Of a stretch of DNA of 64,000 nt, positions 1 to 64,000 are shown piece after piece. The notes under the pieces were generated by a model. That model saw only the letters and a program-made list of their open reading frames with translations, was not told where the DNA came from and searched no databases. Both the position numbers and the translations under genes were made by a program. The stretch is taken from positions 6,142,501-6,206,500 of the forward strand of contig NZ_CP120683.1 in the NCBI RefSeq assembly GCF_030506325.1. Reading direction: 5' to 3'. How positions within the stretch are numbered: position 1 is the stretch's first letter; the number at the start of each line of letters is the position of its first letter. This DNA is from Tunicatimonas pelagia (lineage in GTDB: Bacteria > Bacteroidota > Bacteroidia > Cytophagales > Cyclobacteriaceae).

Positions 1-168
1 GTTCATCTTCCAGTGAGCGTGGTCGGAAGATCCACCACTGTCGGCCTTACTAGGAACATATAGGTCAAAATCATCAAACTCATAGGTGATCTCAGCATCG
101 CGTCCCGTTAATTTGTCGTACAAACCAATAGCCAACTCGGGCCAGGTTTTAGTTTCTTCTTGTGCCAT
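1..168 (-). CDS. Small conserved hypothetical protein, 3' part beyond window
   Basis: Reading the minus strand from the ATG at 166-168 gives an open frame to the window edge, 56 codons, beginning MAQEETKTWPELAIGLYDKL. No signal peptide or membrane segment is visible. The visible part is acidic and soluble-looking, with a motif ELAIGLYDKLTGR followed by an alternating acidic/aromatic stretch. I do not recognise a characterised family, so no function is assigned. It is transcribed away from the lectin gene at 335, and the 166-base gap between them probably holds both promoters. It is a partial gene only because the window starts inside it. Confidence 0.6.
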   Translation of the reverse strand, partial: MAQEETKTWPELAIGLYDKLTGRDAEITYEFDDFDLYVPSKADSGGSSDHAHWKMN

Positions 169-334
169 TCTTCAAAAAAATTAAGTGTGAAAATATAAAA
201 GCTTGGTTTACTGGTATAAAGTGTAAATCCTGCAAAATGTTTAAGCACTTAGCTGAATAGTTACGAACGGAAGTCTGTTTTTTTTAACTAATTATTCCGT
301 AACTTACTAGTAAAAACACACTCACTACCAACTG

Positions 335-1081
335 ATGAACCGATATATTATCCTTCTTGGTGTAGCATTATGCTGCCATCCGGCAATGGCTCAGTTCGAA
401 TTGCTAGGTACCGCCGATTATATGCCTTCGGGTTGCATATTACTTACCCCTAATCAGCGCTACGCCGAAGGTATTGCCTACAGTACGGAGAAGCTGGACT
501 TAAAAGGATACTTCGAGATAGAGTTTGATATTTACCTGGGCGATAAAGATGACTTAGGGGCTGATGGTATTACGTTTGTTATTCATGATGACCCTCGGAA
601 GTTTCAGGCATTTGGTACCTACGGCGAGGGCATTGGCTACGGACGCTTTAATGCCAATTTTGTGTCTGGTAACTTCATCGCTCCTTCCGTGGCGGTAGAA
701 TTTGATACTTACCAGAATGCGTTTCAGAACGACCCGTACAGCGATCACGTAGCTTTTTTGGTGAACGGAAGTAGCTACCATACTGAGTACTGGAATAATG
801 AAGACCAGCAGTTTAATCTGGAAGATGACCAGATGCATAACTTTCGCTTTAGCTGGAACCCCGAAACGTATGAGATTATCGTTCGGCTGGATAATACAAT
901 TGTTTATCAGGGTAAGCAGAATCTAATCGACGACATATTCAACGGAAATACGGAGGTGATTTGGGGCTTTACTTCGTCTACTGGAAATAAGTACAATCTA
1001 CAGTACTTTTGCTTTCGCCGGATTGCGTACCAACCTTCCCCCCAATCTGCTAGCGAAATCTTCGGGTCGGAAGCAGAATAA
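335..1081 (+). CDS. Secreted L-type (legume-like) lectin domain protein
   Basis: A 248-residue protein with a clear signal peptide (residues 1-19, cleavage around MAQ). The rest is one beta-sandwich of the L-type lectin kind. Visible landmarks are the GADGITFVIH strand (D77-G78) and the VEFDTYQN strand (E122, D124), followed by D133 and D137-H138, which match the metal and carbohydrate-site region of legume-type lectins. There is no T9SS C-terminal domain and no catalytic domain, so the protein is probably a periplasmic or outer-surface carbohydrate-binding protein. Many bacterial members are found within larger adhesins, and this one stands alone. It may be monocistronic. Sugar specificity cannot be read from sequence. 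Confidence 0.75.
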   Translation: MNRYIILLGVALCCHPAMAQFELLGTADYMPSGCILLTPNQRYAEGIAYSTEKLDLKGYFEIEFDIYLGDKDDLGADGITFVIHDDPRKFQAFGTYGEGIGYGRFNANFVSGNFIAPSVAVEFDTYQNAFQNDPYSDHVAFLVNGSSYHTEYWNNEDQQFNLEDDQMHNFRFSWNPETYEIIVRLDNTIVYQGKQNLIDDIFNGNTEVIWGFTSSTGNKYNLQYFCFRRIAYQPSPQSASEIFGSEAE

Positions 1082-1160
1082 AAAGGTGAATTACCTTACA
1101 GAACAAAGGTTCACATCTTTTTGAGCAGTAACGGAAAGTAACCAGCCGTACCTTTATTAA

Positions 1161-3299
1161 ATGTTTCGCTGGGTTCCCTATCCGTTTTTGCGCTTCACGC
1201 CATTCCTCATGTTAGGAATTGGTCAGGCTACTTACGTGAATTCCACGGGCGCAACTATAGTGTTAGTCGTAGTCTTTCTTAGCTACACAGGTTGTGTTTT
1301 TCTACTTCCTAAAGCTGCATTTTCTCGCTATCATCCCTGGGTGGCTGGTATGGCTAGCGTTGTGATTATACTACTCGGAATTTTAAGAACCCATCAGCAG
1401 GATGAATCACGTAGCTCAGATCATTTAATGCACCATACTGATTCGGCTGATTATTATATCGCTCAAGTAATGAGCCAGCCTGAACCCAAGAAAAACTCAT
1501 TTCGGGTGCTACTGGAAGTAGAGCAGATGGTTGTCTCTGGTACGCAAACATTTCCTCGATCCGGGCAAATAGTGGTGTATCAACCGAAGTCTGATAGCTG
1601 TCAGCTACTTCAGTTTGGAGATAAAATCTTAGTGAAAGGATTGCCTGGCGAGATAAAACCTCCCAATAATCCCGCTGAGTTTGATTACCGGCAGTTTATG
1701 GCTTACCAAGGAATTTATCATCAGCAATACCTTCCAGCCGATCGTTGGAAAGTTATCCAAGCGGGAGTAGTTCCGGCTTGGCAAGGATGGGCCGGCAGAT
1801 GGCGAAGTCGTTGCCGAGAAATACTGCTACGCTACGTGCAAGATAAGCAAGCCCAAGGAATTACTTTAGCCATTACATTAGGCTTAAAAAGCCACTTAGA
1901 AAAAGAGGTGCAAACGGCCTACGCGGCTGCCGGGGCAATGCACGTGTTGGCGGTTTCCGGATTGCACGTAGGAATTATCTATCTGATTGTAAACTTTCTG
2001 TTTAAGCCCTTGCTCTCACTTCCCAAAGGAGGGGTGCTGTTGCACACCGTGCTTTGCTTACAAGTGCTTTGGCTGTACGCTGCCCTCACCGGATTCTCAC
2101 CTTCGGTACAACGGGCGGCGGTGATGTTTTCGTTTGTAATTGTCGGATCGGCTTTGAATAGGCAATCGAGTATCTACAACACCTTAGCCTGCTCGGCGTT
2201 TGCCCTGCTCTGGATTAACCCTTATCTAATGTATTCGGTAGGGTTTCAGCTTTCGTATTTAGCGGTGTTCGGCATTGTTTACTTGCAACCCAAAATCGTG
2301 GCATGGTTGGAACCACCCAATAAACTGTTGGCCTGGGCTTGGGGGCTTACGGCAGTTTCTATTGCGGCACAGATTGCTACTTTTCCGCTTAGCTTGTACT
2401 ACTTCCACCAGTTTCCGGTGTATTTCTGGATTTCCAATATCGTGGTGATTCCGGGAGCGTTGGTGATGCTACCTTTGGGTTTAGTCACGTTAGTTACTGG
2501 CTTCACCATTCCAGCTTTGGCGGAATGGGTGGGACTACTACTGGAGAAGTTCATCTTAGCCATAAACTTTTTGGTGGCTTTAGTACAACAACTCCCGGGT
2601 AGTACGATTGAAAATATCTTTATATCTGCCTCACAAACCTGGCTACTGTATTTTGCTATCGTTGCGTTGGCCGCGCTATTTTATTACCGTAAGCTACGCT
2701 ACCTTTCGCTGGCGGTGGTTAGTCTGTTTTTGATAGCGACCGTGCAGACAGTTCGTTACTATCAGCAGAGTAAAGAAAGAAGCCTCACCGTTTATCAGGT
2801 AAAAAACGAAACCTACCTGGATTTTACCGAAGGCTTTAATAATCTTCTTTGGGGTGAAAGAACGGCTACTGCTGACTACCATATTCGGCCTAACCACATT
2901 CGAAAGGGCGTTCACACCCAGTTTATGGTGGATAGCTCAGCCAATAACAGTGTCGCTCGGCGCGCATCAGATGGAGTTACATTGTTCCAGTATCACGAAA
3001 AGGTAATTGCACTCGTCGATCAAAAACTTGGTAAAAAACCCAAACAGCCCGTTTCGGTTAACTACGTTGTTGTGGCAAAAAACGCTGTGCGCGATTTGAA
3101 CCAGCTTGATCGGTACTTTCAGTACGAGCAATTAATTATTGACGGCTCTAACTCCTACTATACTACCCGAAAGTTGACCAAACAGGCTGAGCAGAAACAT
3201 ATCAACTGCCACGCAGTTTCCCTACAAGGTGCATTAATCATCAACTTAAATCAGGATAAGCAAAATTTTTCAAAAATGGTCAAGACAGAAATAGAATGA
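1161..3299 (+). CDS. comEC: ComEC/Rec2-family DNA-uptake channel protein
   Basis: A 712-residue polytopic membrane protein. It has an N-terminal pair of hydrophobic segments, a soluble DUF4131-like OB-fold region (about 90-200), and then the competence domain starting near residue 225 with the typical stretch GAMHVLAVSGLHVG and many membrane helices to about 550. Family members form the inner-membrane channel that passes single-stranded DNA into the cytoplasm during transformation. The C-terminal 150 residues are soluble, but I see no HxHxDH motif of the metallo-beta-lactamase domain found in full-length ComEC proteins, so the nuclease-like domain is degenerate or replaced. The gene stands between a lectin gene and an HDAC-like gene, with no other competence gene nearby. 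The gene name reflects family membership only. Confidence 0.85.
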   Translation: MFRWVPYPFLRFTPFLMLGIGQATYVNSTGATIVLVVVFLSYTGCVFLLPKAAFSRYHPWVAGMASVVIILLGILRTHQQDESRSSDHLMHHTDSADYYIAQVMSQPEPKKNSFRVLLEVEQMVVSGTQTFPRSGQIVVYQPKSDSCQLLQFGDKILVKGLPGEIKPPNNPAEFDYRQFMAYQGIYHQQYLPADRWKVIQAGVVPAWQGWAGRWRSRCREILLRYVQDKQAQGITLAITLGLKSHLEKEVQTAYAAAGAMHVLAVSGLHVGIIYLIVNFLFKPLLSLPKGGVLLHTVLCLQVLWLYAALTGFSPSVQRAAVMFSFVIVGSALNRQSSIYNTLACSAFALLWINPYLMYSVGFQLSYLAVFGIVYLQPKIVAWLEPPNKLLAWAWGLTAVSIAAQIATFPLSLYYFHQFPVYFWISNIVVIPGALVMLPLGLVTLVTGFTIPALAEWVGLLLEKFILAINFLVALVQQLPGSTIENIFISASQTWLLYFAIVALAALFYYRKLRYLSLAVVSLFLIATVQTVRYYQQSKERSLTVYQVKNETYLDFTEGFNNLLWGERTATADYHIRPNHIRKGVHTQFMVDSSANNSVARRASDGVTLFQYHEKVIALVDQKLGKKPKQPVSVNYVVVAKNAVRDLNQLDRYFQYEQLIIDGSNSYYTTRKLTKQAEQKHINCHAVSLQGALIINLNQDKQNFSKMVKTEIE

Positions 3300-3362
3300 A
3301 CAATGAAGGGTAGTTACAACCGAATATTCACCTTTTATTAATCATCATTCATTAACACAGCC

Positions 3363-4280
3363 TTGAGCGAAGCCGAACCTTCCGTTTTCTTTTCCGATCA
3401 ACATTTATACAGCTTACCGGAGCAGCACCGCTTCCCGATTGATAAATATATTCTGGTAAAAGAGCAGTTGCTGTACCAAGGAATAATCCGGGAAGCCCAG
3501 CTAACCGATCCGGGACTCTGTTCGGAGGGAGATATTTTGCGAGTACATACGCCAGAGTACTGGCAGGCCGTTAAAACGCGTACTCTGCCAGCCCGAATGG
3601 TTCGCCGAATTGGGTTGCCTAATACCAAAGTTTCGGTAAACCGGGCAAGGAACAGTGTAGCAGGAACGATCGCGGCAGCTGAGGCTGCTCTACAAACCGG
3701 GATTGGTATAAATTTAGCCGGAGGAACGCATCACGCTTACGCTGACCGGGGTGAGGGGTTTAGCACGCTTAACGATATTGCGATTGCTAGCCGGAGGCTG
3801 TTAGCCCAACAACTAGCGGAACGAATTCTGATTATTGATTTGGATGTGCATCAGGGTAACGGGAATGCAGTGATTTTTCAGAATGACCCAGCCGTTTTCA
3901 CCTTCAGTATGCACGGAAAAGACAATTATCCGCTAAAGAAAGAACAATCGGATTGGGATATTGCGCTTGCTACCGGAACCGAAGATGAGGAGTATCTTAG
4001 GCTTTTAGAAGACGCTTTACCAAAGTTGATAGAATATCAGCAGCCCCAAATTGTATTTTACCAGTCGGGAGTCGATGTGCTGGCTACTGATAAATTGGGT
4101 AAACTAGCGTTGAGCAAAGCCGGTTGCCGTCGGCGCGATGAACTTGTATTTGAATACTGCGTTCGGCACAATATTCCGGTGGTAACAACAATGGGCGGAG
4201 GTTACTCCGAACGTATGGCCGATATCGTTGACGCTCACTGCAACACCATTCAAGCCGGACTGGCGATCTACGCAGAATGA
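3363..4280 (+). CDS. Histone deacetylase-family (arginase/deacetylase fold) amidohydrolase
   Basis: A 305-residue Zn-dependent deacetylase of the class I/II HDAC, AcuC and acetylpolyamine amidohydrolase superfamily. The catalytic His pair is in GGTHHAYADRGEGF (H123, H124), and the zinc ligands are in IDLDVHQGNGN (D161, H163) and near D238 in QSGVDVLATD. A glycine-rich MGGGYS closes the active site. There is no signal peptide, so it acts in the cytoplasm. The start is inferred to be TTG at 3363: an in-frame TAA lies at 3339-3341 and no ATG precedes the conserved domain. The substrate could be an acetylated lysine, acetylpolyamine or acetoin-related compound, and sequence alone does not decide. 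It ends directly against the convergent gene at 4281, with no spacer for a terminator. Confidence 0.85.
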   Translation: MSEAEPSVFFSDQHLYSLPEQHRFPIDKYILVKEQLLYQGIIREAQLTDPGLCSEGDILRVHTPEYWQAVKTRTLPARMVRRIGLPNTKVSVNRARNSVAGTIAAAEAALQTGIGINLAGGTHHAYADRGEGFSTLNDIAIASRRLLAQQLAERILIIDLDVHQGNGNAVIFQNDPAVFTFSMHGKDNYPLKKEQSDWDIALATGTEDEEYLRLLEDALPKLIEYQQPQIVFYQSGVDVLATDKLGKLALSKAGCRRRDELVFEYCVRHNIPVVTTMGGGYSERMADIVDAHCNTIQAGLAIYAE

Positions 4281-4694
4281 TTAACGAACCGCCAATGTAT
4301 ACAGAATGAAGTCGTCCGCGCAAAATACCAACCGATCACCTGCTTCTGCTTCATCAAATAGTGATTCTACTTTAAATCCCATGCGATAGGGAAGGTTATA
4401 GTTGGTTTGAAATGTAGTAACCGGACGGCTGCCTCGGGCTAAAATAATCTGAAGGTTGTCACTCTTCGCCAGATTATTCACCAGGATGGAATCGTTTATT
4501 TCTAAACTCAAATAAGGCTTAGCAATCGTTTGTACCCGTGATAACTTAATCCCCTCTTTGAGATTTACTGGCTTTCGGTTTAAGTAAATTGAAATCGGAT
4601 CATTCCGGGAAATAGTTTGAGTGGCTGAGCAAGCCATTGACACTAAACAAAGCAATGTGACTGCCCAAAAGTATATTGCTTCAATTTTACTCAT
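4281..4694 (-). CDS. Small putative lipoprotein, unknown function
   Basis: A 137-residue protein with an N-terminal hydrophobic segment ending in SMAC (Cys22), which fits a lipoprotein signal. The mature part is rich in beta-type residues and has no recognisable domain. Its start codon overlaps the stop of the upstream membrane gene by four bases (ATGA), so the two are probably translationally coupled and may work together at the envelope. It ends immediately next to the convergent deacetylase gene. I do not recognise the family. Confidence 0.65.
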   Translation of the reverse strand: MSKIEAIYFWAVTLLCLVSMACSATQTISRNDPISIYLNRKPVNLKEGIKLSRVQTIAKPYLSLEINDSILVNNLAKSDNLQIILARGSRPVTTFQTNYNLPYRMGFKVESLFDEAEAGDRLVFCADDFILYTLAVR

Positions 4695-5140
4695 ACTGCC
4701 TTCTGCTTTATTACTCTCTGTACCAGGCTTACTAACAAATTGATGATAAAGATTACTACCGAAAGAATGACCAATATTATGAAGGTAGAAGCAAGAGAGT
4801 TGATAAAGGTGAAATCAGAACTGTATCTTTCTACTTCAGCGTAGGCAGATAAAAAATAAAATAAGACTCCCAAAACAATAGCGATAGTCAGCACTACTAT
4901 CGCATGTACTGCGGTCAATGCCCGGTTGAGATAGCCATTGCCTCTATTTAAAACGAAGTATAAACTCAAGACACCGATTAGGCTAATAGTAAAAATCTGA
5001 GCTAAAGTATAAGGAGAAATTACAAAATATGTATCGTGAAGTTGTAGGTCAAATGTCTTATTTTGATAGATCGCACTGCTAATCCAGATGAGTGGGATAG
5101 CAGCAAGAATACTAAGCAGACTGTTCCTAATAGACTTCAT
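4691..5140 (-). CDS. Small polytopic membrane protein with a COX1-like LHDTYFVI motif
   Basis: A 149-residue protein with four probable membrane helices (about 8-25, 44-62, 75-98 and 113-137). Between the first and second helix it carries LQLHDTYFVIS (about 33-43). This resembles the LHDTYFVVAHFH segment of heme-copper oxidase subunit I but lacks the following His-x-His heme and copper ligands, so it cannot be an oxidase catalytic subunit. It follows the GH2 gene by 18 bases and overlaps the next lipoprotein gene by four, placing it in a minus-strand operon. The function is unknown. A role as a small subunit-I-like paralogue is possible but unproven. Confidence 0.65.
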   Translation of the reverse strand: MKSIRNSLLSILAAIPLIWISSAIYQNKTFDLQLHDTYFVISPYTLAQIFTISLIGVLSLYFVLNRGNGYLNRALTAVHAIVVLTIAIVLGVLFYFLSAYAEVERYSSDFTFINSLASTFIILVILSVVIFIINLLVSLVQRVIKQKAV

Positions 5141-5158
5141 GCTTCACTTACTATTTCA

Positions 5159-6973
5159 TTAATCATACAACTTCTCATGAATCAATTGCAACGTATCTAA
5201 GTCCATTTTGATAACGGCTCGGTCGTAAGTCATTAGTCCATTCACCTCAGATTCTACGTCGGTGGTTTGAGTATACACGGCAGCAGCCAGTCCTTGCTTC
5301 TTCAGAGAATCCAACGGAACATAAAGACTGCTGTAAGCCATCAATAAGCTATCGGCTGAAGTAGATGTTTTAAAGTGGGTAGGGGCTTTGGATAAATCAG
5401 TAACCCATAAATGATCGGGAACTACCAGAGCCTGCCCACCAAACTCGCCAAGCACCGCTACGCGTACGTCCTCCACTTCGGGCATACCCGGTCCAGGGTA
5501 CTTATGCATATCGTTTACGTCACCTACTCCCATATCCAACCAACCGCTTGCCGGATTAATAAGTCGGGTTGAGTCATATTCCTTTGCCCATTCGGTAAGT
5601 CGTGCGGTTTCGTATTGACCCCAGCCTTCGTTAAAAATTACCCACATTACGATAGACGGATGGTTGTAAAAATCGTCAATGAGTTCGGTTAGTTCGGTTT
5701 CAAACTGTTCGGCCGACTCTGAGGTGCGCTGAATTTCTTCACCATCGCGGCGCACGCGCTCTTCGCCACTGGGCATATCTTGCCAAACCAGCAGACCAAG
5801 TTTATCGCACCAGTAGTACCAACGGGCTGGTTCAACCTTCACATGCTTACGGGCCATATTGAAACCCATTTGCTTGGTCGCTTCCACGTCATACTTCAGG
5901 GCAGCATCCGAAGGAGCCGTATACAAACCATCGGGCCAAAAGCCCTGGTCAAGTGGCCCTAGCTGGAATAGGGGTTCGTTATTCAAAAACAAACGGTTGT
6001 AGCCATCGTCGGCTTTTTCTACCGATATTTTTCGCATTCCGAAATAGCTTTCTATTTTATCTACCACATTTCCATCAGCATCGGTTAGTTCTACGGTCAG
6101 GTCGTACAGAAAAGGGCTGTCGGGCGACCACAGTTTGGGACTAGTAATCGATAACCCAATGGGAAGATTATCGCTGCCCTCTTGTGTAGCCACTTCCTGT
6201 CCACCATCGAGAGCCGTTAGGCGTACGTTGCTCATCGTAGATTCGTCGTTAGTCTGAACGGCTACCGTAAGCTTCTCTTCGTCAATATTCGGAATCAGTC
6301 TAATCTGCTCAATGTAAGAGGTGGGTACCGGTTCCACCCACACTGTTTGCCAGATGCCCGTGGTAGGAGTATACCAAATACCACGAGGGTTCAGGGTTTG
6401 CTTACCGGTTGGTTGTTTACCTTCGTCAGTTGGGTCCCAGACTTCCACAATAATTTCGTGTTCGTTTTCAGCAGAGGCTGCTTGTTGAATTTCAAGGGTA
6501 AACGGATCGTAACCGCCTCGGTGCGTGCCCAAGTTTTGTCCATTAATGTACACGGTAGCTTCCCAGTCTACCGCCCCAAAATGTAGTAACAAGCTCTCGG
6601 CCGACCAGTCTTCAGGAATGGTAAACGTTGTTCGGTACCACAGCTTCTGATGGGGTTGCACCATTTGCTTCACTCCCGAGAGGGCTGATTCAATGGGAAA
6701 AGGAACCAAAATATTGCCCTGATATTCATTAGGCATACCGCCGTCTTTATCAGTGATAGCGTACTCCCAGAGTCCGTTCAGATTGAGCCACTGTTCCCGA
6801 ACCATTTGTGGGCGAGGATATTCTTGGTAGGCTGTGTTAGGCGAAACATCGGCAGCCCAGCGAGTCATGATAGGTGCAGATTGAGGTTGCCACTCGGGTG
6901 GGGCTTCCTGCTCAGCGGGCGGTTGGCAAGCAAAAAGGAACAGAAAAGCGGATGGAAGCAAGTACTTAAACAT
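5159..6973 (-). CDS. Glycoside hydrolase family 2 lipoprotein (beta-galactosidase/beta-glucuronidase type)
   Basis: The best start is the ATG at 6971-6973. It gives a lipoprotein signal ending LFLFAC (Cys16) and avoids a 26-base overlap with the kinase gene that the upstream in-frame Met would create. The 604-residue product shows a sugar-binding jelly roll (about 60-215), an immunoglobulin-like domain (about 220-315) and a TIM barrel. The acid/base Glu449 is in VIFNEGWGQ and the nucleophile Glu510 in VLGEFGG, both standard for GH2. It is likely anchored to the outer membrane or periplasmic face, cleaving terminal beta-linked galactose, glucuronate or mannose residues. Subfamily assignment needs a phylogeny. 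It lies downstream of the kinase gene and upstream of two small envelope genes in the same direction. Confidence 0.88.
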   Translation of the reverse strand: MFKYLLPSAFLFLFACQPPAEQEAPPEWQPQSAPIMTRWAADVSPNTAYQEYPRPQMVREQWLNLNGLWEYAITDKDGGMPNEYQGNILVPFPIESALSGVKQMVQPHQKLWYRTTFTIPEDWSAESLLLHFGAVDWEATVYINGQNLGTHRGGYDPFTLEIQQAASAENEHEIIVEVWDPTDEGKQPTGKQTLNPRGIWYTPTTGIWQTVWVEPVPTSYIEQIRLIPNIDEEKLTVAVQTNDESTMSNVRLTALDGGQEVATQEGSDNLPIGLSITSPKLWSPDSPFLYDLTVELTDADGNVVDKIESYFGMRKISVEKADDGYNRLFLNNEPLFQLGPLDQGFWPDGLYTAPSDAALKYDVEATKQMGFNMARKHVKVEPARWYYWCDKLGLLVWQDMPSGEERVRRDGEEIQRTSESAEQFETELTELIDDFYNHPSIVMWVIFNEGWGQYETARLTEWAKEYDSTRLINPASGWLDMGVGDVNDMHKYPGPGMPEVEDVRVAVLGEFGGQALVVPDHLWVTDLSKAPTHFKTSTSADSLLMAYSSLYVPLDSLKKQGLAAAVYTQTTDVESEVNGLMTYDRAVIKMDLDTLQLIHEKLYD

Positions 6974-7019
6974 CTGTAGTAGGTTGTTTTGAAAGTGGAT
7001 ACCAAGTATACTGATTTTT

Positions 7020-8381
7020 TTAGAAATGTAATACGAACGTAGCACCCTCCTCGGGCGAGGGGCGAACAGAAATAGTTCCTCGGTGCAACCGCATAATTTG
7101 CTGGGACAGACTTAAGCCAACGCCGGAGCCTTTAGGCTTAGTAGTATAGAAGGGCACAAATATGTGTTCTGTAACCTCCGGGGAAATGCCCGACCCATTA
7201 TCACTTAATTCAATGATTCCTTCGTTCGCCTCGGTTCGGTAGGCGGAAAGTGTGATGCGCGGCTGAGCGGTTTCTTCCAGGGCTTCTAGTGCATTTTTAA
7301 CCAAGTTAATCAGTACTTGCTCAATCAGCTCCAAATCAATGGTAAAAGTTAGGGTTTCCGGTGAGATGGATTGGCTCCACTGAATTTCTCGCTCCTTAAA
7401 CGTAGTAGCAAATAAGCCGTGTATCCGCTGAACCAAATCTATTACTGTTACCTCTCGGAAGTGGGGTGGAGCTACTTGGGTAAGGCTACGATAAGCTTTC
7501 ACGAAGTTAGCTAATCCCTGGCTCCGGTCTTCAATCACTTTTAGGCTCTCCAGTAAGTCGTGGCTATCCTCTTCATCCAGCGTCTGTAACTGAAGAGTGG
7601 CTACCTGCTGGGTTTGTAGCAAGGTCTGGCGAACTATCCCGCTCAAGTTAGCAATCGGAATTACTGAGTTCATTATTTCGTGGGTGAGCACCCGGATTAG
7701 TTTTTGCCAGGAGGCTAATTCCTGCTCTTCCAGCTCCCGCCGTAAGTCTTGCAAAGAAATCAGTTTGTAGTAGGTCCCTTGTAAATAAAATTCAGAGGCT
7801 TGTACTGCCAACTGCATCAGCCGATCATTTCTTACTAGCTTAACCATTACCCGCTGCCCGGCTTCTAGCTGACAGATGCGGTGGTACAAGTCTTCATCTA
7901 CGGATCTAATATCTGTTAGGTGGCGGATCACCGGATGCTTTAAAAGCTGCTTGGCTGCCGGATTGACCAGTGTTACTTCATTTTTCTGATTTAGTCCAAT
8001 CAGTGCTACTGATATATGCTTTACCACATTTTGTAGGTACTGATGATTACTTTCTTTCTCCTGCCGCAACTCCCGATAAGTGGCAACTAATTTGTTATAA
8101 GCGTGAGCCAGCAACTCGCCTGATTTGCGCCAATGCGGCTGGTAGGTATTGGTGAAATCTCCCTGATGAATGGCCGTTACTAAGTTTTCTAGTTCCCGAT
8201 GCGACCGCTCAATGTAGCGAAGCAATTCAATTACGCTGATGATGGCCGCCAGAATTACCCAGAAAGAAACCAGCCAAAAGTGGGTCTGTGTAAGCACATA
8301 AACTGCTGTGTAACCCAATCCGATAATGAGTAGCAGGCGAAAAATAATATGCAAGCGGAAGGCAAAGTAGTGCATATACAA
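7020..8381 (-). CDS. Membrane sensor histidine kinase (NtrY/NtrB-like, PAS-containing)
   Basis: A 453-residue kinase with two N-terminal membrane helices (about 12-32 and 36-55) separated by almost no periplasmic loop, a HAMP-like linker and a PAS-type domain (about 115-210). The transmitter has the H box VLTHEIMNSVIPI (His234), the N box LINLVKNALEAL, G1 LSDNGSGIS and G2 KGSGVGLSLSQQI. The very short sensor loop suggests it reads membrane or cytoplasmic signals. In this family the partner is usually a sigma-54-dependent response regulator. None is encoded in the window, so it is an orphan here or its partner is distant. It is the first gene of a minus-strand run leading into the GH2 lipoprotein, which may or may not be co-regulated. 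Confidence 0.88.
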   Translation of the reverse strand: MYMHYFAFRLHIIFRLLLIIGLGYTAVYVLTQTHFWLVSFWVILAAIISVIELLRYIERSHRELENLVTAIHQGDFTNTYQPHWRKSGELLAHAYNKLVATYRELRQEKESNHQYLQNVVKHISVALIGLNQKNEVTLVNPAAKQLLKHPVIRHLTDIRSVDEDLYHRICQLEAGQRVMVKLVRNDRLMQLAVQASEFYLQGTYYKLISLQDLRRELEEQELASWQKLIRVLTHEIMNSVIPIANLSGIVRQTLLQTQQVATLQLQTLDEEDSHDLLESLKVIEDRSQGLANFVKAYRSLTQVAPPHFREVTVIDLVQRIHGLFATTFKEREIQWSQSISPETLTFTIDLELIEQVLINLVKNALEALEETAQPRITLSAYRTEANEGIIELSDNGSGISPEVTEHIFVPFYTTKPKGSGVGLSLSQQIMRLHRGTISVRPSPEEGATFVLHF

Positions 8382-8695
8382 TTAGCAGTGAACAATGTGC
8401 AATGTACAATAAATAGCTGAGGTGAGGGTGGGGGAGCTTGGCGAGAGAAGAATGTCTTTCGCACACCCTGCTCCCCGCGTCCAGCTATTGTATAGCTTGT
8501 AACTTTTTTAGTAGGTTGAACGCCCTAATAGACTAAGAAAAGAATTTATCTGGCTACATGGCAGCAAAAAGTTAGACAAAGAGAGATAATAAGCATGTCA
8601 GACGAAATATGCCTTCAGTGCACTTAACCTATTTTAGGTGAAAGAAGAATAGCCGTTGGATTAAACGTTTGCAAAGATGATTACTACGTTTCACT
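8382..8695. other. Intergenic stretch with imperfect inverted repeat
   Basis: No gene is visible. Just upstream of the kinase start the sequence holds degenerate words such as GCAGTGAACAATG, related to the spacers at 29808 and 49152. It also has an imperfect inverted repeat whose outer arms read AATAGCTG (about 8410) and CAGCTATT (about 8482), with G-rich and C-rich inner arms. The rest is unremarkable and should contain the kinase promoter. Confidence 0.4.
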
Positions 8696-10654
8696 TTACT
8701 CCTTCACAATATTAAATTCTACCCGACGGTTGAGCATTTTATCTTCGTCCGTCACCTCTTCTACAATGGGGCGAGAGCTGCCGTAGCCAATAGCCTCAAT
8801 GCGAGGTTCTTCAATATTACCAAAGGTTATTAAGTATTCTTTAATGGCATCAGCTCGATCTTGCGAGAGCTTCAAATTAAGGTTGGGGTCACCGTCAGAG
8901 TCAGTATGCCCTTCAATGCGAAGCTTTACGTAGGGGTTATCGAGCAAGAAATCGGCAATTTTATTGAGGTCGCCGTACATCTCGGTTTTAAGTTCAGCTT
9001 TTCCGTTGTCAAATTCGAGGTTCTCAAACTTTAGGCGGCTAGAAATGGCTTCGGTTTCAAAGTTGAACTCCTGGTCGCCCGCTAAAAAGAATATTTCTTC
9101 TAATCGGAAAAAATGCTCTCCCTGAATAATTAGTAGATAGTTATTATTGTTAATCAGATTAAACGAAAAGCTACCGTCTTTTTTCAGAAACTTTGGGGCT
9201 ACTTCCACTCCATTGTCTAAGTCAATTACCGATACAATACCTTCGCTGAACGGATCACCCGTTTCAGAATCTACCAAGGTACCTTTAAGGTTGACCGTTG
9301 CCAGTGGTTGGGCTTCCATCGGTAGTGGAAAGGAGTAGAGGTCGAGGTTCCCCATATTATTTTCCACCGAGCGGGCGTAGTAGAGGTTTTGGGAATTAGC
9401 ATCAATCGTGAAATAAAACTCACTACCACTACCATTTACGAGCGGACCTACATTTTTTGGTTCATCCCACAGCGCACTTTTTCGGTACGATTTATAAATA
9501 TCGTACTCTCCAAAATTGAGCAGATGCCCGTTAGAGCTGAAGTACAGCACTTGGTGCTTAGGATGAAAAAACGGACTTACTTCACTGCCTCGGGTGTTAA
9601 TTGTTGGGCCAATATTGCGAACCGGTACCCAGTTGCCTTGCTCATCTTTAAAAGTATAATAAATATCTGATAGCCCAAATCCGCCCAGGCGGTCAGAAGA
9701 AAAATAGAGTGTATCACCTCCCGGCGAGAGGGAAGGGTGAGAATCCCAGTAGGGACTGTTGATAGAGGCTCCCAGGTTAGCCGGAGTGTTCCAGACCCCT
9801 TCGTCATCGCGGTAAGCTACGTACAAATCGCAGCTACCAAAACCATCGGGAGCCAAGCAGCGAGAAAAGTAAAGCGTAGCTCCATCGGGACTGAGGCAGG
9901 CGGAGCCTTCGTTGAACGGAGAGTTGATGTTTTCCAGCGGAATAGCGTCCATCCAGTAGCCGTTCTCATTACGACTGAGCATCAGATCTTCGTTATCGTA
10001 GGTCTTAAATCCACGCTCCAGTTTGTTTCGTTTGGAGGTGAAGAGCATCACATCGTTGCTAGCACTTAGCGAGGGGCCGTAGTCACCCGAAGAGGAATTG
10101 ATGCCTGCTCCCATATTCAGATACACCCCGCGGGGGGGGCGAAGGGTGTCAATCTCTTTTCGGTACTCCACTAGTTCGTAGTAGTATTCCAGCGGAACGT
10201 AGTCGTCTTTTTGCTCCAGTTGGTACTGCTCCAAGTTTTTACGAGCCATTTTAGCGGCCATACCATCGGTGTAATGTTTTAGCACCAGCTTGTAAAGCCC
10301 TACCGCAGCCAAAGTATCTCCCTGTGCCTCCTCTAGCTTGGCCAATTGCCACAGTAGCTGGTTATCTTTAAAAAAGTTTTGCACCCCAAAATTCCGCACG
10401 TATTGGTACAATTGCGGATACCATTGGGCGGTATCCTGAGCCTGAGCTGCTTTGCGGATGCTTTGCAATTTCCGTTCATGTTGATAATAAGGAAGCTTAT
10501 GTAAGTTCGGGAAAGAAAATAAATCCTGTATTTTAGCCGGGACTGCACTTTTGGCAGTATCTTGCAGGGCAAACGGGCTTTGAGCCGGTTTTATCTGGGC
10601 TAGGCTTACTGTACAGGTAAGTACCGCACTATATAGCAGTAATAATCTTCGCAT
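8696..10654 (-). CDS. OmpA-family protein with TPR-like, PD40 and CRD domains (PorE-like)
   Basis: A 652-residue exported protein with a signal peptide (1-19, cleavage after SLA). Domains in order are an alpha-helical TPR-like region (about 60-165), PD40/WD40-like beta-propeller repeats (about 190-430, with repeated LSPDGATLYFSR-type strands), a carboxypeptidase-regulatory-like domain (about 450-520, LKGTLVDSETGDPFSEG), and a C-terminal OmpA peptidoglycan-binding domain (about 540-652, EGHTDSDGDP, SQDRADAI). This order matches PorE of the type IX secretion system, which links the secretion complex to peptidoglycan. Unlike PorE, the signal here is not an obvious lipobox, and Bacteroidota carry several paralogues of this architecture, so the T9SS role is a suggestion. 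It is transcribed divergently from lon. Confidence 0.82.
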   Translation of the reverse strand: MRRLLLLYSAVLTCTVSLAQIKPAQSPFALQDTAKSAVPAKIQDLFSFPNLHKLPYYQHERKLQSIRKAAQAQDTAQWYPQLYQYVRNFGVQNFFKDNQLLWQLAKLEEAQGDTLAAVGLYKLVLKHYTDGMAAKMARKNLEQYQLEQKDDYVPLEYYYELVEYRKEIDTLRPPRGVYLNMGAGINSSSGDYGPSLSASNDVMLFTSKRNKLERGFKTYDNEDLMLSRNENGYWMDAIPLENINSPFNEGSACLSPDGATLYFSRCLAPDGFGSCDLYVAYRDDEGVWNTPANLGASINSPYWDSHPSLSPGGDTLYFSSDRLGGFGLSDIYYTFKDEQGNWVPVRNIGPTINTRGSEVSPFFHPKHQVLYFSSNGHLLNFGEYDIYKSYRKSALWDEPKNVGPLVNGSGSEFYFTIDANSQNLYYARSVENNMGNLDLYSFPLPMEAQPLATVNLKGTLVDSETGDPFSEGIVSVIDLDNGVEVAPKFLKKDGSFSFNLINNNNYLLIIQGEHFFRLEEIFFLAGDQEFNFETEAISSRLKFENLEFDNGKAELKTEMYGDLNKIADFLLDNPYVKLRIEGHTDSDGDPNLNLKLSQDRADAIKEYLITFGNIEEPRIEAIGYGSSRPIVEEVTDEDKMLNRRVEFNIVKE

Positions 10655-10760
10655 TGGTATGTTAATCCGCTATAAATCAGCAACTAACGTGCAAAACAAG
10701 GGTGAGTGTAAGGTTTGGTCTGAGTTTATGCCAAAATCGGAAAAAAAATAACTTATTCTT

Positions 10761-10788
10761 AGCCTTAGATTTATTGTAACATAAGGCT
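10761..10788. promoter_or_regulatory. Inverted repeat in the lon / OmpA-family divergent promoter region
   Basis: AGCCTTA (10761-10767) and TAAGGCT (10782-10788) are perfect inverted arms with a 14-base loop. They are nested inside a wider pair, TTATGCC (about 10728) and GGCATAA (10789-10795). CATAAGG is also directly repeated here. The location, about 85 bases upstream of the lon start, suggests a regulator-binding site or mRNA leader structure. This is inference only. Confidence 0.3.
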
Positions 10789-10873
10789 GGCATAAGGATT
10801 GACATAGTAGTGGCCTACAATAATTTTTGAGAAAGCATTAAATACCTGTCAGCTTGACAGGAAAACAGCACAT

Positions 10874-13333
10874 ATGAATATAAATTCAGCTTTTAACCAA
10901 CTTTTTACTCAGGATTTTGATGAAGAAACCGATGACCTCATACAACTAGTAACTGCCGAAGAAGAGGAAGAGGATGAAGAGATTGAGTTTCCGGTAGAGC
11001 TGTCGGTGTTGCCCATTCGCAATACCGTATTATTCCCCGGGGTCGTGATTCCAATCACCGTCGGAAGGAAAAAATCTATTAAGCTGGTAAAGCAGTCGTA
11101 CAACGAAGGCTCTCGCCTCATTGGCGTAATTGCCCAAAAAGATAACCAAGCAGAAGATCCGGATACCAGCGAAGTCTACAAAGTAGGCACCGTTGCTAAA
11201 ATAATTAAAGTGCTGGTCTTGCCCGATGGAAATACCACCATTATCATTCAAGGAAAAAAGCGATTTAAAGTAAGCGCGTTTGTGCGGGATGAGCCGTACA
11301 TGGTAGCTCAAGTTAAGTATCTGGAAGAAAAATTTCCTACCCGCCAAACCAAAGAGGTAACCGCACTAGTGCAGTCACTCAAGGAAGCAGCGGCTAAAAT
11401 TTTGCGGCTGAACCCGGAAATTCCGCAAGAGGCGCAGCAAGCTCTAGATAATATTGACAGCCCCAGTTTTCTGACGCACTTTCTATCATCTAATATCAAT
11501 GTAGAGGTAAAAGATAAACAGCGGTTACTGGAGATCAATAATGGCAAGGAGCGAGCCAAGTTGCTTTTAGAGTACATGTTGAAGGACATACAACTGCTGG
11601 AAATTCGGCATGAAATCCATAGCAAAGTACATTCTGATATTGATCAGCAGCAGCGCGACTACTTCTTGCGGCAGCAAATGAAGGTGCTGCAAGATGAACT
11701 GGGCGACGGAGGAACCGATCAGGAAGTAGAAAAGATGCGACTACGCGGGGAGAAGAAAAAGTGGCCGAAACCTGTAGCCGAGCACTTTAACAAAGAACTT
11801 GAGAAGTTGCTGAGAATGAATCCGGCAGCGGCGGAATATCCGCTAACGTTCAATTATGCCGAATTTTTATTGGATTTGCCTTGGCAAGATTATACCGAAG
11901 ATAACTTCGATCTGAAACACGCTCAGCGTATTCTTGATCGCGACCACTACGGACTCGACAAAGTAAAAGATCGAATTATTGAGTACTTGGCAGTACTCAA
12001 GCTGAAAAATAATATGAAAGGCCCTATTTTGTGCCTCTACGGCCCTCCGGGGGTAGGAAAAACTTCTTTGGGTCGGTCAGTAGCTTCAGCTCTGAACCGC
12101 AAATATGCTCGTATGTCGCTGGGGGGCGTAAGCGACGAAGCCGAAATTCGTGGCCATCGTAAGACCTATATTGGCGCGATGCCCGGAAAAATTATTCAGA
12201 ACATCAAAAAGGCCAAGTCGGCCAACCCAGTGTTTATTCTGGATGAAATTGATAAGGTGCGATCTGATTTTCGGGGTGACCCTTCTTCCGCTTTATTGGA
12301 GGTGCTTGATCCTGAGCAAAACAGCGCGTTTTTAGATAATTATCTGGAAGTAGACTACGATCTTTCTAACGTGCTATTTATCGCCACGGCCAACTCCTTA
12401 GACACGATTCATCCGGCTCTGCGTGATCGGATGGAGATTATCGACATCTCGGGATATACCTTGGAAGAAAAGGTAGAGATTGCTAAGCGTCACCTGATTC
12501 CTAAGCAGCGCAAGGAGCACGGATTAACCGGCAAAGATATTTCGTTTGATAAAAAAGCAGTTATTCGGGTAGTGGAAGATTACACTCGCGAGTCGGGAGT
12601 GCGAAACCTAGAACGTAAACTAGCTACCGTTATTCGCAACGTGGCTAAGTCGGTAGCAATGGAAGAAGATTACTCCAAAAAAATTACCGAAGCCGAAGTG
12701 CGTCGCATTCTGGGTGCCCCGGTATTTGATAAAGAAAACTACCAAGATAACAATACTCCGGGAGTAGTAACGGGATTGGCTTGGACTCAAGTTGGTGGTG
12801 AGATTTTATTTATAGAAAGTAGCTTAAGCCGGGGTAAGGGAAAGTTAACTTTATCGGGACAACTTGGCGACGTGATGAAGGAGTCGGCCATGACGGCCCT
12901 TTCGTACTTAAAATCAAAAGCCGAGCAGCTGGGTATTCACTACAAAGTGTTTGAGAACTACGACCTGCATGTACACGTACCCGCTGGGGCAGTTCCTAAA
13001 GATGGTCCTTCTGCCGGAATTACCATGCTCACTGCGATCGCTTCGGTGTACACCCAGCGTAAGGTAAAAGCCAAGGTAGCAATGACCGGAGAAATAACTT
13101 TGCGCGGAAAGGTGATGCCAGTGGGGGGAATTAAGGAAAAAATTCTGGCGGCGCGCCGGGCAGGAATTACAGAAATTATTCTCTGTCAGAAAAACCGAAA
13201 GGATATTGAAGAGATTGATGCCCGCTACGTAAAAGGGTTGAAGGTACACTTTGTAGACACCGTGAGCGAGGTGCTAGATTTAGCCTTACTTAAAACCAAA
13301 GTAGAGGAACCACTGGCGTTAGTTTCGGATTGA
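10874..13333 (+). CDS. lon: ATP-dependent endopeptidase La (Lon)
   Basis: An 819-residue AAA+ serine protease that degrades misfolded and regulatory proteins in the cytoplasm. The order is a short acidic N-terminal extension with a Glu/Asp run (about 14-38), a LON substrate-binding domain (about 40-245), a helical linker, and an ATPase domain with Walker A GPPGVGKT (390-397) and Walker B FILDEID. The protease domain has catalytic Ser713 in KDGPSAG and Lys756 in GGIKEK. All active-site residues are present and the length is normal for Bacteroidota Lon. The ATG at 10874 is the only good start ahead of the LON domain. It is monocistronic and divergent from the OmpA-family gene. Confidence 0.97.
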
Positions 13334-13468
13334 GAATCTATTTAGCACGTGCATTTGGCTGTTTTACTTGCTAAAATCAGGTTCACTGGTTGTTATTTGG
13401 GGTGAATGAACGTGCTGGGTTCTACAAGAAGATCATAGTTTTTACTAAGCTTTTATTATTTTTACAGG

Positions 13469-13849
13469 ATGAAACTGCGAATTAAAGGGAATAGCCTTCG
13501 GTTACGATTAACCCAGGCCGAAGTGCAACGCATTAGTGAAGGAGAATCGGTACGAGAAGTAATGAATATTGGTGGAGGAAATCCTTCCTTTATTTATAGT
13601 CTGACAATTCATGCAAATCAGCTGCCTGTAGCGGTGGTTTACCAGAATCATGAGATTCATGTAACTATCTCAAGGCAGGTATCTCGGCAGTGGGCTACCA
13701 CCAACCAAATAAGTATTGAAGAGAATATTCCGACAGAAGACAGGCATTCATTGCACGTTTTAATTGAGAAAGATTTTCGTTGCTTACACCGAAATGTTCA
13801 AGATGAACCCGACCAATTTCCCAACCCGAAAGCCACTGAAGCAAGCTGA
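13469..13849 (+). CDS. Small conserved Bacteroidota protein (DUF7009-like)
   Basis: A 126-residue soluble protein beginning MKLRIKGNSLRLRLTQAEV, a start I associate with a small uncharacterised Bacteroidota family (DUF7009, recalled from memory and not checked). The pattern alternates beta strands with a C-terminal LHVLIEKDFRCLHR stretch containing a cysteine. There is no signal peptide or membrane segment. It lies 135 bases after lon in the same direction, perhaps with its own promoter. The function is unknown. Confidence 0.7.
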   Translation: MKLRIKGNSLRLRLTQAEVQRISEGESVREVMNIGGGNPSFIYSLTIHANQLPVAVVYQNHEIHVTISRQVSRQWATTNQISIEENIPTEDRHSLHVLIEKDFRCLHRNVQDEPDQFPNPKATEAS

Positions 13850-13908
13850 AATTTGGCCAGGGGTCTCCGTTTTTTATTTAAGAATCTTGCTAGCAGTCTG
13901 AGCGTTGG

Positions 13909-15207
13909 CTAAGGACTTTCGGTCGTAAAGTGCTGGTCAGCAAAGTTGAGGTATTGTTGCCAATCGTAGGAGTTAATATCGTGCCCGCCGCTACGGATAT
14001 GGTAGCCGATAGTGCCAGTTACTGGCTGGTCTACCGGAGGGAACTTGGTGGTAGGAAGCCCGCTCTTACCCAGTAGTTCATAGACGGGCGTAGCGTGTGC
14101 TGCCGATAAGAATTCACCTTTAGGATCAGCCCATTCGTCTTCTTCTGCACTAGCTACGTAGAGCGGGCGGGGAGCGATCAGGGCAAGCAGCATGTGCTGG
14201 TCAACTGGCAGGGAAGACTCATTTTTATTGTACTGCTCAAAGTTATCGCAGAACCAGTGGGGGAAGGCGTGATTGATCCGACCGACAGTCTCGCCGTAAG
14301 CACGTCGTGATAGGGCTGCTCCACCACAGCCGGAGTTATTAGAAATAACCATCGCAAAGCGTTTATCCTGAGCTCCGGCCCACAGCGCAGCTTTCCCCAA
14401 CCGAGAATGGCCGATAACCGCTATTTGATCGCCGTTAACAGCGTCTTCGGTTTGTAGATGATCTAATGCCCGACTTAATCCCCAAGCCCAAGCCCCGATA
14501 GTGCCCCACTCATCGTTGGTCGGTTCTTGCTGATTGGCCTGATAAAAAATCGGGTGAACGCCATCTTGAAAATCATTTTTATCAGGATCAATATCACCGC
14601 AGTAGACCGTGGCTAAAGCGTAGCCTCGATCAATAATGGTTTCTACTGGCCAACGGGGCACGCGCACCCCGCGAGAAGCCTCAGTAGCCCGGTGGTCTAC
14701 AATACCGAAATCTTCGTTGGCTCGCATCCACTGATCAGAAAGTGTAATGGAAGAGTCAGGATGAATGGTGTGATTCCCGTAAAAATTTAACCCCAGAAAA
14801 GCTGGTGCCGGACGATTGTTACCGTTGGGCACAAATAATAAAATATCCATGTAAGGTCGAGTACCCTGTTCCGTGAAGAAGACGCGCACTTCTTTGCGGG
14901 TTGCTTTACCGCCTAATACTTTTTGGTTGGTAGAAAGCGTTTTAGTTCGTAGATCAAGCGACTGGCTTGGGGTTTTGCCGTATACCTGAGAAGAAAATAG
15001 TTGTAAAATCTCAGTTCTACGCTGTTGCCAATCGGCCTGATTTTTTACCGCATCACCATTTTCAAATACTAGCGGATTAGGCAGCGTATAGGCAGGTACT
15101 TTATTTTCGTCGTAGTTGGGCTTAAAGTCAGGTTGAGCCGACATATTAGAAGAAAAGAGAGACAGAGATACTAAACTAAGTAAAAAAAGAAGGGTAGAGT
15201 AGTTCAT
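13909..15207 (-). CDS. Secreted CE15-like carbohydrate esterase (glucuronoyl esterase / acetylxylan esterase type)
   Basis: A 432-residue alpha/beta hydrolase with a signal peptide (about 1-24). The nucleophile elbow is IGHSRLGKAALW (Ser268) and the catalytic His is in GGHDINSYDW (His409). The region ISNNSGCGGAALSRR and the HWFCDNF stretch are typical of bacterial CE15-like enzymes, which cleave esters between glucuronoxylan and lignin. Fungal-type members carry a Glu just before SG-GG; here that position is Asn, so the third triad residue must come from elsewhere, possibly the acidic cluster SAEEDEWAD near residue 350. The enzyme is probably periplasmic. Together with the GH2 and the uronate genes it fits plant- or algal-polymer use. 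Exact substrate is uncertain. Confidence 0.82.
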   Translation of the reverse strand: MNYSTLLFLLSLVSLSLFSSNMSAQPDFKPNYDENKVPAYTLPNPLVFENGDAVKNQADWQQRRTEILQLFSSQVYGKTPSQSLDLRTKTLSTNQKVLGGKATRKEVRVFFTEQGTRPYMDILLFVPNGNNRPAPAFLGLNFYGNHTIHPDSSITLSDQWMRANEDFGIVDHRATEASRGVRVPRWPVETIIDRGYALATVYCGDIDPDKNDFQDGVHPIFYQANQQEPTNDEWGTIGAWAWGLSRALDHLQTEDAVNGDQIAVIGHSRLGKAALWAGAQDKRFAMVISNNSGCGGAALSRRAYGETVGRINHAFPHWFCDNFEQYNKNESSLPVDQHMLLALIAPRPLYVASAEEDEWADPKGEFLSAAHATPVYELLGKSGLPTTKFPPVDQPVTGTIGYHIRSGGHDINSYDWQQYLNFADQHFTTESP

Positions 15208-15303
15208 GTTAACTAAATAGGTTGTGGGTACTAATTTAGTAAAAGAACGGCTTTTCTGCTAGGTGCATCTGGCCCAAGAAGTACTGGATACGCATTTAGC
15301 GAT

Positions 15304-17166
15304 TTATTCTATCAGTAGTTTAACAACCTTAGCAGCACGGTTAGCCTGAGATACGCTGAGGTAGTATACTCCGGGTGGTAAAGCATAGCCTGACAAATCG
15401 ATCATTGCAGTGGGAGGAGCTATGGTTTGGGTGAAAACCTGCTGTCCAGCACTGTTAGACAGTTGTAATTCCACTTGAGAGCTGGCCGTAAAATGACCGG
15501 ATAAAGATACGTATAATAAGTTGTGGGCGGGGTTAGGAAATACCGTGACTTCAGTTTCCAGAAATGAATCAGTTCTGTTTTCAGGAACTGCTTCAGTGAA
15601 TAAACTTTTTGCCGACGGTTGCTGATAGCGAGCATTACCACCTTCAGTAGAGAGCATTTCATCGGGAATACGTTGCTTGCTGATATTTGGCCCCTGGTAG
15701 CGTACTTCTAATATCTGACCACCAGCTCGTTCAAAAAAAAGTACCCGAATAGGATGCCAGCCTGCCGTCAAAGATAGGCTTCCTGAACGCTCGCGCTTAG
15801 CGTGTAAACCATCGTTATCCACCACTTTCTTTGAGTCGATAAATAGCTGGCTACCATCGTCGGAAGTTGTGTAAAAAGTGTAGGTTCCACTAGTTTTTAT
15901 GTTGATATACCCGTCAAACACAAAACCAAATCGATTGTCTTGTTGGCGCTTCTCCAGGCTAAAGTTACTGACCGTTCCTTGCCCAGCGGCTGAAAGTTGG
16001 GAGAAGTCAGGCAGAGACTGCCAGTCTCCTTCGTAGTAGCGGTAAGACAGTCGTTGGGTTTTTTCGGGGGATGGAGAAGATGCAACCGTAGGTTTCCGCT
16101 CATCGGCTCCTACGTCGTTTCTACTGCCCTGGGGGCGAGGGTGCCCTTCCCAATCGGTAGTGAGCCAGCTAACGGATACTCCGGCATCTACGGCGGGCGA
16201 GCTCGATTTTACTCGATAGTTATGAGCATCAGGATCAGAAAAACGAGCTTCGGCTACCTTATCAAGCGATAGGTTTCCTTGTCCGTACGGTTGCAGTAGT
16301 TTTCCACTCCCAACCATTAGATTATTTCTAAAACTTAACCACCCACTGGGGTTTGCCGTGATATTAACGTGTCGCTGGCTATGGTTGACGAAAGTATTAT
16401 GATGAATAGAAATTTTATCGCCTTTATGAATTAGCAGCCCTTTTCGGTTTTGGTAGAAAAAATTGTTAATGATTTTAATATTTGTGGGACGTTGCCCCTG
16501 CACAACGATGAGTGCAGCTCCCAGATCATTGTTGTAAAAGCGGTTTCCTTCTATTCTAACTCCTCGAGCCCGATGGTGAATAACCACCCCTTTGCCTGAG
16601 CCTCCCGTACAGCCCGGAGTATTGCTGGCACAACCATTATTTTTAGAAAAAGAATTACGTTTCACCAAGATACCGCCCTTAACTGTTTTGATATCTACGC
16701 CATTCTCACCACAGTTAATAAATGTGTTGTTAGAAATTTCCCAATCACGAATGTCTTCACCGCGGTGCCCCATCTGAATACCATCGGCAGCAATATTGAT
16801 GAAAGTACACCTTTTGATCGTAATTCTTTTTCCCCGACGACCACAAGCAATAGCGTGCGTATCATTTCCTACCTTTGTTCCTCTTATATTTTGAAAAGTG
16901 CATCGGTCAAATAGAATATCAGTAGCACCATCAATCCCCACTACCGAAGAAGTCACTTTATAATTCTTAAAAGTACAGTTAATAAACTGGGTGCCGCTAT
17001 CTTCTTTACGCAGCATGAATCGCTCACTTTGGTCAAAAGTTTGGTTGCGGTATACTTTTGGTTGAGCCATTACCCCGAAGGAACTCAGACTTAGCGCAAT
17101 AATGATAATAAATGCCTCCCAAAAATGAGAGCGCGCAATGGTGGTATAGCCAGTGGTAATAGTCAT
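15304..17166 (-). CDS. Secreted right-handed beta-helix / PA14 protein with T9SS sorting domain
   Basis: A 620-residue exported protein with an N-terminal signal (about 1-34). A parallel beta-helix follows (about 45-340), made of repeated N-x-F and NTFINCGENG-type turns as in pectate-lyase-like folds. Next is a PA14-type domain (about 370-505, with TYTFYTTSDDGSQLFID). The last 80 residues form a type A T9SS C-terminal domain (FPNPAHNLLYVSL, ending in GVYYLSV and KVVKLLIE). The protein is therefore probably sent across the outer membrane by T9SS and anchored or released. The helix suggests a polysaccharide lyase or binding role, but no catalytic residues can be assigned. The neighbouring CE15-like esterase gene, 96 bases downstream in the same direction, supports a polysaccharide context. 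Confidence 0.85.
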   Translation of the reverse strand: MTITTGYTTIARSHFWEAFIIIIALSLSSFGVMAQPKVYRNQTFDQSERFMLRKEDSGTQFINCTFKNYKVTSSVVGIDGATDILFDRCTFQNIRGTKVGNDTHAIACGRRGKRITIKRCTFINIAADGIQMGHRGEDIRDWEISNNTFINCGENGVDIKTVKGGILVKRNSFSKNNGCASNTPGCTGGSGKGVVIHHRARGVRIEGNRFYNNDLGAALIVVQGQRPTNIKIINNFFYQNRKGLLIHKGDKISIHHNTFVNHSQRHVNITANPSGWLSFRNNLMVGSGKLLQPYGQGNLSLDKVAEARFSDPDAHNYRVKSSSPAVDAGVSVSWLTTDWEGHPRPQGSRNDVGADERKPTVASSPSPEKTQRLSYRYYEGDWQSLPDFSQLSAAGQGTVSNFSLEKRQQDNRFGFVFDGYINIKTSGTYTFYTTSDDGSQLFIDSKKVVDNDGLHAKRERSGSLSLTAGWHPIRVLFFERAGGQILEVRYQGPNISKQRIPDEMLSTEGGNARYQQPSAKSLFTEAVPENRTDSFLETEVTVFPNPAHNLLYVSLSGHFTASSQVELQLSNSAGQQVFTQTIAPPTAMIDLSGYALPPGVYYLSVSQANRAAKVVKLLIE

Positions 17167-17332
17167 ACTTACTTTGTGGTGGTAAAAACGTACTTACGTA
17201 TAATCTTGGTAGGAGGGAGGGTAGCCTGCAACAGTGGCAGTTATTTCTTTAGTAGGCAGAGGTAACTTTATTCATAATGTTAATGTGAATAAAGCATGTT
17301 TTATTTTGGAATACAGTTGCGAAAATATGCTT

Positions 17333-18037
17333 TTATCCTGGAAATAGAAATAAACGAAATAAATATTGATTGGAGCCATCGTCAAACAGCGTGTGGCAAC
17401 CCCAACCGCAAGACTCAGCCACGCGCTTCAAGGTCTGCTCATCTACGTACAACCAAGAAAACCATTCGCCGTACTGCTCCCGATACTCATACTGAAACTG
17501 CACTTCTCCGTAGTAGTAATCTTCAGGAAAATCAGTGCTCTGAAATAGATAGGCAATATCGCTGGAATCGAAGAGTAGCTGGCCCCCAGGGCGAAGGTGG
17601 TGCTTAGCCCATTGGAGAAAATCAGACAAGCCAGTTAAATTTTCTACCAAGCCAATGCCATTCATTAACATCAGCATCGTATCAACTTGGGAGCCGGAGT
17701 AATCGCGGTAGTTAATATTTTGTACCTGTTGCACCCCTCGGTCGGTCATAATGGTAGTAGCCCGAGCAGATGCCTCAATGGCCGTAATATCAAAACCTTG
17801 TTGTTGTAATGCCAAAGCATGAGAGCCAACTCCTGCACCAATATCAAGTACTGAACCCTGGCACAGCGACAAAGCGTACTGCTCCAGGTCAGGAAAGTTG
17901 CGAGGTGACCGGAAAAACCATGCGGTAGGCATTTCTTCTCGCGTACCGTAGCTGGTATGAACCCAGAGAGGGAGCGACTCCTGCCGATAATAATAATCGG
18001 CCAACGCTTGACCGTAAACGTCGGGAGAAGAGCTCAT
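17333..18037 (-). CDS. Class I SAM-dependent methyltransferase
   Basis: The second in-frame Met (18035-18037) is preferred, giving MSSSPDVYGQALADYYYRQ and 234 residues. The upstream Met adds 12 residues that fall against a hairpin and poly-T tract. Motif I is VLDIGAGVGSHALAL, followed by the acidic ribose-binding strand end DITAIEAS and a central MLMLMNGIGLV motif. This is the small Rossmann-type methyltransferase fold. The substrate is not evident. There is no membrane segment. A strong hairpin lies 35 bases upstream of the start and may terminate transcripts entering from the YdcF-like gene or act as a leader structure. Confidence 0.8.
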   Translation of the reverse strand: MSSSPDVYGQALADYYYRQESLPLWVHTSYGTREEMPTAWFFRSPRNFPDLEQYALSLCQGSVLDIGAGVGSHALALQQQGFDITAIEASARATTIMTDRGVQQVQNINYRDYSGSQVDTMLMLMNGIGLVENLTGLSDFLQWAKHHLRPGGQLLFDSSDIAYLFQSTDFPEDYYYGEVQFQYEYREQYGEWFSWLYVDEQTLKRVAESCGWGCHTLFDDGSNQYLFRLFLFPG

Positions 18038-18071
18038 ACTACTTTGCTGAGTAAAAGTGCAGTAAAAGTGC

Positions 18072-18103
18072 AAAAAAAAGCCATTGAGTACTCACTCAAT
18101 GGC
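18072..18103 (-). terminator. Rho-independent terminator reading on the minus strand
   Basis: GCCATTGAGT (18080-18089) and ACTCAATGGC (18094-18103) form a perfect 10-base stem with a four-base loop. On the minus strand the stem is followed by eight T (18072-18079). It would end transcripts from the YdcF-like gene at 18333-19055. It also lies in the leader of the methyltransferase gene, so an attenuator role is possible. Confidence 0.7.
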
Positions 18104-18332
18104 AAAAAATTGCAACTAGCATAACCAACTCCCAAAACAGGTGAAAAAATATTTTTCCTGCAAAAAGTTTTACGACGATATTATTGAATCGCGTAAACAG
18201 GTTATATTGAAGGTAATAAATTTAAAACCTAAACCCTAACAATTAGGTAGTAATGACCATAAAATTGGTAGAATGAATTCACCTAATAATGCGAATGGTG
18301 AAACTTTTAGAGTGAGAGACAATAAAAATTTG

Positions 18333-19055
18333 TCAAGAAATATGTACCAAATGCTGCGTGTATTTAGCATCCACTAGAGTATAGTAAGCTTGCATAATGT
18401 GACTAGGAACCGCAACGGGGATTTGAAAATCTTTCTCGGCATAAACCCACAGCCGCTGTAAATCACCGACCATTAAGTGAATTACTGTTTCGCGATTAAT
18501 CTCGGGATGCGGACTCTCACAGTATTCATCAAAACTCATTTGGGGTGAGGTAACTCTACATGCCTTCTCCGGCCAGTGTTTTTTAAAGGTGGCGTAAGCC
18601 CGCCGTTCCATATAGGGCTTTTGCACCACAATAAAAGATTGAAGTGAAGCGAACAGGTTCTTTTCCTGCAATAGTTTCTCTGTAAGACGAAAGTTCTCTC
18701 CGGAGTTGGTTGATTGGTTTTCCACTAAAATATTTTCATCAGGCACGCCCTTTTCCAGCGCAATTTTGCGGAACAAGTCCGCTTCGGGCGTTTCCCAAAC
18801 GCCTTCGGTAAGTCTGCCCAGTCCACCGGATAAAATCAGCCATTTGCCGAATCCCTGGTGGTAGAGTTCAGCCGCTCGCTCCGCTACCCGGGTATCATGA
18901 CTACCCAGAACCAGAATGGCATCCGAAGAAATCAATTCATGATTCATATGGTGAAAATCCCAAACAGTGCGAATGGCTTGCTCTACCGTCATAGTATCGG
19001 TGCTTATCAGATAACTGTCCGCAACATTACCAATTCTTTCCAAAATTCTTATCAA
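18333..19055 (-). CDS. YdcF/ElyC-family DUF218 protein
   Basis: A 240-residue soluble protein with the DUF218 core: DAILVLGSHDTRVAERAAELY (about 43-63), LILSGGLGRLTEG, an acidic GVPDENILVENQSTNSGENF motif and a C-terminal strand FIVVQKPYMERRAYATFKK. This pattern matches the cytoplasmic YdcF type rather than the membrane-anchored SanA/ElyC forms, as there is no transmembrane segment. YdcF binds SAM in E. coli, but its reaction is not established. The gene is divergent from the SDR at 19116 with only 60 bases between starts, so the two promoters overlap. Confidence 0.8.
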   Translation of the reverse strand: MIRILERIGNVADSYLISTDTMTVEQAIRTVWDFHHMNHELISSDAILVLGSHDTRVAERAAELYHQGFGKWLILSGGLGRLTEGVWETPEADLFRKIALEKGVPDENILVENQSTNSGENFRLTEKLLQEKNLFASLQSFIVVQKPYMERRAYATFKKHWPEKACRVTSPQMSFDEYCESPHPEINRETVIHLMVGDLQRLWVYAEKDFQIPVAVPSHIMQAYYTLVDAKYTQHLVHIS

Positions 19056-19115
19056 CTTTCACTAACAATTATTATGGTAAGTGCTTATCAAAGCAGAACC
19101 TTTACTTTTTAACCT

Positions 19116-19916
19116 ATGAAACCACTACAACAACAAATTGCCATTGTAACCGGGGCTAGTTCTGGCATCGGTCAGGGTGTCGCTATTGCTTTAGCTAAAG
19201 CCGGAGCGAAAGTCTGTATCAATTACCGTAGTAGTGAAGACGGAGCTAAGAAAACGCTGAAGGAGATTGAACAAAATGGGGGCGAGGGTTTTATTCAGCA
19301 GGCGGATGTAAGCCAGCCCGAAGCAGTGAAAACCATGTTCCGAAACACGGTAGAGCAGTACGGGACGGTAGATATACTAGTGAACAACGCAGGGATTCAG
19401 GTAGATGCTCCTTTTCTGGAGATGAGCCACGATGATTGGCAGAAAGTGATTGACGTTAATTTGTCTAGTCAGTTCTACTGCTCGCAAGAAGCTGCGAAAG
19501 AATTTATCCGCCGGGGTATTGTGGAAGAACGATCTAAAGCAGCCGGCAAGATTATTTGCATGAGTTCAGTACACGATATTATCCCTTGGGCGGGGCACAT
19601 AAATTACGCCACGGCCAAAGCCGGAATTTTGATGTTTGCCAAAACGCTGGCGCAAGAACTAGCTGAGAAGAAAATTCGGGTGAATGCTATTAGCCCGGGA
19701 GCGATTAAAACGGATATTAACCGTGATGCTTGGGAAGATGACGCAAGCCGTGAAAAATTACTGCAACTTATTCCTTACCAGCGGGTGGGGGAGGTAGAAG
19801 ATATTGGCAAGGCGGCCGTATGGCTAGCCTCTGATGATTCTGACTACGTGCAAGGACAGACTATTTATATTGACGGTGGCATGACGCTCTATCCTGGGTT
19901 TAAGGACAACGGATAA
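19116..19916 (+). CDS. SDR-family oxidoreductase, glucose 1-dehydrogenase-like
   Basis: A 266-residue classical short-chain dehydrogenase. The cofactor motif is VTGASSGIGQG (about 12-22), then NNAG, the active-site Ser in CMSSVHDI and the Tyr-x-x-x-Lys in NYATAKAG. The C-terminal IYIDGGMTLYPGF matches bacterial glucose 1-dehydrogenases. The Asn-Tyr-Arg-Ser after strand 2 favours NADP. It acts in the cytoplasm. It is followed 102 bases later by a GH15 enzyme that would release glucose, a pairing that gives a plausible glucan or trehalose to gluconate route; this pathway reading is inference. Confidence 0.85.
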   Translation: MKPLQQQIAIVTGASSGIGQGVAIALAKAGAKVCINYRSSEDGAKKTLKEIEQNGGEGFIQQADVSQPEAVKTMFRNTVEQYGTVDILVNNAGIQVDAPFLEMSHDDWQKVIDVNLSSQFYCSQEAAKEFIRRGIVEERSKAAGKIICMSSVHDIIPWAGHINYATAKAGILMFAKTLAQELAEKKIRVNAISPGAIKTDINRDAWEDDASREKLLQLIPYQRVGEVEDIGKAAVWLASDDSDYVQGQTIYIDGGMTLYPGFKDNG

Positions 19917-20018
19917 AGTGGTGAACGGAAAAAGGAGGGCGAAATTTGCAGTCCATGCTTCCTACTCCTTTTGCCGTCTTCCAAAACCCAATAATTACAA
20001 CTAAATCAATAACATACT

Positions 20019-21860
20019 GTGAAAGAAAATACTACCTCCGACTATCTACCCATTGAAAACTACGGCGTTGTGGGAAACTTGCATACCGTTGCTATGGTAG
20101 GTATGCACGGTTCTATTGACTTCCTCTGTTTCCCCCGGTTTGATTCACCTTCCATTTTTGCCTCAATACTAGACAAGGAAAAGGGTGGCAATTTTCAAAT
20201 TACCCCTGACTTGGAAGAGGTAGGTTACAAGCAAATGTATCTGCCCGATACCAACATACTGCTGAGCCGTTTCCTCGCCTACGATGGTATGGTAGAAATT
20301 ACTGATTTTATGCCCGTGCGGGAAATAGAGAAAGAATGCGTTCTCATCCGTAAGGTAACGGTAATTCGGGGAGAGGTAAAACTCAAGATGAATTGCTCCC
20401 CCCGATTCGATTACGCTCGGGCCGATCATCAAGTAAGTCAGAAAGACAAGAACGAGGTTGTGTTCACCAGTCAGGGTGAAGATGGCACTATTTGTAAGCT
20501 ACTGAGTGATGTGCCGCTGGAGGTGGACGGAAATGATGCTAAAGCTGAATTTACGCTCAAGGAAAAAGAGTCAGCCAACTTTTTGCTGGTTGCCCTTTCG
20601 GATGATAGCCGGGAGCTACCCTTCGAGAATGAGCTGAGTAAGTTTGTGGATAAGAGTTTTAAAGAAACCCTGAACTATTGGAAAAAGTGGATTGGAAAAT
20701 CATCGTACACGGGTCGGTGGATGGACATGATGCATCGATCAGCTCTGACGCTAAAATTACTGACTTCGTACGAGTTTGGTTCTCCCGTGGCAGCAGCAAC
20801 TTTTGGTTTGCCTGAAGAAGTAGGCGGAACCCGCAACTGGGACTACCGCTACACCTGGATTCGGGACGCGGCTTTCACCATGTATGCTTTTATTCGGATG
20901 GGCTTCACCAAAGAGGCAGGTGATTTTGGGAAGTGGATTCTTCAGCAGTTTGAGAAAAATATTGACGAGAAGCACCAACTACAGCTCATGTACAGTATTT
21001 CGGGTGAGTCGGAACTGACTGAGGAAGAGCTGGATCATTTGGAAGGGTATCGTCAGTCGCGTCCGGTACGGATTGGCAACGGAGCCTACGATCAAAAGCA
21101 GCTGGACATTTACGGAGAACTAATGGATAGCATCTATCTCTACGATAAGTACGGCGAACCGATTACCTACGACTTCTGGTCGAAGCTTGTTCACCTGATT
21201 GACTACGTTTGTGAGCATTGGCAGGATGCCGATCATGGTATTTGGGAGATACGGTCGGAAGAAGTAGAGTTTCTCTATTCCCGGGTAATGTGCTGGGTGG
21301 CAGTAGACCGAGCGATTCGCTTGGCAGAAAAGCGTTCTTTCCCCTACGATTGGGAGTACTGGCGCACGACCCGCAGTAAGATTTTTGAGGACGTCTACCA
21401 TAACTTCTGGGATGAGGAGTTGCAATCGTTTGTGCAGTACAAAGGAGCCAAAACACTAGACGCTTCTTCACTGCTGATGCCACTGGTTCGCTTTATTAGC
21501 CCTTACGACCCCCGGTGGGTGAAAACCTTGAAGGCGATTGAGAAAGAACTGGTGACCGACACCTTGGTATACCGCTATAACAATGAAAAATCTGATGACG
21601 GAATTGAGGGCGATGAGGGAACATTTTCTATGTGTTCGTTTTGGTACGTAGAGTGCCTCTGTCGGGGTGGGCAGGTAGAAAAAGCCCGCTTGTACTTCGA
21701 GAAAATGCTGGGTTACGCCAATCACCTCGGGCTGTATGCCGAAGAAGTTGGGCTACAAGGCGAGCAGCTTGGTAATTTTCCGCAGGCATTTACCCATTTA
21801 GGACTCATCAGTGCTGCCTTCGCCCTCAACCGGGAATTAGAAAGGTCTAAAAAGGGCTAG
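20019..21860 (+). CDS. Glycoside hydrolase family 15 protein (trehalase/glucoamylase-like)
   Basis: A 613-residue cytoplasmic enzyme starting at GTG 20019; the N-terminal ENYGVVGNLHTVAMVGMHGSIDFLC motif needs this start or an equivalent one just upstream. It has an N-terminal beta-sandwich (about 1-220, trehalase-like) and an (alpha/alpha)6 barrel (about 230-610). Landmarks are NWDYRYTWIRDAAF, the acid region HGIWEIRSEEVEF and the base region GEQLGNFPQAFTH. Bacterial members of this subgroup hydrolyse trehalose or short alpha-glucans with inversion. No signal peptide is present. It probably forms a unit with the glucose-dehydrogenase-like SDR upstream. Confidence 0.88.
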   Translation: MKENTTSDYLPIENYGVVGNLHTVAMVGMHGSIDFLCFPRFDSPSIFASILDKEKGGNFQITPDLEEVGYKQMYLPDTNILLSRFLAYDGMVEITDFMPVREIEKECVLIRKVTVIRGEVKLKMNCSPRFDYARADHQVSQKDKNEVVFTSQGEDGTICKLLSDVPLEVDGNDAKAEFTLKEKESANFLLVALSDDSRELPFENELSKFVDKSFKETLNYWKKWIGKSSYTGRWMDMMHRSALTLKLLTSYEFGSPVAAATFGLPEEVGGTRNWDYRYTWIRDAAFTMYAFIRMGFTKEAGDFGKWILQQFEKNIDEKHQLQLMYSISGESELTEEELDHLEGYRQSRPVRIGNGAYDQKQLDIYGELMDSIYLYDKYGEPITYDFWSKLVHLIDYVCEHWQDADHGIWEIRSEEVEFLYSRVMCWVAVDRAIRLAEKRSFPYDWEYWRTTRSKIFEDVYHNFWDEELQSFVQYKGAKTLDASSLLMPLVRFISPYDPRWVKTLKAIEKELVTDTLVYRYNNEKSDDGIEGDEGTFSMCSFWYVECLCRGGQVEKARLYFEKMLGYANHLGLYAEEVGLQGEQLGNFPQAFTHLGLISAAFALNRELERSKKG

Positions 21861-21959
21861 GTGCCACCGCAGCGCGAAGAAAAGTAAGGGCTGGCTGGAA
21901 GATCATCGGTAAAAATAGCCTCTACATGTTCTATATACCTGAGAGAGCAAATGACATCA

Positions 21960-22310
21960 TTATCTCCCCATTGAGTGCAATGTGAAGAAAATCATGTTTT
22001 CCTCAGGCAAATCACTTTCCAAAGTACGAATTACATTAGGCAAATCGTGTATTACCTCTAACTCAGCAATTCCCACTACATGATAGTTTAGGTTCTCTAA
22101 GTACTGGTCATGCTTAGAATCTTCTTCGATCTTGAACTGATGTGACCACCCGTCTAACTCAACCACTAACTTGAGCTTCCGACACACAAAATCTACGATA
22201 TAGTTGCCAGTAGCAAACTACCGATTAAACTGGTATCCGTAGAAAACTTTAGCTCGCAACACTTCACTCCACAGTTTGATCTCACCCGGAGTAGAATCAT
22301 TACGAAGCTT
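21960..22310 (-). pseudogene. DUF559-type endonuclease-like gene broken by an in-frame stop
   Basis: Read on the minus strand, codons from 22310 down give KLRNDSTPGEIKLWSEVLRA and continue through YGYQFNR to a TAG at 22218-22220. They then go on in the same frame through FATGNYIVDF and KLKLVVELDGWSH to the stop at 21960. Together these form a typical DUF559 (very-short-patch-repair-like, PD-(D/E)XK-type) domain with the VELDG motif intact. The TAG stands where relatives usually have Gln. A TAA at 22311-22313 also cuts off the expected N-terminus. The 75-residue frame from 22187 is therefore a remnant, not a gene with its own start. Such proteins are often carried on mobile or defence islands. 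Confidence 0.8.
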
Positions 22311-22336
22311 TTAGAAAAAGGGGGATACAGGAGAAT

Positions 22337-23146
22337 TTACTCATCAGGCTTGCTTGCATCATCCAACTCTCCGTATTTCTTTAGAAATTCTTCCAGCTCA
22401 TTTGAAGTTATTTGAGCACTTCTACGATGACCATCTAGTAAATCATAATTAGTCTTTAGAAATATAGACAAAGCTTCACGTTGGTATTTTTGCGACAAGT
22501 CTAATGTAGTTGTGAATTGTATCCACTCTTCATGGGCGCGTACAAGCTCATAAACGTTAGCTAAGTCTATAATCAAAGAATCATCAAAGCTAACCACAGA
22601 ATTAGAGATTTTGGCAGTCTGCCAAGCGGCATCTCTTAATGGGTAAACGGCAAATCCGCCACCATAATTTTATGTTGAGTCAATAGTTCCTTGGTTTGCC
22701 GCTTGAATTTCTGCTTGTAATTTCTCTAGATTTCGGGTATCAGTTTCGATAATAGACTGACAAACATAAAAGTTGCTACTAAGCTCACTCACAATATTCC
22801 GATACGCCTTCTCCGCATTAATATCGGCACGCCGTTGCTGCCACCAAGAGTTAATTCCGAAAGCCAGCAGTACGGCAATAACGACCGGGGGAATTTCTAC
22901 GAGCATCTTGCGTAAGAAGGCCTTAGAAACGGAACGACGAGTGCTTTCACGCCAGTCACGAAATTCTTCAGTTTGAGCTTCAATGCTGTTGTGTAGCTTC
23001 TCAAGAAGCTCATTAGTTTTCTGCTGTTGGGCAACAAGCTGTTTGGCCTGTTCACTTTGACCGTCTGCTTTTGTAAGCTGACGCTTGATTGTTTCGGCTA
23101 CACGTTCAGCCATTGCATCCCAAGGAGTATTTTTGCGATCAGCCAT
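22337..23146 (-). pseudogene. Membrane/coiled-coil gene (DUF6090-like layout) split by an in-frame TAA
   Basis: One reading frame of 270 codons runs from ATG 23146 to the stop at 22337, interrupted only by TAA at 22670-22672. The first part (158 residues) has a long charged coiled coil (about 30-75), one membrane helix (VVIAVLLAFGINSWW, about 106-120) and a second helix region. After the stop the frame continues as NYGGGFAVYPLRDAAWQTAK and a helical C-terminus. The organisation of one membrane segment followed by a short helix-rich domain resembles DUF6090-type Bacteroidota proteins, but I cannot confirm the family. It could still make a truncated membrane protein. A sequencing error is the alternative. 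Confidence 0.7.
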
Positions 23147-23324
23147 GTGAGAAAGATAGGTAAATTGTATGGAATATAGTCTTAGCAGTAAGCTGGGTGC
23201 TAAGATATATACTTTGGAAACAAAAATTTGTTAGTGGGAGCAGTAACGAGCTGATGAATTAGCGTGCCAACCGAGCCGAAAGTTAGTCCCTGCCCTTCGG
23301 AATAACTTACCGGTATACAGGGAA

Positions 23325-23368
23325 CCCTTCCCGGTGCTGCGGAATAACTGCCGAGCCACGGGGAAGGG
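23325..23368. repeat. Imperfect GC-rich inverted repeat
   Basis: CCCTTCCCGGTGCT (23325-23338) and AGCCACGGGGAAGGG (23354-23368) pair with two one-base offsets around a loop containing GGAATAACT. The same GGAATAACT word occurs about 42 bases upstream, giving a repeat within a repeat. No T-tract follows, so it is not a simple terminator. Confidence 0.5.
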
Positions 23369-23524
23369 GTACAAATACCTCTGGAAGTCTATCTGAGTTA
23401 GCGGGAGCACTATACGCTAACAAATTGAGCGCAGCGACCTTTCGGAAAGAGATATTTACTAACAAATAGGTTATTGATGTAAGCTTAGGCTAACAAATAC
23501 ACCGCTCTGTAAGGTTTTAATAAC

Positions 23525-23555
23525 AAGGGGGAACTACTTCTTACGGTTCCCCCTT
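23525..23555. repeat. Perfect 10-base inverted repeat
   Basis: AAGGGGGAAC (23525-23534) and GTTCCCCCTT (23546-23555) are exact reverse complements around an 11-base loop. There is no adjacent gene end and no T-run. It may be the core of a palindromic intergenic element. Confidence 0.6.
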
Positions 23556-23672
23556 CCCCTCTTCGCCGATAGTTGAGTGGCATCCACTAAATAGCGACCA
23601 CCACGTAGCGACATCGGCATTCACCCTTACTCATGCGGTTAATGCGCTAATAGTAAATTTAGTAGTTGGTAG

Positions 23673-23712
23673 AGGTCAATAGTATTATATTGATATAATA
23701 TTATTGTGACCT
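23673..23712. repeat. AT-rich imperfect palindrome
   Basis: AGGTCA at 23673 and TGACCT ending at 23712 bracket an AT-rich core (TAGTATTATAT / ATAATATTATTG) that pairs with a two-base offset. It could be a regulator site or a remnant of a mobile element end. No gene starts near it. Confidence 0.4.
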
Positions 23713-24145
23713 GAGATTGTCTCTTACGATAGGTATATTAAAGGTAGATAAATTACGGAAAACTAAAAAGAGTAACGATAAAATAGTTAGCTAGTTGCCA
23801 TTTTTTCCAATTAATTATTTACCCCAGAGGTTCGTGTCGTCGCGAACCTTAGAAGTTTATCAGAATATCCTCTTATGTACAGTAGCCTATTCACTTAATG
23901 TTTTATCAAGTGTTATTCGGTGGGCTGGGGCAGTTCTAGCAAATAACCGGCAGACAGCGAACAGCAGAACTTGCTGATTGTGAGGCGGCTCATGCCAACG
24001 GCCTACGTATTCGTCACTTATATTTGATAAAGTAAGTACTCTGTGTGGGCGCAACTGTATCAAAACCGTACACTGCACTGTTACGAAAACGATACAGTAC
24101 ATGCTTTAATGTATGCAAGCTTATCCTTAAAAATAGATTGCTTTC

Positions 24146-24230
24146 ACCGTCACTGCGATGAGTGAAACGAAGAAGCAATCTCCTCACTAACAGGAGATTG
24201 CCACGCTCGTACCTCGCTCGCAATGACGGT
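24146..24230. repeat. 85-base palindromic intergenic element
   Basis: The inner stem GCAATCTCCT (24175-24184) and AGGAGATTGC (24192-24201) is perfect with a seven-base loop. The outer stem ACCGTCACTGCGA (24146-24158) and TCGCAATGACGGT (24218-24230) pairs at 12 of 13 positions. The arms have the AGATTGC...TCGCAATGAC wording seen in dispersed palindromic intergenic repeats of many bacterial genomes, so it is probably one copy of a repeat family. Confidence 0.7.
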
Positions 24231-24282
24231 AAAGGTGGGGCTAACAAACAGAAAATAGCACAGATGGAAAGGCTTTTGCACT

Positions 24283-24290
24283 TATATTTG
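24283..24290 (+). promoter_or_regulatory. Bacteroidota -7 box TATATTTG
   Basis: TATATTTG matches the TAnnTTTG consensus of the primary sigma factor in Bacteroidota and lies 17 bases before the ATG at 24308. No clear TTTG is found at the usual -33 spacing. It probably drives the Nudix-like gene and possibly the permease run. Confidence 0.45.
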
Positions 24291-24307
24291 TAGAAAGTAA
24301 AAACACT

Positions 24308-24853
24308 ATGCTATCCACTATTAAATTATCGCTTACACTATTTTCTTTACTATTCACTCATGCACTGCTGGCGCAGGATAAGACGGACAATTATTCTTTT
24401 ATGAAGCTGTACGTCGTTAACGAAAGCGACGAAGTACTGCTGGTGAAGTGGGAAGGGGAGTGGGAACTTGCTGGCAGTCGGTACAACGACCCTCTATCGG
24501 TCACAGCTTTTTTAGACCGAATGGCAGCCGACATGGGAGTGACCATACAGAATCATAAGCTCTGCGGGGTATACACCCAGCGGTGGCAAGGCGCGCCCTA
24601 CCTTACGCTGATGCAGTACTATCAAGCGACGTATGCCGGAGGGGAGCTAAAAGTACCCGATGACTGTACCGACATTCGGTGGTTTAGTTACGAGAAAGCA
24701 CTAGAGGTCATTCCCTACGAAAATATGAAGCGGATGATGCGCGAAATTCGGGAGCATCCGGGACGTATTATCGGAGCAGCCTTTGAACGCTATCAAGACG
24801 AAAATAACCAAACGCAGTACGTCACCCTAGAAGACTGGTACCTGCTAAATTGA
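24308..24853 (+). CDS. Secreted Nudix-fold protein with a degenerate Nudix box
   Basis: A 181-residue protein with a signal peptide (1-22, cleavage at LLAQ). The rest follows the Nudix fold: a first strand SFMKLYVVNESDEVLLVKW, the substrate-loop WELAGSRYNDPLSVTAF, and late strands leading to DIRWFSYEKALEVIPYEN. In a working Nudix hydrolase the helix after the Gly should read G-x5-E-x7-R-E-U-x-E-E. Here the helix FLDRMAADMGV lacks the R-E-x-x-E-E metal ligands, so diphosphate hydrolysis is unlikely. Export of a Nudix-like protein is also unusual. It sits 88 bases upstream of the first FtsX-like permease, perhaps as a periplasmic partner, which is inference. Confidence 0.72.
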   Translation: MLSTIKLSLTLFSLLFTHALLAQDKTDNYSFMKLYVVNESDEVLLVKWEGEWELAGSRYNDPLSVTAFLDRMAADMGVTIQNHKLCGVYTQRWQGAPYLTLMQYYQATYAGGELKVPDDCTDIRWFSYEKALEVIPYENMKRMMREIREHPGRIIGAAFERYQDENNQTQYVTLEDWYLLN

Positions 24854-24941
24854 TGAATAATGACTAATGAGTAATGAATAATAAAAGGCATTATTCATCT
24901 ACGAAACAACTACTGCCATTATTCATCAATCACTAATCATT
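24854..24941. repeat. Intergenic imperfect palindrome of ATGAATAATGA words
   Basis: GATGAATAATG (24852-24862, overlapping the end of the Nudix gene) is the exact reverse complement of CATTATTCATC at 24889-24899 and again at 24917-24927. The spacer is built almost entirely of TAATGA/TCATTA words and carries stop codons in several frames. Similar spacers follow 27320, 34776 and 37009. Confidence 0.6.
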
Positions 24942-27320
24942 ATGATAAAGAATAACCTAGCCATTGCCTTTCGGCATTTATACAAACGAAAATTTTACAC
25001 CATTATTAACGTAACGGGCTTAGCCATTGGCCTAGCCGCCGGGCTGCTGATTACGCTCTACGTGCTGGATGAACTCAGCTACGACCGCTTCCACGAACGG
25101 GCTGATCGGATTTACCGGGTAACCACCGAAACTAACTTCAACGGAAACCTAAGCGGCAGTGCCTCTACCAACTATCATGTAGGGGAAGTCATTGACGATG
25201 AAATACCTGAGATCGCGACGACACTGCGAGTGCAGCAATTGGGTAATCGTACTATCAAGGTTGATGATGACTTGTATACTCCGCAAACCTTAGCGGTGGA
25301 TAGTAACTTCTTTCAGTTTTTCACCTTTCCACTCACGGAAGGAAACCCAGCTACCGCTTTAGATGACCCTTCGTCGGTGATCTTAACCGAAAAGTTAGCT
25401 CGGGAGCTTTTTGGCCGCTCATCTTATGTACTAGGAAAAACAGTGACAATGGGTGAGGAGGTGTACCGGATTACGGGAGTGGCTGAAAACCCGCCGACTA
25501 ACGCTCACTTTCACTTTGAAATGCTGAAGCAGTTTAAACCTCGAGTGGGTAATCGTATCAACTGGGGTAATGTGAATGGAACAGTTTCTACCTACTTTTT
25601 GCTAGCGGAAAACGCTTTGGTCGAAGAGGTTCCAAGCAAGATTAAGGAAGTTTGTGTTAAGTACAATCCACAGGTGGCCGAAGGTATCAAACTTGGAAAG
25701 TATGACGTAAACTTTACAGCTCAACCGTTGACCGATATTCACCTGTACTCAAATTTAGGGATGGAGCTAGAAGGCAACAGTGACGTTCGTTACGTTTATA
25801 TCTTCTCCATCATCGCACTGTTTGTACTGATTATTGCCGGAGTCAATTATGTGAACCTCTCTACCGCCCGTTCGGCTGATCGAGCCAAAGAGGTAGGAGT
25901 GCGTAAAACGTTGGGCGCAGTACGCCAACCGCTGATCGCTCAGTTCCTTACTGAATCGCTGCTGGTGAGTTTAATCGCAACCTTATTGGGGCTAGCGCTG
26001 GCCGAGTTGCTGCGCCGTCCGTTTAACCAACTAGCAAATAAAGAGCTATCATTAAATCTGCTAGATAATCCAACGCTAGGGTTAGCCGTACTTATAACGG
26101 GACTGATGGTAGGCATCATCGCGGGGCTGTATCCGGCCTTTTATCTCACCCGCTTTCAACCCATTCAGACGCTACGGGGCAGTATGAAAACCGGGCAAAA
26201 GGGTAAAAGCTTTCGCAATGCGCTGGTAGTGTTTCAGTTTGCTACTTCAATTGCGCTGATTGTCTGTACCGCGGTCGTTTATCAGCAGTTGCAGTACATG
26301 CAAAATAAAAAGCTGGGCTACAATCAAGAGAACGTCGTGATTTTAGGTAACGCCGTGGAAAGTAGCTTTGATGCATTCGTCAACGAGTTAAGTGCCTATC
26401 CACAAGTACGTGCGGTGACCGCTTCCAGTCAAAGTCCGCATATGATTACTAACTCTCAGGGTGGGTTGCAAGTGCGAGGTCAGGCTGAAGACCAGATATA
26501 TCAGCTAAATCGCTTGTTCGTAGACCATAATTTTCTACCGACGTTTGACATTGTACTCAAAGAAGGCCGTAACTTTTCGGAAAAACTCGCTTCCGATACT
26601 GCTGTTATGATTCTTAACGAAGCCGCGGTTCGCCAGATGGGCATTGATGACCCACTTAATGCGAAAGTACGAAGAAATAACGAGTGGTACCGGGTTGTTG
26701 GGGTGACCGAAGACTTTCACTTCCAGTCGTTGAAAAACGAAATTGCGCCTCTGTTCATTTTACTAGGGTGGGGGCCTAGCGCATATAATAATATTGAGGT
26801 ACGCATTAGCGGAGAAGATACGCCGGGCACACTAGCCTTTTTGGAAGAAACCTGGCAGAAGTTCTCGCCGAACAATCCGTTTTACTACTCATTTTTAGAC
26901 CAAAACTATGAAGCCTTGTACCGTACCGAGATGCGGCTGGGCAAGGTGTTCGGCATCTTTACGGGCCTAGCCATTTTCGTAGCCTGTTTAGGATTGTTGG
27001 CCCTCGTAGCTTTTATGGCGGAGCAGCGTACCAAAGAAATCGGTATTCGCAAAGTAATGGGTGCTTCAGTGCGTAGTATCGTGCTGCTGCTGTCTACAGG
27101 TTATACTAAATTAATTGTTATTGCTTTGCTGGTGGCTATTCCGGTGTCCTACCTCGCTATGCGACAGTGGCTAGCCGATTTTGCTTACCGCACTGATTTG
27201 AACCTCTGGATATTTATCGGGGCCGGATTCGTCGCCCTACTGATTGCCTGGCTTTCGGTCAGCTACCAATCTATTAAGGCTGCCGTAGCCAATCCGGTAG
27301 ACGCTCTTAAGAATGAATGA
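24942..27320 (+). CDS. FtsX-like (MacB-type) ABC transporter permease, paralogue 1
   Basis: A 792-residue inner-membrane protein of the type VII ABC superfamily. One helix (about 20-42) is followed by a MacB periplasmic core (about 48-275), three helices with the first FtsX signature STARSADRAKEVGVRKTLGA (about 305), a helix near 430, a second periplasmic core (about 450-655) and three final helices with EQRTKEIGIRKVMGAS. Such proteins use an ATPase of the LolD/MacB type for mechanotransmission, moving periplasmic substrates such as lipoproteins, peptides or antimicrobials. No ATPase gene is in the window. It is the first of four tandem paralogues, so duplication is likely. Confidence 0.9.
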   Translation: MIKNNLAIAFRHLYKRKFYTIINVTGLAIGLAAGLLITLYVLDELSYDRFHERADRIYRVTTETNFNGNLSGSASTNYHVGEVIDDEIPEIATTLRVQQLGNRTIKVDDDLYTPQTLAVDSNFFQFFTFPLTEGNPATALDDPSSVILTEKLARELFGRSSYVLGKTVTMGEEVYRITGVAENPPTNAHFHFEMLKQFKPRVGNRINWGNVNGTVSTYFLLAENALVEEVPSKIKEVCVKYNPQVAEGIKLGKYDVNFTAQPLTDIHLYSNLGMELEGNSDVRYVYIFSIIALFVLIIAGVNYVNLSTARSADRAKEVGVRKTLGAVRQPLIAQFLTESLLVSLIATLLGLALAELLRRPFNQLANKELSLNLLDNPTLGLAVLITGLMVGIIAGLYPAFYLTRFQPIQTLRGSMKTGQKGKSFRNALVVFQFATSIALIVCTAVVYQQLQYMQNKKLGYNQENVVILGNAVESSFDAFVNELSAYPQVRAVTASSQSPHMITNSQGGLQVRGQAEDQIYQLNRLFVDHNFLPTFDIVLKEGRNFSEKLASDTAVMILNEAAVRQMGIDDPLNAKVRRNNEWYRVVGVTEDFHFQSLKNEIAPLFILLGWGPSAYNNIEVRISGEDTPGTLAFLEETWQKFSPNNPFYYSFLDQNYEALYRTEMRLGKVFGIFTGLAIFVACLGLLALVAFMAEQRTKEIGIRKVMGASVRSIVLLLSTGYTKLIVIALLVAIPVSYLAMRQWLADFAYRTDLNLWIFIGAGFVALLIAWLSVSYQSIKAAVANPVDALKNE

Positions 27321-27422
27321 TGAATAATGACTAATAATTAATGTTCTTCATGGTTTGCTACTCATTACTCATCCGCACGGCGGTCGCATTCACTACTCAT
27401 TCATCATCAATCATTAATCATC
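27321..27422. repeat. Intergenic imperfect palindrome between permeases 1 and 2
   Basis: The spacer starts with TGATGAATAATGACTAAT just after the stop codon and ends with CATTCATCATC-type words before the next ATG. The two halves are approximate reverse complements around a GC-rich centre (CCGCACGGCGG, with CCG/CGG pairing). It belongs to the same spacer type as 24854-24941. Confidence 0.5.
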
Positions 27423-29807
27423 ATGATAAGAAGCTATCTCACCATCGCCTTTCGGAACTTGTGGAAAAACCGAGCGCATACGCTGATTAATGTGCTTGGG
27501 CTGGCTCTAGGCATTGCTAGCAGCATTGTCATCTTTTTTATTGTTCGCTTTGAGCTGAGCTACGATAACTTTCACGAGAAGGCCGATCGGATTTATCGGA
27601 TTACTTCTACTTTTGAGCAAGAAGGAAAGCTGCGTTATAACAATGCGGTTCCGTTTCCTTTGCCCGAAGCCTTTCAGCAAGATTTTGCGGATGATATAGA
27701 AGAAGTTCTGATTGTGGAGCAAACTGGCGGACGGGTTATACTAGACGGCGAAACCACTTTCATTGACGAAGGAAAAGTCTTCACGGAGAACGCGTACTTT
27801 TCATTTTTTGATTTTCCCCTGGTAGCTGGCAACCCGAAAACGGTACTACAACAACCTAACGAAGTTGTTCTGTCTCAATCGCTGTATCGGAAATTGTTTA
27901 ACTCGGAAGAATATGAGTTAGGAAAAACACTTTCATTTAGAAATGATACCACTTATTTACTGGAGGTAACGGGTATTCTAGCAGATTTGCCAAAAAACAC
28001 TGATCTTCAATTTGAATTTCTGGTGTCATACAGTACGATGCCCGAGGAGACCAACGCCAGTTGGGAAAGCTGGTTTAGCAACTTCAATGCATTTGTTTGT
28101 CTTGCTGAAGATGTGCAGCCAGCAGCATTAAGTAGCCAGTTTCAGGAGTTTCTAAAAAAATACAGGAACGCCGAGGATGTAGAAAAACACAAGCAGGGAT
28201 TACGGTTACAGCCCCTATCTGAAATGCATCATAATAATCAGTATGCTGGGTTTCCCTACCGAAAGATGCCCAAATTTATGCTATCAGGACTAGTGATTCT
28301 GGCTGTACTTTTAATTACATTGGCCTGTGTTAATTTTACAAATTTAGCAACCGCAATTAGTAGTAAGCGGGCTAAAGAGGTAGGGGTACGAAAAACGCTG
28401 GGAAGCAGCCGTAGACAGATTGTACTATCGTTTTTGGGCGAAGCCTTCATAGTGACGGTGCTGGCAACTGCTTTAGCGTTTGGATTAGCTGAATTGGGTT
28501 TGATTCAGCTAAAGAAGTTATATACCCACTTACAGCCAATTACTATTCAGTTCGGCTGGATGAGTATTGGTTTTTTCTTGTTGTTAGTATTATTGGTAGC
28601 TAATTTAGCTGGCTTCTATCCAGCTTGGCTATTATCTCGCTTCAAACCTATTCAAGCCCTTAAATCTGCCACGAGCCTGACTTGTAGTAGAAGGTTTTCA
28701 CTGCGCCACGCATTAGTTATATTTCAGTTTTTTGTTTCTCAACTATTTATTGTCTGTGTGCTGGTTATTGCTCAGCAACTGAATTACCTCAAAAATGCTC
28801 CGCTGGGCTTTGATAAGGAGGCAATTTTAACAATAGATTTACAAGATGAGGAAGCTAAGAGCCGGAAGCGTTTTGAAGCTGCACTAAGCAAAGAGAGTGC
28901 CGTTAAGAATCTGACTTTCACCTCAGCTTCAGCTATTTCTCAATCTATGACAGGAGCGATTTACTCGGTAGATGGAAAAGAAACCGAACGCCAAGTAAAC
29001 TTGCACTACGCTGACCATCGCTTCTTTGATACTCACGGAATGAATCTATTAGCAGGTTCAGTATTCACACCTTCTGACTCGGGCATTGCCTTTGTAGCGA
29101 ATGAGGCGTTTGTAAAAGATTTGGGGCTTGACAATCCTGAGCAAGCTTTAGGAAAGTTTATTGAAGTTATGAATATTGAACTACCCATTGTGGGGGTGGT
29201 TTCCAATTACCATACCGCTAGTTTTACTAGTAAAATTCCACCGTTGCTTATTACTAACCGTAGTGAGCATTATTATAATTTGAGTATGAAGGTGGATCTG
29301 ACACGGGCGCAAACGGTGATCGCTAAGCTGGAACAAGTCTGGCAGACTACGTACCCCGAATATGATTTTCGCTACGATTTTCTCGATGACAAAGTAGCTA
29401 GTTTCTATAAGAGTTACGACCGTACGTTTTCTTTAGCCCAGATATTTGCGGGTATCGCTATCTTTATTAGTTGTTTGGGTTTGTACGGATTGGTCATGTT
29501 TATGGCGGAACGACGAACCAAAGAAGTAGGCATTCGCAAGGTGCTGGGAGCTTCGGTGCAGCAGATTGTAGCGTTATTTTCTAAAGAGTTTGTCAAACTA
29601 ATCTTCGTTGCCTTTATACTAGCTGCCCCATTAGCCTATTATTTAATGCAGCAGTGGTTACGCAATTTTGCTTACACCATAGAGGTCAATGCTTTTACCT
29701 TCGCTATCAGTTTAGTTGCCATTATAACCATTGTACTACTTACCGTTGGTTATCAATCTATAAAAGCAGCAATCGCCAATCCGGTAGATGCTCTGCGGGA
29801 TGAGTAA
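27423..29807 (+). CDS. FtsX-like (MacB-type) ABC transporter permease, paralogue 2
   Basis: A 794-residue paralogue of its neighbours with the same layout: an N-terminal helix (about 18-40), a periplasmic core (about 48-280), a helix bundle with the first FtsX signature SSKRAKEVGVRKTLGSS, a second periplasmic core, and a final bundle with ERRTKEVGIRKVLGAS. The ending NPVDALRDE is the shared C-terminal signature. It starts at an ATG 102 bases after the previous stop. Its periplasmic domains differ clearly from paralogue 1, implying older duplication and possibly different substrates or a heteromeric complex. The ATPase partner is missing here. Confidence 0.9.
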   Translation: MIRSYLTIAFRNLWKNRAHTLINVLGLALGIASSIVIFFIVRFELSYDNFHEKADRIYRITSTFEQEGKLRYNNAVPFPLPEAFQQDFADDIEEVLIVEQTGGRVILDGETTFIDEGKVFTENAYFSFFDFPLVAGNPKTVLQQPNEVVLSQSLYRKLFNSEEYELGKTLSFRNDTTYLLEVTGILADLPKNTDLQFEFLVSYSTMPEETNASWESWFSNFNAFVCLAEDVQPAALSSQFQEFLKKYRNAEDVEKHKQGLRLQPLSEMHHNNQYAGFPYRKMPKFMLSGLVILAVLLITLACVNFTNLATAISSKRAKEVGVRKTLGSSRRQIVLSFLGEAFIVTVLATALAFGLAELGLIQLKKLYTHLQPITIQFGWMSIGFFLLLVLLVANLAGFYPAWLLSRFKPIQALKSATSLTCSRRFSLRHALVIFQFFVSQLFIVCVLVIAQQLNYLKNAPLGFDKEAILTIDLQDEEAKSRKRFEAALSKESAVKNLTFTSASAISQSMTGAIYSVDGKETERQVNLHYADHRFFDTHGMNLLAGSVFTPSDSGIAFVANEAFVKDLGLDNPEQALGKFIEVMNIELPIVGVVSNYHTASFTSKIPPLLITNRSEHYYNLSMKVDLTRAQTVIAKLEQVWQTTYPEYDFRYDFLDDKVASFYKSYDRTFSLAQIFAGIAIFISCLGLYGLVMFMAERRTKEVGIRKVLGASVQQIVALFSKEFVKLIFVAFILAAPLAYYLMQQWLRNFAYTIEVNAFTFAISLVAIITIVLLTVGYQSIKAAIANPVDALRDE

Positions 29808-29879
29808 AACAATGTAAAGTATGCAGTGAACAATGAACAATTGCTAATTGCAAAATGCACATTGCTAATTGAATAAACT
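29808..29879. repeat. Intergenic spacer of GAACAATGAACAATTGC words
   Basis: This 72-base spacer contains CAGTGAACAATGAACAATT, then GCTAATTGCAAAATGCACATTGCTAATTG, with GCTAATTG repeated directly and pairing with CAATTGC words. The same vocabulary appears at 8384 and 49152. It may form a weak hairpin. Confidence 0.4.
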
Positions 29880-32288
29880 ATGCTAAAAAGCTACTTCAAG
29901 ATTGCCATTAGAAATCTAATTAAGCGGAAGGCTTACTCCGCTATTATGGTACTTAGCCTCACGCTGGGGGTTATTAGTTGTCTGCTGATCGGCACCTACA
30001 TTCACTACGAGTTTCAGTACGATCTTCACCATCAACATGCTGACCGGGTTTATCGATTGGTAGATGAGATTACCTTGCCGAGCGGTGGTACGACTAGTTT
30101 GGCTCGGGTACCCGGTACTTGGGGTCCTCTATTAGCCGAACAGTATCCCGAGATTGAAAGTTACACCCGACTGATGAAGTACCGTCTGGATAGGCTGGTT
30201 AATTATAAAGAAGGCGATAAGCAGTTTTATGAGCCTAACTTTCTGTGGGCTGATTCTACCGTATTTGAAGTATTTAGCATTCCATTTTTGATGGGAAACC
30301 CCGACGTGGCCCTCAACGGACCCAACCGGGTAGTCATAAGCCAAAACGCAGCCGAACGCTACTTTGGATCTGACTGGCAAACCGACCCTCAGCAGAATCC
30401 GATGGGCAAGCAGCTAAATGAACTAACTGTCACGGGGGTTATGCAGAACTTTCCTGCCACCTCTCACTTTCAGGCTGATTTTCTGGTTTCTATATCTACT
30501 CTCTACAACTCCTGGAGCAGTGTCATCAACAGTCGAACCAATCATTATTACTACACCTACTTTCTGCTTTCCGAACCATCGACCTCCGCCCAATTAGAAG
30601 ATAAATTATCGTCGTTCGTAAAAACTCACGTTGAACCGGAAGCAGCCCGCCGATTTAGCCCTTATTTACAATCTTTACTGGATATTCACTTACATTCTCA
30701 ATTGGAAGCAGAACTAGCCATCAATGGTAATATCCGGTATGTGTTCTTTTTTGGTGGAATTGCTTTATTCATATTACTACTGGCCTGTATCAATTTCATA
30801 AACCTGACTACCGCCCGGTCTACCTGGCGTAGCAAAGAGGTGGGTATCCGTAAAGCTGTCGGTGGTCGTCGCCGACAGTTGGTCTTTCAGTTTTTGAGCG
30901 AATCGGTGCTGCTGGTAATTCTATCGGTTATTATTTCTTTAGCAATCACTGAGCTAACCCTGGTCTGGTTTACCGATTTTGTTGACCGTCCGCTTACATT
31001 ACATTGGGCTTCACCTTACTTTTACGGCGCACTGCTTTTCGGAATAATCATTATTGCTCTGCTGGCGGGATGGTATCCAGCGCACTTTCTATCTTCAGTT
31101 AGCCCTATCAAGGCACTTCGTTCGGGTAAATCGGATAGCCATAGTAGTCGCCTCCGCCAATATTTGGTCGTTTTTCAGTTCGCTACCTGTATTGCCCTTA
31201 TTGCTAGTACCCTGATTATTACCCGTCAGCTACGGTATATGCACGATAAAGATTTAGGGTTTCAGACGGAACATATCCTCACTTTTAACCTTCCGGATGA
31301 CCCCGCTCAACAAGATCAAGAGCAGCTTGAACGTGAGATCAGTCAATTAGCCTCAGTAGAGCAGACAACAATCACCTCCCATAACCTGATCGGTGACCAG
31401 CCTTATGGTGCTACTTACCATTTTCGGGGATATGACCCTGACGACGAAGGAGTGAGTATGGGGCGCTTGCATGTGAATTTTCAATTTTTGGAAACGTACG
31501 GACTCTCGTTAGTAGCCGGGCGAGGGTTCGCCCGAGAACACACCACCGATACGGCGGCCTTTCTTATCAACGAAGCCGCGCTAGGGCTACTGGGAGTCTC
31601 TGACCCATCGGAAATACTGGGAGTAGAAGTTATGTACGAAGCTAATGGCTATCCGAAACGAGGGGCAGTAATTGGAGTGGTAGAAGACTTCCACTTCCGC
31701 TCCTTGCATAGTCCCATTGGACCGATGGTAATGGATATTCAGCCGGAGAGAAACCACTTTGTAGCAGTGAGAATGCAGAGCGAAAACATTGCCGAAGCTC
31801 TGGGCAGTATTCAGAATATTTGGAACGATTTATACCCTGATATTCCGTTTCTGTACGATTTTCTGGATTCCAAGTTTGATCAGGTCTATAAATCTGAAAA
31901 ACGGTACGGAAGCTTGTTCACTCAATTTGCTTTAGTCTCCATCATCATTGCCTGTTTAGGTTTGCTGGGTTTAGCAATTTTTACTGCTGAAAAGCGAGCC
32001 AAGGAAATTAGTATCCGCAAAGTGTTGGGCGCATCGGTATCTAGCCTGCTCGTGTTACTTACCGGCGAATTTACCAAACTGGTATTAATTGCAGCTCTAG
32101 TAGCTACTCCGTTATCTTGGTATTTTATGAGCAATTGGCTTAACAATTTTGCATACCACGCCAATGTGGGAGTTGATATCTTTATGATAGCCTGTGGTAT
32201 TGCTTTGGGAATAGCTTGGATAACTGTGCTTTACCAATCAGTGAAAGCGGCCAAAGTTAATCCAATAAAGAACTTAAAAAATGAATAA
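29880..32288 (+). CDS. FtsX-like (MacB-type) ABC transporter permease, paralogue 3
   Basis: An 802-residue permease with the same two-core, multi-helix architecture. Signatures are STWRSKEVGIRKAVGGRRRQLVFQFLSES in the first FtsX region and EKRAKEISIRKVLGASVSSLL in the second. It ends NPIKNLKNE, slightly different from the NPVDALKNE of its neighbours. The first signature carries an extra basic run (GRRRQL), which might affect contact with an ATPase coupling site. It starts at ATG 29880, 72 bases after paralogue 2. Substrate is unknown. Confidence 0.9.
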   Translation: MLKSYFKIAIRNLIKRKAYSAIMVLSLTLGVISCLLIGTYIHYEFQYDLHHQHADRVYRLVDEITLPSGGTTSLARVPGTWGPLLAEQYPEIESYTRLMKYRLDRLVNYKEGDKQFYEPNFLWADSTVFEVFSIPFLMGNPDVALNGPNRVVISQNAAERYFGSDWQTDPQQNPMGKQLNELTVTGVMQNFPATSHFQADFLVSISTLYNSWSSVINSRTNHYYYTYFLLSEPSTSAQLEDKLSSFVKTHVEPEAARRFSPYLQSLLDIHLHSQLEAELAINGNIRYVFFFGGIALFILLLACINFINLTTARSTWRSKEVGIRKAVGGRRRQLVFQFLSESVLLVILSVIISLAITELTLVWFTDFVDRPLTLHWASPYFYGALLFGIIIIALLAGWYPAHFLSSVSPIKALRSGKSDSHSSRLRQYLVVFQFATCIALIASTLIITRQLRYMHDKDLGFQTEHILTFNLPDDPAQQDQEQLEREISQLASVEQTTITSHNLIGDQPYGATYHFRGYDPDDEGVSMGRLHVNFQFLETYGLSLVAGRGFAREHTTDTAAFLINEAALGLLGVSDPSEILGVEVMYEANGYPKRGAVIGVVEDFHFRSLHSPIGPMVMDIQPERNHFVAVRMQSENIAEALGSIQNIWNDLYPDIPFLYDFLDSKFDQVYKSEKRYGSLFTQFALVSIIIACLGLLGLAIFTAEKRAKEISIRKVLGASVSSLLVLLTGEFTKLVLIAALVATPLSWYFMSNWLNNFAYHANVGVDIFMIACGIALGIAWITVLYQSVKAAKVNPIKNLKNE

Positions 32289-32376
32289 CTGGGCGAGGAG
32301 CTAGGAGCAGGGGGCTTGAGGTTTGTGCCCCACCCCTGGCTCCCCGCCGCGCCACGGTGGCCCCAAGCTAAAACTT
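32289..32376. repeat. GC-rich imperfect inverted repeat spacer
   Basis: This spacer differs from the other permease spacers in being GC-rich. GGAGCTAGGAGCAGGGGGC (about 32295) pairs imperfectly with GCCCCACCCCTGGCTCC (about 32327). It resembles the G-rich/C-rich repeat at 8410-8490. It could be an intergenic repeat element or a transcript-processing hairpin. Confidence 0.45.
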
Positions 32377-34776
32377 ATGATAGAGAACTACTTCAAAATT
32401 GCTCTTAGAAGCTTACGCAAACAGAAATTCTACGCGCTGATTAACGTCTTTGGGTTATCGCTGGGTTTGGCTTGTTGTCTGCTGATTGCTTTGTACGTGG
32501 CGGATGATTTGAGCTACGATCGTTTTCATCCCGATTCGGATCGGATGTACCGGGTGCGACATAAATTTATGGTAAGTGGGCAGGAGTCGGATATGGCAGA
32601 TGTGGCTCCGGCATTGGCGCAGGGTATTCGTGAGAATATTTCCCAGGTAGCGCAAGCAATTCGGACGGAATATTCTAGTCCATACATTTATCGAAAGGGA
32701 GCCGAACTGCTGGGCGAGCAAGCCACCATCCGGTCTGACCCTAATTTCTTTCAGTTTTTTGGTTACGAACTGCTAGTAGGTGACCCGGCTACGGTGCTTG
32801 CAAGTCCGCGAAGTATCGTGCTAACTAAAAGTGTAGCAGACGCATATTTTGGGAAGGTTGAAAACGCAGATATAGATCAGCACCCGGCTTTAGGGCAAGC
32901 ACTTATCTCGGAGGGCGAAGACTTTACTGTGACTGGAATCGCTGAAGATCCACCCATCAATTCTCACCTGGATTTTGGAATTATCATGTCCAACGTTGCT
33001 TTAGAACGGGTGAAGAACGGTGAGGGGTTTTGGCTTCCGGCGGGCTATCTTACCTACGTGATTTTGCAAGAAGGAACTAATCCTGAATCCTTGAAAGCGG
33101 AGTTCCTGGCGATGGAGAAGGCCTACGAGTGGCCTCAGATGACGGAGCGATTGGGCGTACCACTAGCTACTCTGGAAGCTCAACAAGATTATCTGGGGCA
33201 TTACCTAGTTCCTATCTCTGATATTCATCTCGTTACCGAGGGGAATATGAAGTACGTGTATATTTTCTCCGTAATTGGGCTGTTTATGCTGCTGATTGCC
33301 TGCATCAATTACACCAACTTGGCAACCGCTCGTTCTACCCAACGGGCTAAAGAGGTAGGTATCCGGAAAGCCTTAGGCACATCTCGCATACGGTTGATTG
33401 GTCAGTTTTTAAGCGAGTCAGTTTTGATGACACTGCTGGCGATGCTCTTAGCTTTGGGTATTACTGAGATTTTTCGCATTCCGTTTGGTAGACTTACTGA
33501 CAAGGCTCTGACATTGAGTGTTCTGCAAGAACCTATTTGGTTGGTGTTTATTCTTTTATTGACGCTACTCGTCAGTTTGTTGGCAGGACTTTATCCCGCT
33601 TTTTACCTCTCGCTATTTAAGCCATCCGAGGTTTTGAAGGGGCAGTTGGGTAGAGTAAAATCCGGTAGTTTCAGAAAAGGGCTAGTCGTATTTCAATTTT
33701 GTGTTTCGGCGACATTGATTGTCTGCTCAATATTGGTGTATCAGCAGTTGCTATTTATGCACGCTAAAGATGTGGGCTTCAGTAAAGAGAATGTGCTTCT
33801 GTTGCCCAACACTCATACGCTAGGAAACCGGGAAGTTTTTCGGGAGATACTGTTGCAGAATGCTCAAATAGAAGCGGTAAGCTTTAGCTCTACTGCCCCC
33901 GGTGATGCTTTCGATGCGTTTACTACCTATCAGAAACTAGGCAGCGAAGACAAGTATCAGGCTAAACGCTTAGCGGCCGACGCTGATTTTCTAGAAGCTT
34001 ATGAGCTCCAACTATTGGAAGGGAGAAACCTAAAAAAAGAACCGGGCGAAATGAAAGAAGCCCTGCTAAACGAAGAAGCTGCCAACCAGCTAGGCACCGA
34101 TCAGGTAGTGGGAAGCGTAGTGGAAACGTTTTGGGGTGGTAAATTTGAAATAGTAGGCATCGTGAAAGACTTCAACTTTGAGCACTTACAATCCAGTATT
34201 ATGCCGCTGATTATTCACCATAACCGGGACGGGGAGTTTAACTACTACACTTCGGTGCGAATAAAGGGGAGAGATATATCAGAAACCATTAGCTTTATAG
34301 AATCCGTCTGGCGCAAGCACAATCAGGAAGCCCAGTTTAGTTACTCGTTCCTCGACCGAAAGTTCAACGACCTGTTTAAAACCGAACAGCGAATGAGCGT
34401 GGCGGTCGTTACGTTTACCGGATTGATTATTTTTATCGCCTGTATCGGTCTGTTTGGTCTAATCACCTACGTGGCCGAACAACGCACCAAAGAAATCGGA
34501 ATTCGGAAGGTGCTAGGGGCTTCGGTGAAGGATGTGGTTCTACTACTTTCAGACAGTTTCGCCCGCTTGGTGTTTTGGTCATTCTTATTAGCCATTCCCT
34601 TAGCTTACGTACTCATTCAACAGTGGCTCGGTACCTTTGCCTATCGCATCAGCGTAGAAGTCTGGCCATTTGCTATCGCTGGAATTATCCTTTTCTTTCT
34701 CGCAATCACTACCGTTAGCTATCAATCCATCCGGGCTGCCCGGGCAAACCCGGTAGAAGCTTTGAAGAATGAATAA
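32377..34776 (+). CDS. FtsX-like (MacB-type) ABC transporter permease, paralogue 4
   Basis: The start is taken as ATG 32377, giving MIENYFKIALRSLRKQKFYA as in the paralogues; the longer frame from 32323 adds 18 residues encoded by the GC-rich spacer repeat. The 799-residue product has the N-terminal helix, two periplasmic cores, and both FtsX signatures (STQRAKEVGIRKALGTS and EQRTKEIGIRKVLGAS), ending NPVEALKNE. It is the last of the four tandem permeases and closes the array before a gene for a secreted protein. It is probably a half transporter needing a separate ATPase. Confidence 0.9.
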   Translation: MIENYFKIALRSLRKQKFYALINVFGLSLGLACCLLIALYVADDLSYDRFHPDSDRMYRVRHKFMVSGQESDMADVAPALAQGIRENISQVAQAIRTEYSSPYIYRKGAELLGEQATIRSDPNFFQFFGYELLVGDPATVLASPRSIVLTKSVADAYFGKVENADIDQHPALGQALISEGEDFTVTGIAEDPPINSHLDFGIIMSNVALERVKNGEGFWLPAGYLTYVILQEGTNPESLKAEFLAMEKAYEWPQMTERLGVPLATLEAQQDYLGHYLVPISDIHLVTEGNMKYVYIFSVIGLFMLLIACINYTNLATARSTQRAKEVGIRKALGTSRIRLIGQFLSESVLMTLLAMLLALGITEIFRIPFGRLTDKALTLSVLQEPIWLVFILLLTLLVSLLAGLYPAFYLSLFKPSEVLKGQLGRVKSGSFRKGLVVFQFCVSATLIVCSILVYQQLLFMHAKDVGFSKENVLLLPNTHTLGNREVFREILLQNAQIEAVSFSSTAPGDAFDAFTTYQKLGSEDKYQAKRLAADADFLEAYELQLLEGRNLKKEPGEMKEALLNEEAANQLGTDQVVGSVVETFWGGKFEIVGIVKDFNFEHLQSSIMPLIIHHNRDGEFNYYTSVRIKGRDISETISFIESVWRKHNQEAQFSYSFLDRKFNDLFKTEQRMSVAVVTFTGLIIFIACIGLFGLITYVAEQRTKEIGIRKVLGASVKDVVLLLSDSFARLVFWSFLLAIPLAYVLIQQWLGTFAYRISVEVWPFAIAGIILFFLAITTVSYQSIRAARANPVEALKNE

Positions 34777-34852
34777 TGACTATTGAAGAGTGTCAGCCAT
34801 TATTCACTCTTCACCATTCATTATAATCTTAAAAGTTCGTATTTTTTCCACC
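34777..34852. repeat. Intergenic imperfect palindrome after permease 4
   Basis: AATGAATAATGACTATTGAAGAGTG at the end of the permease gene pairs approximately with CATTATTCACTCTTC and CATTCATTATAATC in the spacer: GAAGAGTG (about 34794) is the exact complement of CACTCTTC (about 34806). Same spacer type as 24854-24941. Confidence 0.45.
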
Positions 34853-37009
34853 ATGCGAATTACTTCAATTTCTTGCTTTCTAGTATTTATCAGTGTACGC
34901 TTAGTAGTGGCTCAAGAACCGTGGTCGGTAGCTAGTTATCCCGATAAACCGGGCTACCAACAACGGATCGCGCCCCAATTATCAATTATCGCCAATCAAC
35001 CCTTTGGAAAGAAGAGTAAAGCATTCTCTAAGTGTCCTGATACTGGGTTGCCGGTGTACACCTGGGCACTTGAGGGGGAAACTATTGTGTCACCCTACAC
35101 CGGACGAACGTACCAGCAGGGGGAAACCGGGTACTTTGGACCGAAAGAACGTGGCGAAGATGGGCAAATTATCAGGTTTGGTGGTGATCCGTTGAAGCGA
35201 GATCTGCTTCCGGCTACCGCTCGCTTGCTACTGAATCCAAATGATACTTTGGCTAAAGCCTACCTCAGTATCCCGGGTAATCTACAGCAGCAGTACCATT
35301 TTGCTGCCAAAAACTGGGCTCGTTTTTATCCATTGTTAGCCGATAGAATGGGAGAAGATTGGAAGAACGATTTTCAGCAGGCGGTGGCTACCTACGCCGA
35401 GCGGCAGCGTCCTTCCGACGGAGTTCGTCAGTATCCTCCCTTGTCGGTAGCGCACAATCTAGTGGGCGAGCCGGGCAAATTATTGGGCGGAAATAAGCAA
35501 GACGGCGGAACCGAGAACCACAAAACGATGTGGCGTACCTCGGGTTTGCTCTACGCGCAACTTTTTCCGGAAGGAAGTCAAATATCCAGCTACCCGGCTG
35601 CGGAGGCCGAACAGAAAATTACGTTCTTCTTACAGGATTATCTTCGGCGGATGCTGACCACGGGTAACGGTGAGTACGATTCTCAAATCTACTACCCACA
35701 TTCCATTGAGTCCTACCTGAATCTGTACGACTTCTCGCCTAATCCTGAGACCCGAGCGGTAGCTAAACTTACGCTGGATTATTATTTGGCAACGTACGCC
35801 CTTAAGTCGTACGGCGGAGCCATTGCCGGCGTGCAGAAAAGGGGAGGGTACGGTATCAATGGTCCGAGCGAAATGCGTCAATTGTTGCATACTTGGTTTG
35901 GGTCGTCTTCCGGCGGGGATGAACCAAGTAGTGCCAAAGGAATTCTTCACCAAGCAACTTCCACCTACCGTCCTAACCAGGTGATTTGGAACCTGTTCCA
36001 TAAAAATATTGAGACTCCGTTTGAGCTGAAGGTGGCTCGCCCGTCCTACCACATGGATCAGCCCAATACGTTTCAAGAATATTTCTACGGCAGTAAAAAT
36101 TTCGGCTTAGGTAGCGTATATCTAACGAAAGTGGATAATCCCAACCAGCAAATCGTTTGGTCGTTGGTAGCACTAAATGAAGGAAAGCCACTGACATTCG
36201 GTGGGTTGCAGCCCTACCATCGGTCGCCGGGAGGTAACAGTCCGTATACGCAAACCCTTCAGCACCAAAATGCCATACTGGTGGCTTCGGCCCCCACCGA
36301 GGGCGAGCCTAACGACATTGCCTCCAGCCGACAAGGTTCTTTCGCCCGGGAGCCACTGCGATTGATGGACGCACCGAAGGCTGATTCCTTCGGAAGCTTT
36401 CTTCAACAAGCCAAGTACCAGGCAGCTACCTGGCTGTTTGTACCTGAACAAGTGAACCGAGTACAGGAACAAGACGGACGCATTTTTATTGATGTAGGTT
36501 CGGCCTTTGTAGCGGTAAGCCCATTTTCACCGAATTATTACTGGCTGGATGCGAAAGCTAACGATGTGCAAGAAGTCGAAGCGACAGAGAAAAAAGCCAA
36601 ACATCTCTACGACAACCAGGTACTGGTTGTTCCTGGAATGTTTTCGGGCTACGCGCTGGAAGTGGTGGAGAAAAAAGATTATACTGATTTTTCCGAGTTT
36701 ATAAGTAGCGTTATTCAGCAAACCCAAATTCGGGTAAATACGAACCATCAGACGGTACAGTACCAGCCCCTATCGGGTACCAGCTTGGAGATGCGCTATC
36801 AAGCCAACGAATTAAGGTGTACCGGAAGTATTGATGGCAAACCGTTGAAATTTGAGAACTGGACGAGTAACGGGGGCTACGAAAGCCCCTACATAACTAC
36901 CGGCAACGGCAAAATGACCATCACCGATGGTAAAGAAGGTTACTCGGTTGATTACTCCAAGTTTAATCCGGTGTATAAAAAACTAAAGCAGAGCTATTTG
37001 GATGAGTAA
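34853..37009 (+). CDS. Secreted protein of unknown function, possible alpha/alpha-toroid carbohydrate-active enzyme
   Basis: The start is set at ATG 34853, which gives a clean signal peptide (MRITSISCFLVFISVRLVVA); the longer frame begins inside the spacer repeat. The mature protein, about 697 residues, has a helix-rich middle (about 150-390) with aromatic and Tyr/His motifs such as TENHKTMWRTSG and DSQIYYPHSIESYLNLYDF, then a beta-rich C-terminal half. That order (helical toroid, then beta domains) is seen in several polysaccharide lyases and heparinase-like enzymes. I recognise no specific family and cannot assign catalytic residues. It follows the permease array by 76 bases but is probably functionally separate. 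Confidence 0.6.
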   Translation: MRITSISCFLVFISVRLVVAQEPWSVASYPDKPGYQQRIAPQLSIIANQPFGKKSKAFSKCPDTGLPVYTWALEGETIVSPYTGRTYQQGETGYFGPKERGEDGQIIRFGGDPLKRDLLPATARLLLNPNDTLAKAYLSIPGNLQQQYHFAAKNWARFYPLLADRMGEDWKNDFQQAVATYAERQRPSDGVRQYPPLSVAHNLVGEPGKLLGGNKQDGGTENHKTMWRTSGLLYAQLFPEGSQISSYPAAEAEQKITFFLQDYLRRMLTTGNGEYDSQIYYPHSIESYLNLYDFSPNPETRAVAKLTLDYYLATYALKSYGGAIAGVQKRGGYGINGPSEMRQLLHTWFGSSSGGDEPSSAKGILHQATSTYRPNQVIWNLFHKNIETPFELKVARPSYHMDQPNTFQEYFYGSKNFGLGSVYLTKVDNPNQQIVWSLVALNEGKPLTFGGLQPYHRSPGGNSPYTQTLQHQNAILVASAPTEGEPNDIASSRQGSFAREPLRLMDAPKADSFGSFLQQAKYQAATWLFVPEQVNRVQEQDGRIFIDVGSAFVAVSPFSPNYYWLDAKANDVQEVEATEKKAKHLYDNQVLVVPGMFSGYALEVVEKKDYTDFSEFISSVIQQTQIRVNTNHQTVQYQPLSGTSLEMRYQANELRCTGSIDGKPLKFENWTSNGGYESPYITTGNGKMTITDGKEGYSVDYSKFNPVYKKLKQSYLDE

Positions 37010-37099
37010 TGACTGGTGATTAATGCTTAATGCCGTCGTAGCGCAGAACAATGAGCAGTGAAAATCATTATTCGCTAGTCATCATTCATTAATCATCAA
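37010..37099. repeat. Intergenic imperfect palindrome at a convergent junction
   Basis: GATGAGTAATGACTGGTGATTAATG at the plus-strand gene end mirrors CATTATTCGCTAGTCATCATTCATTAATCATC before the convergent gene. Both halves share TGATTAATG/CATTAATCA. It may act as a two-way transcription-end structure; no T-tract is present. Confidence 0.45.
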
Positions 37100-38938
37100 T
37101 CAGTAGTTCCAGAGCGTAAGTCCAACAATGTTCCAGTAGAGTAAATACGCGGCAATAGTACAATGCGCCAGCGATGCTACCAGCGTGAAGTATTTACCCC
37201 ACGGAGTAGCAGACCGGTTCAAGTAGATTGCAATCAACGTTTGAGATAATGCGCCGAAGGAAAGGAGAAAGAATGTCCATCCGCAAATTAAAAATAGAAC
37301 TGCTCCTAAGCTGAACGGTATAAAAGGGTCGTACAATAAAGTCACCGAAACGACCATGCCTACGAAGGAACCGAAGGCTAGAAGTATTAGTAGCTGAAGA
37401 CGGGAGTGATCTTTCTTTCCTTTAATCAGTTTGACAATTACTCTTATTGTAATTGTTACCGCAGCTATCATCATGATAAGTAGACTTGATGCTATCGCGT
37501 AAAACTGAAAGTACCCCCACCCAACGGGAATCTGCCGATAGGCCGTACTTTCCAACCATTGCCAATTTCCGTCGGTGTCTTCTACAAAAGCTGAAGTTGC
37601 TATTGGCTCATGAGGCTTTCTGAATTGAGTATTGCTTACCGGTACTAGTTCCTGATGTCTACCAAACATACCTCGTTGGTACCACTGTCCATTTTTTTGC
37701 TCAATAAACTGTAGATCGACTAATCGTACGGCAAAGTCAGTGATGCTCATAGTAGAAGTGATCGGTTGGTAGCAGCCCGCTAAAGAAGAAGGTGAGGAAA
37801 TGGAGGGAGTATCGCTGAAACTATTCTTTGAACTTGTTGGTGGAAGAGCGTAGGATAGAAGGGCTTCTTTTACTGCTCTTAGGGCTGCTTGACCGTCTCG
37901 ATGATTAATCAGAATAATGTAGCCAATGTTTAGCTCTCTCGAATAGCCAAATTCCGATAAGAATCCGCCGTAGCTACCATCGTGACCGTAGAAAAGGTGG
38001 CCTTGCTCTATCTCGCCCCGTAGCCCTTTTCCGTAACCGTACTGAACTCCAGCTTGGGCGAGTAAAGATGTTTCCGGAGTTTCCATGCTGCTTACCGAAG
38101 CAGGACTTATAATCTGGTGACCGTTGACTTCTCCTTCGTTGAGAAATAGCTGAACTAACGTTGCCATATCTTGGGTAGAAGCTACGATGCCTCCGGCGGA
38201 CCACTGCGGAAGATCGGGATACGGCTCTTCCACCAGTCCGCTGGTGTACCCTTTAGATACGAAAGGTAAAGTTTCATTAGATACTCGATAGCTAGCTCGA
38301 TCCATTTTTAGCGGTGCAAAGATGTTTTCTTCAACAAACTTTTCGTAAGATTGCTCCATCGCAGTAGCAATGCCGTAAGCGGCGACCATAGCTCCCAAAT
38401 TGTTGTACGCAAAGTACGAACCTGGTTTCCAGCGAGTAACTAATGATGGTTTACTCTTTTCCATAACTGCGCCAAGTGGGGTGCTGGAATTAGCCTGAGA
38501 GAATAAGCTGAAGTGTGCTTCATCGAAACCCGAAGTATGCTCCAACAAATGGATCAACCGGACGGGATGAGTATTTTCCCAATGGTTATCAAAATCCAAC
38601 GAGGGGATAATATTTATAAATGGCTGGTGAATGTCTAGCATTCCTTTCTCCTGAGCTATCATAGCAGCTAAAGAAAGAAAAGTCTTAGCAATAGAGCCAA
38701 TACCGAACAGTGTCTGCTCATTCACCAACGTGCTATTCTCAACATCAGATAGCCCTAGGTTACCCATCCAGATAATACTATCTTTTGCCACTAAGGCTAC
38801 GCCTGCTCCCGGCACTTCATGCGCTTCAAGAATCTTTAGAACAACCGAGTCAAGATTAGTGAATTTCGTTGATTGAGCAGTGGTTTGGTTTTGAAAAAAG
38901 GACAATACGATAGCAACTATGAAAATGATCTTTTTCAT
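37100..38938 (-). CDS. Serine hydrolase (beta-lactamase/PBP4*-like) with C-terminal membrane helices
   Basis: A 612-residue exported protein with a signal peptide (1-21). The class C beta-lactamase-type domain (about 27-370) has the nucleophile motif Ser82-Ile-Ala-Lys85, a YNN motif in SYFAYNNLGAM as the second element, and HDGSYGG in place of KTG. This is the pattern of periplasmic esterases and D-aminopeptidase-like proteins rather than antibiotic-hydrolysing beta-lactamases. After a linker, four membrane helices (about 470-612) anchor it. Substrate is unknown. It is followed by the XRE/DUF2975 pair upstream on the same strand, but with a 54-base gap that may hold its own promoter. Confidence 0.82.
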   Translation of the reverse strand: MKKIIFIVAIVLSFFQNQTTAQSTKFTNLDSVVLKILEAHEVPGAGVALVAKDSIIWMGNLGLSDVENSTLVNEQTLFGIGSIAKTFLSLAAMIAQEKGMLDIHQPFINIIPSLDFDNHWENTHPVRLIHLLEHTSGFDEAHFSLFSQANSSTPLGAVMEKSKPSLVTRWKPGSYFAYNNLGAMVAAYGIATAMEQSYEKFVEENIFAPLKMDRASYRVSNETLPFVSKGYTSGLVEEPYPDLPQWSAGGIVASTQDMATLVQLFLNEGEVNGHQIISPASVSSMETPETSLLAQAGVQYGYGKGLRGEIEQGHLFYGHDGSYGGFLSEFGYSRELNIGYIILINHRDGQAALRAVKEALLSYALPPTSSKNSFSDTPSISSPSSLAGCYQPITSTMSITDFAVRLVDLQFIEQKNGQWYQRGMFGRHQELVPVSNTQFRKPHEPIATSAFVEDTDGNWQWLESTAYRQIPVGWGYFQFYAIASSLLIMMIAAVTITIRVIVKLIKGKKDHSRLQLLILLAFGSFVGMVVSVTLLYDPFIPFSLGAVLFLICGWTFFLLSFGALSQTLIAIYLNRSATPWGKYFTLVASLAHCTIAAYLLYWNIVGLTLWNY

Positions 38939-38992
38939 GGTGAGTTGATTTTGAGAGATAAAAAATACTGGGCAGCGAAGCGATGCGGAAAT

Positions 38993-39199
38993 TTAAGGTT
39001 CTTCGTAGTCGAGAATATCGCCCGGTTTACAGTCTAGGGCTTGGCAGATAGCTTCTAATGTGTTGAAGCGCACGCCTTTTACTTTGCCTTTTTTCAGCAG
39101 CGATAAATTAGTCATAGAAACCCCTACCTTTTCGGAAAGCTCAGTTAGCGACATTTTTTTCTTCGCCATTGCAACATCAAGATTGACAATAATCGGCAT
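38993..39199 (-). CDS. Short XRE-family (YozG-like) transcriptional regulator
   Basis: A 68-residue Cro/C1-type helix-turn-helix protein. Helices 2 and 3 lie in LTELSEKVGVSMTNLSLLKKG (about 18-38), and the LEAICQALDCKPGDILDY ending is typical of the small YozG-like group. It begins two bases after the DUF2975 stop codon and so is cotranscribed with it. This pair is common in Firmicutes and Bacteroidota; the regulator most likely controls its own operon through the palindrome at 39931-39959. Confidence 0.88.
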   Translation of the reverse strand: MPIIVNLDVAMAKKKMSLTELSEKVGVSMTNLSLLKKGKVKGVRFNTLEAICQALDCKPGDILDYEEP

Positions 39200-39201
39200 A
39201 A

Positions 39202-39876
39202 CTATACAATAGATTCGTTATCAAGCTTAATGAGTACGCCCACCCGAAACACTTCGGCAATAATTAGTAGTATCAATCCAGTAAGGAGTGCTTGCCAGTT
39301 GGTATCGAAACTCAACCATATTTGATTAGAAGATAAGTTAGCTGAAAAAGTGTCAAACAGATTGGCATATTCCTTTCCCTCTACCTCAATAGTAGTAGCG
39401 ATGTAGCCTCGATAAGTCAGGCTTTTGATTAAGCTGTAGGGCGTAGCTAAAATTACTAGTAACGCAATGTTTCTCAGCCGATGGGCATTTTCAGTAGTAA
39501 AGATGCGCTGGTGCTGAAGCGAAGAAAGAATCCTGATTAATAACCAAGTTACCCCAATCGTTATGGCGAAGCCGAGAGCTATTTCCAGAAATTTGAGTAA
39601 GTAGTAGTCTACACTTTCTGAGGAGAACTGGATGCTACCTTGATTGATGGTAACAGCAACATCGCTTAGGTGCGGATGGATACTGCTAGTACGAAGGTCA
39701 GTTACGGCAGCGCCTACTTCAACGGGCCAGGCTGATAGAAGGGTATCCTCTGATGAGATTATGGTTGTTGCGAAGATAATCAGCACCATTGCCGCCATAA
39801 GAATTTCTAGAATCAATGCGAAGATTACTAATCCTCTCAGCGTACTAATTAGCTTTTTATGACGAACGTATTGCAT
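39202..39876 (-). CDS. DUF2975 membrane protein
   Basis: A 224-residue protein with four membrane helices: about 12-38, 88-112, 128-150 and 190-212. The long extracytoplasmic loop after helix 1 (about 40-85) and the LGFAITIGVTWLLIRILSS helix match the DUF2975 family, which is regularly encoded next to a YozG-like XRE regulator. The function is not established; a signal-sensing membrane partner of the regulator is a reasonable guess. The start at 39876 lies about 55 bases from a strong palindrome that probably is the operon operator. Confidence 0.82.
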   Translation of the reverse strand: MQYVRHKKLISTLRGLVIFALILEILMAAMVLIIFATTIISSEDTLLSAWPVEVGAAVTDLRTSSIHPHLSDVAVTINQGSIQFSSESVDYYLLKFLEIALGFAITIGVTWLLIRILSSLQHQRIFTTENAHRLRNIALLVILATPYSLIKSLTYRGYIATTIEVEGKEYANLFDTFSANLSSNQIWLSFDTNWQALLTGLILLIIAEVFRVGVLIKLDNESIV

Positions 39877-39920
39877 AGCGAATATTCATTTGTTTTTACA
39901 AACGTAAGCACAATACTCTA

Positions 39921-39959
39921 GTAAAACAATTAATTTTTTATGTTTTACATAAAAAATTA
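39921..39959. promoter_or_regulatory. Overlapping palindromes, probable operator of the DUF2975-XRE operon
   Basis: TAATTTTTTATG (39931-39942) and CATAAAAAATTA (39948-39959) form a perfect 12-base inverted repeat with a five-base centre. A second inverted pair, GTAAAACA (39921-39928) and TGTTTTAC (39941-39948), overlaps it, and ACAAAACAT follows just beyond. The position upstream of an XRE operon suggests autoregulation. Confidence 0.55.
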
Positions 39960-40022
39960 TTTACAAAACATGAAATAATGAACTGGATCTTAGATTCAAC
40001 AATCCGCGCCGATTTCTACTCA

Positions 40023-41735
<1,713 letters not shown>

Positions 41736-41861
41736 AGTTTTGCTAGAGTGAAGCGAGTAAATTAAGATTAATCACCCTTATTTCTTCACAATCTGGTAAA
41801 AAATCCGTTTTAGCTAATGCGGGGTTAGCGTAGAGCACGTAAGCTAAGCCAGGGTTTTCGG

Positions 41862-41892
41862 TTGTAAAGCCTCTGATTATCTGTTATCTTTA
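41862..41892 (+). promoter_or_regulatory. Putative promoter of the CarboxypepD_reg-like gene
   Basis: TTG at 41862-41864 and TATCTTTA at 41885-41892 are separated by 20 bases, matching the Bacteroidota -33/-7 arrangement (TAnnTTTG with one mismatch). The ATG follows at 41913. Confidence 0.4.
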
Positions 41893-41912
41893 GAGTACAA
41901 TAGGCGTGTATT

Positions 41913-42800
41913 ATGGGGGAAGTGGTACAAAATTTTTATTGGTTCAGCCGAACGACAGTACTCTTTTTACTGATGGTGGCCCCTCAGCTTTTATCGGCTC
42001 AAGATCAAACTCAGGTCTTTATTCAGGGGCAGGTAGTGGGAGGCGATAGCCTGGCCCCCTTGCCTTACGTGCATATTCGTGGTCAGGATGGTAGAACCGG
42101 CACGGCTACCGATAGTGAAGGTTTTTTCGGTGTGAATGTGCTTCAGCAAGATACCATTATGTTCAGTAGCGTTGGCTACAAACCCTACTTCTTAGTTCCG
42201 GCCGACAGCTCGGTTGAACGTTTAGAGCGACTAAGGATTGTGATGATTCCTCACGTGGGAGAGTTACGGGAGATTACCATAAAAGCGTACGATAATATTG
42301 AACAATTTATTCGCCGGGAGGATGAACCTTTCTCTATGAAGCGCCCTAAGGGTGAACCTTTGTTTGAACGGAAAGACCCGAAAGAGGTAGCCGCTGTCCG
42401 ACTTGCGACAGGAGCGAATGGGGCGGTATTAGAAGGGGGGATTACCGCTTTTGCTAATTTGTTCAATAGTCAGCATCAACAGAGAAAGAAGCTGAAGGAA
42501 ATTATGGCAATGAAGGAGAGTGAAGCCCGTCAGCAGCGAATACAAGAGATGATGATCGAGCGGTATCAGGAGATGCTGGTGTTAGCCGATAATAATCTGA
42601 GTGAGATTGATATTCAACGGTTTACCCAGGAATATATGCCCCCTTCTTCGGTAATGCTATATCAGGATGATTACACCGTTATGCTCGGTATTCTACAAAA
42701 TATGGGTAGTTTTGAGACCGAAGCTGAGCGGCAATTAGCGGTTCAGGAACTACTGAAAAACAAAGTGTTTGAGGGAGATATATCAACCACTCGCCAATAA
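41913..42800 (+). CDS. Secreted CarboxypepD_reg-like domain protein
   Basis: A 295-residue exported protein (signal about 10-29, ending LLSAQ). Residues about 36-110 form a carboxypeptidase-regulatory-like beta-sandwich: VFIQGQVVGGDSLAPLPYVHI, TATDSEGFFGVNV, DTIMFSSVGYKP. The remainder is helical and charged. Such proteins are common and poorly characterised in Bacteroidota; the domain resembles the N-terminal extension of TonB-dependent receptors, but no plug or barrel follows here. It is convergent with the LacI gene, with only four bases between the stop codons. Confidence 0.75.
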   Translation: MGEVVQNFYWFSRTTVLFLLMVAPQLLSAQDQTQVFIQGQVVGGDSLAPLPYVHIRGQDGRTGTATDSEGFFGVNVLQQDTIMFSSVGYKPYFLVPADSSVERLERLRIVMIPHVGELREITIKAYDNIEQFIRREDEPFSMKRPKGEPLFERKDPKEVAAVRLATGANGAVLEGGITAFANLFNSQHQQRKKLKEIMAMKESEARQQRIQEMMIERYQEMLVLADNNLSEIDIQRFTQEYMPPSSVMLYQDDYTVMLGILQNMGSFETEAERQLAVQELLKNKVFEGDISTTRQ

Positions 42801-42804
42801 AAAA

Positions 42805-43827
42805 TCACTCTCTAAGAGATGAAGCTCGTTTGATAAGATGGTGTTTTATCACAATAGTGTTTTGTTCATCTTGACTCTCGTTATTAAGCTGACGAATTAG
42901 GGTTCGAGCAGCAATCTCACCCATTTCTTGTCCCGGATAGTGAATAGTGCTCAGTGCTGGTTCTACTACCCTGGATAGTAAATCATTGTTAAACCCGACT
43001 ACTGCAATCTGTTGCGGCACCTTAATATCCGCTCTTTGTAGTTCGCTTATGATAGCTGCCGCTTGGGTATCGCTAACGCAAAAAAGCCCATCAGGCAACG
43101 TGTCCATCGCCAGAATATCTTGAGCAGTATTGCCCGGATTTACATCGCGCAGGTCGGGGAAAAGCACTAACGATGGGTCATAATCCAAGCCAAAATCTTG
43201 CAGTGCCTGCTTATATCCCGAATGACGACCCTCATAAACACTAGACCGTAGATTTCCCGCCACGTGCACCACTCGTCGACATCCCTGCTCAAGCAGGTGC
43301 TGAGTAGCACTGTAGCCTGCCTGAAAGTTATCAATGGTAATGCAAGTGCAGTTGGGGGCTTCAATCACGCGGTCGTAGAAAATTAGGGGGATTTCTTTTT
43401 GTAGTATAAACTGAAAATGTTCAATGTCTTCAGTATCACTAGCCAAAGAAACCAATAAGCCATCTACCCGACTGTTAAACATCGTATCTACATTCGACCG
43501 CTCTTTTCTAACCGACTCCAACGACTGACTGATAATGAGGTTGTAACCCGACTGGTTAGCTATTTTTTCAATACCAGCAATGACGGTAGAAGTAAAGTAG
43601 CTATTCAGGTGAGGAACAATAACTCCGATAGTGTTCGTTTTCTGTTTACGAAGGTTACTAGCGAAAATATTTTGTTGATAGCCCATCCGGCGAGCCGTCT
43701 CGTGAATTTTTTCCCGGGTTTGCTTCTTAATTGCCGGGTGATCGTTTAATCCCCGACTTACGGTAGCTGCTGAAATTTGCAGTTCCTTCGCAATGTCATA
43801 TATGGTAATATCTTTAGAGTTCTTCAT
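42805..43827 (-). CDS. LacI-family transcriptional regulator
   Basis: The start is set at 43827 (MKNSKDITIYDIAKEL), four codons inside the longest frame. The 340-residue protein has the LacI helix-turn-helix (about 7-27, TIYDIAKELQISAATVSRGLN), the hinge helix ASNLRKQKTNTIGVIVP, and a periplasmic-binding-protein-like sensor domain to the end. Such regulators repress sugar operons and release DNA on binding a sugar or sugar acid. A LacI-type palindrome lies 94 bases upstream in the divergent region and another at 47719, supporting control of the neighbouring sugar-acid genes and of itself. Confidence 0.93.
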   Translation of the reverse strand: MKNSKDITIYDIAKELQISAATVSRGLNDHPAIKKQTREKIHETARRMGYQQNIFASNLRKQKTNTIGVIVPHLNSYFTSTVIAGIEKIANQSGYNLIISQSLESVRKERSNVDTMFNSRVDGLLVSLASDTEDIEHFQFILQKEIPLIFYDRVIEAPNCTCITIDNFQAGYSATQHLLEQGCRRVVHVAGNLRSSVYEGRHSGYKQALQDFGLDYDPSLVLFPDLRDVNPGNTAQDILAMDTLPDGLFCVSDTQAAAIISELQRADIKVPQQIAVVGFNNDLLSRVVEPALSTIHYPGQEMGEIAARTLIRQLNNESQDEQNTIVIKHHLIKRASSLRE

Positions 43828-43920
43828 TCCCCGAAGCAAGAAAGTTGTCGATCAGAAAGCAGTTTTAACAGATAATTGCAAACCCAATATATGTACGAAT
43901 AATAGGAAATTTTATTATTT

Positions 43921-43934
43921 TGCAATCGGTTACG
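43921..43934. promoter_or_regulatory. LacI-type operator TGCAATCGGTTACG
   Basis: The sequence fits the LacI-family consensus TGnAAnCGnTTnCA at nine of ten fixed positions. It lies in the divergent region between the LacI gene and the DUF6807-ThuA gene. The related site at 47719 shares the core AATCGGTT. Proposed autoregulatory and operon operator. Confidence 0.55.
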
Positions 43935-44132
43935 TATAATGATATATCTTAGGCGTTAAACTAACTATACAAAAATAACAAAATTAAGCTCGGTTATAAA
44001 TTCTGCAAATGGCTATTTTATGCAGTGCTTTAAGGAGTATCAGCTCCTTAGCTATTTGAGAATCATTTAGTAACAGACAGTCGGCTTTCTCATCATTGAA
44101 TTTACGTTAAGCAACCACCTAAATCAGTATTT

Positions 44133-46109
44133 ATGTTTTTAACTCCAGTTCTACAGTGCTTATCACTGGTTTTAGTATCTGGTATTTTTGGAATTAGCAC
44201 AACCGCCCCGCGACCATCAGTAGATATTTACGTAGATGCTGGTGTGTACAATCGGTTTAATACCCCTGTTTCAGTTACACTGGAGAGCGTAGCTATTTCT
44301 TTATCAGGGGATAACTTTCAGCTAGTAGAAATGGTGGAAGGGGAAGAAAAGCCCGTTGCGGCTCAGTGGGAGGGAGGGTACACCCCTAGGTTACATTGGA
44401 TTCTGAAAGGGGAGACTCGGGCCGGAACCACTCGCCACTTTATACTAAAACCTTCTTCCGATACCCCAAAAAACCGTCCACCTGAGGTAGTTGCTGAAGA
44501 TAACGGGCAAGCTCTGCAACTAAAGATCAACGATCAAGACGTCTTGTCGTATCACTACGGTCTTACTCCCGTGCCGGAGGGAGTCTCTGAGCGCTATCGT
44601 CGCGGTGGGTACATTCATCCACTGCGTTCGCCTAACGGTGGGGTCCTTACCCGAATACAACCGCCCGATCATTACCACCACTACGGGGTCTGGAACCCCT
44701 GGACGACCACCGAGTTTGACGGGAAGGAACTAGATTTCTGGAACCTTTACAAAGGTCAGGGAACGGTGCGGGTGAAAGATATTCCTCTGGTGGTGGAGGG
44801 TGAGGTCTTTGGCAAATTAACTGCTACTCATGAGCACGTAGTGCTGGATACACTCAATGCCCAAAATAGCCAAGTTGCCTTAAATGAGGGCTGGGAGGTG
44901 CGCGCGTGGAATACTCAATCCGATGGCTTTTTGGTAGATTTTATCTCTACCCTTAATCCGGCTACCGCATACCCGTTCACTATTAAAGAATATCGTTACC
45001 AAGGCTTTGGCTTTCGGGCCAATGAGCAATGGAATGACGAAAGTGCTACGCTAATCACCTCTGGCGGATTAAATAAATCGGATGGAAACGGAACCCGGGC
45101 TCGTTGGTGCTATGTAGAGGGACCCACGGATGCCGGACCAGCGGGAGTCCTCTTCATGACGTATCCTACCAATTTTAACTATCCCGAGAAAATACGTGTT
45201 TGGCCTACGGGTGCAAACGATGGTAAGGAGAATGTCTTTTTCAATTTTAATCCGGCAATGGATCGCGATTGGACTCTGCAGCCCGGTCAGGAGTACTCGC
45301 TCAAATACCGGATGCTTACCTACGATGGTAAAATGGACGCAGCTACTGCTGAGCGTCATTGGCAGGATTTTGCCCATCCACCCCAAGTAGAGATGTCTAG
45401 CCAGCCTTCATTGGAAGGAAAGAAATTACTGCTTTACACCAAGAATGGCAAAGGCTACGTTCACGAAAATATTCCGTACAGCATTGAAGCCATTCAGAAG
45501 TTAGCGGACGAACATAAGTTTGAAGTCATTGCTTCTGAAGATCCTGCCCAGTTTACTACCGAGAATTTGCAGCAGTACGATGCCCTAATCTTCTCCAACA
45601 CGAATAATGATGTCTTTGATACTCCCAAACAAGAGCAGGCATTTAAGCAGTACATGCAGTCGGGTGGACGGTTCGTGGCCATTCACTCAACTTGTGGTTC
45701 CGAACGGGACTGGCCCTGGTTTTGGAGAAACTTAGGTGGTAAGTTTGTGCGTCATGCTCCTATTCAAGATTTTAATGTGAAAGTAGTCGATAAAACGCAC
45801 CCCTCTACCTATTTCTTACCTGAAATCTGGAGTATAAAAGAGGATGAGTGTTACTATCTAAATCAACTGAATCCTAATATTCACGTACTAGTCGCATCAG
45901 ATTTAACTACCGTAGAGGACGGTAAAAAGTCAGAATACCCCGGTGAGATTTTTGGTGATACTTTTCCCACAACTTGGTGTCATACTACCGATGGAGGGCG
46001 TCAATGGTATACTTCCTTGGGTCATCGTCCCGAACATTATTCTGACCCAATATTTATGAAACATATTTTAGGCGGAATTCGATGGGTACTTAGCGATGAA
46101 GCCCCTTAA
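44133..46109 (+). CDS. Exported DUF6807 (PmoA-like) - ThuA fusion protein
   Basis: A 658-residue protein with an N-terminal signal (about 1-24). The first 420 residues are a DUF6807/PmoA-like beta domain with the signature IHPLRSPNGGVLTRIQPPDHYHHYGVWNPW. The last 230 residues are a ThuA-like class I glutamine-amidotransferase-fold domain: KKLLLYTKNGKGYVHENIP, LIFSNTNNDVFD, GGRFVAIHSTC and WCHTTDGGRQWYTSLGHRPEHY. ThuA-type proteins take part in disaccharide utilisation, often with Gfo/Idh enzymes, as in 3-keto-sugar pathways. The fusion couples both domains in the periplasm. Two Gfo/Idh/MocA-like genes follow in the same direction, forming one operon-like group. Confidence 0.85.
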   Translation: MFLTPVLQCLSLVLVSGIFGISTTAPRPSVDIYVDAGVYNRFNTPVSVTLESVAISLSGDNFQLVEMVEGEEKPVAAQWEGGYTPRLHWILKGETRAGTTRHFILKPSSDTPKNRPPEVVAEDNGQALQLKINDQDVLSYHYGLTPVPEGVSERYRRGGYIHPLRSPNGGVLTRIQPPDHYHHYGVWNPWTTTEFDGKELDFWNLYKGQGTVRVKDIPLVVEGEVFGKLTATHEHVVLDTLNAQNSQVALNEGWEVRAWNTQSDGFLVDFISTLNPATAYPFTIKEYRYQGFGFRANEQWNDESATLITSGGLNKSDGNGTRARWCYVEGPTDAGPAGVLFMTYPTNFNYPEKIRVWPTGANDGKENVFFNFNPAMDRDWTLQPGQEYSLKYRMLTYDGKMDAATAERHWQDFAHPPQVEMSSQPSLEGKKLLLYTKNGKGYVHENIPYSIEAIQKLADEHKFEVIASEDPAQFTTENLQQYDALIFSNTNNDVFDTPKQEQAFKQYMQSGGRFVAIHSTCGSERDWPWFWRNLGGKFVRHAPIQDFNVKVVDKTHPSTYFLPEIWSIKEDECYYLNQLNPNIHVLVASDLTTVEDGKKSEYPGEIFGDTFPTTWCHTTDGGRQWYTSLGHRPEHYSDPIFMKHILGGIRWVLSDEAP

Positions 46110-46150
46110 TTACTTATTAACGCATTCAAACATTCAATTATTCAAATATC

Positions 46151-47572
46151 ATGAATAGACGAGATTATCTTAAAAAAACACTAGCAACCACTACCGGAGC
46201 TTTCTTCGTACCCACTATTGTTCCGTCCAGCGTTTTTGGTAAAAATGCTCCCAGCAACAAAATTCAAGTAGGGCAGATCGGCTTCGGACGCATCGCTATG
46301 TCACACGATTTACCCGAAACCATGAAGCACGATATATCGCGGGTAGTTGCTGTGTGCGATGTAGATAGCAAGCGTAAAGAAGACGGTAAAAAGTTTATCG
46401 AAAAGTGGTATGCTGATAATAAGAAAAAGGAAAACTTCGTCGACGTAAAAATGTACGATGATTACCGGGAGATGCTAGCTAGTCCTGATATCGATGCCGT
46501 AATCGTAAGTACCCCCGATCACTGGCACGCCCAGCCCGCCATTGAGGCTGCTTTGGCCGGGAAAGCGGTGTACCTACAAAAACCCACCTCGCTCACTATT
46601 GAAGAGGGGCGGGCAATGAGCGATATCATTCACCAAACTGGCGCAGTTTTTCAGTTGGGTAGCCAACAGCGTTCAATGAACCCCTGGCCTCAGTTTAAGC
46701 GGGCTTGCGAGTTGGTGCGAAACGGGAGGATTGGCGAGATTAAAACGGTTAAGGTTGGTTTGCCGAGTGATCCTTCCGGCGGAGAAATGGTTCCAACCGA
46801 TATACCCGATCACCTGAACTACGATATGTGGCTGGGCTCGACCCCTTACGTACCTTACACCGAAGAGCGGGTGCACCCCCAGCCTCCGTTTACCGATAAC
46901 AAATCACAATTCTCCCGACCGGGTTGGCTTCGCTGCGAGCAGTTTGGGGCGGGCATGATTACTGGCTGGGGTGTTCACCATATTGATATTGCCCACTGGG
47001 GCATGGGTACGGAATACACCGGGCCGATAGAAGTAGAAGCTACCGCCAAATTTCCCGAAACCGGGCTGTGGACCGTACACGGACCCTACAATGTAAAAAG
47101 TAAGTACGCTAATGGGGTAGAGATGATTGTGGATGGTGAACTACCCAACGGAGTACGCTTTGAAGGAACGGAAGGCTGGATTTTTGTTTCCCGGGGCAAT
47201 GTAGGTGTTACCGCTTCTGACCCCAACCTCGGTAAATCCGAAGCTTTTATGGCGAGCGATCCAAAGATACTGGAGTCAGAAATTAGCCCGGATGAAATTC
47301 AGTTGTACGAAAGCCAGGAGCAGCACGGCAACTGGCTAGATTGTATCAAGTCGCGTGAATTGACTATTTCCCCGGCTGAAGTAGCCCACCGTTCGTGCTC
47401 GGCCTGTTTGGTGTCGCATATTGCTATGAAACTACCTCGTAAACTCTACTGGGATCCCATCAATGAGCGCTTCAAGAATGATGATGAGGCCAACTCCATG
47501 CTATCCCGTTCGCAGCGTCACCCCTGGGGTTACGAGCACGTAGATGCCCTCAAAGCGAGTTATGGGAGATAG
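46151..47572 (+). CDS. Tat-exported Gfo/Idh/MocA-family oxidoreductase
   Basis: A 473-residue NAD(P)-dependent sugar oxidoreductase. The N-terminus MNRRDYLKKTLATTTGAFFV is a twin-arginine signal, common in Bacteroidota members that act in the periplasm with pre-bound cofactor. The Rossmann motif is VGQIGFGRIAMSH (about 41-53), followed by VVAVCDVDS, STPDHWHAQPAIEAALAGKAVYLQKP and the substrate-domain GWGVHHIDIAHWGMG with the His pair expected in this family. It lies 41 bases after the DUF6807-ThuA gene, so the two are likely cotranscribed. Substrate is a sugar or sugar acid, not resolved. Confidence 0.9.
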   Translation: MNRRDYLKKTLATTTGAFFVPTIVPSSVFGKNAPSNKIQVGQIGFGRIAMSHDLPETMKHDISRVVAVCDVDSKRKEDGKKFIEKWYADNKKKENFVDVKMYDDYREMLASPDIDAVIVSTPDHWHAQPAIEAALAGKAVYLQKPTSLTIEEGRAMSDIIHQTGAVFQLGSQQRSMNPWPQFKRACELVRNGRIGEIKTVKVGLPSDPSGGEMVPTDIPDHLNYDMWLGSTPYVPYTEERVHPQPPFTDNKSQFSRPGWLRCEQFGAGMITGWGVHHIDIAHWGMGTEYTGPIEVEATAKFPETGLWTVHGPYNVKSKYANGVEMIVDGELPNGVRFEGTEGWIFVSRGNVGVTASDPNLGKSEAFMASDPKILESEISPDEIQLYESQEQHGNWLDCIKSRELTISPAEVAHRSCSACLVSHIAMKLPRKLYWDPINERFKNDDEANSMLSRSQRHPWGYEHVDALKASYGR

Positions 47573-47744
47573 GTGAGATAGTGTTAGGGTTTTAGAGTGT
47601 TACGGTGCTTGAGTTTAGAGTTCTACGTTTACCAAGTATGAACTCAAAACCAAATTACTATAACACATTAACACTAAAACACTTCAGAACTCCGGCACTA
47701 CACTTTTTTTATTACCTTAGCAACCGATTACAATAACCCAACGA
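47573..47744. repeat. Spacer with imperfect inverted repeat and LacI-type site
   Basis: AGTGTTAGGGTTTTAGAGTGTTA (about 47580) is approximately the reverse complement of TAACACTAAAACACTTC (about 47665-47681), forming a long, imperfect hairpin. After it come a T-run and the LacI-type site at 47719. It could end the upstream transcript before the next promoter. Confidence 0.45.
47719..47732. promoter_or_regulatory. LacI-type operator AGCAACCGATTACA
   Basis: On the minus strand this reads TGTAATCGGTTGCT, nine of ten fixed positions of TGnAAnCGnTTnCA, sharing the AATCGGTT core with the site at 43921. It lies 12 bases before the ATG at 47745, next to a weak -7 box (TACCTTAG), a good place for repression. 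Confidence 0.55.
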
Positions 47745-49151
47745 ATGAACCAATCAATTCGAGCAGTTACCTTTATGCTCATTTTATCGGCCTGTGGTGG
47801 AACCAATCAAGATCAAGCTGATGCTACTGAAGAACAGTCAATAGCTAACCAATTTACCGGAGCAGACGATGAAGTAAAGTTAATGACCGTAGACCCTGGT
47901 CATTTCCATGCGGCTTTGGTGCAGAAGTTTATGTACGATCAGGTAGATTCGGTAGTGCAGGTGTATGCTCCCGAGGGTAAAGACTTACAGTTACACCTAC
48001 AGCGAATTGAGGGCTTCAATACCCGCAGCGATGAACCTACTGCTTGGACACAGGAGGTTTACACCGGGCCTGATTTCTTCTCAGCGATGATACAAGAACA
48101 GCCCGGCAATGTGGTAGTGCTATCGGGTAATAATGCTAAGAAGACGGAGTATATTCAGCAATCGGTAGAAGCCGGGTTGAACGTGCTGGCGGATAAACCG
48201 ATGGTGATCCACCCCTCTGAGTTTCCTAAGCTAAAATCAGCGTTAGCTACCGCTCAGGAACAGGACGTGCTACTGTACGATATTATGACCGAGCGCTACG
48301 AGATTACCACCATGCTCCAAAAAGCACTATCGCAAAAAGCAGAAGTGTTTGGTGAATTGGAAATGGGTGCCCCAGATAATCCGGCGATCTCTAAAGAAAG
48401 CATTCACCATTTTTCTAAGGAAGTGGCGGGTAGCCCACTAATTCGTCCCGCTTGGTTTTTTGATACTGAGCAGCAGGGTGAAGGTATTGTAGATGTCTCT
48501 ACGCACTTGGTAGATTTAATCTTATGGGAATGCTTTCCTGAAGAAGGAATTGATACTACGGAAGTAGCGGTGGTAAGTGCCCGACGCTGGGCAACCGAAC
48601 TGACCCCAGCTCAGTTTGAGAAGGTAACCGGAATGGCTGAGTTTCCCGACTACTTGCAGAAAGATGTACAGAATTCAGTGCTGAACACGTATGCGAATGG
48701 TGAATTTGTCTTTACTGCTCGAGGTGTCCACGGCAAGGTAGCCGCTATCTGGAATTTTGAAGCTCCCGAAGGGGCTAAAGATACCCACTATTCCATCATG
48801 CGGGGAACAAAAGCAAATTTAGTTATCCGACAAGACGCGCCGCAAAATTACCAACCGGCATTGTACGTAGAGCCAATCGGTGAGACAGCAGGTTTTGAAG
48901 AAAAGCTGAAAGCTGCCCTTAATGAGCTAAGTGGTGAGTACCCTGGGCTAAATATGCGTACATCGGAAAGCGGCTGGGAGGTACTGATCCCTGAAGAATA
49001 CAAAGTAGGTCATGAAGCCCATTTTGCTCAAGTGACTGAAAAGTATCTGGAATACTTAGTAGCGGGAGAGATACCTGATTGGGAGGTGGCGAATATGCTC
49101 ACGAAGTACTATCTTACCATGCAAGCTTACGAGATGAGCCGAAACAATTAG
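47745..49151 (+). CDS. Gfo/Idh/MocA-like putative oxidoreductase lipoprotein
   Basis: A 468-residue lipoprotein: the signal ends LILSACGG (Cys17). The NAD-binding half begins VKLMTVDPGHFHAALVQKF, less canonical than a classic Rossmann glycine motif, followed by NVVVLSGNNAKKTEYIQQSVEAGLNVLADKPMV, which matches the family's E-K-P region. The substrate half has VDVSTHLVDLILWE and ends with the helix KYYLTMQAYEMS. These 'putative oxidoreductase' lipoproteins occur beside Gfo/Idh and TRAP or Sus genes in sugar loci. It is anchored in the periplasm. It opens the transcript that continues into the TRAP transporter genes. Confidence 0.82.
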   Translation: MNQSIRAVTFMLILSACGGTNQDQADATEEQSIANQFTGADDEVKLMTVDPGHFHAALVQKFMYDQVDSVVQVYAPEGKDLQLHLQRIEGFNTRSDEPTAWTQEVYTGPDFFSAMIQEQPGNVVVLSGNNAKKTEYIQQSVEAGLNVLADKPMVIHPSEFPKLKSALATAQEQDVLLYDIMTERYEITTMLQKALSQKAEVFGELEMGAPDNPAISKESIHHFSKEVAGSPLIRPAWFFDTEQQGEGIVDVSTHLVDLILWECFPEEGIDTTEVAVVSARRWATELTPAQFEKVTGMAEFPDYLQKDVQNSVLNTYANGEFVFTARGVHGKVAAIWNFEAPEGAKDTHYSIMRGTKANLVIRQDAPQNYQPALYVEPIGETAGFEEKLKAALNELSGEYPGLNMRTSESGWEVLIPEEYKVGHEAHFAQVTEKYLEYLVAGEIPDWEVANMLTKYYLTMQAYEMSRNN

Positions 49152-49250
49152 CAATGTACAGTGAACAGTTAGCAATTGGTAGTGAAGCTTAGAACAATTT
49201 GTAATTAGCAATCAGCAATCAAACAATTGAGCCATCGAGTATTTGAGCTT
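49152..49250. repeat. Intergenic spacer of GAACAGTTAGCAATT words
   Basis: The spacer starts GCAATGTACAGTGAACAGTTAGC and continues with AATTTGTAATTAGCAATCAGCAATC, the same vocabulary as 29808-29879 and 8384. Weak complementary arms (TAGCAATT / AATTAGC) are present. Confidence 0.35.
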
Positions 49251-50222
49251 ATGAAAATAAAAATTTGGGTCGGGTTGGCCACTTTTCTGCTAATTGGCTG
49301 TGCTCAGGAAGAGGAGATAAAGACACTCCGGTTGGGGCATGGCTTATCGGTAGACCATTCGGTGCATCAGGCAATGATGTTTATGGGAGATCGGCTGAAG
49401 GAAAAGTCAGAGGGGAAGATGGAGCTTAAAGTATACCCCAGCGAACAGCTCGGTTCAGAACGGGAATGCGTAGAGCTACTCCAGTTCGGTAGTTTGGCCA
49501 TGACCAAAGTATCGGCAGCAGTAATGGAAGGTTTTGTCGATAAATACCGGGTGTTAGGCTTGCCGTATCTATTTGAAAGCAAAGCCCACGCTTTTAAAGT
49601 ATTGGATAGCGATGTCGGTAAAGAAATTCTGGAATCAGGTGAGTCTATTTGGCTACGGGGGCTAGGCTTTTACGATTCGGGCTACCGCAGCTTCTACACC
49701 AAAGATCGCCCGATTAATACGCCCAGTGATTTGTCGGGGATGAAAGTTCGGGTTATGTCCAGTATCAACTCTATCAATATGGTAGAAGCGATGGGTGGCT
49801 CACCCACCCCAATTTCTTTTGGAGAACTGTATACGGCTTTGCAGAGTGGGGTTGTTGATGCGGCGGAGAATAACCCGCCTAGTTTTTATCTATCGCGCCA
49901 CTATGAGATTTGTAAGTACTATTCTATCGACCAGCATACCCAAGTACCCGATGTATTACTGATTAGTCAGATTATTTGGAATGAGCTAAGCCCTCAGGAA
50001 CAGCAGTGGGTGCAGGAGGCTGCCGACGAATCAGTAGTGTATCAGCGAGAACTATGGGAAGCCTCAGAGCAAGAAGCGATGGACGCAGTGAAAGCCGCCG
50101 GAGTAGAAGTCAACTATCCCGATAAAAGCCCTTTTCAGGAAGCGGTAGAAAGTGTATACGAGCCATTTAAAGATAACGAAGAACTGAACAGCCTCATTCA
50201 ACGCATAAAAGCGGCCTCATAG
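49251..50222 (+). CDS. dctP: TRAP transporter substrate-binding lipoprotein, DctP family
   Basis: Starting at ATG 49251 the product is a 323-residue lipoprotein (signal ending LLIGCAQ, Cys17); the longer frame uses TTG and gives no signal at its N-terminus. It has the DctP fold: LRLGHGLSVDHSVHQA, YPSEQLGSERECVELLQFG, and GMKVRVMSS, whose Arg normally binds the ligand carboxylate. The family delivers sugar acids, dicarboxylates or similar anions to the DctQM permease, powered by a sodium or proton gradient. Here UxuA and an SDR nearby suggest a uronate. Nine bases separate it from dctQ. Confidence 0.92.
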   Translation: MKIKIWVGLATFLLIGCAQEEEIKTLRLGHGLSVDHSVHQAMMFMGDRLKEKSEGKMELKVYPSEQLGSERECVELLQFGSLAMTKVSAAVMEGFVDKYRVLGLPYLFESKAHAFKVLDSDVGKEILESGESIWLRGLGFYDSGYRSFYTKDRPINTPSDLSGMKVRVMSSINSINMVEAMGGSPTPISFGELYTALQSGVVDAAENNPPSFYLSRHYEICKYYSIDQHTQVPDVLLISQIIWNELSPQEQQWVQEAADESVVYQRELWEASEQEAMDAVKAAGVEVNYPDKSPFQEAVESVYEPFKDNEELNSLIQRIKAAS

Positions 50223-50230
50223 CCCACGAT

Positions 50231-50698
50231 ATGACTTTACGAAATACAGTTGATAAGATAGTACGATGGTTGCTGGTTGCCCTCATGGCGGCTATCGTGG
50301 TTGACGTAACCATCCAGGTAGTCAGTCGCTATTTATTTCAATCGCCTTTTAGCTTTACCGACGAACTAGCCGGGTTTCTGCTCATCTGGGTAGGACTTTT
50401 GGGTTCGGCCTACGCCACCGGGGAAAAACAACACTTAGCCATTGACTTAATTTCGGGCGGAATGTCCCCGGAAAGAAAACGCCAACTGGATATTCTCATC
50501 AATGTTATTGTCGTGATATTTGCTTTGGGAGTGCTGGGGGTAGGCGGGTTTTGGCTAGTATACACCAGTTTCTTGTTTGGGCAAATATCGGCTGCCCTGG
50601 AACTTCCCCTGGGCTTTGTGTATCTGGTGGTGCCCGTATCCGGATTGCTCATTGCCTACTACGCCATTGATAATACCCGAACTGCAAGTGAAAGGTGA
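50231..50698 (+). CDS. dctQ: TRAP transporter small permease, DctQ family
   Basis: A 155-residue membrane protein with four helices (about 12-34, 46-65, 86-108 and 123-145). The WVGLLGSAYATGEKQHLAID stretch after helix 2 is the DctQ signature. It pairs with DctM to form the membrane part of the transporter. The ATG comes nine bases after dctP. Normally dctQ and dctM overlap or nearly touch; here 174 bases including a heptamer repeat array lie between them. Confidence 0.92.
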   Translation: MTLRNTVDKIVRWLLVALMAAIVVDVTIQVVSRYLFQSPFSFTDELAGFLLIWVGLLGSAYATGEKQHLAIDLISGGMSPERKRQLDILINVIVVIFALGVLGVGGFWLVYTSFLFGQISAALELPLGFVYLVVPVSGLLIAYYAIDNTRTASER

Positions 50699-50770
50699 TA
50701 ATGGATAATTGGAAATGTGAGATGTGAAATGTGAGAAGTTAGAGGTTAAGTCAAAAAAAGACAATTTTCC

Positions 50771-50840
50771 AAAACCCAAAACCCAAAACCCAAAACCCAA
50801 AACCCAAAACCCAAAACCCAAAACCCAAAACCCAAAACCC
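50771..50840. repeat. Ten-copy AAAACCC heptamer tandem array
   Basis: Ten exact copies of AAAACCC run without interruption from 50771 to 50840, preceded by CC and followed by AAAAAA. The array is in the dctQ-dctM gap, 32 bases before the dctM start. The minus strand reads (GGGTTTT)10, a series of G3 tracts with four-base spacers. Perfect copies suggest recent slippage. Confidence 0.9.
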
Positions 50841-50872
50841 AAAAAATCAGCAATTGAACAATCAACCAACTA

Positions 50873-52171
50873 ATGGAAGCTACCGAAGTCCTTATTCTTG
50901 TTTTTAGCTTTGTGATCTTTATTGCTATCGGCGTTCCTATTGCCTACTGTATCGGCATTGCCGGGGTCATCACCATGCTACTCTCCATTGACTACCTTCC
51001 GGCGGTGACCACCTTTGCCCAACGAATGGCAACGGGGCTTAACAGTTTTACCCTACTGGCAATTCCCCTCTTTATTTTGGCGGGGCAACTGATGAATACT
51101 GGAGGAATTGCCTCCCGGCTGATTGAATTCGCGAAGGTACTGGTAGGTCGCTTACCGGGTGGTCTGGCGGTGGTAAACGTACTAGCGAATATGCTATTTG
51201 GTGCCATATCCGGGTCGGCCGGAGCGGCTGCTTCAGCAATTGGAACCATCATGCACCCCCGAATGAAAAAAGAGGGCTACGATGAGAACTTCAGTGCCGC
51301 CGTAAATATAACCTCGGCTACTACCGGGCTGGTAATCCCGCCCAGTAACATTCTGATTATTTACTCACTGGCAAGTGGGGGAGTGTCTATCGCAGCATTA
51401 TTTTTGGCGGGTTACTTACCGGGGGTATTGACTGGCTTAGCCCTTATCGGTTTTGCTACGGCTTACGCGTATCGTCACAATTATCCTACCGGAGAGAAAG
51501 TGCCATTGCGGGAGGGGATACAGAAGTTCTTGGCAGCCCTGCCTAGCCTATTGCTACTCGTTATCATCCTCGGTGGAATTGTAGCGGGGATATTTACCGC
51601 CACTGAAGCTTCGGGCGTAGCGGTGCTGTACTGCTTAGCCCTCGCATTTATTTATCGCGAAATTAAGGTGAGCGATTTACCCGATATTTTGATACGAACC
51701 ACACTGACCACCTGTATCGTGCTGCTAATGGTTGCTGCTTCAATTGGCCTTTCTTGGGTCATGGCTTACGAAGAAATTCCCCAAAACGTTAGTGCCGCCT
51801 TGCTCACCCTGAGTGATAGTCCGTTTTTGATCTTGTTGATCATTAACATGATTCTGCTTTTTGTAGGAATATTTATGGATATGACCCCCGCGGTACTAAT
51901 CTTTACTCCAATATTTCTTCCGATAGTCACTCAGCAACTGGGCATTGACCCGGTTCACTTTGGCATTATTCTGATAGTCAACCTCTGCGTTGGTTTATGT
52001 ACCCCGCCCGTAGGTACTGTATTGTTCATTGGGTGCAGTGTGGCTAATATTAAAATTCAGTCAGTAGTGAAGCCTCTGCTGCCCTTCTTTGTGGCGATGG
52101 TTGTGGTATTGCTGCTAGTCACGTACATTCCTGAAATCAGCCTGTGGTTACCTCGCCAATTTGGGTTCTAA
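50873..52171 (+). CDS. dctM: TRAP transporter large permease, DctM family
   Basis: A 432-residue polytopic protein (about 11-12 helices) with the DctM signatures AIPLFILAGQLMNTGGIASRL, FGAISGSAGAAASAIGTIMHP and TTGLVIPPSNILIIYSL. It is the transport-catalysing subunit. The helix GIFMDMTPAVLIFTPIFLPIV and the INLCVGLCTPPVGTVLF motif near the end are also typical. It completes the DctPQM transporter, with the heptamer array upstream perhaps tuning its expression relative to dctPQ. A hairpin between it and the convergent gene ends the minus-strand unit. Confidence 0.94.
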   Translation: MEATEVLILVFSFVIFIAIGVPIAYCIGIAGVITMLLSIDYLPAVTTFAQRMATGLNSFTLLAIPLFILAGQLMNTGGIASRLIEFAKVLVGRLPGGLAVVNVLANMLFGAISGSAGAAASAIGTIMHPRMKKEGYDENFSAAVNITSATTGLVIPPSNILIIYSLASGGVSIAALFLAGYLPGVLTGLALIGFATAYAYRHNYPTGEKVPLREGIQKFLAALPSLLLLVIILGGIVAGIFTATEASGVAVLYCLALAFIYREIKVSDLPDILIRTTLTTCIVLLMVAASIGLSWVMAYEEIPQNVSAALLTLSDSPFLILLIINMILLFVGIFMDMTPAVLIFTPIFLPIVTQQLGIDPVHFGIILIVNLCVGLCTPPVGTVLFIGCSVANIKIQSVVKPLLPFFVAMVVVLLLVTYIPEISLWLPRQFGF

Positions 52172-52212
52172 ATGAATTACAGTTTATAAGGAACAGAAGT
52201 GGTGGGATCGAA

Positions 52213-52261
52213 GAAAAAGAGAGTTCATCCTTCAATTTATTCTTTGAAAGACAAACTCTCT
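52213..52261 (-). terminator. Hairpin with T-tract at the convergent dctM / methyltransferase junction
   Basis: AGAGAGTT (52218-52225) and AACTCTCT (52254-52261) form an eight-base stem with an inner TTCAA/TTGAA stem (52231-52235, 52244-52248). Read on the minus strand it is followed by TTTTTCTT, so it most likely terminates the gene at 52282-53001. Confidence 0.5.
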
Positions 52262-52281
52262 CATAAATTTAGGCTTTTCTC

Positions 52282-53001
52282 CTACTGGTTGAGCGGTATT
52301 TCTACCAATCGTTTGCTTTTTTTTAGGTAGCGAACCGTAGCATAGCTCACGGTAAGCAGCACAAAAAGCGTAATTAAATAGGGGAGTAGCGTATCTACCG
52401 CTGGCCGTCCTCCTGATCGGTACAGGGTGTTTGCTGTTACCAGCACTGCGGCTGCCGTCCAGATATATGTGGTATTGTATTCTTTAAGAACCGCCCGACG
52501 CCCGTTAAACTGCATACTTCTTAGGGTGCTGCCCAATCCAGATAGTGCCGGCAGCCACCGGTTCACATCTTGTTGGTACGATTGGTAAGCCTGCCCAAAT
52601 TTAGCTGCCAAGAAGTGCTCTTCTGCCATCACAATAGCCTGGTAGAACAAGACGAAGATCGGAGTGATAACAGTTACGAAGATCAGCGAGTTGGCCATTA
52701 CTCCCAACCCGAGAATCATCAGGATGTTTCCTACGTACAAGGGGTTTCTACAGTGGCTAAATAGTCCGCCAGTCACTAATTCTTCGGCGTATACTTTATA
52801 GTTTTTACCGCCTCGGATAATGTACTGCAAACCAATTGTGGTAATCCGAATAGTCTGTCCTGAGAGGGCAATCATAAATCCTAGCCCAATAGCCAGCCAC
52901 GGGTGGACAGTCAGCGGAGGTGAGGGAATAAAGAGTAAAGCGTAGAAAACGGGAAACAGGCTATTACGATAGCGAAAAAGAAAGTTGCCAAATTTTACCA
53001 T
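52282..53001 (-). CDS. Integral membrane methyltransferase, isoprenylcysteine/phospholipid type (ICMT/PEMT family)
   Basis: A 239-residue protein with five or so membrane helices (the last two, about 180-195 and 205-225, follow the catalytic part). The family motif is in VTGGLFSHCRNPLYVGNILMILG (about 97-119): Gly-Leu-x5-RNPxYxG is the SAM-binding signature, followed by AEEHFLAAKFGQAYQSYQQDVNRWLP. Bacterial members methylate isoprenoid, lipid or small-molecule acceptors; the acceptor is unknown here. Its ATG shares one base with the stop codon of the upstream cmoA-like gene, so the two are translationally coupled, an uncommon partner for CmoA. Confidence 0.83.
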   Translation of the reverse strand: MVKFGNFLFRYRNSLFPVFYALLFIPSPPLTVHPWLAIGLGFMIALSGQTIRITTIGLQYIIRGGKNYKVYAEELVTGGLFSHCRNPLYVGNILMILGLGVMANSLIFVTVITPIFVLFYQAIVMAEEHFLAAKFGQAYQSYQQDVNRWLPALSGLGSTLRSMQFNGRRAVLKEYNTTYIWTAAAVLVTANTLYRSGGRPAVDTLLPYLITLFVLLTVSYATVRYLKKSKRLVEIPLNQ

Positions 53002-53735
53002 TATTTCATTGCAATTATGCCACAGAAATTATACCATTTAAAAAAGACTTCTTGGTAACGAAACCCAGTAGCCTCGAGCAGGGCTTGATTCTCCTTCAAT
53101 TTATAGGGGATCAGCACATTCTCCAGGGCTTCCCGTTTTTGAGAAATCTCCATTTCGCTATAGTTATGGCGCCGTTTCATGTCATAATAGTACTTGATAA
53201 ATAGGCGATTAAACAGCGAGTCTTCCCCCAAGACCTTCTCTACAATAATTAAGCACCCATCATTGTTAAGCTGTCGGTAAATATCCTGAATAAGCCTTTC
53301 CCGGTAGAGCGGACGGACAAACTGAAGAGTCAAGCACATGATAGCCACCGAAGCCGATTCCAGCGTGATTCCCTGGTTTAAATCGGCTGATACCAAATCA
53401 AAATTACGGGTAAGTCCCGCTTGCTCGAAGTTATTACGACATTTATTCAACATCTCCGGAGACTCATCAATCCCTACAAAGCGAACAGATGGGTCAACCA
53501 CTGGATCAAGGTTTAAAAGCGTAGTGCCGGTAGAGCACCCGAGGTCATAAACGGCTTGGTTGGGCTGAGCAAAATCGGCTACTAATTCGGTTAACATTCG
53601 TTGAATCTCTCCGTAGAAAGGAACCGAGCGCGAAACCATGTCATCAAAGACCTGAACCACGTTCTCTCCAAATTTAAAATCGCCCATCGCATTAGGGCGG
53701 TCAAATACTTGATCTCTTTCTTTGTCCATGAGCAT
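53001..53735 (-). CDS. cmoA: Carboxy-S-adenosyl-L-methionine synthase-like protein (CmoA)
   Basis: A 244-residue protein close in layout to E. coli CmoA: GDFKFGENVVQVFDDMVSRSVP (about 18-39), SAM motif VYDLGCSTGTTLLNL (62-76), LTLQFVRPLYR, and NYSEMEISQKREALENV (191-207) with Arg201 in the QKR position that contacts the carboxylate of carboxy-SAM in the known enzyme. CmoA makes Cx-SAM from SAM and prephenate for uridine-5-oxyacetate formation at tRNA U34, together with CmoB. No cmoB is in the window. Instead the gene is coupled to a membrane methyltransferase. The start may be the first or the third codon (both Met). Confidence 0.85.
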   Translation of the reverse strand: MLMDKERDQVFDRPNAMGDFKFGENVVQVFDDMVSRSVPFYGEIQRMLTELVADFAQPNQAVYDLGCSTGTTLLNLDPVVDPSVRFVGIDESPEMLNKCRNNFEQAGLTRNFDLVSADLNQGITLESASVAIMCLTLQFVRPLYRERLIQDIYRQLNNDGCLIIVEKVLGEDSLFNRLFIKYYYDMKRRHNYSEMEISQKREALENVLIPYKLKENQALLEATGFRYQEVFFKWYNFCGIIAMK

Positions 53736-53890
53736 ATAGTTAGATTATAAGTTTTTCCTATTATTTTATTCTGTATTTCAGGAAAAGAGAATGGTAAAAG
53801 AAGGGTGAATATAAGTTCTCTAATGCGAAAAACTGTGCTAACTTAGCCAAATATTCATAGTAACACAATACGCTATTCAACTGAAAGATT

Positions 53891-54712
53891 ATGGAAAACA
53901 GCGACCTTTTTACTATTTCTGGAAAAATAATTGTCATCACCGGTGGCGCTGGGGTGCTCGGTGGGAAGATGGCAACGATGTTGCTGGAGCATCAGGCCAA
54001 AGTGGTGATTCTGGACTTAAACCAATCATCGATTGACCAAAAGCTGAAAGAGTTACACGCCATCAGTGACAATGCTGTTGGTTACCCTTGTGATGTTACC
54101 TCCCAGGAGAAGCTGGAAACGGTAAAACAGCAGATACTAGACAAGTGGGGGCGAATTGATGTGTTAATCAACGCTGCGGGTGGTAATATGCCCGGCGCAA
54201 CCGTAGCTCCCGATCAAACGGTATTTGATGTATCGGTTGATGCTTTGCAAAAAGTACTGGATCTCAACCTGATGGGTTCAGTACTGCCTACATTGGTGTT
54301 GGGTAAGGTAATGGCCGATCAAAAATCGGGTAGTATTATCAATATTTCTTCCATGGCTGCTACCCGTTCTATTACGCGAGTGCTGGGGTATTCGTTGGCG
54401 AAGGCGGGTATCGATATCTTCACTCGGTGGATGGCTACTGAGATGTCCTTAAAGTTCGGTGATGGTATTCGAGTGAACGCAATTGCTCCGGGTTTTTTTA
54501 TCGGAGAGCAAAACCGCCGCTTGCTTACTAACGAAGACGGTTCGCTTACCGACCGGGGTAATACGATCATCAAAAATACACCGATGCAACGCTTCGGTGA
54601 AGCAGAAGAACTGAACGGGACAATTCTCTACCTTTGCAGTGATGCTTCCAAGTTTGTAACCGGAACCATTGTGCCTATCGACGGCGGGTTCAGTGCATTC
54701 AGTGGAGTATGA
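53891..54712 (+). CDS. SDR-family D-mannonate/fructuronate oxidoreductase-like protein
   Basis: A 273-residue SDR with TGGAGVLGGKMA (about 17-28), CDVTSQE, NAAGGNMPG, the catalytic Ser in INISSMAATRS, and Tyr-x-x-x-Lys in GYSLAKAG; IVPIDGGFSAFSGV is the end. The SDR-type mannonate oxidoreductase interconverts fructuronate and mannonate, and the overlap of its stop with the uxuA start (ATGA) strongly supports this. Asp-Leu-Asn after strand 2 suggests NAD. It is cytoplasmic. Together with UxuA it turns fructuronate into 2-keto-3-deoxygluconate. Confidence 0.87.
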   Translation: MENSDLFTISGKIIVITGGAGVLGGKMATMLLEHQAKVVILDLNQSSIDQKLKELHAISDNAVGYPCDVTSQEKLETVKQQILDKWGRIDVLINAAGGNMPGATVAPDQTVFDVSVDALQKVLDLNLMGSVLPTLVLGKVMADQKSGSIINISSMAATRSITRVLGYSLAKAGIDIFTRWMATEMSLKFGDGIRVNAIAPGFFIGEQNRRLLTNEDGSLTDRGNTIIKNTPMQRFGEAEELNGTILYLCSDASKFVTGTIVPIDGGFSAFSGV

Positions 54713-55926
54713 GTAAGAATACTTCACAACATTATTTGTATCCTACCTGGCGCTGGTTTGGTCCGTCGGATGGAGTTTCCCTGAGTGAGATTAAACAAGC
54801 AGGGGCAAAGGGTATTGTTACGGCACTTCACCATATTCCCTGCGGTGAGGTGTGGTCAGTAGAAGAAATCCGACAGCGACAGCAAACGCTTGAAGCGGCT
54901 GGTTTCAACTGGACAGTGGTAGAGAGTGTAAACATTCACGAAAGCATCAAGATTGGTGCCTCCGATCGGGATCAGTACATAGAAAAGTATCAACAAACTC
55001 TGCGAAACCTGGCTAAGTGTAATAGTAGGCTGGTGTGCTATAATTTTATGCCCGTGCTGGACTGGACCCGCACCCAACTGGCGTATCCGGTAGAGGATGG
55101 CTCAACCGCTCTCCGCTACGACCCTACCGCTTTAGCAGCTTTTGAACTATTTGTGCTGAAGCGAAAGGGGGCGGAAGACCAATACAGTGAGCAACAGCAA
55201 GTAGCCGCTGAGAAGTATTTCTTAGCCATGACTGAGGCTGAAAAGGAGGAGCTACAGCAAACAGTCTTAGCTGGCTTACCTGGTACGGATGAAGTGTTTA
55301 CTCCCGACGAGTTCAACAAGTTTCTGGAGCGTTACGAAAAGGTGGATACTCAACAGTTGCGTGAGAATCTTGTCTATTTTCTACAGCAAATCACTCCGGT
55401 GGCGGAAGAGGTAAGTATCAAAATGGCGATTCATCCCGATGATCCCCCATTTCCGATTCTAGGATTACCTCGCGTGGTCAGTACTGAAAATGATTTACAG
55501 TTTATCACCAGTCAGGTTCCTTCGCCCAGTAATGGGATTACTTTTTGCACCGGATCGTTAGGCGGAAGGACGGATAATGACCTGCCGGGAATGATTGAAC
55601 GTTTAGGGGATAAAATACACTTTTTACACCTACGAAATGTGCAGCATAACGCTGACGGTAGTTTTCATGAAGCAAACCATCTGGAAGGAAGCACTGATAT
55701 GTTTGCGGTGATGCAAGCGGTGATAAATGAACAGCAGAAGCGGGTCAATAATGGGCGGAAAGATATTGCTATTCCGGTACGTCCCGATCATGGTCATCAG
55801 TTTCAGTTTGATGCTGAGCGTAGTTTTTACCCTGGTTATTCGGGGGTAGGACGACTACGAGGTCTGGCTGAACTAAGAGGCTTAGAGCTAGGAATTCGCA
55901 GAATGATGCAAATAAGTAATATTTAG
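54709..55926 (+). CDS. uxuA: Mannonate dehydratase UxuA
   Basis: A 405-residue xylose-isomerase-like TIM-barrel enzyme that dehydrates D-mannonate to 2-keto-3-deoxy-D-gluconate. Landmarks are the start WRWFGPSDGVSLSEIKQAGA, the motif YNFMPVLDWTRT (about 105-116), IHPDDPPFPILGLPRVVS (about 242-259), CTGSLGGRTDND, and VRPDHGHQF with the metal-binding region at the C-terminal side. Its length is near the usual 390-405. It overlaps the mannonate oxidoreductase by four bases. With the TRAP transporter it makes a uronate-uptake and breakdown set; UxaC isomerase, KdgK and Eda are not in the window. Confidence 0.95.
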   Translation: MSKNTSQHYLYPTWRWFGPSDGVSLSEIKQAGAKGIVTALHHIPCGEVWSVEEIRQRQQTLEAAGFNWTVVESVNIHESIKIGASDRDQYIEKYQQTLRNLAKCNSRLVCYNFMPVLDWTRTQLAYPVEDGSTALRYDPTALAAFELFVLKRKGAEDQYSEQQQVAAEKYFLAMTEAEKEELQQTVLAGLPGTDEVFTPDEFNKFLERYEKVDTQQLRENLVYFLQQITPVAEEVSIKMAIHPDDPPFPILGLPRVVSTENDLQFITSQVPSPSNGITFCTGSLGGRTDNDLPGMIERLGDKIHFLHLRNVQHNADGSFHEANHLEGSTDMFAVMQAVINEQQKRVNNGRKDIAIPVRPDHGHQFQFDAERSFYPGYSGVGRLRGLAELRGLELGIRRMMQISNI

Positions 55927-56010
55927 CCAACAATATGCTCAGAAAACCGTTCTATTTGTTAGCTAAAGCCCTAAAATGAATTTTTTTCACCCCTCATTTG
56001 TTGTATAGAC

Positions 56011-56205
56011 ATGATTACAATACCCGACAAACGAAAGTCTCAGATTACTAAAGAACTTCTAAAACAGTACAAAAAATCTCATCCTGGAGTTTTCTCCCTC
56101 AGCTACTTTGATCCCACTGAAATCAACGACTTTGTAGTGCAACGTGGTTCAGATGTGGTGGTAGACAAGCAAGGGATAGAAAGTTTCCTTCAAGCATTCC
56201 GATAG
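56011..56205 (+). CDS. Small hypothetical protein with its own terminator
   Basis: A 64-residue soluble protein (MITIPDKRKSQITKELLKQY...), basic at its N-terminus with two short helices and a C-terminal helix ESFLQAFR. No family is recognised. It lies 84 bases after uxuA with no clear own promoter, and a perfect hairpin (56214-56235) begins nine bases after its stop, supporting a real transcript end here. Confidence 0.45.
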   Translation: MITIPDKRKSQITKELLKQYKKSHPGVFSLSYFDPTEINDFVVQRGSDVVVDKQGIESFLQAFR

Positions 56206-56213
56206 ATACCAAC

Positions 56214-56240
56214 AACTGCGCTATTTAGCGCAGTTTGCAT
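56214..56240 (+). terminator. Hairpin terminator after the small ORF
   Basis: AACTGCGCTA (56214-56223) and TAGCGCAGTT (56226-56235) are exact reverse complements with a two-base centre, a 10-base stem, followed by TGCATTTC. The T-tract is weak, but the position just after the stop at 56205 is right for ending the uxuA transcript. Confidence 0.6.
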
Positions 56241-56306
56241 TTCTAGGTAATATAGCTCTTAAGTACTTGAGATACTTCCTCTATTGAAGCTATCCTGAAT
56301 GTACCA

Positions 56307-57293
56307 TCAGCTACCTTTCACAATACCTTGAGCGCGGAGATAGTCTAGGCTTTGCTCCTGATTAGCAAATGCCTGTTCCTTGTTATCAACTGCCTGAAGC
56401 TCAATCGCCACGTAGGATACCGATTGTTCCGACAAAAGTTGCAATACTTCGGGGAGCGGTAGAGGATTTTCACCTAGCACCTCTTGAGCCTGTCCATTCT
56501 CGGCCGATTTTAGGTGAATGTAAAACAGATTGTCAACATTCTCCCGCAGATAATTCCGAACACTATCCACTGTGCCATGAACGCGAGCTACGCTGAAGGG
56601 ATTGGCGGTATCAAACTGCCAACCTACCTGCTCGCTCACTTGAGCAAACATATCGGCTACCCCAAAATACGCATTATCATTTCCAAAGAAAGGTTCACCA
56701 GCATTTTCAATTACGTACTGTAATCCGGCTTCCTTAGCCAGTGCAGCAGCACTGTCAGCGTACTGCACCGCCAAGTTCAATTCTTCTGGTGTCCAGCCTT
56801 GTTTTGCGGCATCACTGGCAAACTCAGATAAGCTGGCCAGCGACCGGATTAACTTGGGGCCATCAAAGACTCCGGCATTTTGTAAGCCTTTCTCAAACGT
56901 CGGCCAGAAGTCTTCGTCTAGCAGTCCTTTCTGAATGGCGTAGCTCACTTCAATTCCTTTTTCCTGCGCGTAGGCCGCAATCTCTTGGCTTTCTTCTAAT
57001 GATAACTCCGCACTCGGATCACGAAGTTCAAGCCAAGCGTAGCCCTGTTGTTCGGCGTAATCAATAAACTGCTTACTCGTCTCTAGCGAGACAGGCATAG
57101 CTGCCAGAAAATTTTGCGTGGTGAACCCTAACTTTAAATTCTCATAATCAGCAAACATCAGATTTGGATTAGATACGGCCTCAGCTTCAGTAGCTTGTTC
57201 CTGACTGCCCGAAGAACAACCAATAAGAAAGCTCACTATTAGACTGATAAAAAAAAGAAGTAGGTTATTAGGTTTGTTTAGAAAAAGTGTCAT
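56307..57293 (-). CDS. Xylose-isomerase-like TIM-barrel lipoprotein (sugar isomerase/epimerase type)
   Basis: A 328-residue lipoprotein (signal ending FLIGCSS, Cys26). The mature part is an AP-endonuclease-2/xylose-isomerase-type TIM barrel: KLGFTTQNFLAAMP, YAWLELRDPS, EAGLQYVIENAGEPFFG, WQFDTANPFS, LFYIHLKSAENG, YVAIELQ. The Glu, Asp, His and Glu residues at these strand ends could bind a metal as in the family. Being exported makes a role in primary metabolism less likely than periplasmic handling of oxidised sugars, as in 3-keto-glycoside pathways. It is convergent with the uxuA unit. Confidence 0.85.
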   Translation of the reverse strand: MTLFLNKPNNLLLFFISLIVSFLIGCSSGSQEQATEAEAVSNPNLMFADYENLKLGFTTQNFLAAMPVSLETSKQFIDYAEQQGYAWLELRDPSAELSLEESQEIAAYAQEKGIEVSYAIQKGLLDEDFWPTFEKGLQNAGVFDGPKLIRSLASLSEFASDAAKQGWTPEELNLAVQYADSAAALAKEAGLQYVIENAGEPFFGNDNAYFGVADMFAQVSEQVGWQFDTANPFSVARVHGTVDSVRNYLRENVDNLFYIHLKSAENGQAQEVLGENPLPLPEVLQLLSEQSVSYVAIELQAVDNKEQAFANQEQSLDYLRAQGIVKGS

Positions 57294-57546
57294 TTGTGAT
57301 AATTTTTAAATCAGAATGAATTGGATTGGGAGAAACTGAAGTAGGCAATAGTGAAATTCTAGTCGAGGTAGTTCCTCTGGATGTGATCTGTTTAAAGAAC
57401 GGTATGCTACAACCATAAATAGTAGGATGTGTCAGTAGCGTTGAAGCTAGTCAGAAATTAAATTTGTTCAAAATCTGCCTAACCAATTTACACTTTGTAC
57501 TTTACCATTCAGATCAGCAGATTCTAAAAAACGATTAACAATAAGA
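57294..57546. other. Intergenic, no gene seen
   Basis: Between the TIM-barrel gene and the tetR operator there are about 250 bases with no gene or recognisable repeat on either strand. It probably contains the promoter of the lipoprotein gene. Confidence 0.4.
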
Positions 57547-57564
57547 TTTAATCATTTGATTAAA
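57547..57564. promoter_or_regulatory. Palindromic operator TTTAATCATTTGATTAAA, presumed TetR site 1
   Basis: TTTAATCA and TGATTAAA are perfect inverted arms. The core TAATC-N4-GATTA (57549-57562) recurs at 59534-59547 in the same operon. It covers the putative -33 TTTG (57555-57558) of the promoter ahead of the inserted IS, a classic position for repression by the TetR protein encoded downstream. Confidence 0.65.
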
Positions 57565-57586
57565 TAAAGTGATTTTTATATATTTG
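57555..57586 (+). promoter_or_regulatory. Bacteroidota-type promoter TTTG-N20-TATATTTG
   Basis: TTTG at 57555-57558 and TATATTTG at 57579-57586 match the -33/-7 elements exactly, with 20 bases between. Without the IS element the ATG of tetR would lie about 27 bases downstream, so this looks like the original tetR promoter, now separated from its gene. Confidence 0.6.
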
Positions 57587-57601
57587 TATTATGTCAATAC
57601 T

Positions 57602-58873
57602 TCGGACAGAATTTAGGAAAAGAGAAGGCACCCCATTAAGTTAGTTTTGCGAACAACTTTAGGGTACCATGAAAACCATAGAGATTCTCCAGACGATAAT
57701 GGCAAAAATGCCGGACATATCCCAACCCATGCATAAGTTTTTAGTGCATCTTGTACAGGTGTTCTTATCGGCTAAGGGGCGTTATAACTTTACCAACTTG
57801 TCGCGCTGGGGCGACCTATGTGAGCGTACGTTTCGGCGTAATTACGACAAAGCTTTTGATTTCAGACACTTTAGTGAGGTGCTCATTGATCTGTTTTTTG
57901 CTAACCACTCCTGGATTGCGGTGAGTGACTGTAGCTACGTTGCTAAGAGCGGTAAAAAGACGTACGGTTTGGATAGGTACTGGAGCGGATGCTCCCAAAA
58001 AGCAATTAAAGGATTAGAGATTAGTGCGCTGGCTTTGGTATCAGTGAAAAGCGGATTGGCCTTAACCCTATCGGTACACCAAACCCCTGGTGGACTCAAA
58101 GACGAGACCAACCGCTTACTTTTCTACTTACAGCAGCTAGTCCGTTGTAGTGCCTACCTGCTCAAAAAGACGAAGTACTGGGTGGTAGACGGCTTTTACG
58201 CCAAACAAGCCGCTTGGGATCAGGTAGCTGCGTTAGGTATGTTCATGATCACTAAGTTGCGCGGTGATGCCAATATGAACTACTTATATGAAGGCCCCCA
58301 AAAGCCCCGAGGGAGAAAACGCAAGAATGGGGGTAAAGTTCACTGGAAAGGCGATGAGGTGTTAACTCGTTTTGAACAACAGGGTACCACCCCTGAAGGT
58401 TGGCAAGTCTATTGCCAAGTGGTTTGGTCGGTAAAGTGGAAGCGAAAGATAAAAGTAGTGATGGTTACTACACAAAGTAAAAGCGGCCGAACCGGTTTGT
58501 TCTTGTTAGGATGTTCGGATCTGGAACTCTCAGCAAGTCGTATTCTAGCATACTATCGCTTGCGCTTCAATATTGAGTTTCTCTTTAGAGATGCTAAGCA
58601 GCATTTAGGACTCAGCCACTGCCAAAGCACTCAAGAAAAACGTTTGGCCTTCCATTTTCAGGCCGTCATGATGACTTTGAATCTGTGTTTGGTAGAGAAT
58701 CACTTGCAGGGTAGAACCAGCTTCTCACTGCAAGACGTCAAAACAGAGCATTTTAATACCCGTTGGCTACAAATCATTATTTCAAACTTAAATCTGGACG
58801 CTGAGTCAATAAAAATGCACCCCAACTACCCAAAGCTATTGCAACGGGGAAAATTGGCTGCATAAAACTGTCC
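57602..58873 (+). mobile_element. IS4-family insertion sequence with ATACT flanks
   Basis: An element of about 1272 bases with one intact transposase gene. Its ends share GGACAG, at 57604-57609 and as CTGTCC at 58868-58873, and then TTT-rich sequence, giving short imperfect terminal repeats. ATACT occurs directly outside both ends (57597-57601 and 58874-58878), a probable five-base target duplication. End limits are inferred and could shift by one or two bases. It lies in the 5' leader of tetR in the same direction. Confidence 0.75.
57669..58865 (+). CDS. IS4-family DDE transposase
   Basis: A 398-residue transposase with an RNase-H-like catalytic core. The first Asp87 is in VSDCSYV, the second Asp174 in WVVDGFYAK, and Glu303 lies in the IS4 signature Y-(2)-R-(3)-E-(6)-K (Tyr296, Arg299, Glu303, Lys310), all present. 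The beta-strand insertion domain between the second Asp and the Glu is also of normal size. The gene is intact, so the element may still be mobile. Its stop is nine bases from the right end of the element. It reads towards tetR, so read-through transcripts could express the efflux operon. Confidence 0.93.
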   Translation: MKTIEILQTIMAKMPDISQPMHKFLVHLVQVFLSAKGRYNFTNLSRWGDLCERTFRRNYDKAFDFRHFSEVLIDLFFANHSWIAVSDCSYVAKSGKKTYGLDRYWSGCSQKAIKGLEISALALVSVKSGLALTLSVHQTPGGLKDETNRLLFYLQQLVRCSAYLLKKTKYWVVDGFYAKQAAWDQVAALGMFMITKLRGDANMNYLYEGPQKPRGRKRKNGGKVHWKGDEVLTRFEQQGTTPEGWQVYCQVVWSVKWKRKIKVVMVTTQSKSGRTGLFLLGCSDLELSASRILAYYRLRFNIEFLFRDAKQHLGLSHCQSTQEKRLAFHFQAVMMTLNLCLVENHLQGRTSFSLQDVKTEHFNTRWLQIIISNLNLDAESIKMHPNYPKLLQRGKLAA

Positions 58874-58884
58874 ATACTATTGTT

Positions 58885-59514
58885 ATGTCCAAAGAAGTAA
58901 ATACGTCAAAAGAGCTTTCTACTGAAGAAAAAATAAAGCAAGCAGCGGCCAAGGTGTTTGTACACAAGGGCTACGCTGCTACCAAAACCCGCGATATTGC
59001 TGAAGAAGCTGGAATCAATATCGCTTCATTACATTACTACTATCGCAGCAAGGATAAACTCTTCGAGTTGGTCATTGGTGAAGCCTTAAAAAGGTTTTCT
59101 AAAATGATGGACAGTACTTTTAACAATGATATGCCACTGCATGAGAAGATAAAAATCTTTGTAGAAAAATATATTGACTTTATCCGGGAGAACCCGATGG
59201 TTCCGCTATTCATTGTCGCCGAATCGCAGCACAACCCAGAAACAGTGGATAAACTAATGGCAAATGAACGGACCTTGGACAAGCTAGAGTCTCAGTTTGA
59301 AGAACTAGTTGAACAAGGTGCTATTCGCAAAATGCACCATGCCCAATTTATGATGAACATGGTTAGCCTCACAATTTTTCCGTTTCTCATGAAACCACTT
59401 CTGTTACATAAAGTTGGGCTATCGCTAGATGAGTATAATGACTTGCTGGAAGAACGTAAAGAAATAATCCCAGAGATGATTATAAATTATTTGTATCTGA
59501 AGAAACCAACATGA
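58885..59514 (+). CDS. TetR/AcrR-family transcriptional regulator of the RND operon
   Basis: A 209-residue regulator. The helix-turn-helix is at about 14-60 (EEKIKQAAAKVFVHKGYAATKTRDIAEEAGINIASLHYYYRSKDKLFELV, a standard TetR N-terminus), and the C-terminal helical domain would bind the effector. The ATG at 58885 follows the IS by eleven bases. Directly downstream come the membrane fusion protein and RND pump genes it presumably represses, with operator copies on both sides of tetR. The IS has removed tetR from the proximal operator-promoter, so its level and autoregulation may have changed. Confidence 0.9.
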   Translation: MSKEVNTSKELSTEEKIKQAAAKVFVHKGYAATKTRDIAEEAGINIASLHYYYRSKDKLFELVIGEALKRFSKMMDSTFNNDMPLHEKIKIFVEKYIDFIRENPMVPLFIVAESQHNPETVDKLMANERTLDKLESQFEELVEQGAIRKMHHAQFMMNMVSLTIFPFLMKPLLLHKVGLSLDEYNDLLEERKEIIPEMIINYLYLKKPT

Positions 59515-59533
59515 AATTTTTTTGCTCTAATTA

Positions 59534-59547
59534 TAATCAAACGATTA
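59534..59547. promoter_or_regulatory. Operator TAATCAAACGATTA, presumed TetR site 2
   Basis: TAATC and GATTA inverted arms with a four-base centre, identical in half-site and spacing to 57549-57562. It lies 37 bases upstream of the MFP gene start, suggesting a second TetR-controlled promoter for the pump genes. Confidence 0.6.
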
Positions 59548-59583
59548 CATCATAAAGTATAAACAGTTAAACAAATCAAAATA

Positions 59584-60693
59584 ATGAAAGCTAAGAAAAT
59601 AACATTATATCTGGTAGGGTTACTGTTTCTCGGCACCCAGTGGCAGTGTAGCGAGTCATCGGGGGAGAATCAGACTGCTTCAGCCCCAGCTAAGACCGAA
59701 AATATCCGCAAGTTTACCACCCAGTCCGCTGAGCCTCAGTCTATCAGACACAGTATCAGCCTCACCGGGCGCGTGGTGCCTCAGCAAAAAATCGACGTGG
59801 TAGCTCAGGTGCAGGGCATAGCCGAAAGCCGCCGTAAACCCTTTGAAGAGGGGCAAACATTTCAGCGGGGTGAAGTACTGCTTTCGCTTGATGACGATGA
59901 GTTTCGTAGTAACTTGGCTGCTCAGAAGAGTCAATTCTTAGCTTCGTTGGTTCGTATCATGTCGGATTTGAAGCTGGATTATCCTAGCAATTTTCCGGCC
60001 TGGAACCAGTACCTAAAGCAATTGGATATAAACCAATCACTATCGTCGCTACCCGAAGTGGAAAACGAGCAGTTGCGCTATTTTTTATCCGCCAATAACA
60101 TTTTTAACCTCTACCACACTATTCGAAGCCAAGAAAAAACCTTAGAGAAGTACACAATTCGGGCACCCTTCACCGGGGCAGTGACCCAGACGATGATTGA
60201 TGCCGGAGGGCTGGTGAGTTCGGGAGTGAAGCTAGGTGAGTTTATCCGCACCGATCAGTATGAAGTGCAGGCGGCCGTATCGGTAGAGGACTTGGAATTA
60301 GTGGAAGTTGGACAAACAATTCCGTTGAGCTCTCATAGCATTTCCGGGGAGTGGATGGGGCAGGTAAACCGAATCGGTAAACGAGTAGACCCCGCTACGC
60401 AATCGGTATCGGTTTATCTGTTGGTAGCGGGCGAGCGACTCAAAGAAGGCATGTACCTAATGGGAGATCTGGCTTCACGCACCTACGAAAACGCAGTAGA
60501 AATGCCAAAGGAAGTACTCACTCGCCAAAACCAGGTCTATGTTATTGAAGATTCAGTGGTCAAACTCAAAAATGTTACCCCGCTAGAATATCAGGAAACG
60601 ACGGTGATTCTACAAGGGCTGGCTCAAAATGACCAAGTAATCACGGATCTAGTAAGCTCTCCAATTCAAGGTATCACCGCTGTTTCCAAATAA
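59584..60693 (+). CDS. RND efflux periplasmic adaptor (membrane fusion protein), lipoprotein
   Basis: A 369-residue HlyD-like adaptor with a lipoprotein signal ending GTQWQC (Cys23). It has the split lipoyl domain (SLTGRVVPQQKIDVVAQVQGIAESR, about 57-80, and APFTGAVTQTMIDAGGLVSSG, about 195-215) around a short helical part, then a beta-barrel and a C-terminal membrane-proximal domain ending DLVSSPIQGITAVSK. The helical hairpin is short, as in adaptors that contact TolC through few helical turns. It links the RND pump at 60710 to an outer-membrane channel. Sixteen bases separate the genes. Confidence 0.92.
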   Translation: MKAKKITLYLVGLLFLGTQWQCSESSGENQTASAPAKTENIRKFTTQSAEPQSIRHSISLTGRVVPQQKIDVVAQVQGIAESRRKPFEEGQTFQRGEVLLSLDDDEFRSNLAAQKSQFLASLVRIMSDLKLDYPSNFPAWNQYLKQLDINQSLSSLPEVENEQLRYFLSANNIFNLYHTIRSQEKTLEKYTIRAPFTGAVTQTMIDAGGLVSSGVKLGEFIRTDQYEVQAAVSVEDLELVEVGQTIPLSSHSISGEWMGQVNRIGKRVDPATQSVSVYLLVAGERLKEGMYLMGDLASRTYENAVEMPKEVLTRQNQVYVIEDSVVKLKNVTPLEYQETTVILQGLAQNDQVITDLVSSPIQGITAVSK

Positions 60694-60709
60694 CTAAAAA
60701 TACTGAACC

Positions 60710-63700
60710 ATGCGAAGTATAATAAAATATCTTATTCAAAGCCCGACGTTGGTTAACCTGTTCGTAATCCTACTGGTTGGGATTGGGCTTCTGCGACTAG
60801 CTCAGACCCGTAGCACTACGTTCCCTAGCCAGAAAGTGCGCTTTATTGATATGACTGTTCCGTATCCGGGTGCGAGTCCCAGTGAGGTAGAAGAGGGAGT
60901 TACTGCCCGTATTGAGGATAACTTGGAAAGTGTCACTGGTATTGATCGGGTAACCTCTACTTCTCGAGAAAACTTGGCTTCTATCCAGGTGGAGCTGGAA
61001 GAAAATGCTGATGCGGATAAAATGCTGGTGGAAGTAAAGAATGCAGTAGACCGTATTAATAATTTCCCGAGTGGGGTAGAGCCGGTGTCTATCCAGAAGC
61101 GCGAACCACTCAATTTAACAATGAGTGTTGCTCTACAAGGCGATTTGCCACTGCAAGCAATGAAAGATTACGCTGAAGAAATTCGGGATGATCTGATGAC
61201 CGCGCCGGGTATCTCAACCGTAATGATCAGCGGCGTACCGGAAGAAGAAATTGAAATTCGGGTACGGGAAAATGACCTGCGGGCGTACAGTTTGACCATT
61301 AGCGATGTGCAACGAGCGGTTCAAAATGCCAATCTGGAAACCTTTGGCGGAAGTATTGAGACGGGAGAAGAAAACATTTCTATTAAAGCCAATGAGAAGG
61401 GGTACTATGCGAAAGATTTACAAAATATTGTAGTGCGGGCTACTCCCGACGGTAACGTAGTTTACTTGAAAGAAGTGGCCGAGGTAGTAGATCAGTTTAA
61501 AGATTCGCCTACTGCTCGCTACTTAGAAGACGAGCGGGTAATTACCGTTACGGTTTACACCCTAAATGATGAGGATATTCTGGAAAACGCGACTTACGCT
61601 AGAGACTATATCGCTACGTTTAACGACCGCCATGCTGGGATTGACCTGCTGGTACTGGAAGATGGCACTGGCACCTTGCAAGATCGGCTCAAAACCATGA
61701 TAAACAACGGAGTGGTGGGAGTTGTACTGGTGTTGATTGTTCTCGCGCTATTCCTCGATAAACACCTAGCCTTCTGGGTAGCCCTAAAAATCCCGGTAGC
61801 CATTATCGCGATGTTTATTTTTGCTGACATCTACGGGATAACCATTAATGCGGTGTCGCTGTTTGGGTTTATTTTGGTACTAGGTATTCTGGTTGATGAT
61901 GGAGTAGTGATCGGGGAGAATATCTACCAACACGCTAAGGAAAAAGGAAAGAAACCGCTCCGCGCAGCACTGGAAGGAACCCTGGAGATGATTACCCCTG
62001 TCACTATTTCACTTTCCACCACGGCAATTGCCTTTTCGTTGTTCTTATTCTTGCCTACGCAAGCGGGAGAATTTTTCGGCGAGATGGCCTTCGTCGTAAT
62101 TTCAGTATTATTTGTGGCCTTCCTGGAAAGCTTTTTCATTCTACCCGCTCACTTGGCGCACTCCAAAGGCTTGCGAGAAAATAGTAAACCATCGCGCATA
62201 GAACGCTGGGCGAGTAGTTCAGTAGCCTTTCTACGCGATAAGGTCTATATGAAGTTATTTCACCGAACTGCCGTAGGCCGGGGGTGGATGCAAGGCTTGA
62301 CGTTTATAGCATTCGTGGGTTTACTAGTTGGCTCGGTATCCCTTATTAGTGGGGGAGTAGTCAATTTTACTTTCTTCCCTAACTTAGACGATGATGCCTT
62401 CTTCATTGAGTTGGAACTTTCCCCCGGCACTCCGGTAGAGGTAACTCAACAGAAATTAAGTCAAATTGCCGAAGCAGCTCAAGAAGTTAATACTGACCTG
62501 AGTGAAGGTAGGGAAGATAAAAAAGAAATCATCCGTTTTGTGGAGATAGTCACTGGTCCGCTGGACAACCAAGGGCAGATAAAAGTAACGATGCTCGGTG
62601 GTGAAGAGCGTGGTATTAGCTCGTTTAAGGTTTCCAATGCTATTCGCGAAGCAGCTCCGCCTATCCCGGAGGCTACCCGACTAATTTATGGCTTGGGGGC
62701 ATCGACGTCTTTGTTCGGCTTACCCGTATCATTCTCACTAAAGAGTAAAAACTTGGAAGAACTGCGACTAGCAAAACAAGAGCTTAAAGCAGCAATGGAG
62801 GATTTCCCCGACGTGAAGGATGTGTCGGATACCGATACACAAGGCAAACAGGAACTGCATATTAAACTGAAGCCCCAAGCGGAGCTACTCGGACTAAGTT
62901 TAGGACAAGTGTTAAATCAAGTGCGAGCGGGTTTCTTTGGAGCGCAAGCCCAAAGCTTACAGCGCGGAGATAACGAGGTAGAAGTATGGGTGCGCTATCC
63001 TAAAGAAGGGCGCAATACAAAGGCGGAACTATTGAATATGCGAGTTACGGATCCTGGTGGAAATACCTACTATCTCAAAGATATTGCTTCGGTAGATACG
63101 GAAGAGGGCACATTGGCAATTAACCATCTAGAGGGGCAACGGGAAATTCGTATCGAGGCGAACGTAGCTAGTAACGAGATATCTGCACCTCGAGCTATTA
63201 CTTACATTGAAACCGGATTACTACCTAGTATCTTGCAAAAGTATCCATCAGTATCTTACACCGTGGAGGGGCAAAACCGGCAGTCCTTCAAACTCATTGG
63301 AGCTATTACCACCATTGGCCCGATTATCTTGCTGTTCATATTGGCACTGATTATTATCAACAATAATTCGTTCTCCCAGGGGTTTCTGGTATTTGGTTTG
63401 TTTCCTTTCGCTGCCATTGGGGTCATCATCGGTCACTGGATTCACGGTGAGGCGGTAAACATCTTCTCATTGGTCGGTACAATTGCGCTTATCGGAGTAT
63501 TTGTGAACAATGCTCTGGTCTTTATCTCTACGCTCAACGATCTGCTTAAGGAGGGGAAAGATTTTATTGGAGCCATTGTTGAGTCGGCTCAATCCCGATT
63601 TCGCCCCATTATCTTAACTACCATTACTACAGTAGCGGGTTTAGGGCCGCTCATTGGTTCTAGTAGTACGGGAGCGCAGTTTCTAAAAGGCCCAGCGATT

Positions 63701-63877
63701 GCGATGGCTTACGGTTTAGGATTTGGAATTTTTAATGTACTCATTCTGCTGCCGCTAATGCTGGTCGTATTTAATCGCCTGCGCCTATGGTGGCATAATC
63801 GAGTACGAAACCGTCAGCTATCTCCGGCTGAAGTGGAACCAGCGGTCATGAAGCTTAAGTATACCATCAACGAATAA
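60710..63877 (+). CDS. RND-family efflux pump inner-membrane transporter (AcrB/MexF type)
   Basis: A 1055-residue proton-driven exporter with 12 helices and two large periplasmic loops in the usual repeat of two halves. TM1 starts LVNLFVILLVGIGLL (about 13-28), the porter-domain motif is YPGASPSEVEEGVTARIEDNL, and TM4 contains the proton-relay Asp pair in GILVDDGVVIGENI. The second half has FVNNALVFISTLND in place of the first-half TM4 and ends with LMLVVFNRLRLWWHN. Length is in the normal 1020-1060 range. The drug or metabolite exported is not known. Its stop overlaps the next frame's ATG by one base. Confidence 0.95.
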   Translation: MRSIIKYLIQSPTLVNLFVILLVGIGLLRLAQTRSTTFPSQKVRFIDMTVPYPGASPSEVEEGVTARIEDNLESVTGIDRVTSTSRENLASIQVELEENADADKMLVEVKNAVDRINNFPSGVEPVSIQKREPLNLTMSVALQGDLPLQAMKDYAEEIRDDLMTAPGISTVMISGVPEEEIEIRVRENDLRAYSLTISDVQRAVQNANLETFGGSIETGEENISIKANEKGYYAKDLQNIVVRATPDGNVVYLKEVAEVVDQFKDSPTARYLEDERVITVTVYTLNDEDILENATYARDYIATFNDRHAGIDLLVLEDGTGTLQDRLKTMINNGVVGVVLVLIVLALFLDKHLAFWVALKIPVAIIAMFIFADIYGITINAVSLFGFILVLGILVDDGVVIGENIYQHAKEKGKKPLRAALEGTLEMITPVTISLSTTAIAFSLFLFLPTQAGEFFGEMAFVVISVLFVAFLESFFILPAHLAHSKGLRENSKPSRIERWASSSVAFLRDKVYMKLFHRTAVGRGWMQGLTFIAFVGLLVGSVSLISGGVVNFTFFPNLDDDAFFIELELSPGTPVEVTQQKLSQIAEAAQEVNTDLSEGREDKKEIIRFVEIVTGPLDNQGQIKVTMLGGEERGISSFKVSNAIREAAPPIPEATRLIYGLGASTSLFGLPVSFSLKSKNLEELRLAKQELKAAMEDFPDVKDVSDTDTQGKQELHIKLKPQAELLGLSLGQVLNQVRAGFFGAQAQSLQRGDNEVEVWVRYPKEGRNTKAELLNMRVTDPGGNTYYLKDIASVDTEEGTLAINHLEGQREIRIEANVASNEISAPRAITYIETGLLPSILQKYPSVSYTVEGQNRQSFKLIGAITTIGPIILLFILALIIINNNSFSQGFLVFGLFPFAAIGVIIGHWIHGEAVNIFSLVGTIALIGVFVNNALVFISTLNDLLKEGKDFIGAIVESAQSRFRPIILTTITTVAGLGPLIGSSSTGAQFLKGPAIAMAYGLGFGIFNVLILLPLMLVVFNRLRLWWHNRVRNRQLSPAEVEPAVMKLKYTINE

Positions 63878-64000
63878 TGATCAAAACCATGAATATCTAT
63901 AAAATTACATTAGCACTGGTGAGCACTAAGATGAAAATAGTTGGTACTCTTCCTCTTTGGGAAAGGAGGCCGCCGTGGAACGGGGTAGGAGGATTTGAGC
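63877..64000 (+). CDS. Start of a possible outer-membrane efflux gene, interrupted-looking and cut by the window end
   Basis: An ATG at 63877 overlaps the RND stop (TAATGA), and a second at 63889 begins MNIYKITLALVS, the start of a signal peptide. The expected outer-membrane TolC-type partner would be here. However, from about 63940 the reading frame turns into sequence like CTCTTTGGGAAAGGAGGCCG, which resembles a dispersed intergenic repeat rather than a coding region. Either the gene is broken here by a repeat insertion or it starts elsewhere. The frame remains open to the window end, so nothing is certain. Confidence 0.35.
   Translation, partial: MIKTMNIYKITLALVSTKMKIVGTLPLWERRPPWNGVGGFE

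Follow-up and report, generated by a model that had tools for sequence, protein, structure and literature searches.

The window (the whole stretch of DNA analysed, 64,000 nucleotides of the Tunicatimonas pelagia genome, G000, bases 6142501-6206500 of contig 1) carries an intact gene for a TetR-family repressor, an RND efflux operon behind it and an insertion sequence (IS) in front of it (Table 1). We have established the ends of the IS, its target duplication and the sequence of the empty site, and that tetR and two operator-like sites are intact. The repressor is assigned to its family by the TetR_N domain (PF00440, E 2e-15, 56.7 bits, cut-off 24), and its closest matches in named records are from uncultured Flammeovirgaceae, Fulvivirga and Cyclobacteriaceae, which places the genome in Bacteroidota; two of the three congeners searched have the gene, G002 (87% identical over residues 1-209) and G003 (65%). 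Adaptor (PF16576/TIGR01730), pump (PF00873) and outer-membrane channel occur together, as in an RND operon, the channel being the next ORF after the pump (L131, 8378-9883; OEP, PF02321, E 6e-58). An earlier sequence-only reading had described a promoter of the form TTTG-N20-TATATTTG and a palindrome lying across it, TTTAATCATTTGATTAAA, both of which are indeed present, and had placed an intact IS4-superfamily transposase unit, likewise confirmed, between this promoter and the intact TetR gene; the IS does part tetR from its own promoter and operator.

Table 1. Features at the tetR locus (positions in the window)
Feature	Position	Strand	Basis or remark
Putative TetR operator, palindrome TTTAATCATTTGATTAAA, overlaps the -33 element	57547..57564	.	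pattern and orthologs
TTTG, -33 element	57555..57558	+	TTTG-N20-TATATTTG
-7 box TATATTTG, tetR promoter	57579..57586	+	as far from the rejoined ATG as its counterparts in 4/8 orthologs
Target duplication TTATGT, left copy, 6 bp	57589..57594	+	four-copy comparison
17-codon ORF and stop, from the left ATG into the IS left end	57591..57644	+	translated; production predicted
Insertion sequence, 1288 bp	57595..58882	+	ends CAATACTTCGGACAG / CAATAGTATGGACAG; 4 identical copies
Hairpin, ends at the transposase ATG; may act as a shield against incoming transcripts	57626..57671	+	folding
Transposase ORF, 398 aa, DDE and complete YREK (Y296 R299 E303 K310)	57669..58865	+	Pfam, alignment
Target duplication TTATGT, right copy, with the present tetR start codon	58883..58888	+	four-copy comparison
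tetR, TetR-family repressor, 209 aa, intact	58885..59514	+	TetR_N
Operator-like site 2, TATAATCAAACGATTACA, ahead of the pump operon	59532..59549	.	2 mismatches to pattern
RND periplasmic adaptor	59584..60693	+	TIGR01730, 115.9 bits, cut-off 94.9
RND inner-membrane pump	60710..63877	+	ACR_tran (PF00873), E 1.3e-150

In the 7.29 Mb genome (4 contigs) the operator pattern TTTAATCNNTTGATTAAA is matched exactly by TTTAATCATTTGATTAAA only; allowing up to two mismatches raises the number to 20, some places being scored once per strand, and the control then gives 13. Two of these places belong to the tetR locus, and the second of them lies in the gap from tetR to the adaptor gene. For comparison we examined 27 loci, of which those at no less than 58% identity (12 rows) supplied eight distinct upstream sequences. 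A like palindrome precedes tetR in all eight of these orthologs, and an operator-like site together with the adaptor gene follows it in all eight (palindromes and sites judged by eye). TetR probably acts, through these predicted sites, both on its own promoter and in front of the pump genes, and neither site is disturbed by the IS.

About 8 kb downstream in the same genome (L131 11565-14852, C1:6209564-6212851) there is a second TetR, 35% identical to the first, in the company of a HlyD-type adaptor and an outer membrane efflux protein. G003, too, has two tetR genes, some 11 kb apart (the second at C22:111692). At the G003 locus (L045, 5001-9989) the adaptor is 92% and the pump 94% identical to those of the window but TetR only 65%, as if the repressor had either diverged far faster than the pump or been exchanged. 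In Croceivirga and Maribacter (L049, L050, L051) the ORF that follows the tetR homolog resembles, by eye, an oxidoreductase with a YDAIVIGSGISGGWAAKEL-type start rather than an adaptor; overlapping AATC..TGATT palindromes lie upstream of tetR at these loci.

Ends, empty site and age of the insertion

The four copies of the IS in the genome, compared side by side, are identical over 1288 bp and share the left end CAATACTTCGGACAG and the right end CTGTCCATACTATTG; as inverted repeats, CAATACTTCGGACAG and CAATAGTATGGACAG (the right end in reverse complement) are alike in 12 of 15 bases. The copies are flanked by duplications of 6, 6, 5 and 5 bp, respectively TTATGT (in the window), ATTAGT, ATATT and ATTAT. 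An IS end can be misjudged from a single copy, as the earlier reading demonstrates, in which an element bounded by GGACAG and CTGTCC, flanked by a 5-bp ATACT duplication, had entered a leader roughly 27 nt long. These words are truly there, at the positions given for them, but each of the four copies, at four unrelated sites, has ATACT at its left and its right end, and the word hence belongs to the inverted repeats of the IS; moreover, the bases TC separate ATACT from GGACAG on the left side only, relatives of the element have CAAT-type ends, and the TCAATACTATTGTT predicted to precede the ATG is absent from all eight orthologs. We have therefore rejected both the ATACT duplication and the GGACAG/CTGTCC ends, and consider this version of the event almost certainly wrong.

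Because the ends had been misplaced, the duplication, the empty site and the leader length derived from them were wrong as well. Removal of the IS yields the join TATATTTGTATTATGTCC and not TCAATACTATTGTTATG, an arrangement that the congeners share; the comparison of the empty site that had been proposed thus turned against the detailed model. The rejoined site reads TATATTTG-TATT-ATGTCC followed by AAA GAA, so that 4 nt, rather than some 27, separate the -7 box from the ATG, and the ATG does not lie 6 bases past the duplication but inside it, at 58885-58887 in the right copy and at 57591-57593 in the left. A staggered target of 6 bp, TTATGT, would on repair have copied the ATG onto both sides of the element. 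The ORF that opens at the left ATG translates as MSILRTEFRKREGTPLS and ends at 57644.

Whether relatives carry the same IS at this place was likewise a question of the earlier reading; in G002 and G003 the tetR promoters are uninterrupted. Since the four copies are identical, and since neither G002 nor G003 has a transposase match at E<=1e-20 (both are draft assemblies, in which IS copies can be missed), the data point to the insertion being a recent event in the present lineage. Genome G001 has a fragment of a relative of the transposase, 71% identical over 77 residues. Another of the identical copies (L132, G000 C1:4929500-4934000; match at 4930921-4932214) has at its right end a 301-aa ORF that can start only from an adjoining TTG, has no Pfam match and looks interrupted.

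Relatives and family of the element

The transposase matches DDE_Tnp_1 (E 1.1e-11, 45.3 bits, cut-off 23), and in an alignment with three relatives Y296, R299, E303 and K310 are invariant, as are D87 and D174; the first four form a complete YREK motif. CAAT-type ends occur also on relatives in Leptolyngbya, Deinococcus, Persicobacter and another Bacteroidota genome, G040. Scanning for matching ends and keeping the best-scoring pair, with a score that rewards a duplication, gave ends CAATAGTCCGGACAG and duplication GTTAAA (6 bp) for Leptolyngbya, CAATGGTTCGTGCAG and GTAGAT (6 bp) for Deinococcus, CAATAGTACG and ATTTAA (6 bp) for one copy in G040, and CAATACTCCG and TATTAAA (7 bp) for Persicobacter. 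On a Deinococcus plasmid with eight matches, seven elements have ends of the searched form; four of them are flanked by duplications of 6 bp, one by a duplication of 8 bp and two by none. No relative on viral contigs came out of the transposase search, and in a class-wide draw of 395 genomes the transposase matched its own genome only (E<=1e-60).

With its DDE transposase and complete YREK the element resembles the IS4 family as defined in 2008 (PMC2266710), and with its AT-rich duplications of 5-6 bp it resembles IS1634 of the same scheme. According to Table 1 of that paper, the duplications of the IS4 subgroups span 7-13 bp, a complete YREK being paired with 7 bp or more, whereas those of 5-6 bp belong to a family without complete YREK; the present element has 5-6 bp, most relatives that have a duplication have 6, and the combination of YREK with 5-6 bp fits none of the ten groups in the table. 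IS1634 is further marked by an incomplete YREK and 1500-2000 bp, against a complete motif and 1288 bp here, and IS701 by a 4-bp duplication. The best curated IS4 model (NCBIfam NF033592) gave 56.6 bits against a cut-off of 115, and the curated IS701 model (NF049999) 88.8 bits against 170, the latter scoring three relatives at 107, 99 and 124.3 bits, all under its cut-off. Set against that table, the element may represent a further group, for which a newer name could exist.

Spacing between promoter and start codon

As in the rejoined window, exactly 4 nt lie between the end of a strict -7 box (TAnnTTTG) and the ATG in four of the eight orthologs (G002, G003, L048 and L053). Elsewhere a box with one mismatch lies at 4 nt (L139), 10 nt (L047) or 17 nt (L140); upstream of tetR in L046 no -7 box was seen. 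The spacing is kept though bases in the box and beside it vary (TACTTTTG-TAGT, TATGTTTG-TATC, TACCTTTG-CTTC and TAATTTTG-TATC). Over 80 tetR loci the strict spacing is found at seven, and among the 674 ORFs of at least 150 aa in these loci at ten, seven of them tetR homologs. In Chitinophaga the box is 21-39 nt upstream in the 14 loci that have one in range; two Chitinophaga loci and one of Pontibacter (L056, L059; L069) have another palindrome, of TTAACCAAATGGTTAA type, downstream of the box in the leader, and here the layout of operator and promoter and the leader length seem to have changed together.

In Flavobacterium johnsoniae, 4 or 5 nt separate the -7 box from the transcription start in 241 of 434 candidate promoters, the 241 that were deemed probable promoters (PMC6847099). 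Combined with a gap of 4 nt, this spacing implies an mRNA that would begin at the AUG or one base into it, and there is good support for predicting that native tetR mRNA has its 5' end on the ATG or no more than 1 nt away from it and is leaderless. Our argument is built on the comparison of orthologs and not on the motif, because TTTG-N18-22-TAnnTTTG-N4-ATG is no commoner in the genome than its reversed control (five matches each) and because one of the four strict boxes, TATGTTTG of G003, has a G at -9, which is reported as virtually absent from F. johnsoniae boxes (PMC6847099). A genome-wide enrichment of promoter-N4-ATG is accordingly not supported by this single test. Leaderless mRNAs have been described as a minority in Bacteroidota: 5' UTRs shorter than 10 nt make up 3.7% in Bacteroides thetaiotaomicron, and leaderless mRNAs 5.5% of those examined in Flavobacterium psychrophilum. 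The spacing might instead be a by-product of operator placement, the true transcription start lying upstream or the true start codon downstream, and strict spacing in just half of the orthologs would agree with this; yet the next in-frame ATG, GTG or TTG is codon 24, inside the TetR_N match (residues 19-61), and the gap stays at 4 nt while bases in and next to the box differ, so we hold this explanation to be rather improbable. With a -7 box that ends exactly 4 nt short of the start codon in several species, this autoregulated repressor is a concrete candidate for a leaderless gene in this phylum.

Consequences for the repressor and the pump, and known systems

We think it likely that tetR was leaderless and autoregulated and that the 1288-bp IS recently transposed into the region of its start codon, leaving a repressor that depends on read-through and a pump that is partly derepressed. 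The gene is now second in a promoter-transposase-tetR unit, its ATG 19 nt past the transposase stop. Between 57501 and 58950 the only TAnnTTTG boxes on the + strand are at 57579 (native) and 57642 (before the transposase), with no consensus outward box near the IS right end or after it up to 58950, and hence a hybrid promoter formed with that end was rejected; nor does the IS-driven read-through once suggested find a consensus promoter there. With no such box, tetR, which would lack a recognizable promoter of its own, is probably reached by read-through. The transcript from the TetR-controlled promoter would start on the left ATG, yield the 17-codon ORF and enter the transposase gene, and tetR, last in the unit, would need internal initiation, with G at -3 where A is the favoured base. 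TetR supply should then fall and negative feedback be slowed or lost.

The earlier proposal that both tetR and the RND operon had been uncoupled from regulation holds for tetR, which has been cut off; the operator-like site of the pump 3' of tetR is untouched, and what is expected to change is therefore the repressor supply. The second operator being intact, a lower supply with partial derepression of the pump operon is the most likely outcome, though unproven, and adequate read-through is its serious rival.

In that rival, native transcripts and those from the 57642 box, which could run as far as tetR, keep the supply near normal. The genes are co-directional and closely spaced; terminator-like sites between 57300 and 59700 number two against 1.6 expected, none convincing, the single one on the + strand (58485) having a stem of 5 pairs; and the present start region folds less than its shuffles (z +1.46), which would favour initiation. 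Against this, transposase promoters are usually weak, a long read-through transcript would be exposed to premature termination, and the 57642 box has G at -10, a position reportedly virtually never G (PMC6847099). A near-neutral insertion is doubtful, with a real share of the probability. Less probable again, and in our view unlikely, is an effective loss of tetR expression with a constitutive pump: 1.29 kb now lie between promoter and gene with no consensus outward box near the right end, but tetR retains an intact ORF, with co-directional transcription available to it. The intact ORF may itself say little, as the identical copies suggest an event perhaps too young for decay.

Reduced, read-through-dependent repressor synthesis remains our preferred reading, and it places the transposase gene under the tetR promoter. 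In IS10 and IS50, hairpins in the transposase leader act as a shield against incoming transcription. The hairpin before the present transposase (-12.0 kcal/mol) is matched in stability by 14 of 500 shuffles of a stretch that was picked after folding, and leader hairpins beat most shuffles in four of five elements (the window and the leaders in L136, L144 and L146, Deinococcus excepted). Whole-leader z values are -1.02 for the window, -1.80 for Leptolyngbya, +1.01 for Deinococcus, -3.22 for Persicobacter and -2.08 for G040, separate runs on the window giving -0.20 and -0.54, and for the window the whole leader is not significant in any of them; shielding of the transposase start is suggestive at most. 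It is conceivable, if very unlikely, that transposition has come under the pump repressor, an inducer raising transposase before repressor in an accidental inducer-driven circuit; if so, a leaderless promoter would feed the transposase, and a ribosome on the 17-codon ORF would stop inside the hairpin.

IS insertions beside pump repressors are common, and efflux repressors of TetR type such as acrR are known to be disrupted by them. Here, unlike in such cases, the insertion has spared the coding sequence and duplicated the start codon, which sets up a natural test of whether Bacteroidota ribosomes initiate on one coding sequence in both leaderless and leadered form. In the literature searched we found no description of an IS that had copied a leaderless start codon as part of its target duplication. 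The tetR of Tn1721 has a divergent gene order and a different type of pump. Cited as an early leaderless case (PMC3017554), it is a TetR-type repressor gene of the kind predicted here, with no IS in its start codon. The acuR-acuI-dddL operon of Rhodobacter sphaeroides likewise begins with a TetR-family gene that represses its own operon, and acuR mRNA starts exactly at the AUG (PMC3017554); it belongs to another phylum and promoter type, is catabolic and has no IS, and its leaderlessness is reported whereas that of the present tetR is predicted. Both the type of event and leaderless TetR-type repressors are therefore known; a target duplication that copies a leaderless start codon is unusual.
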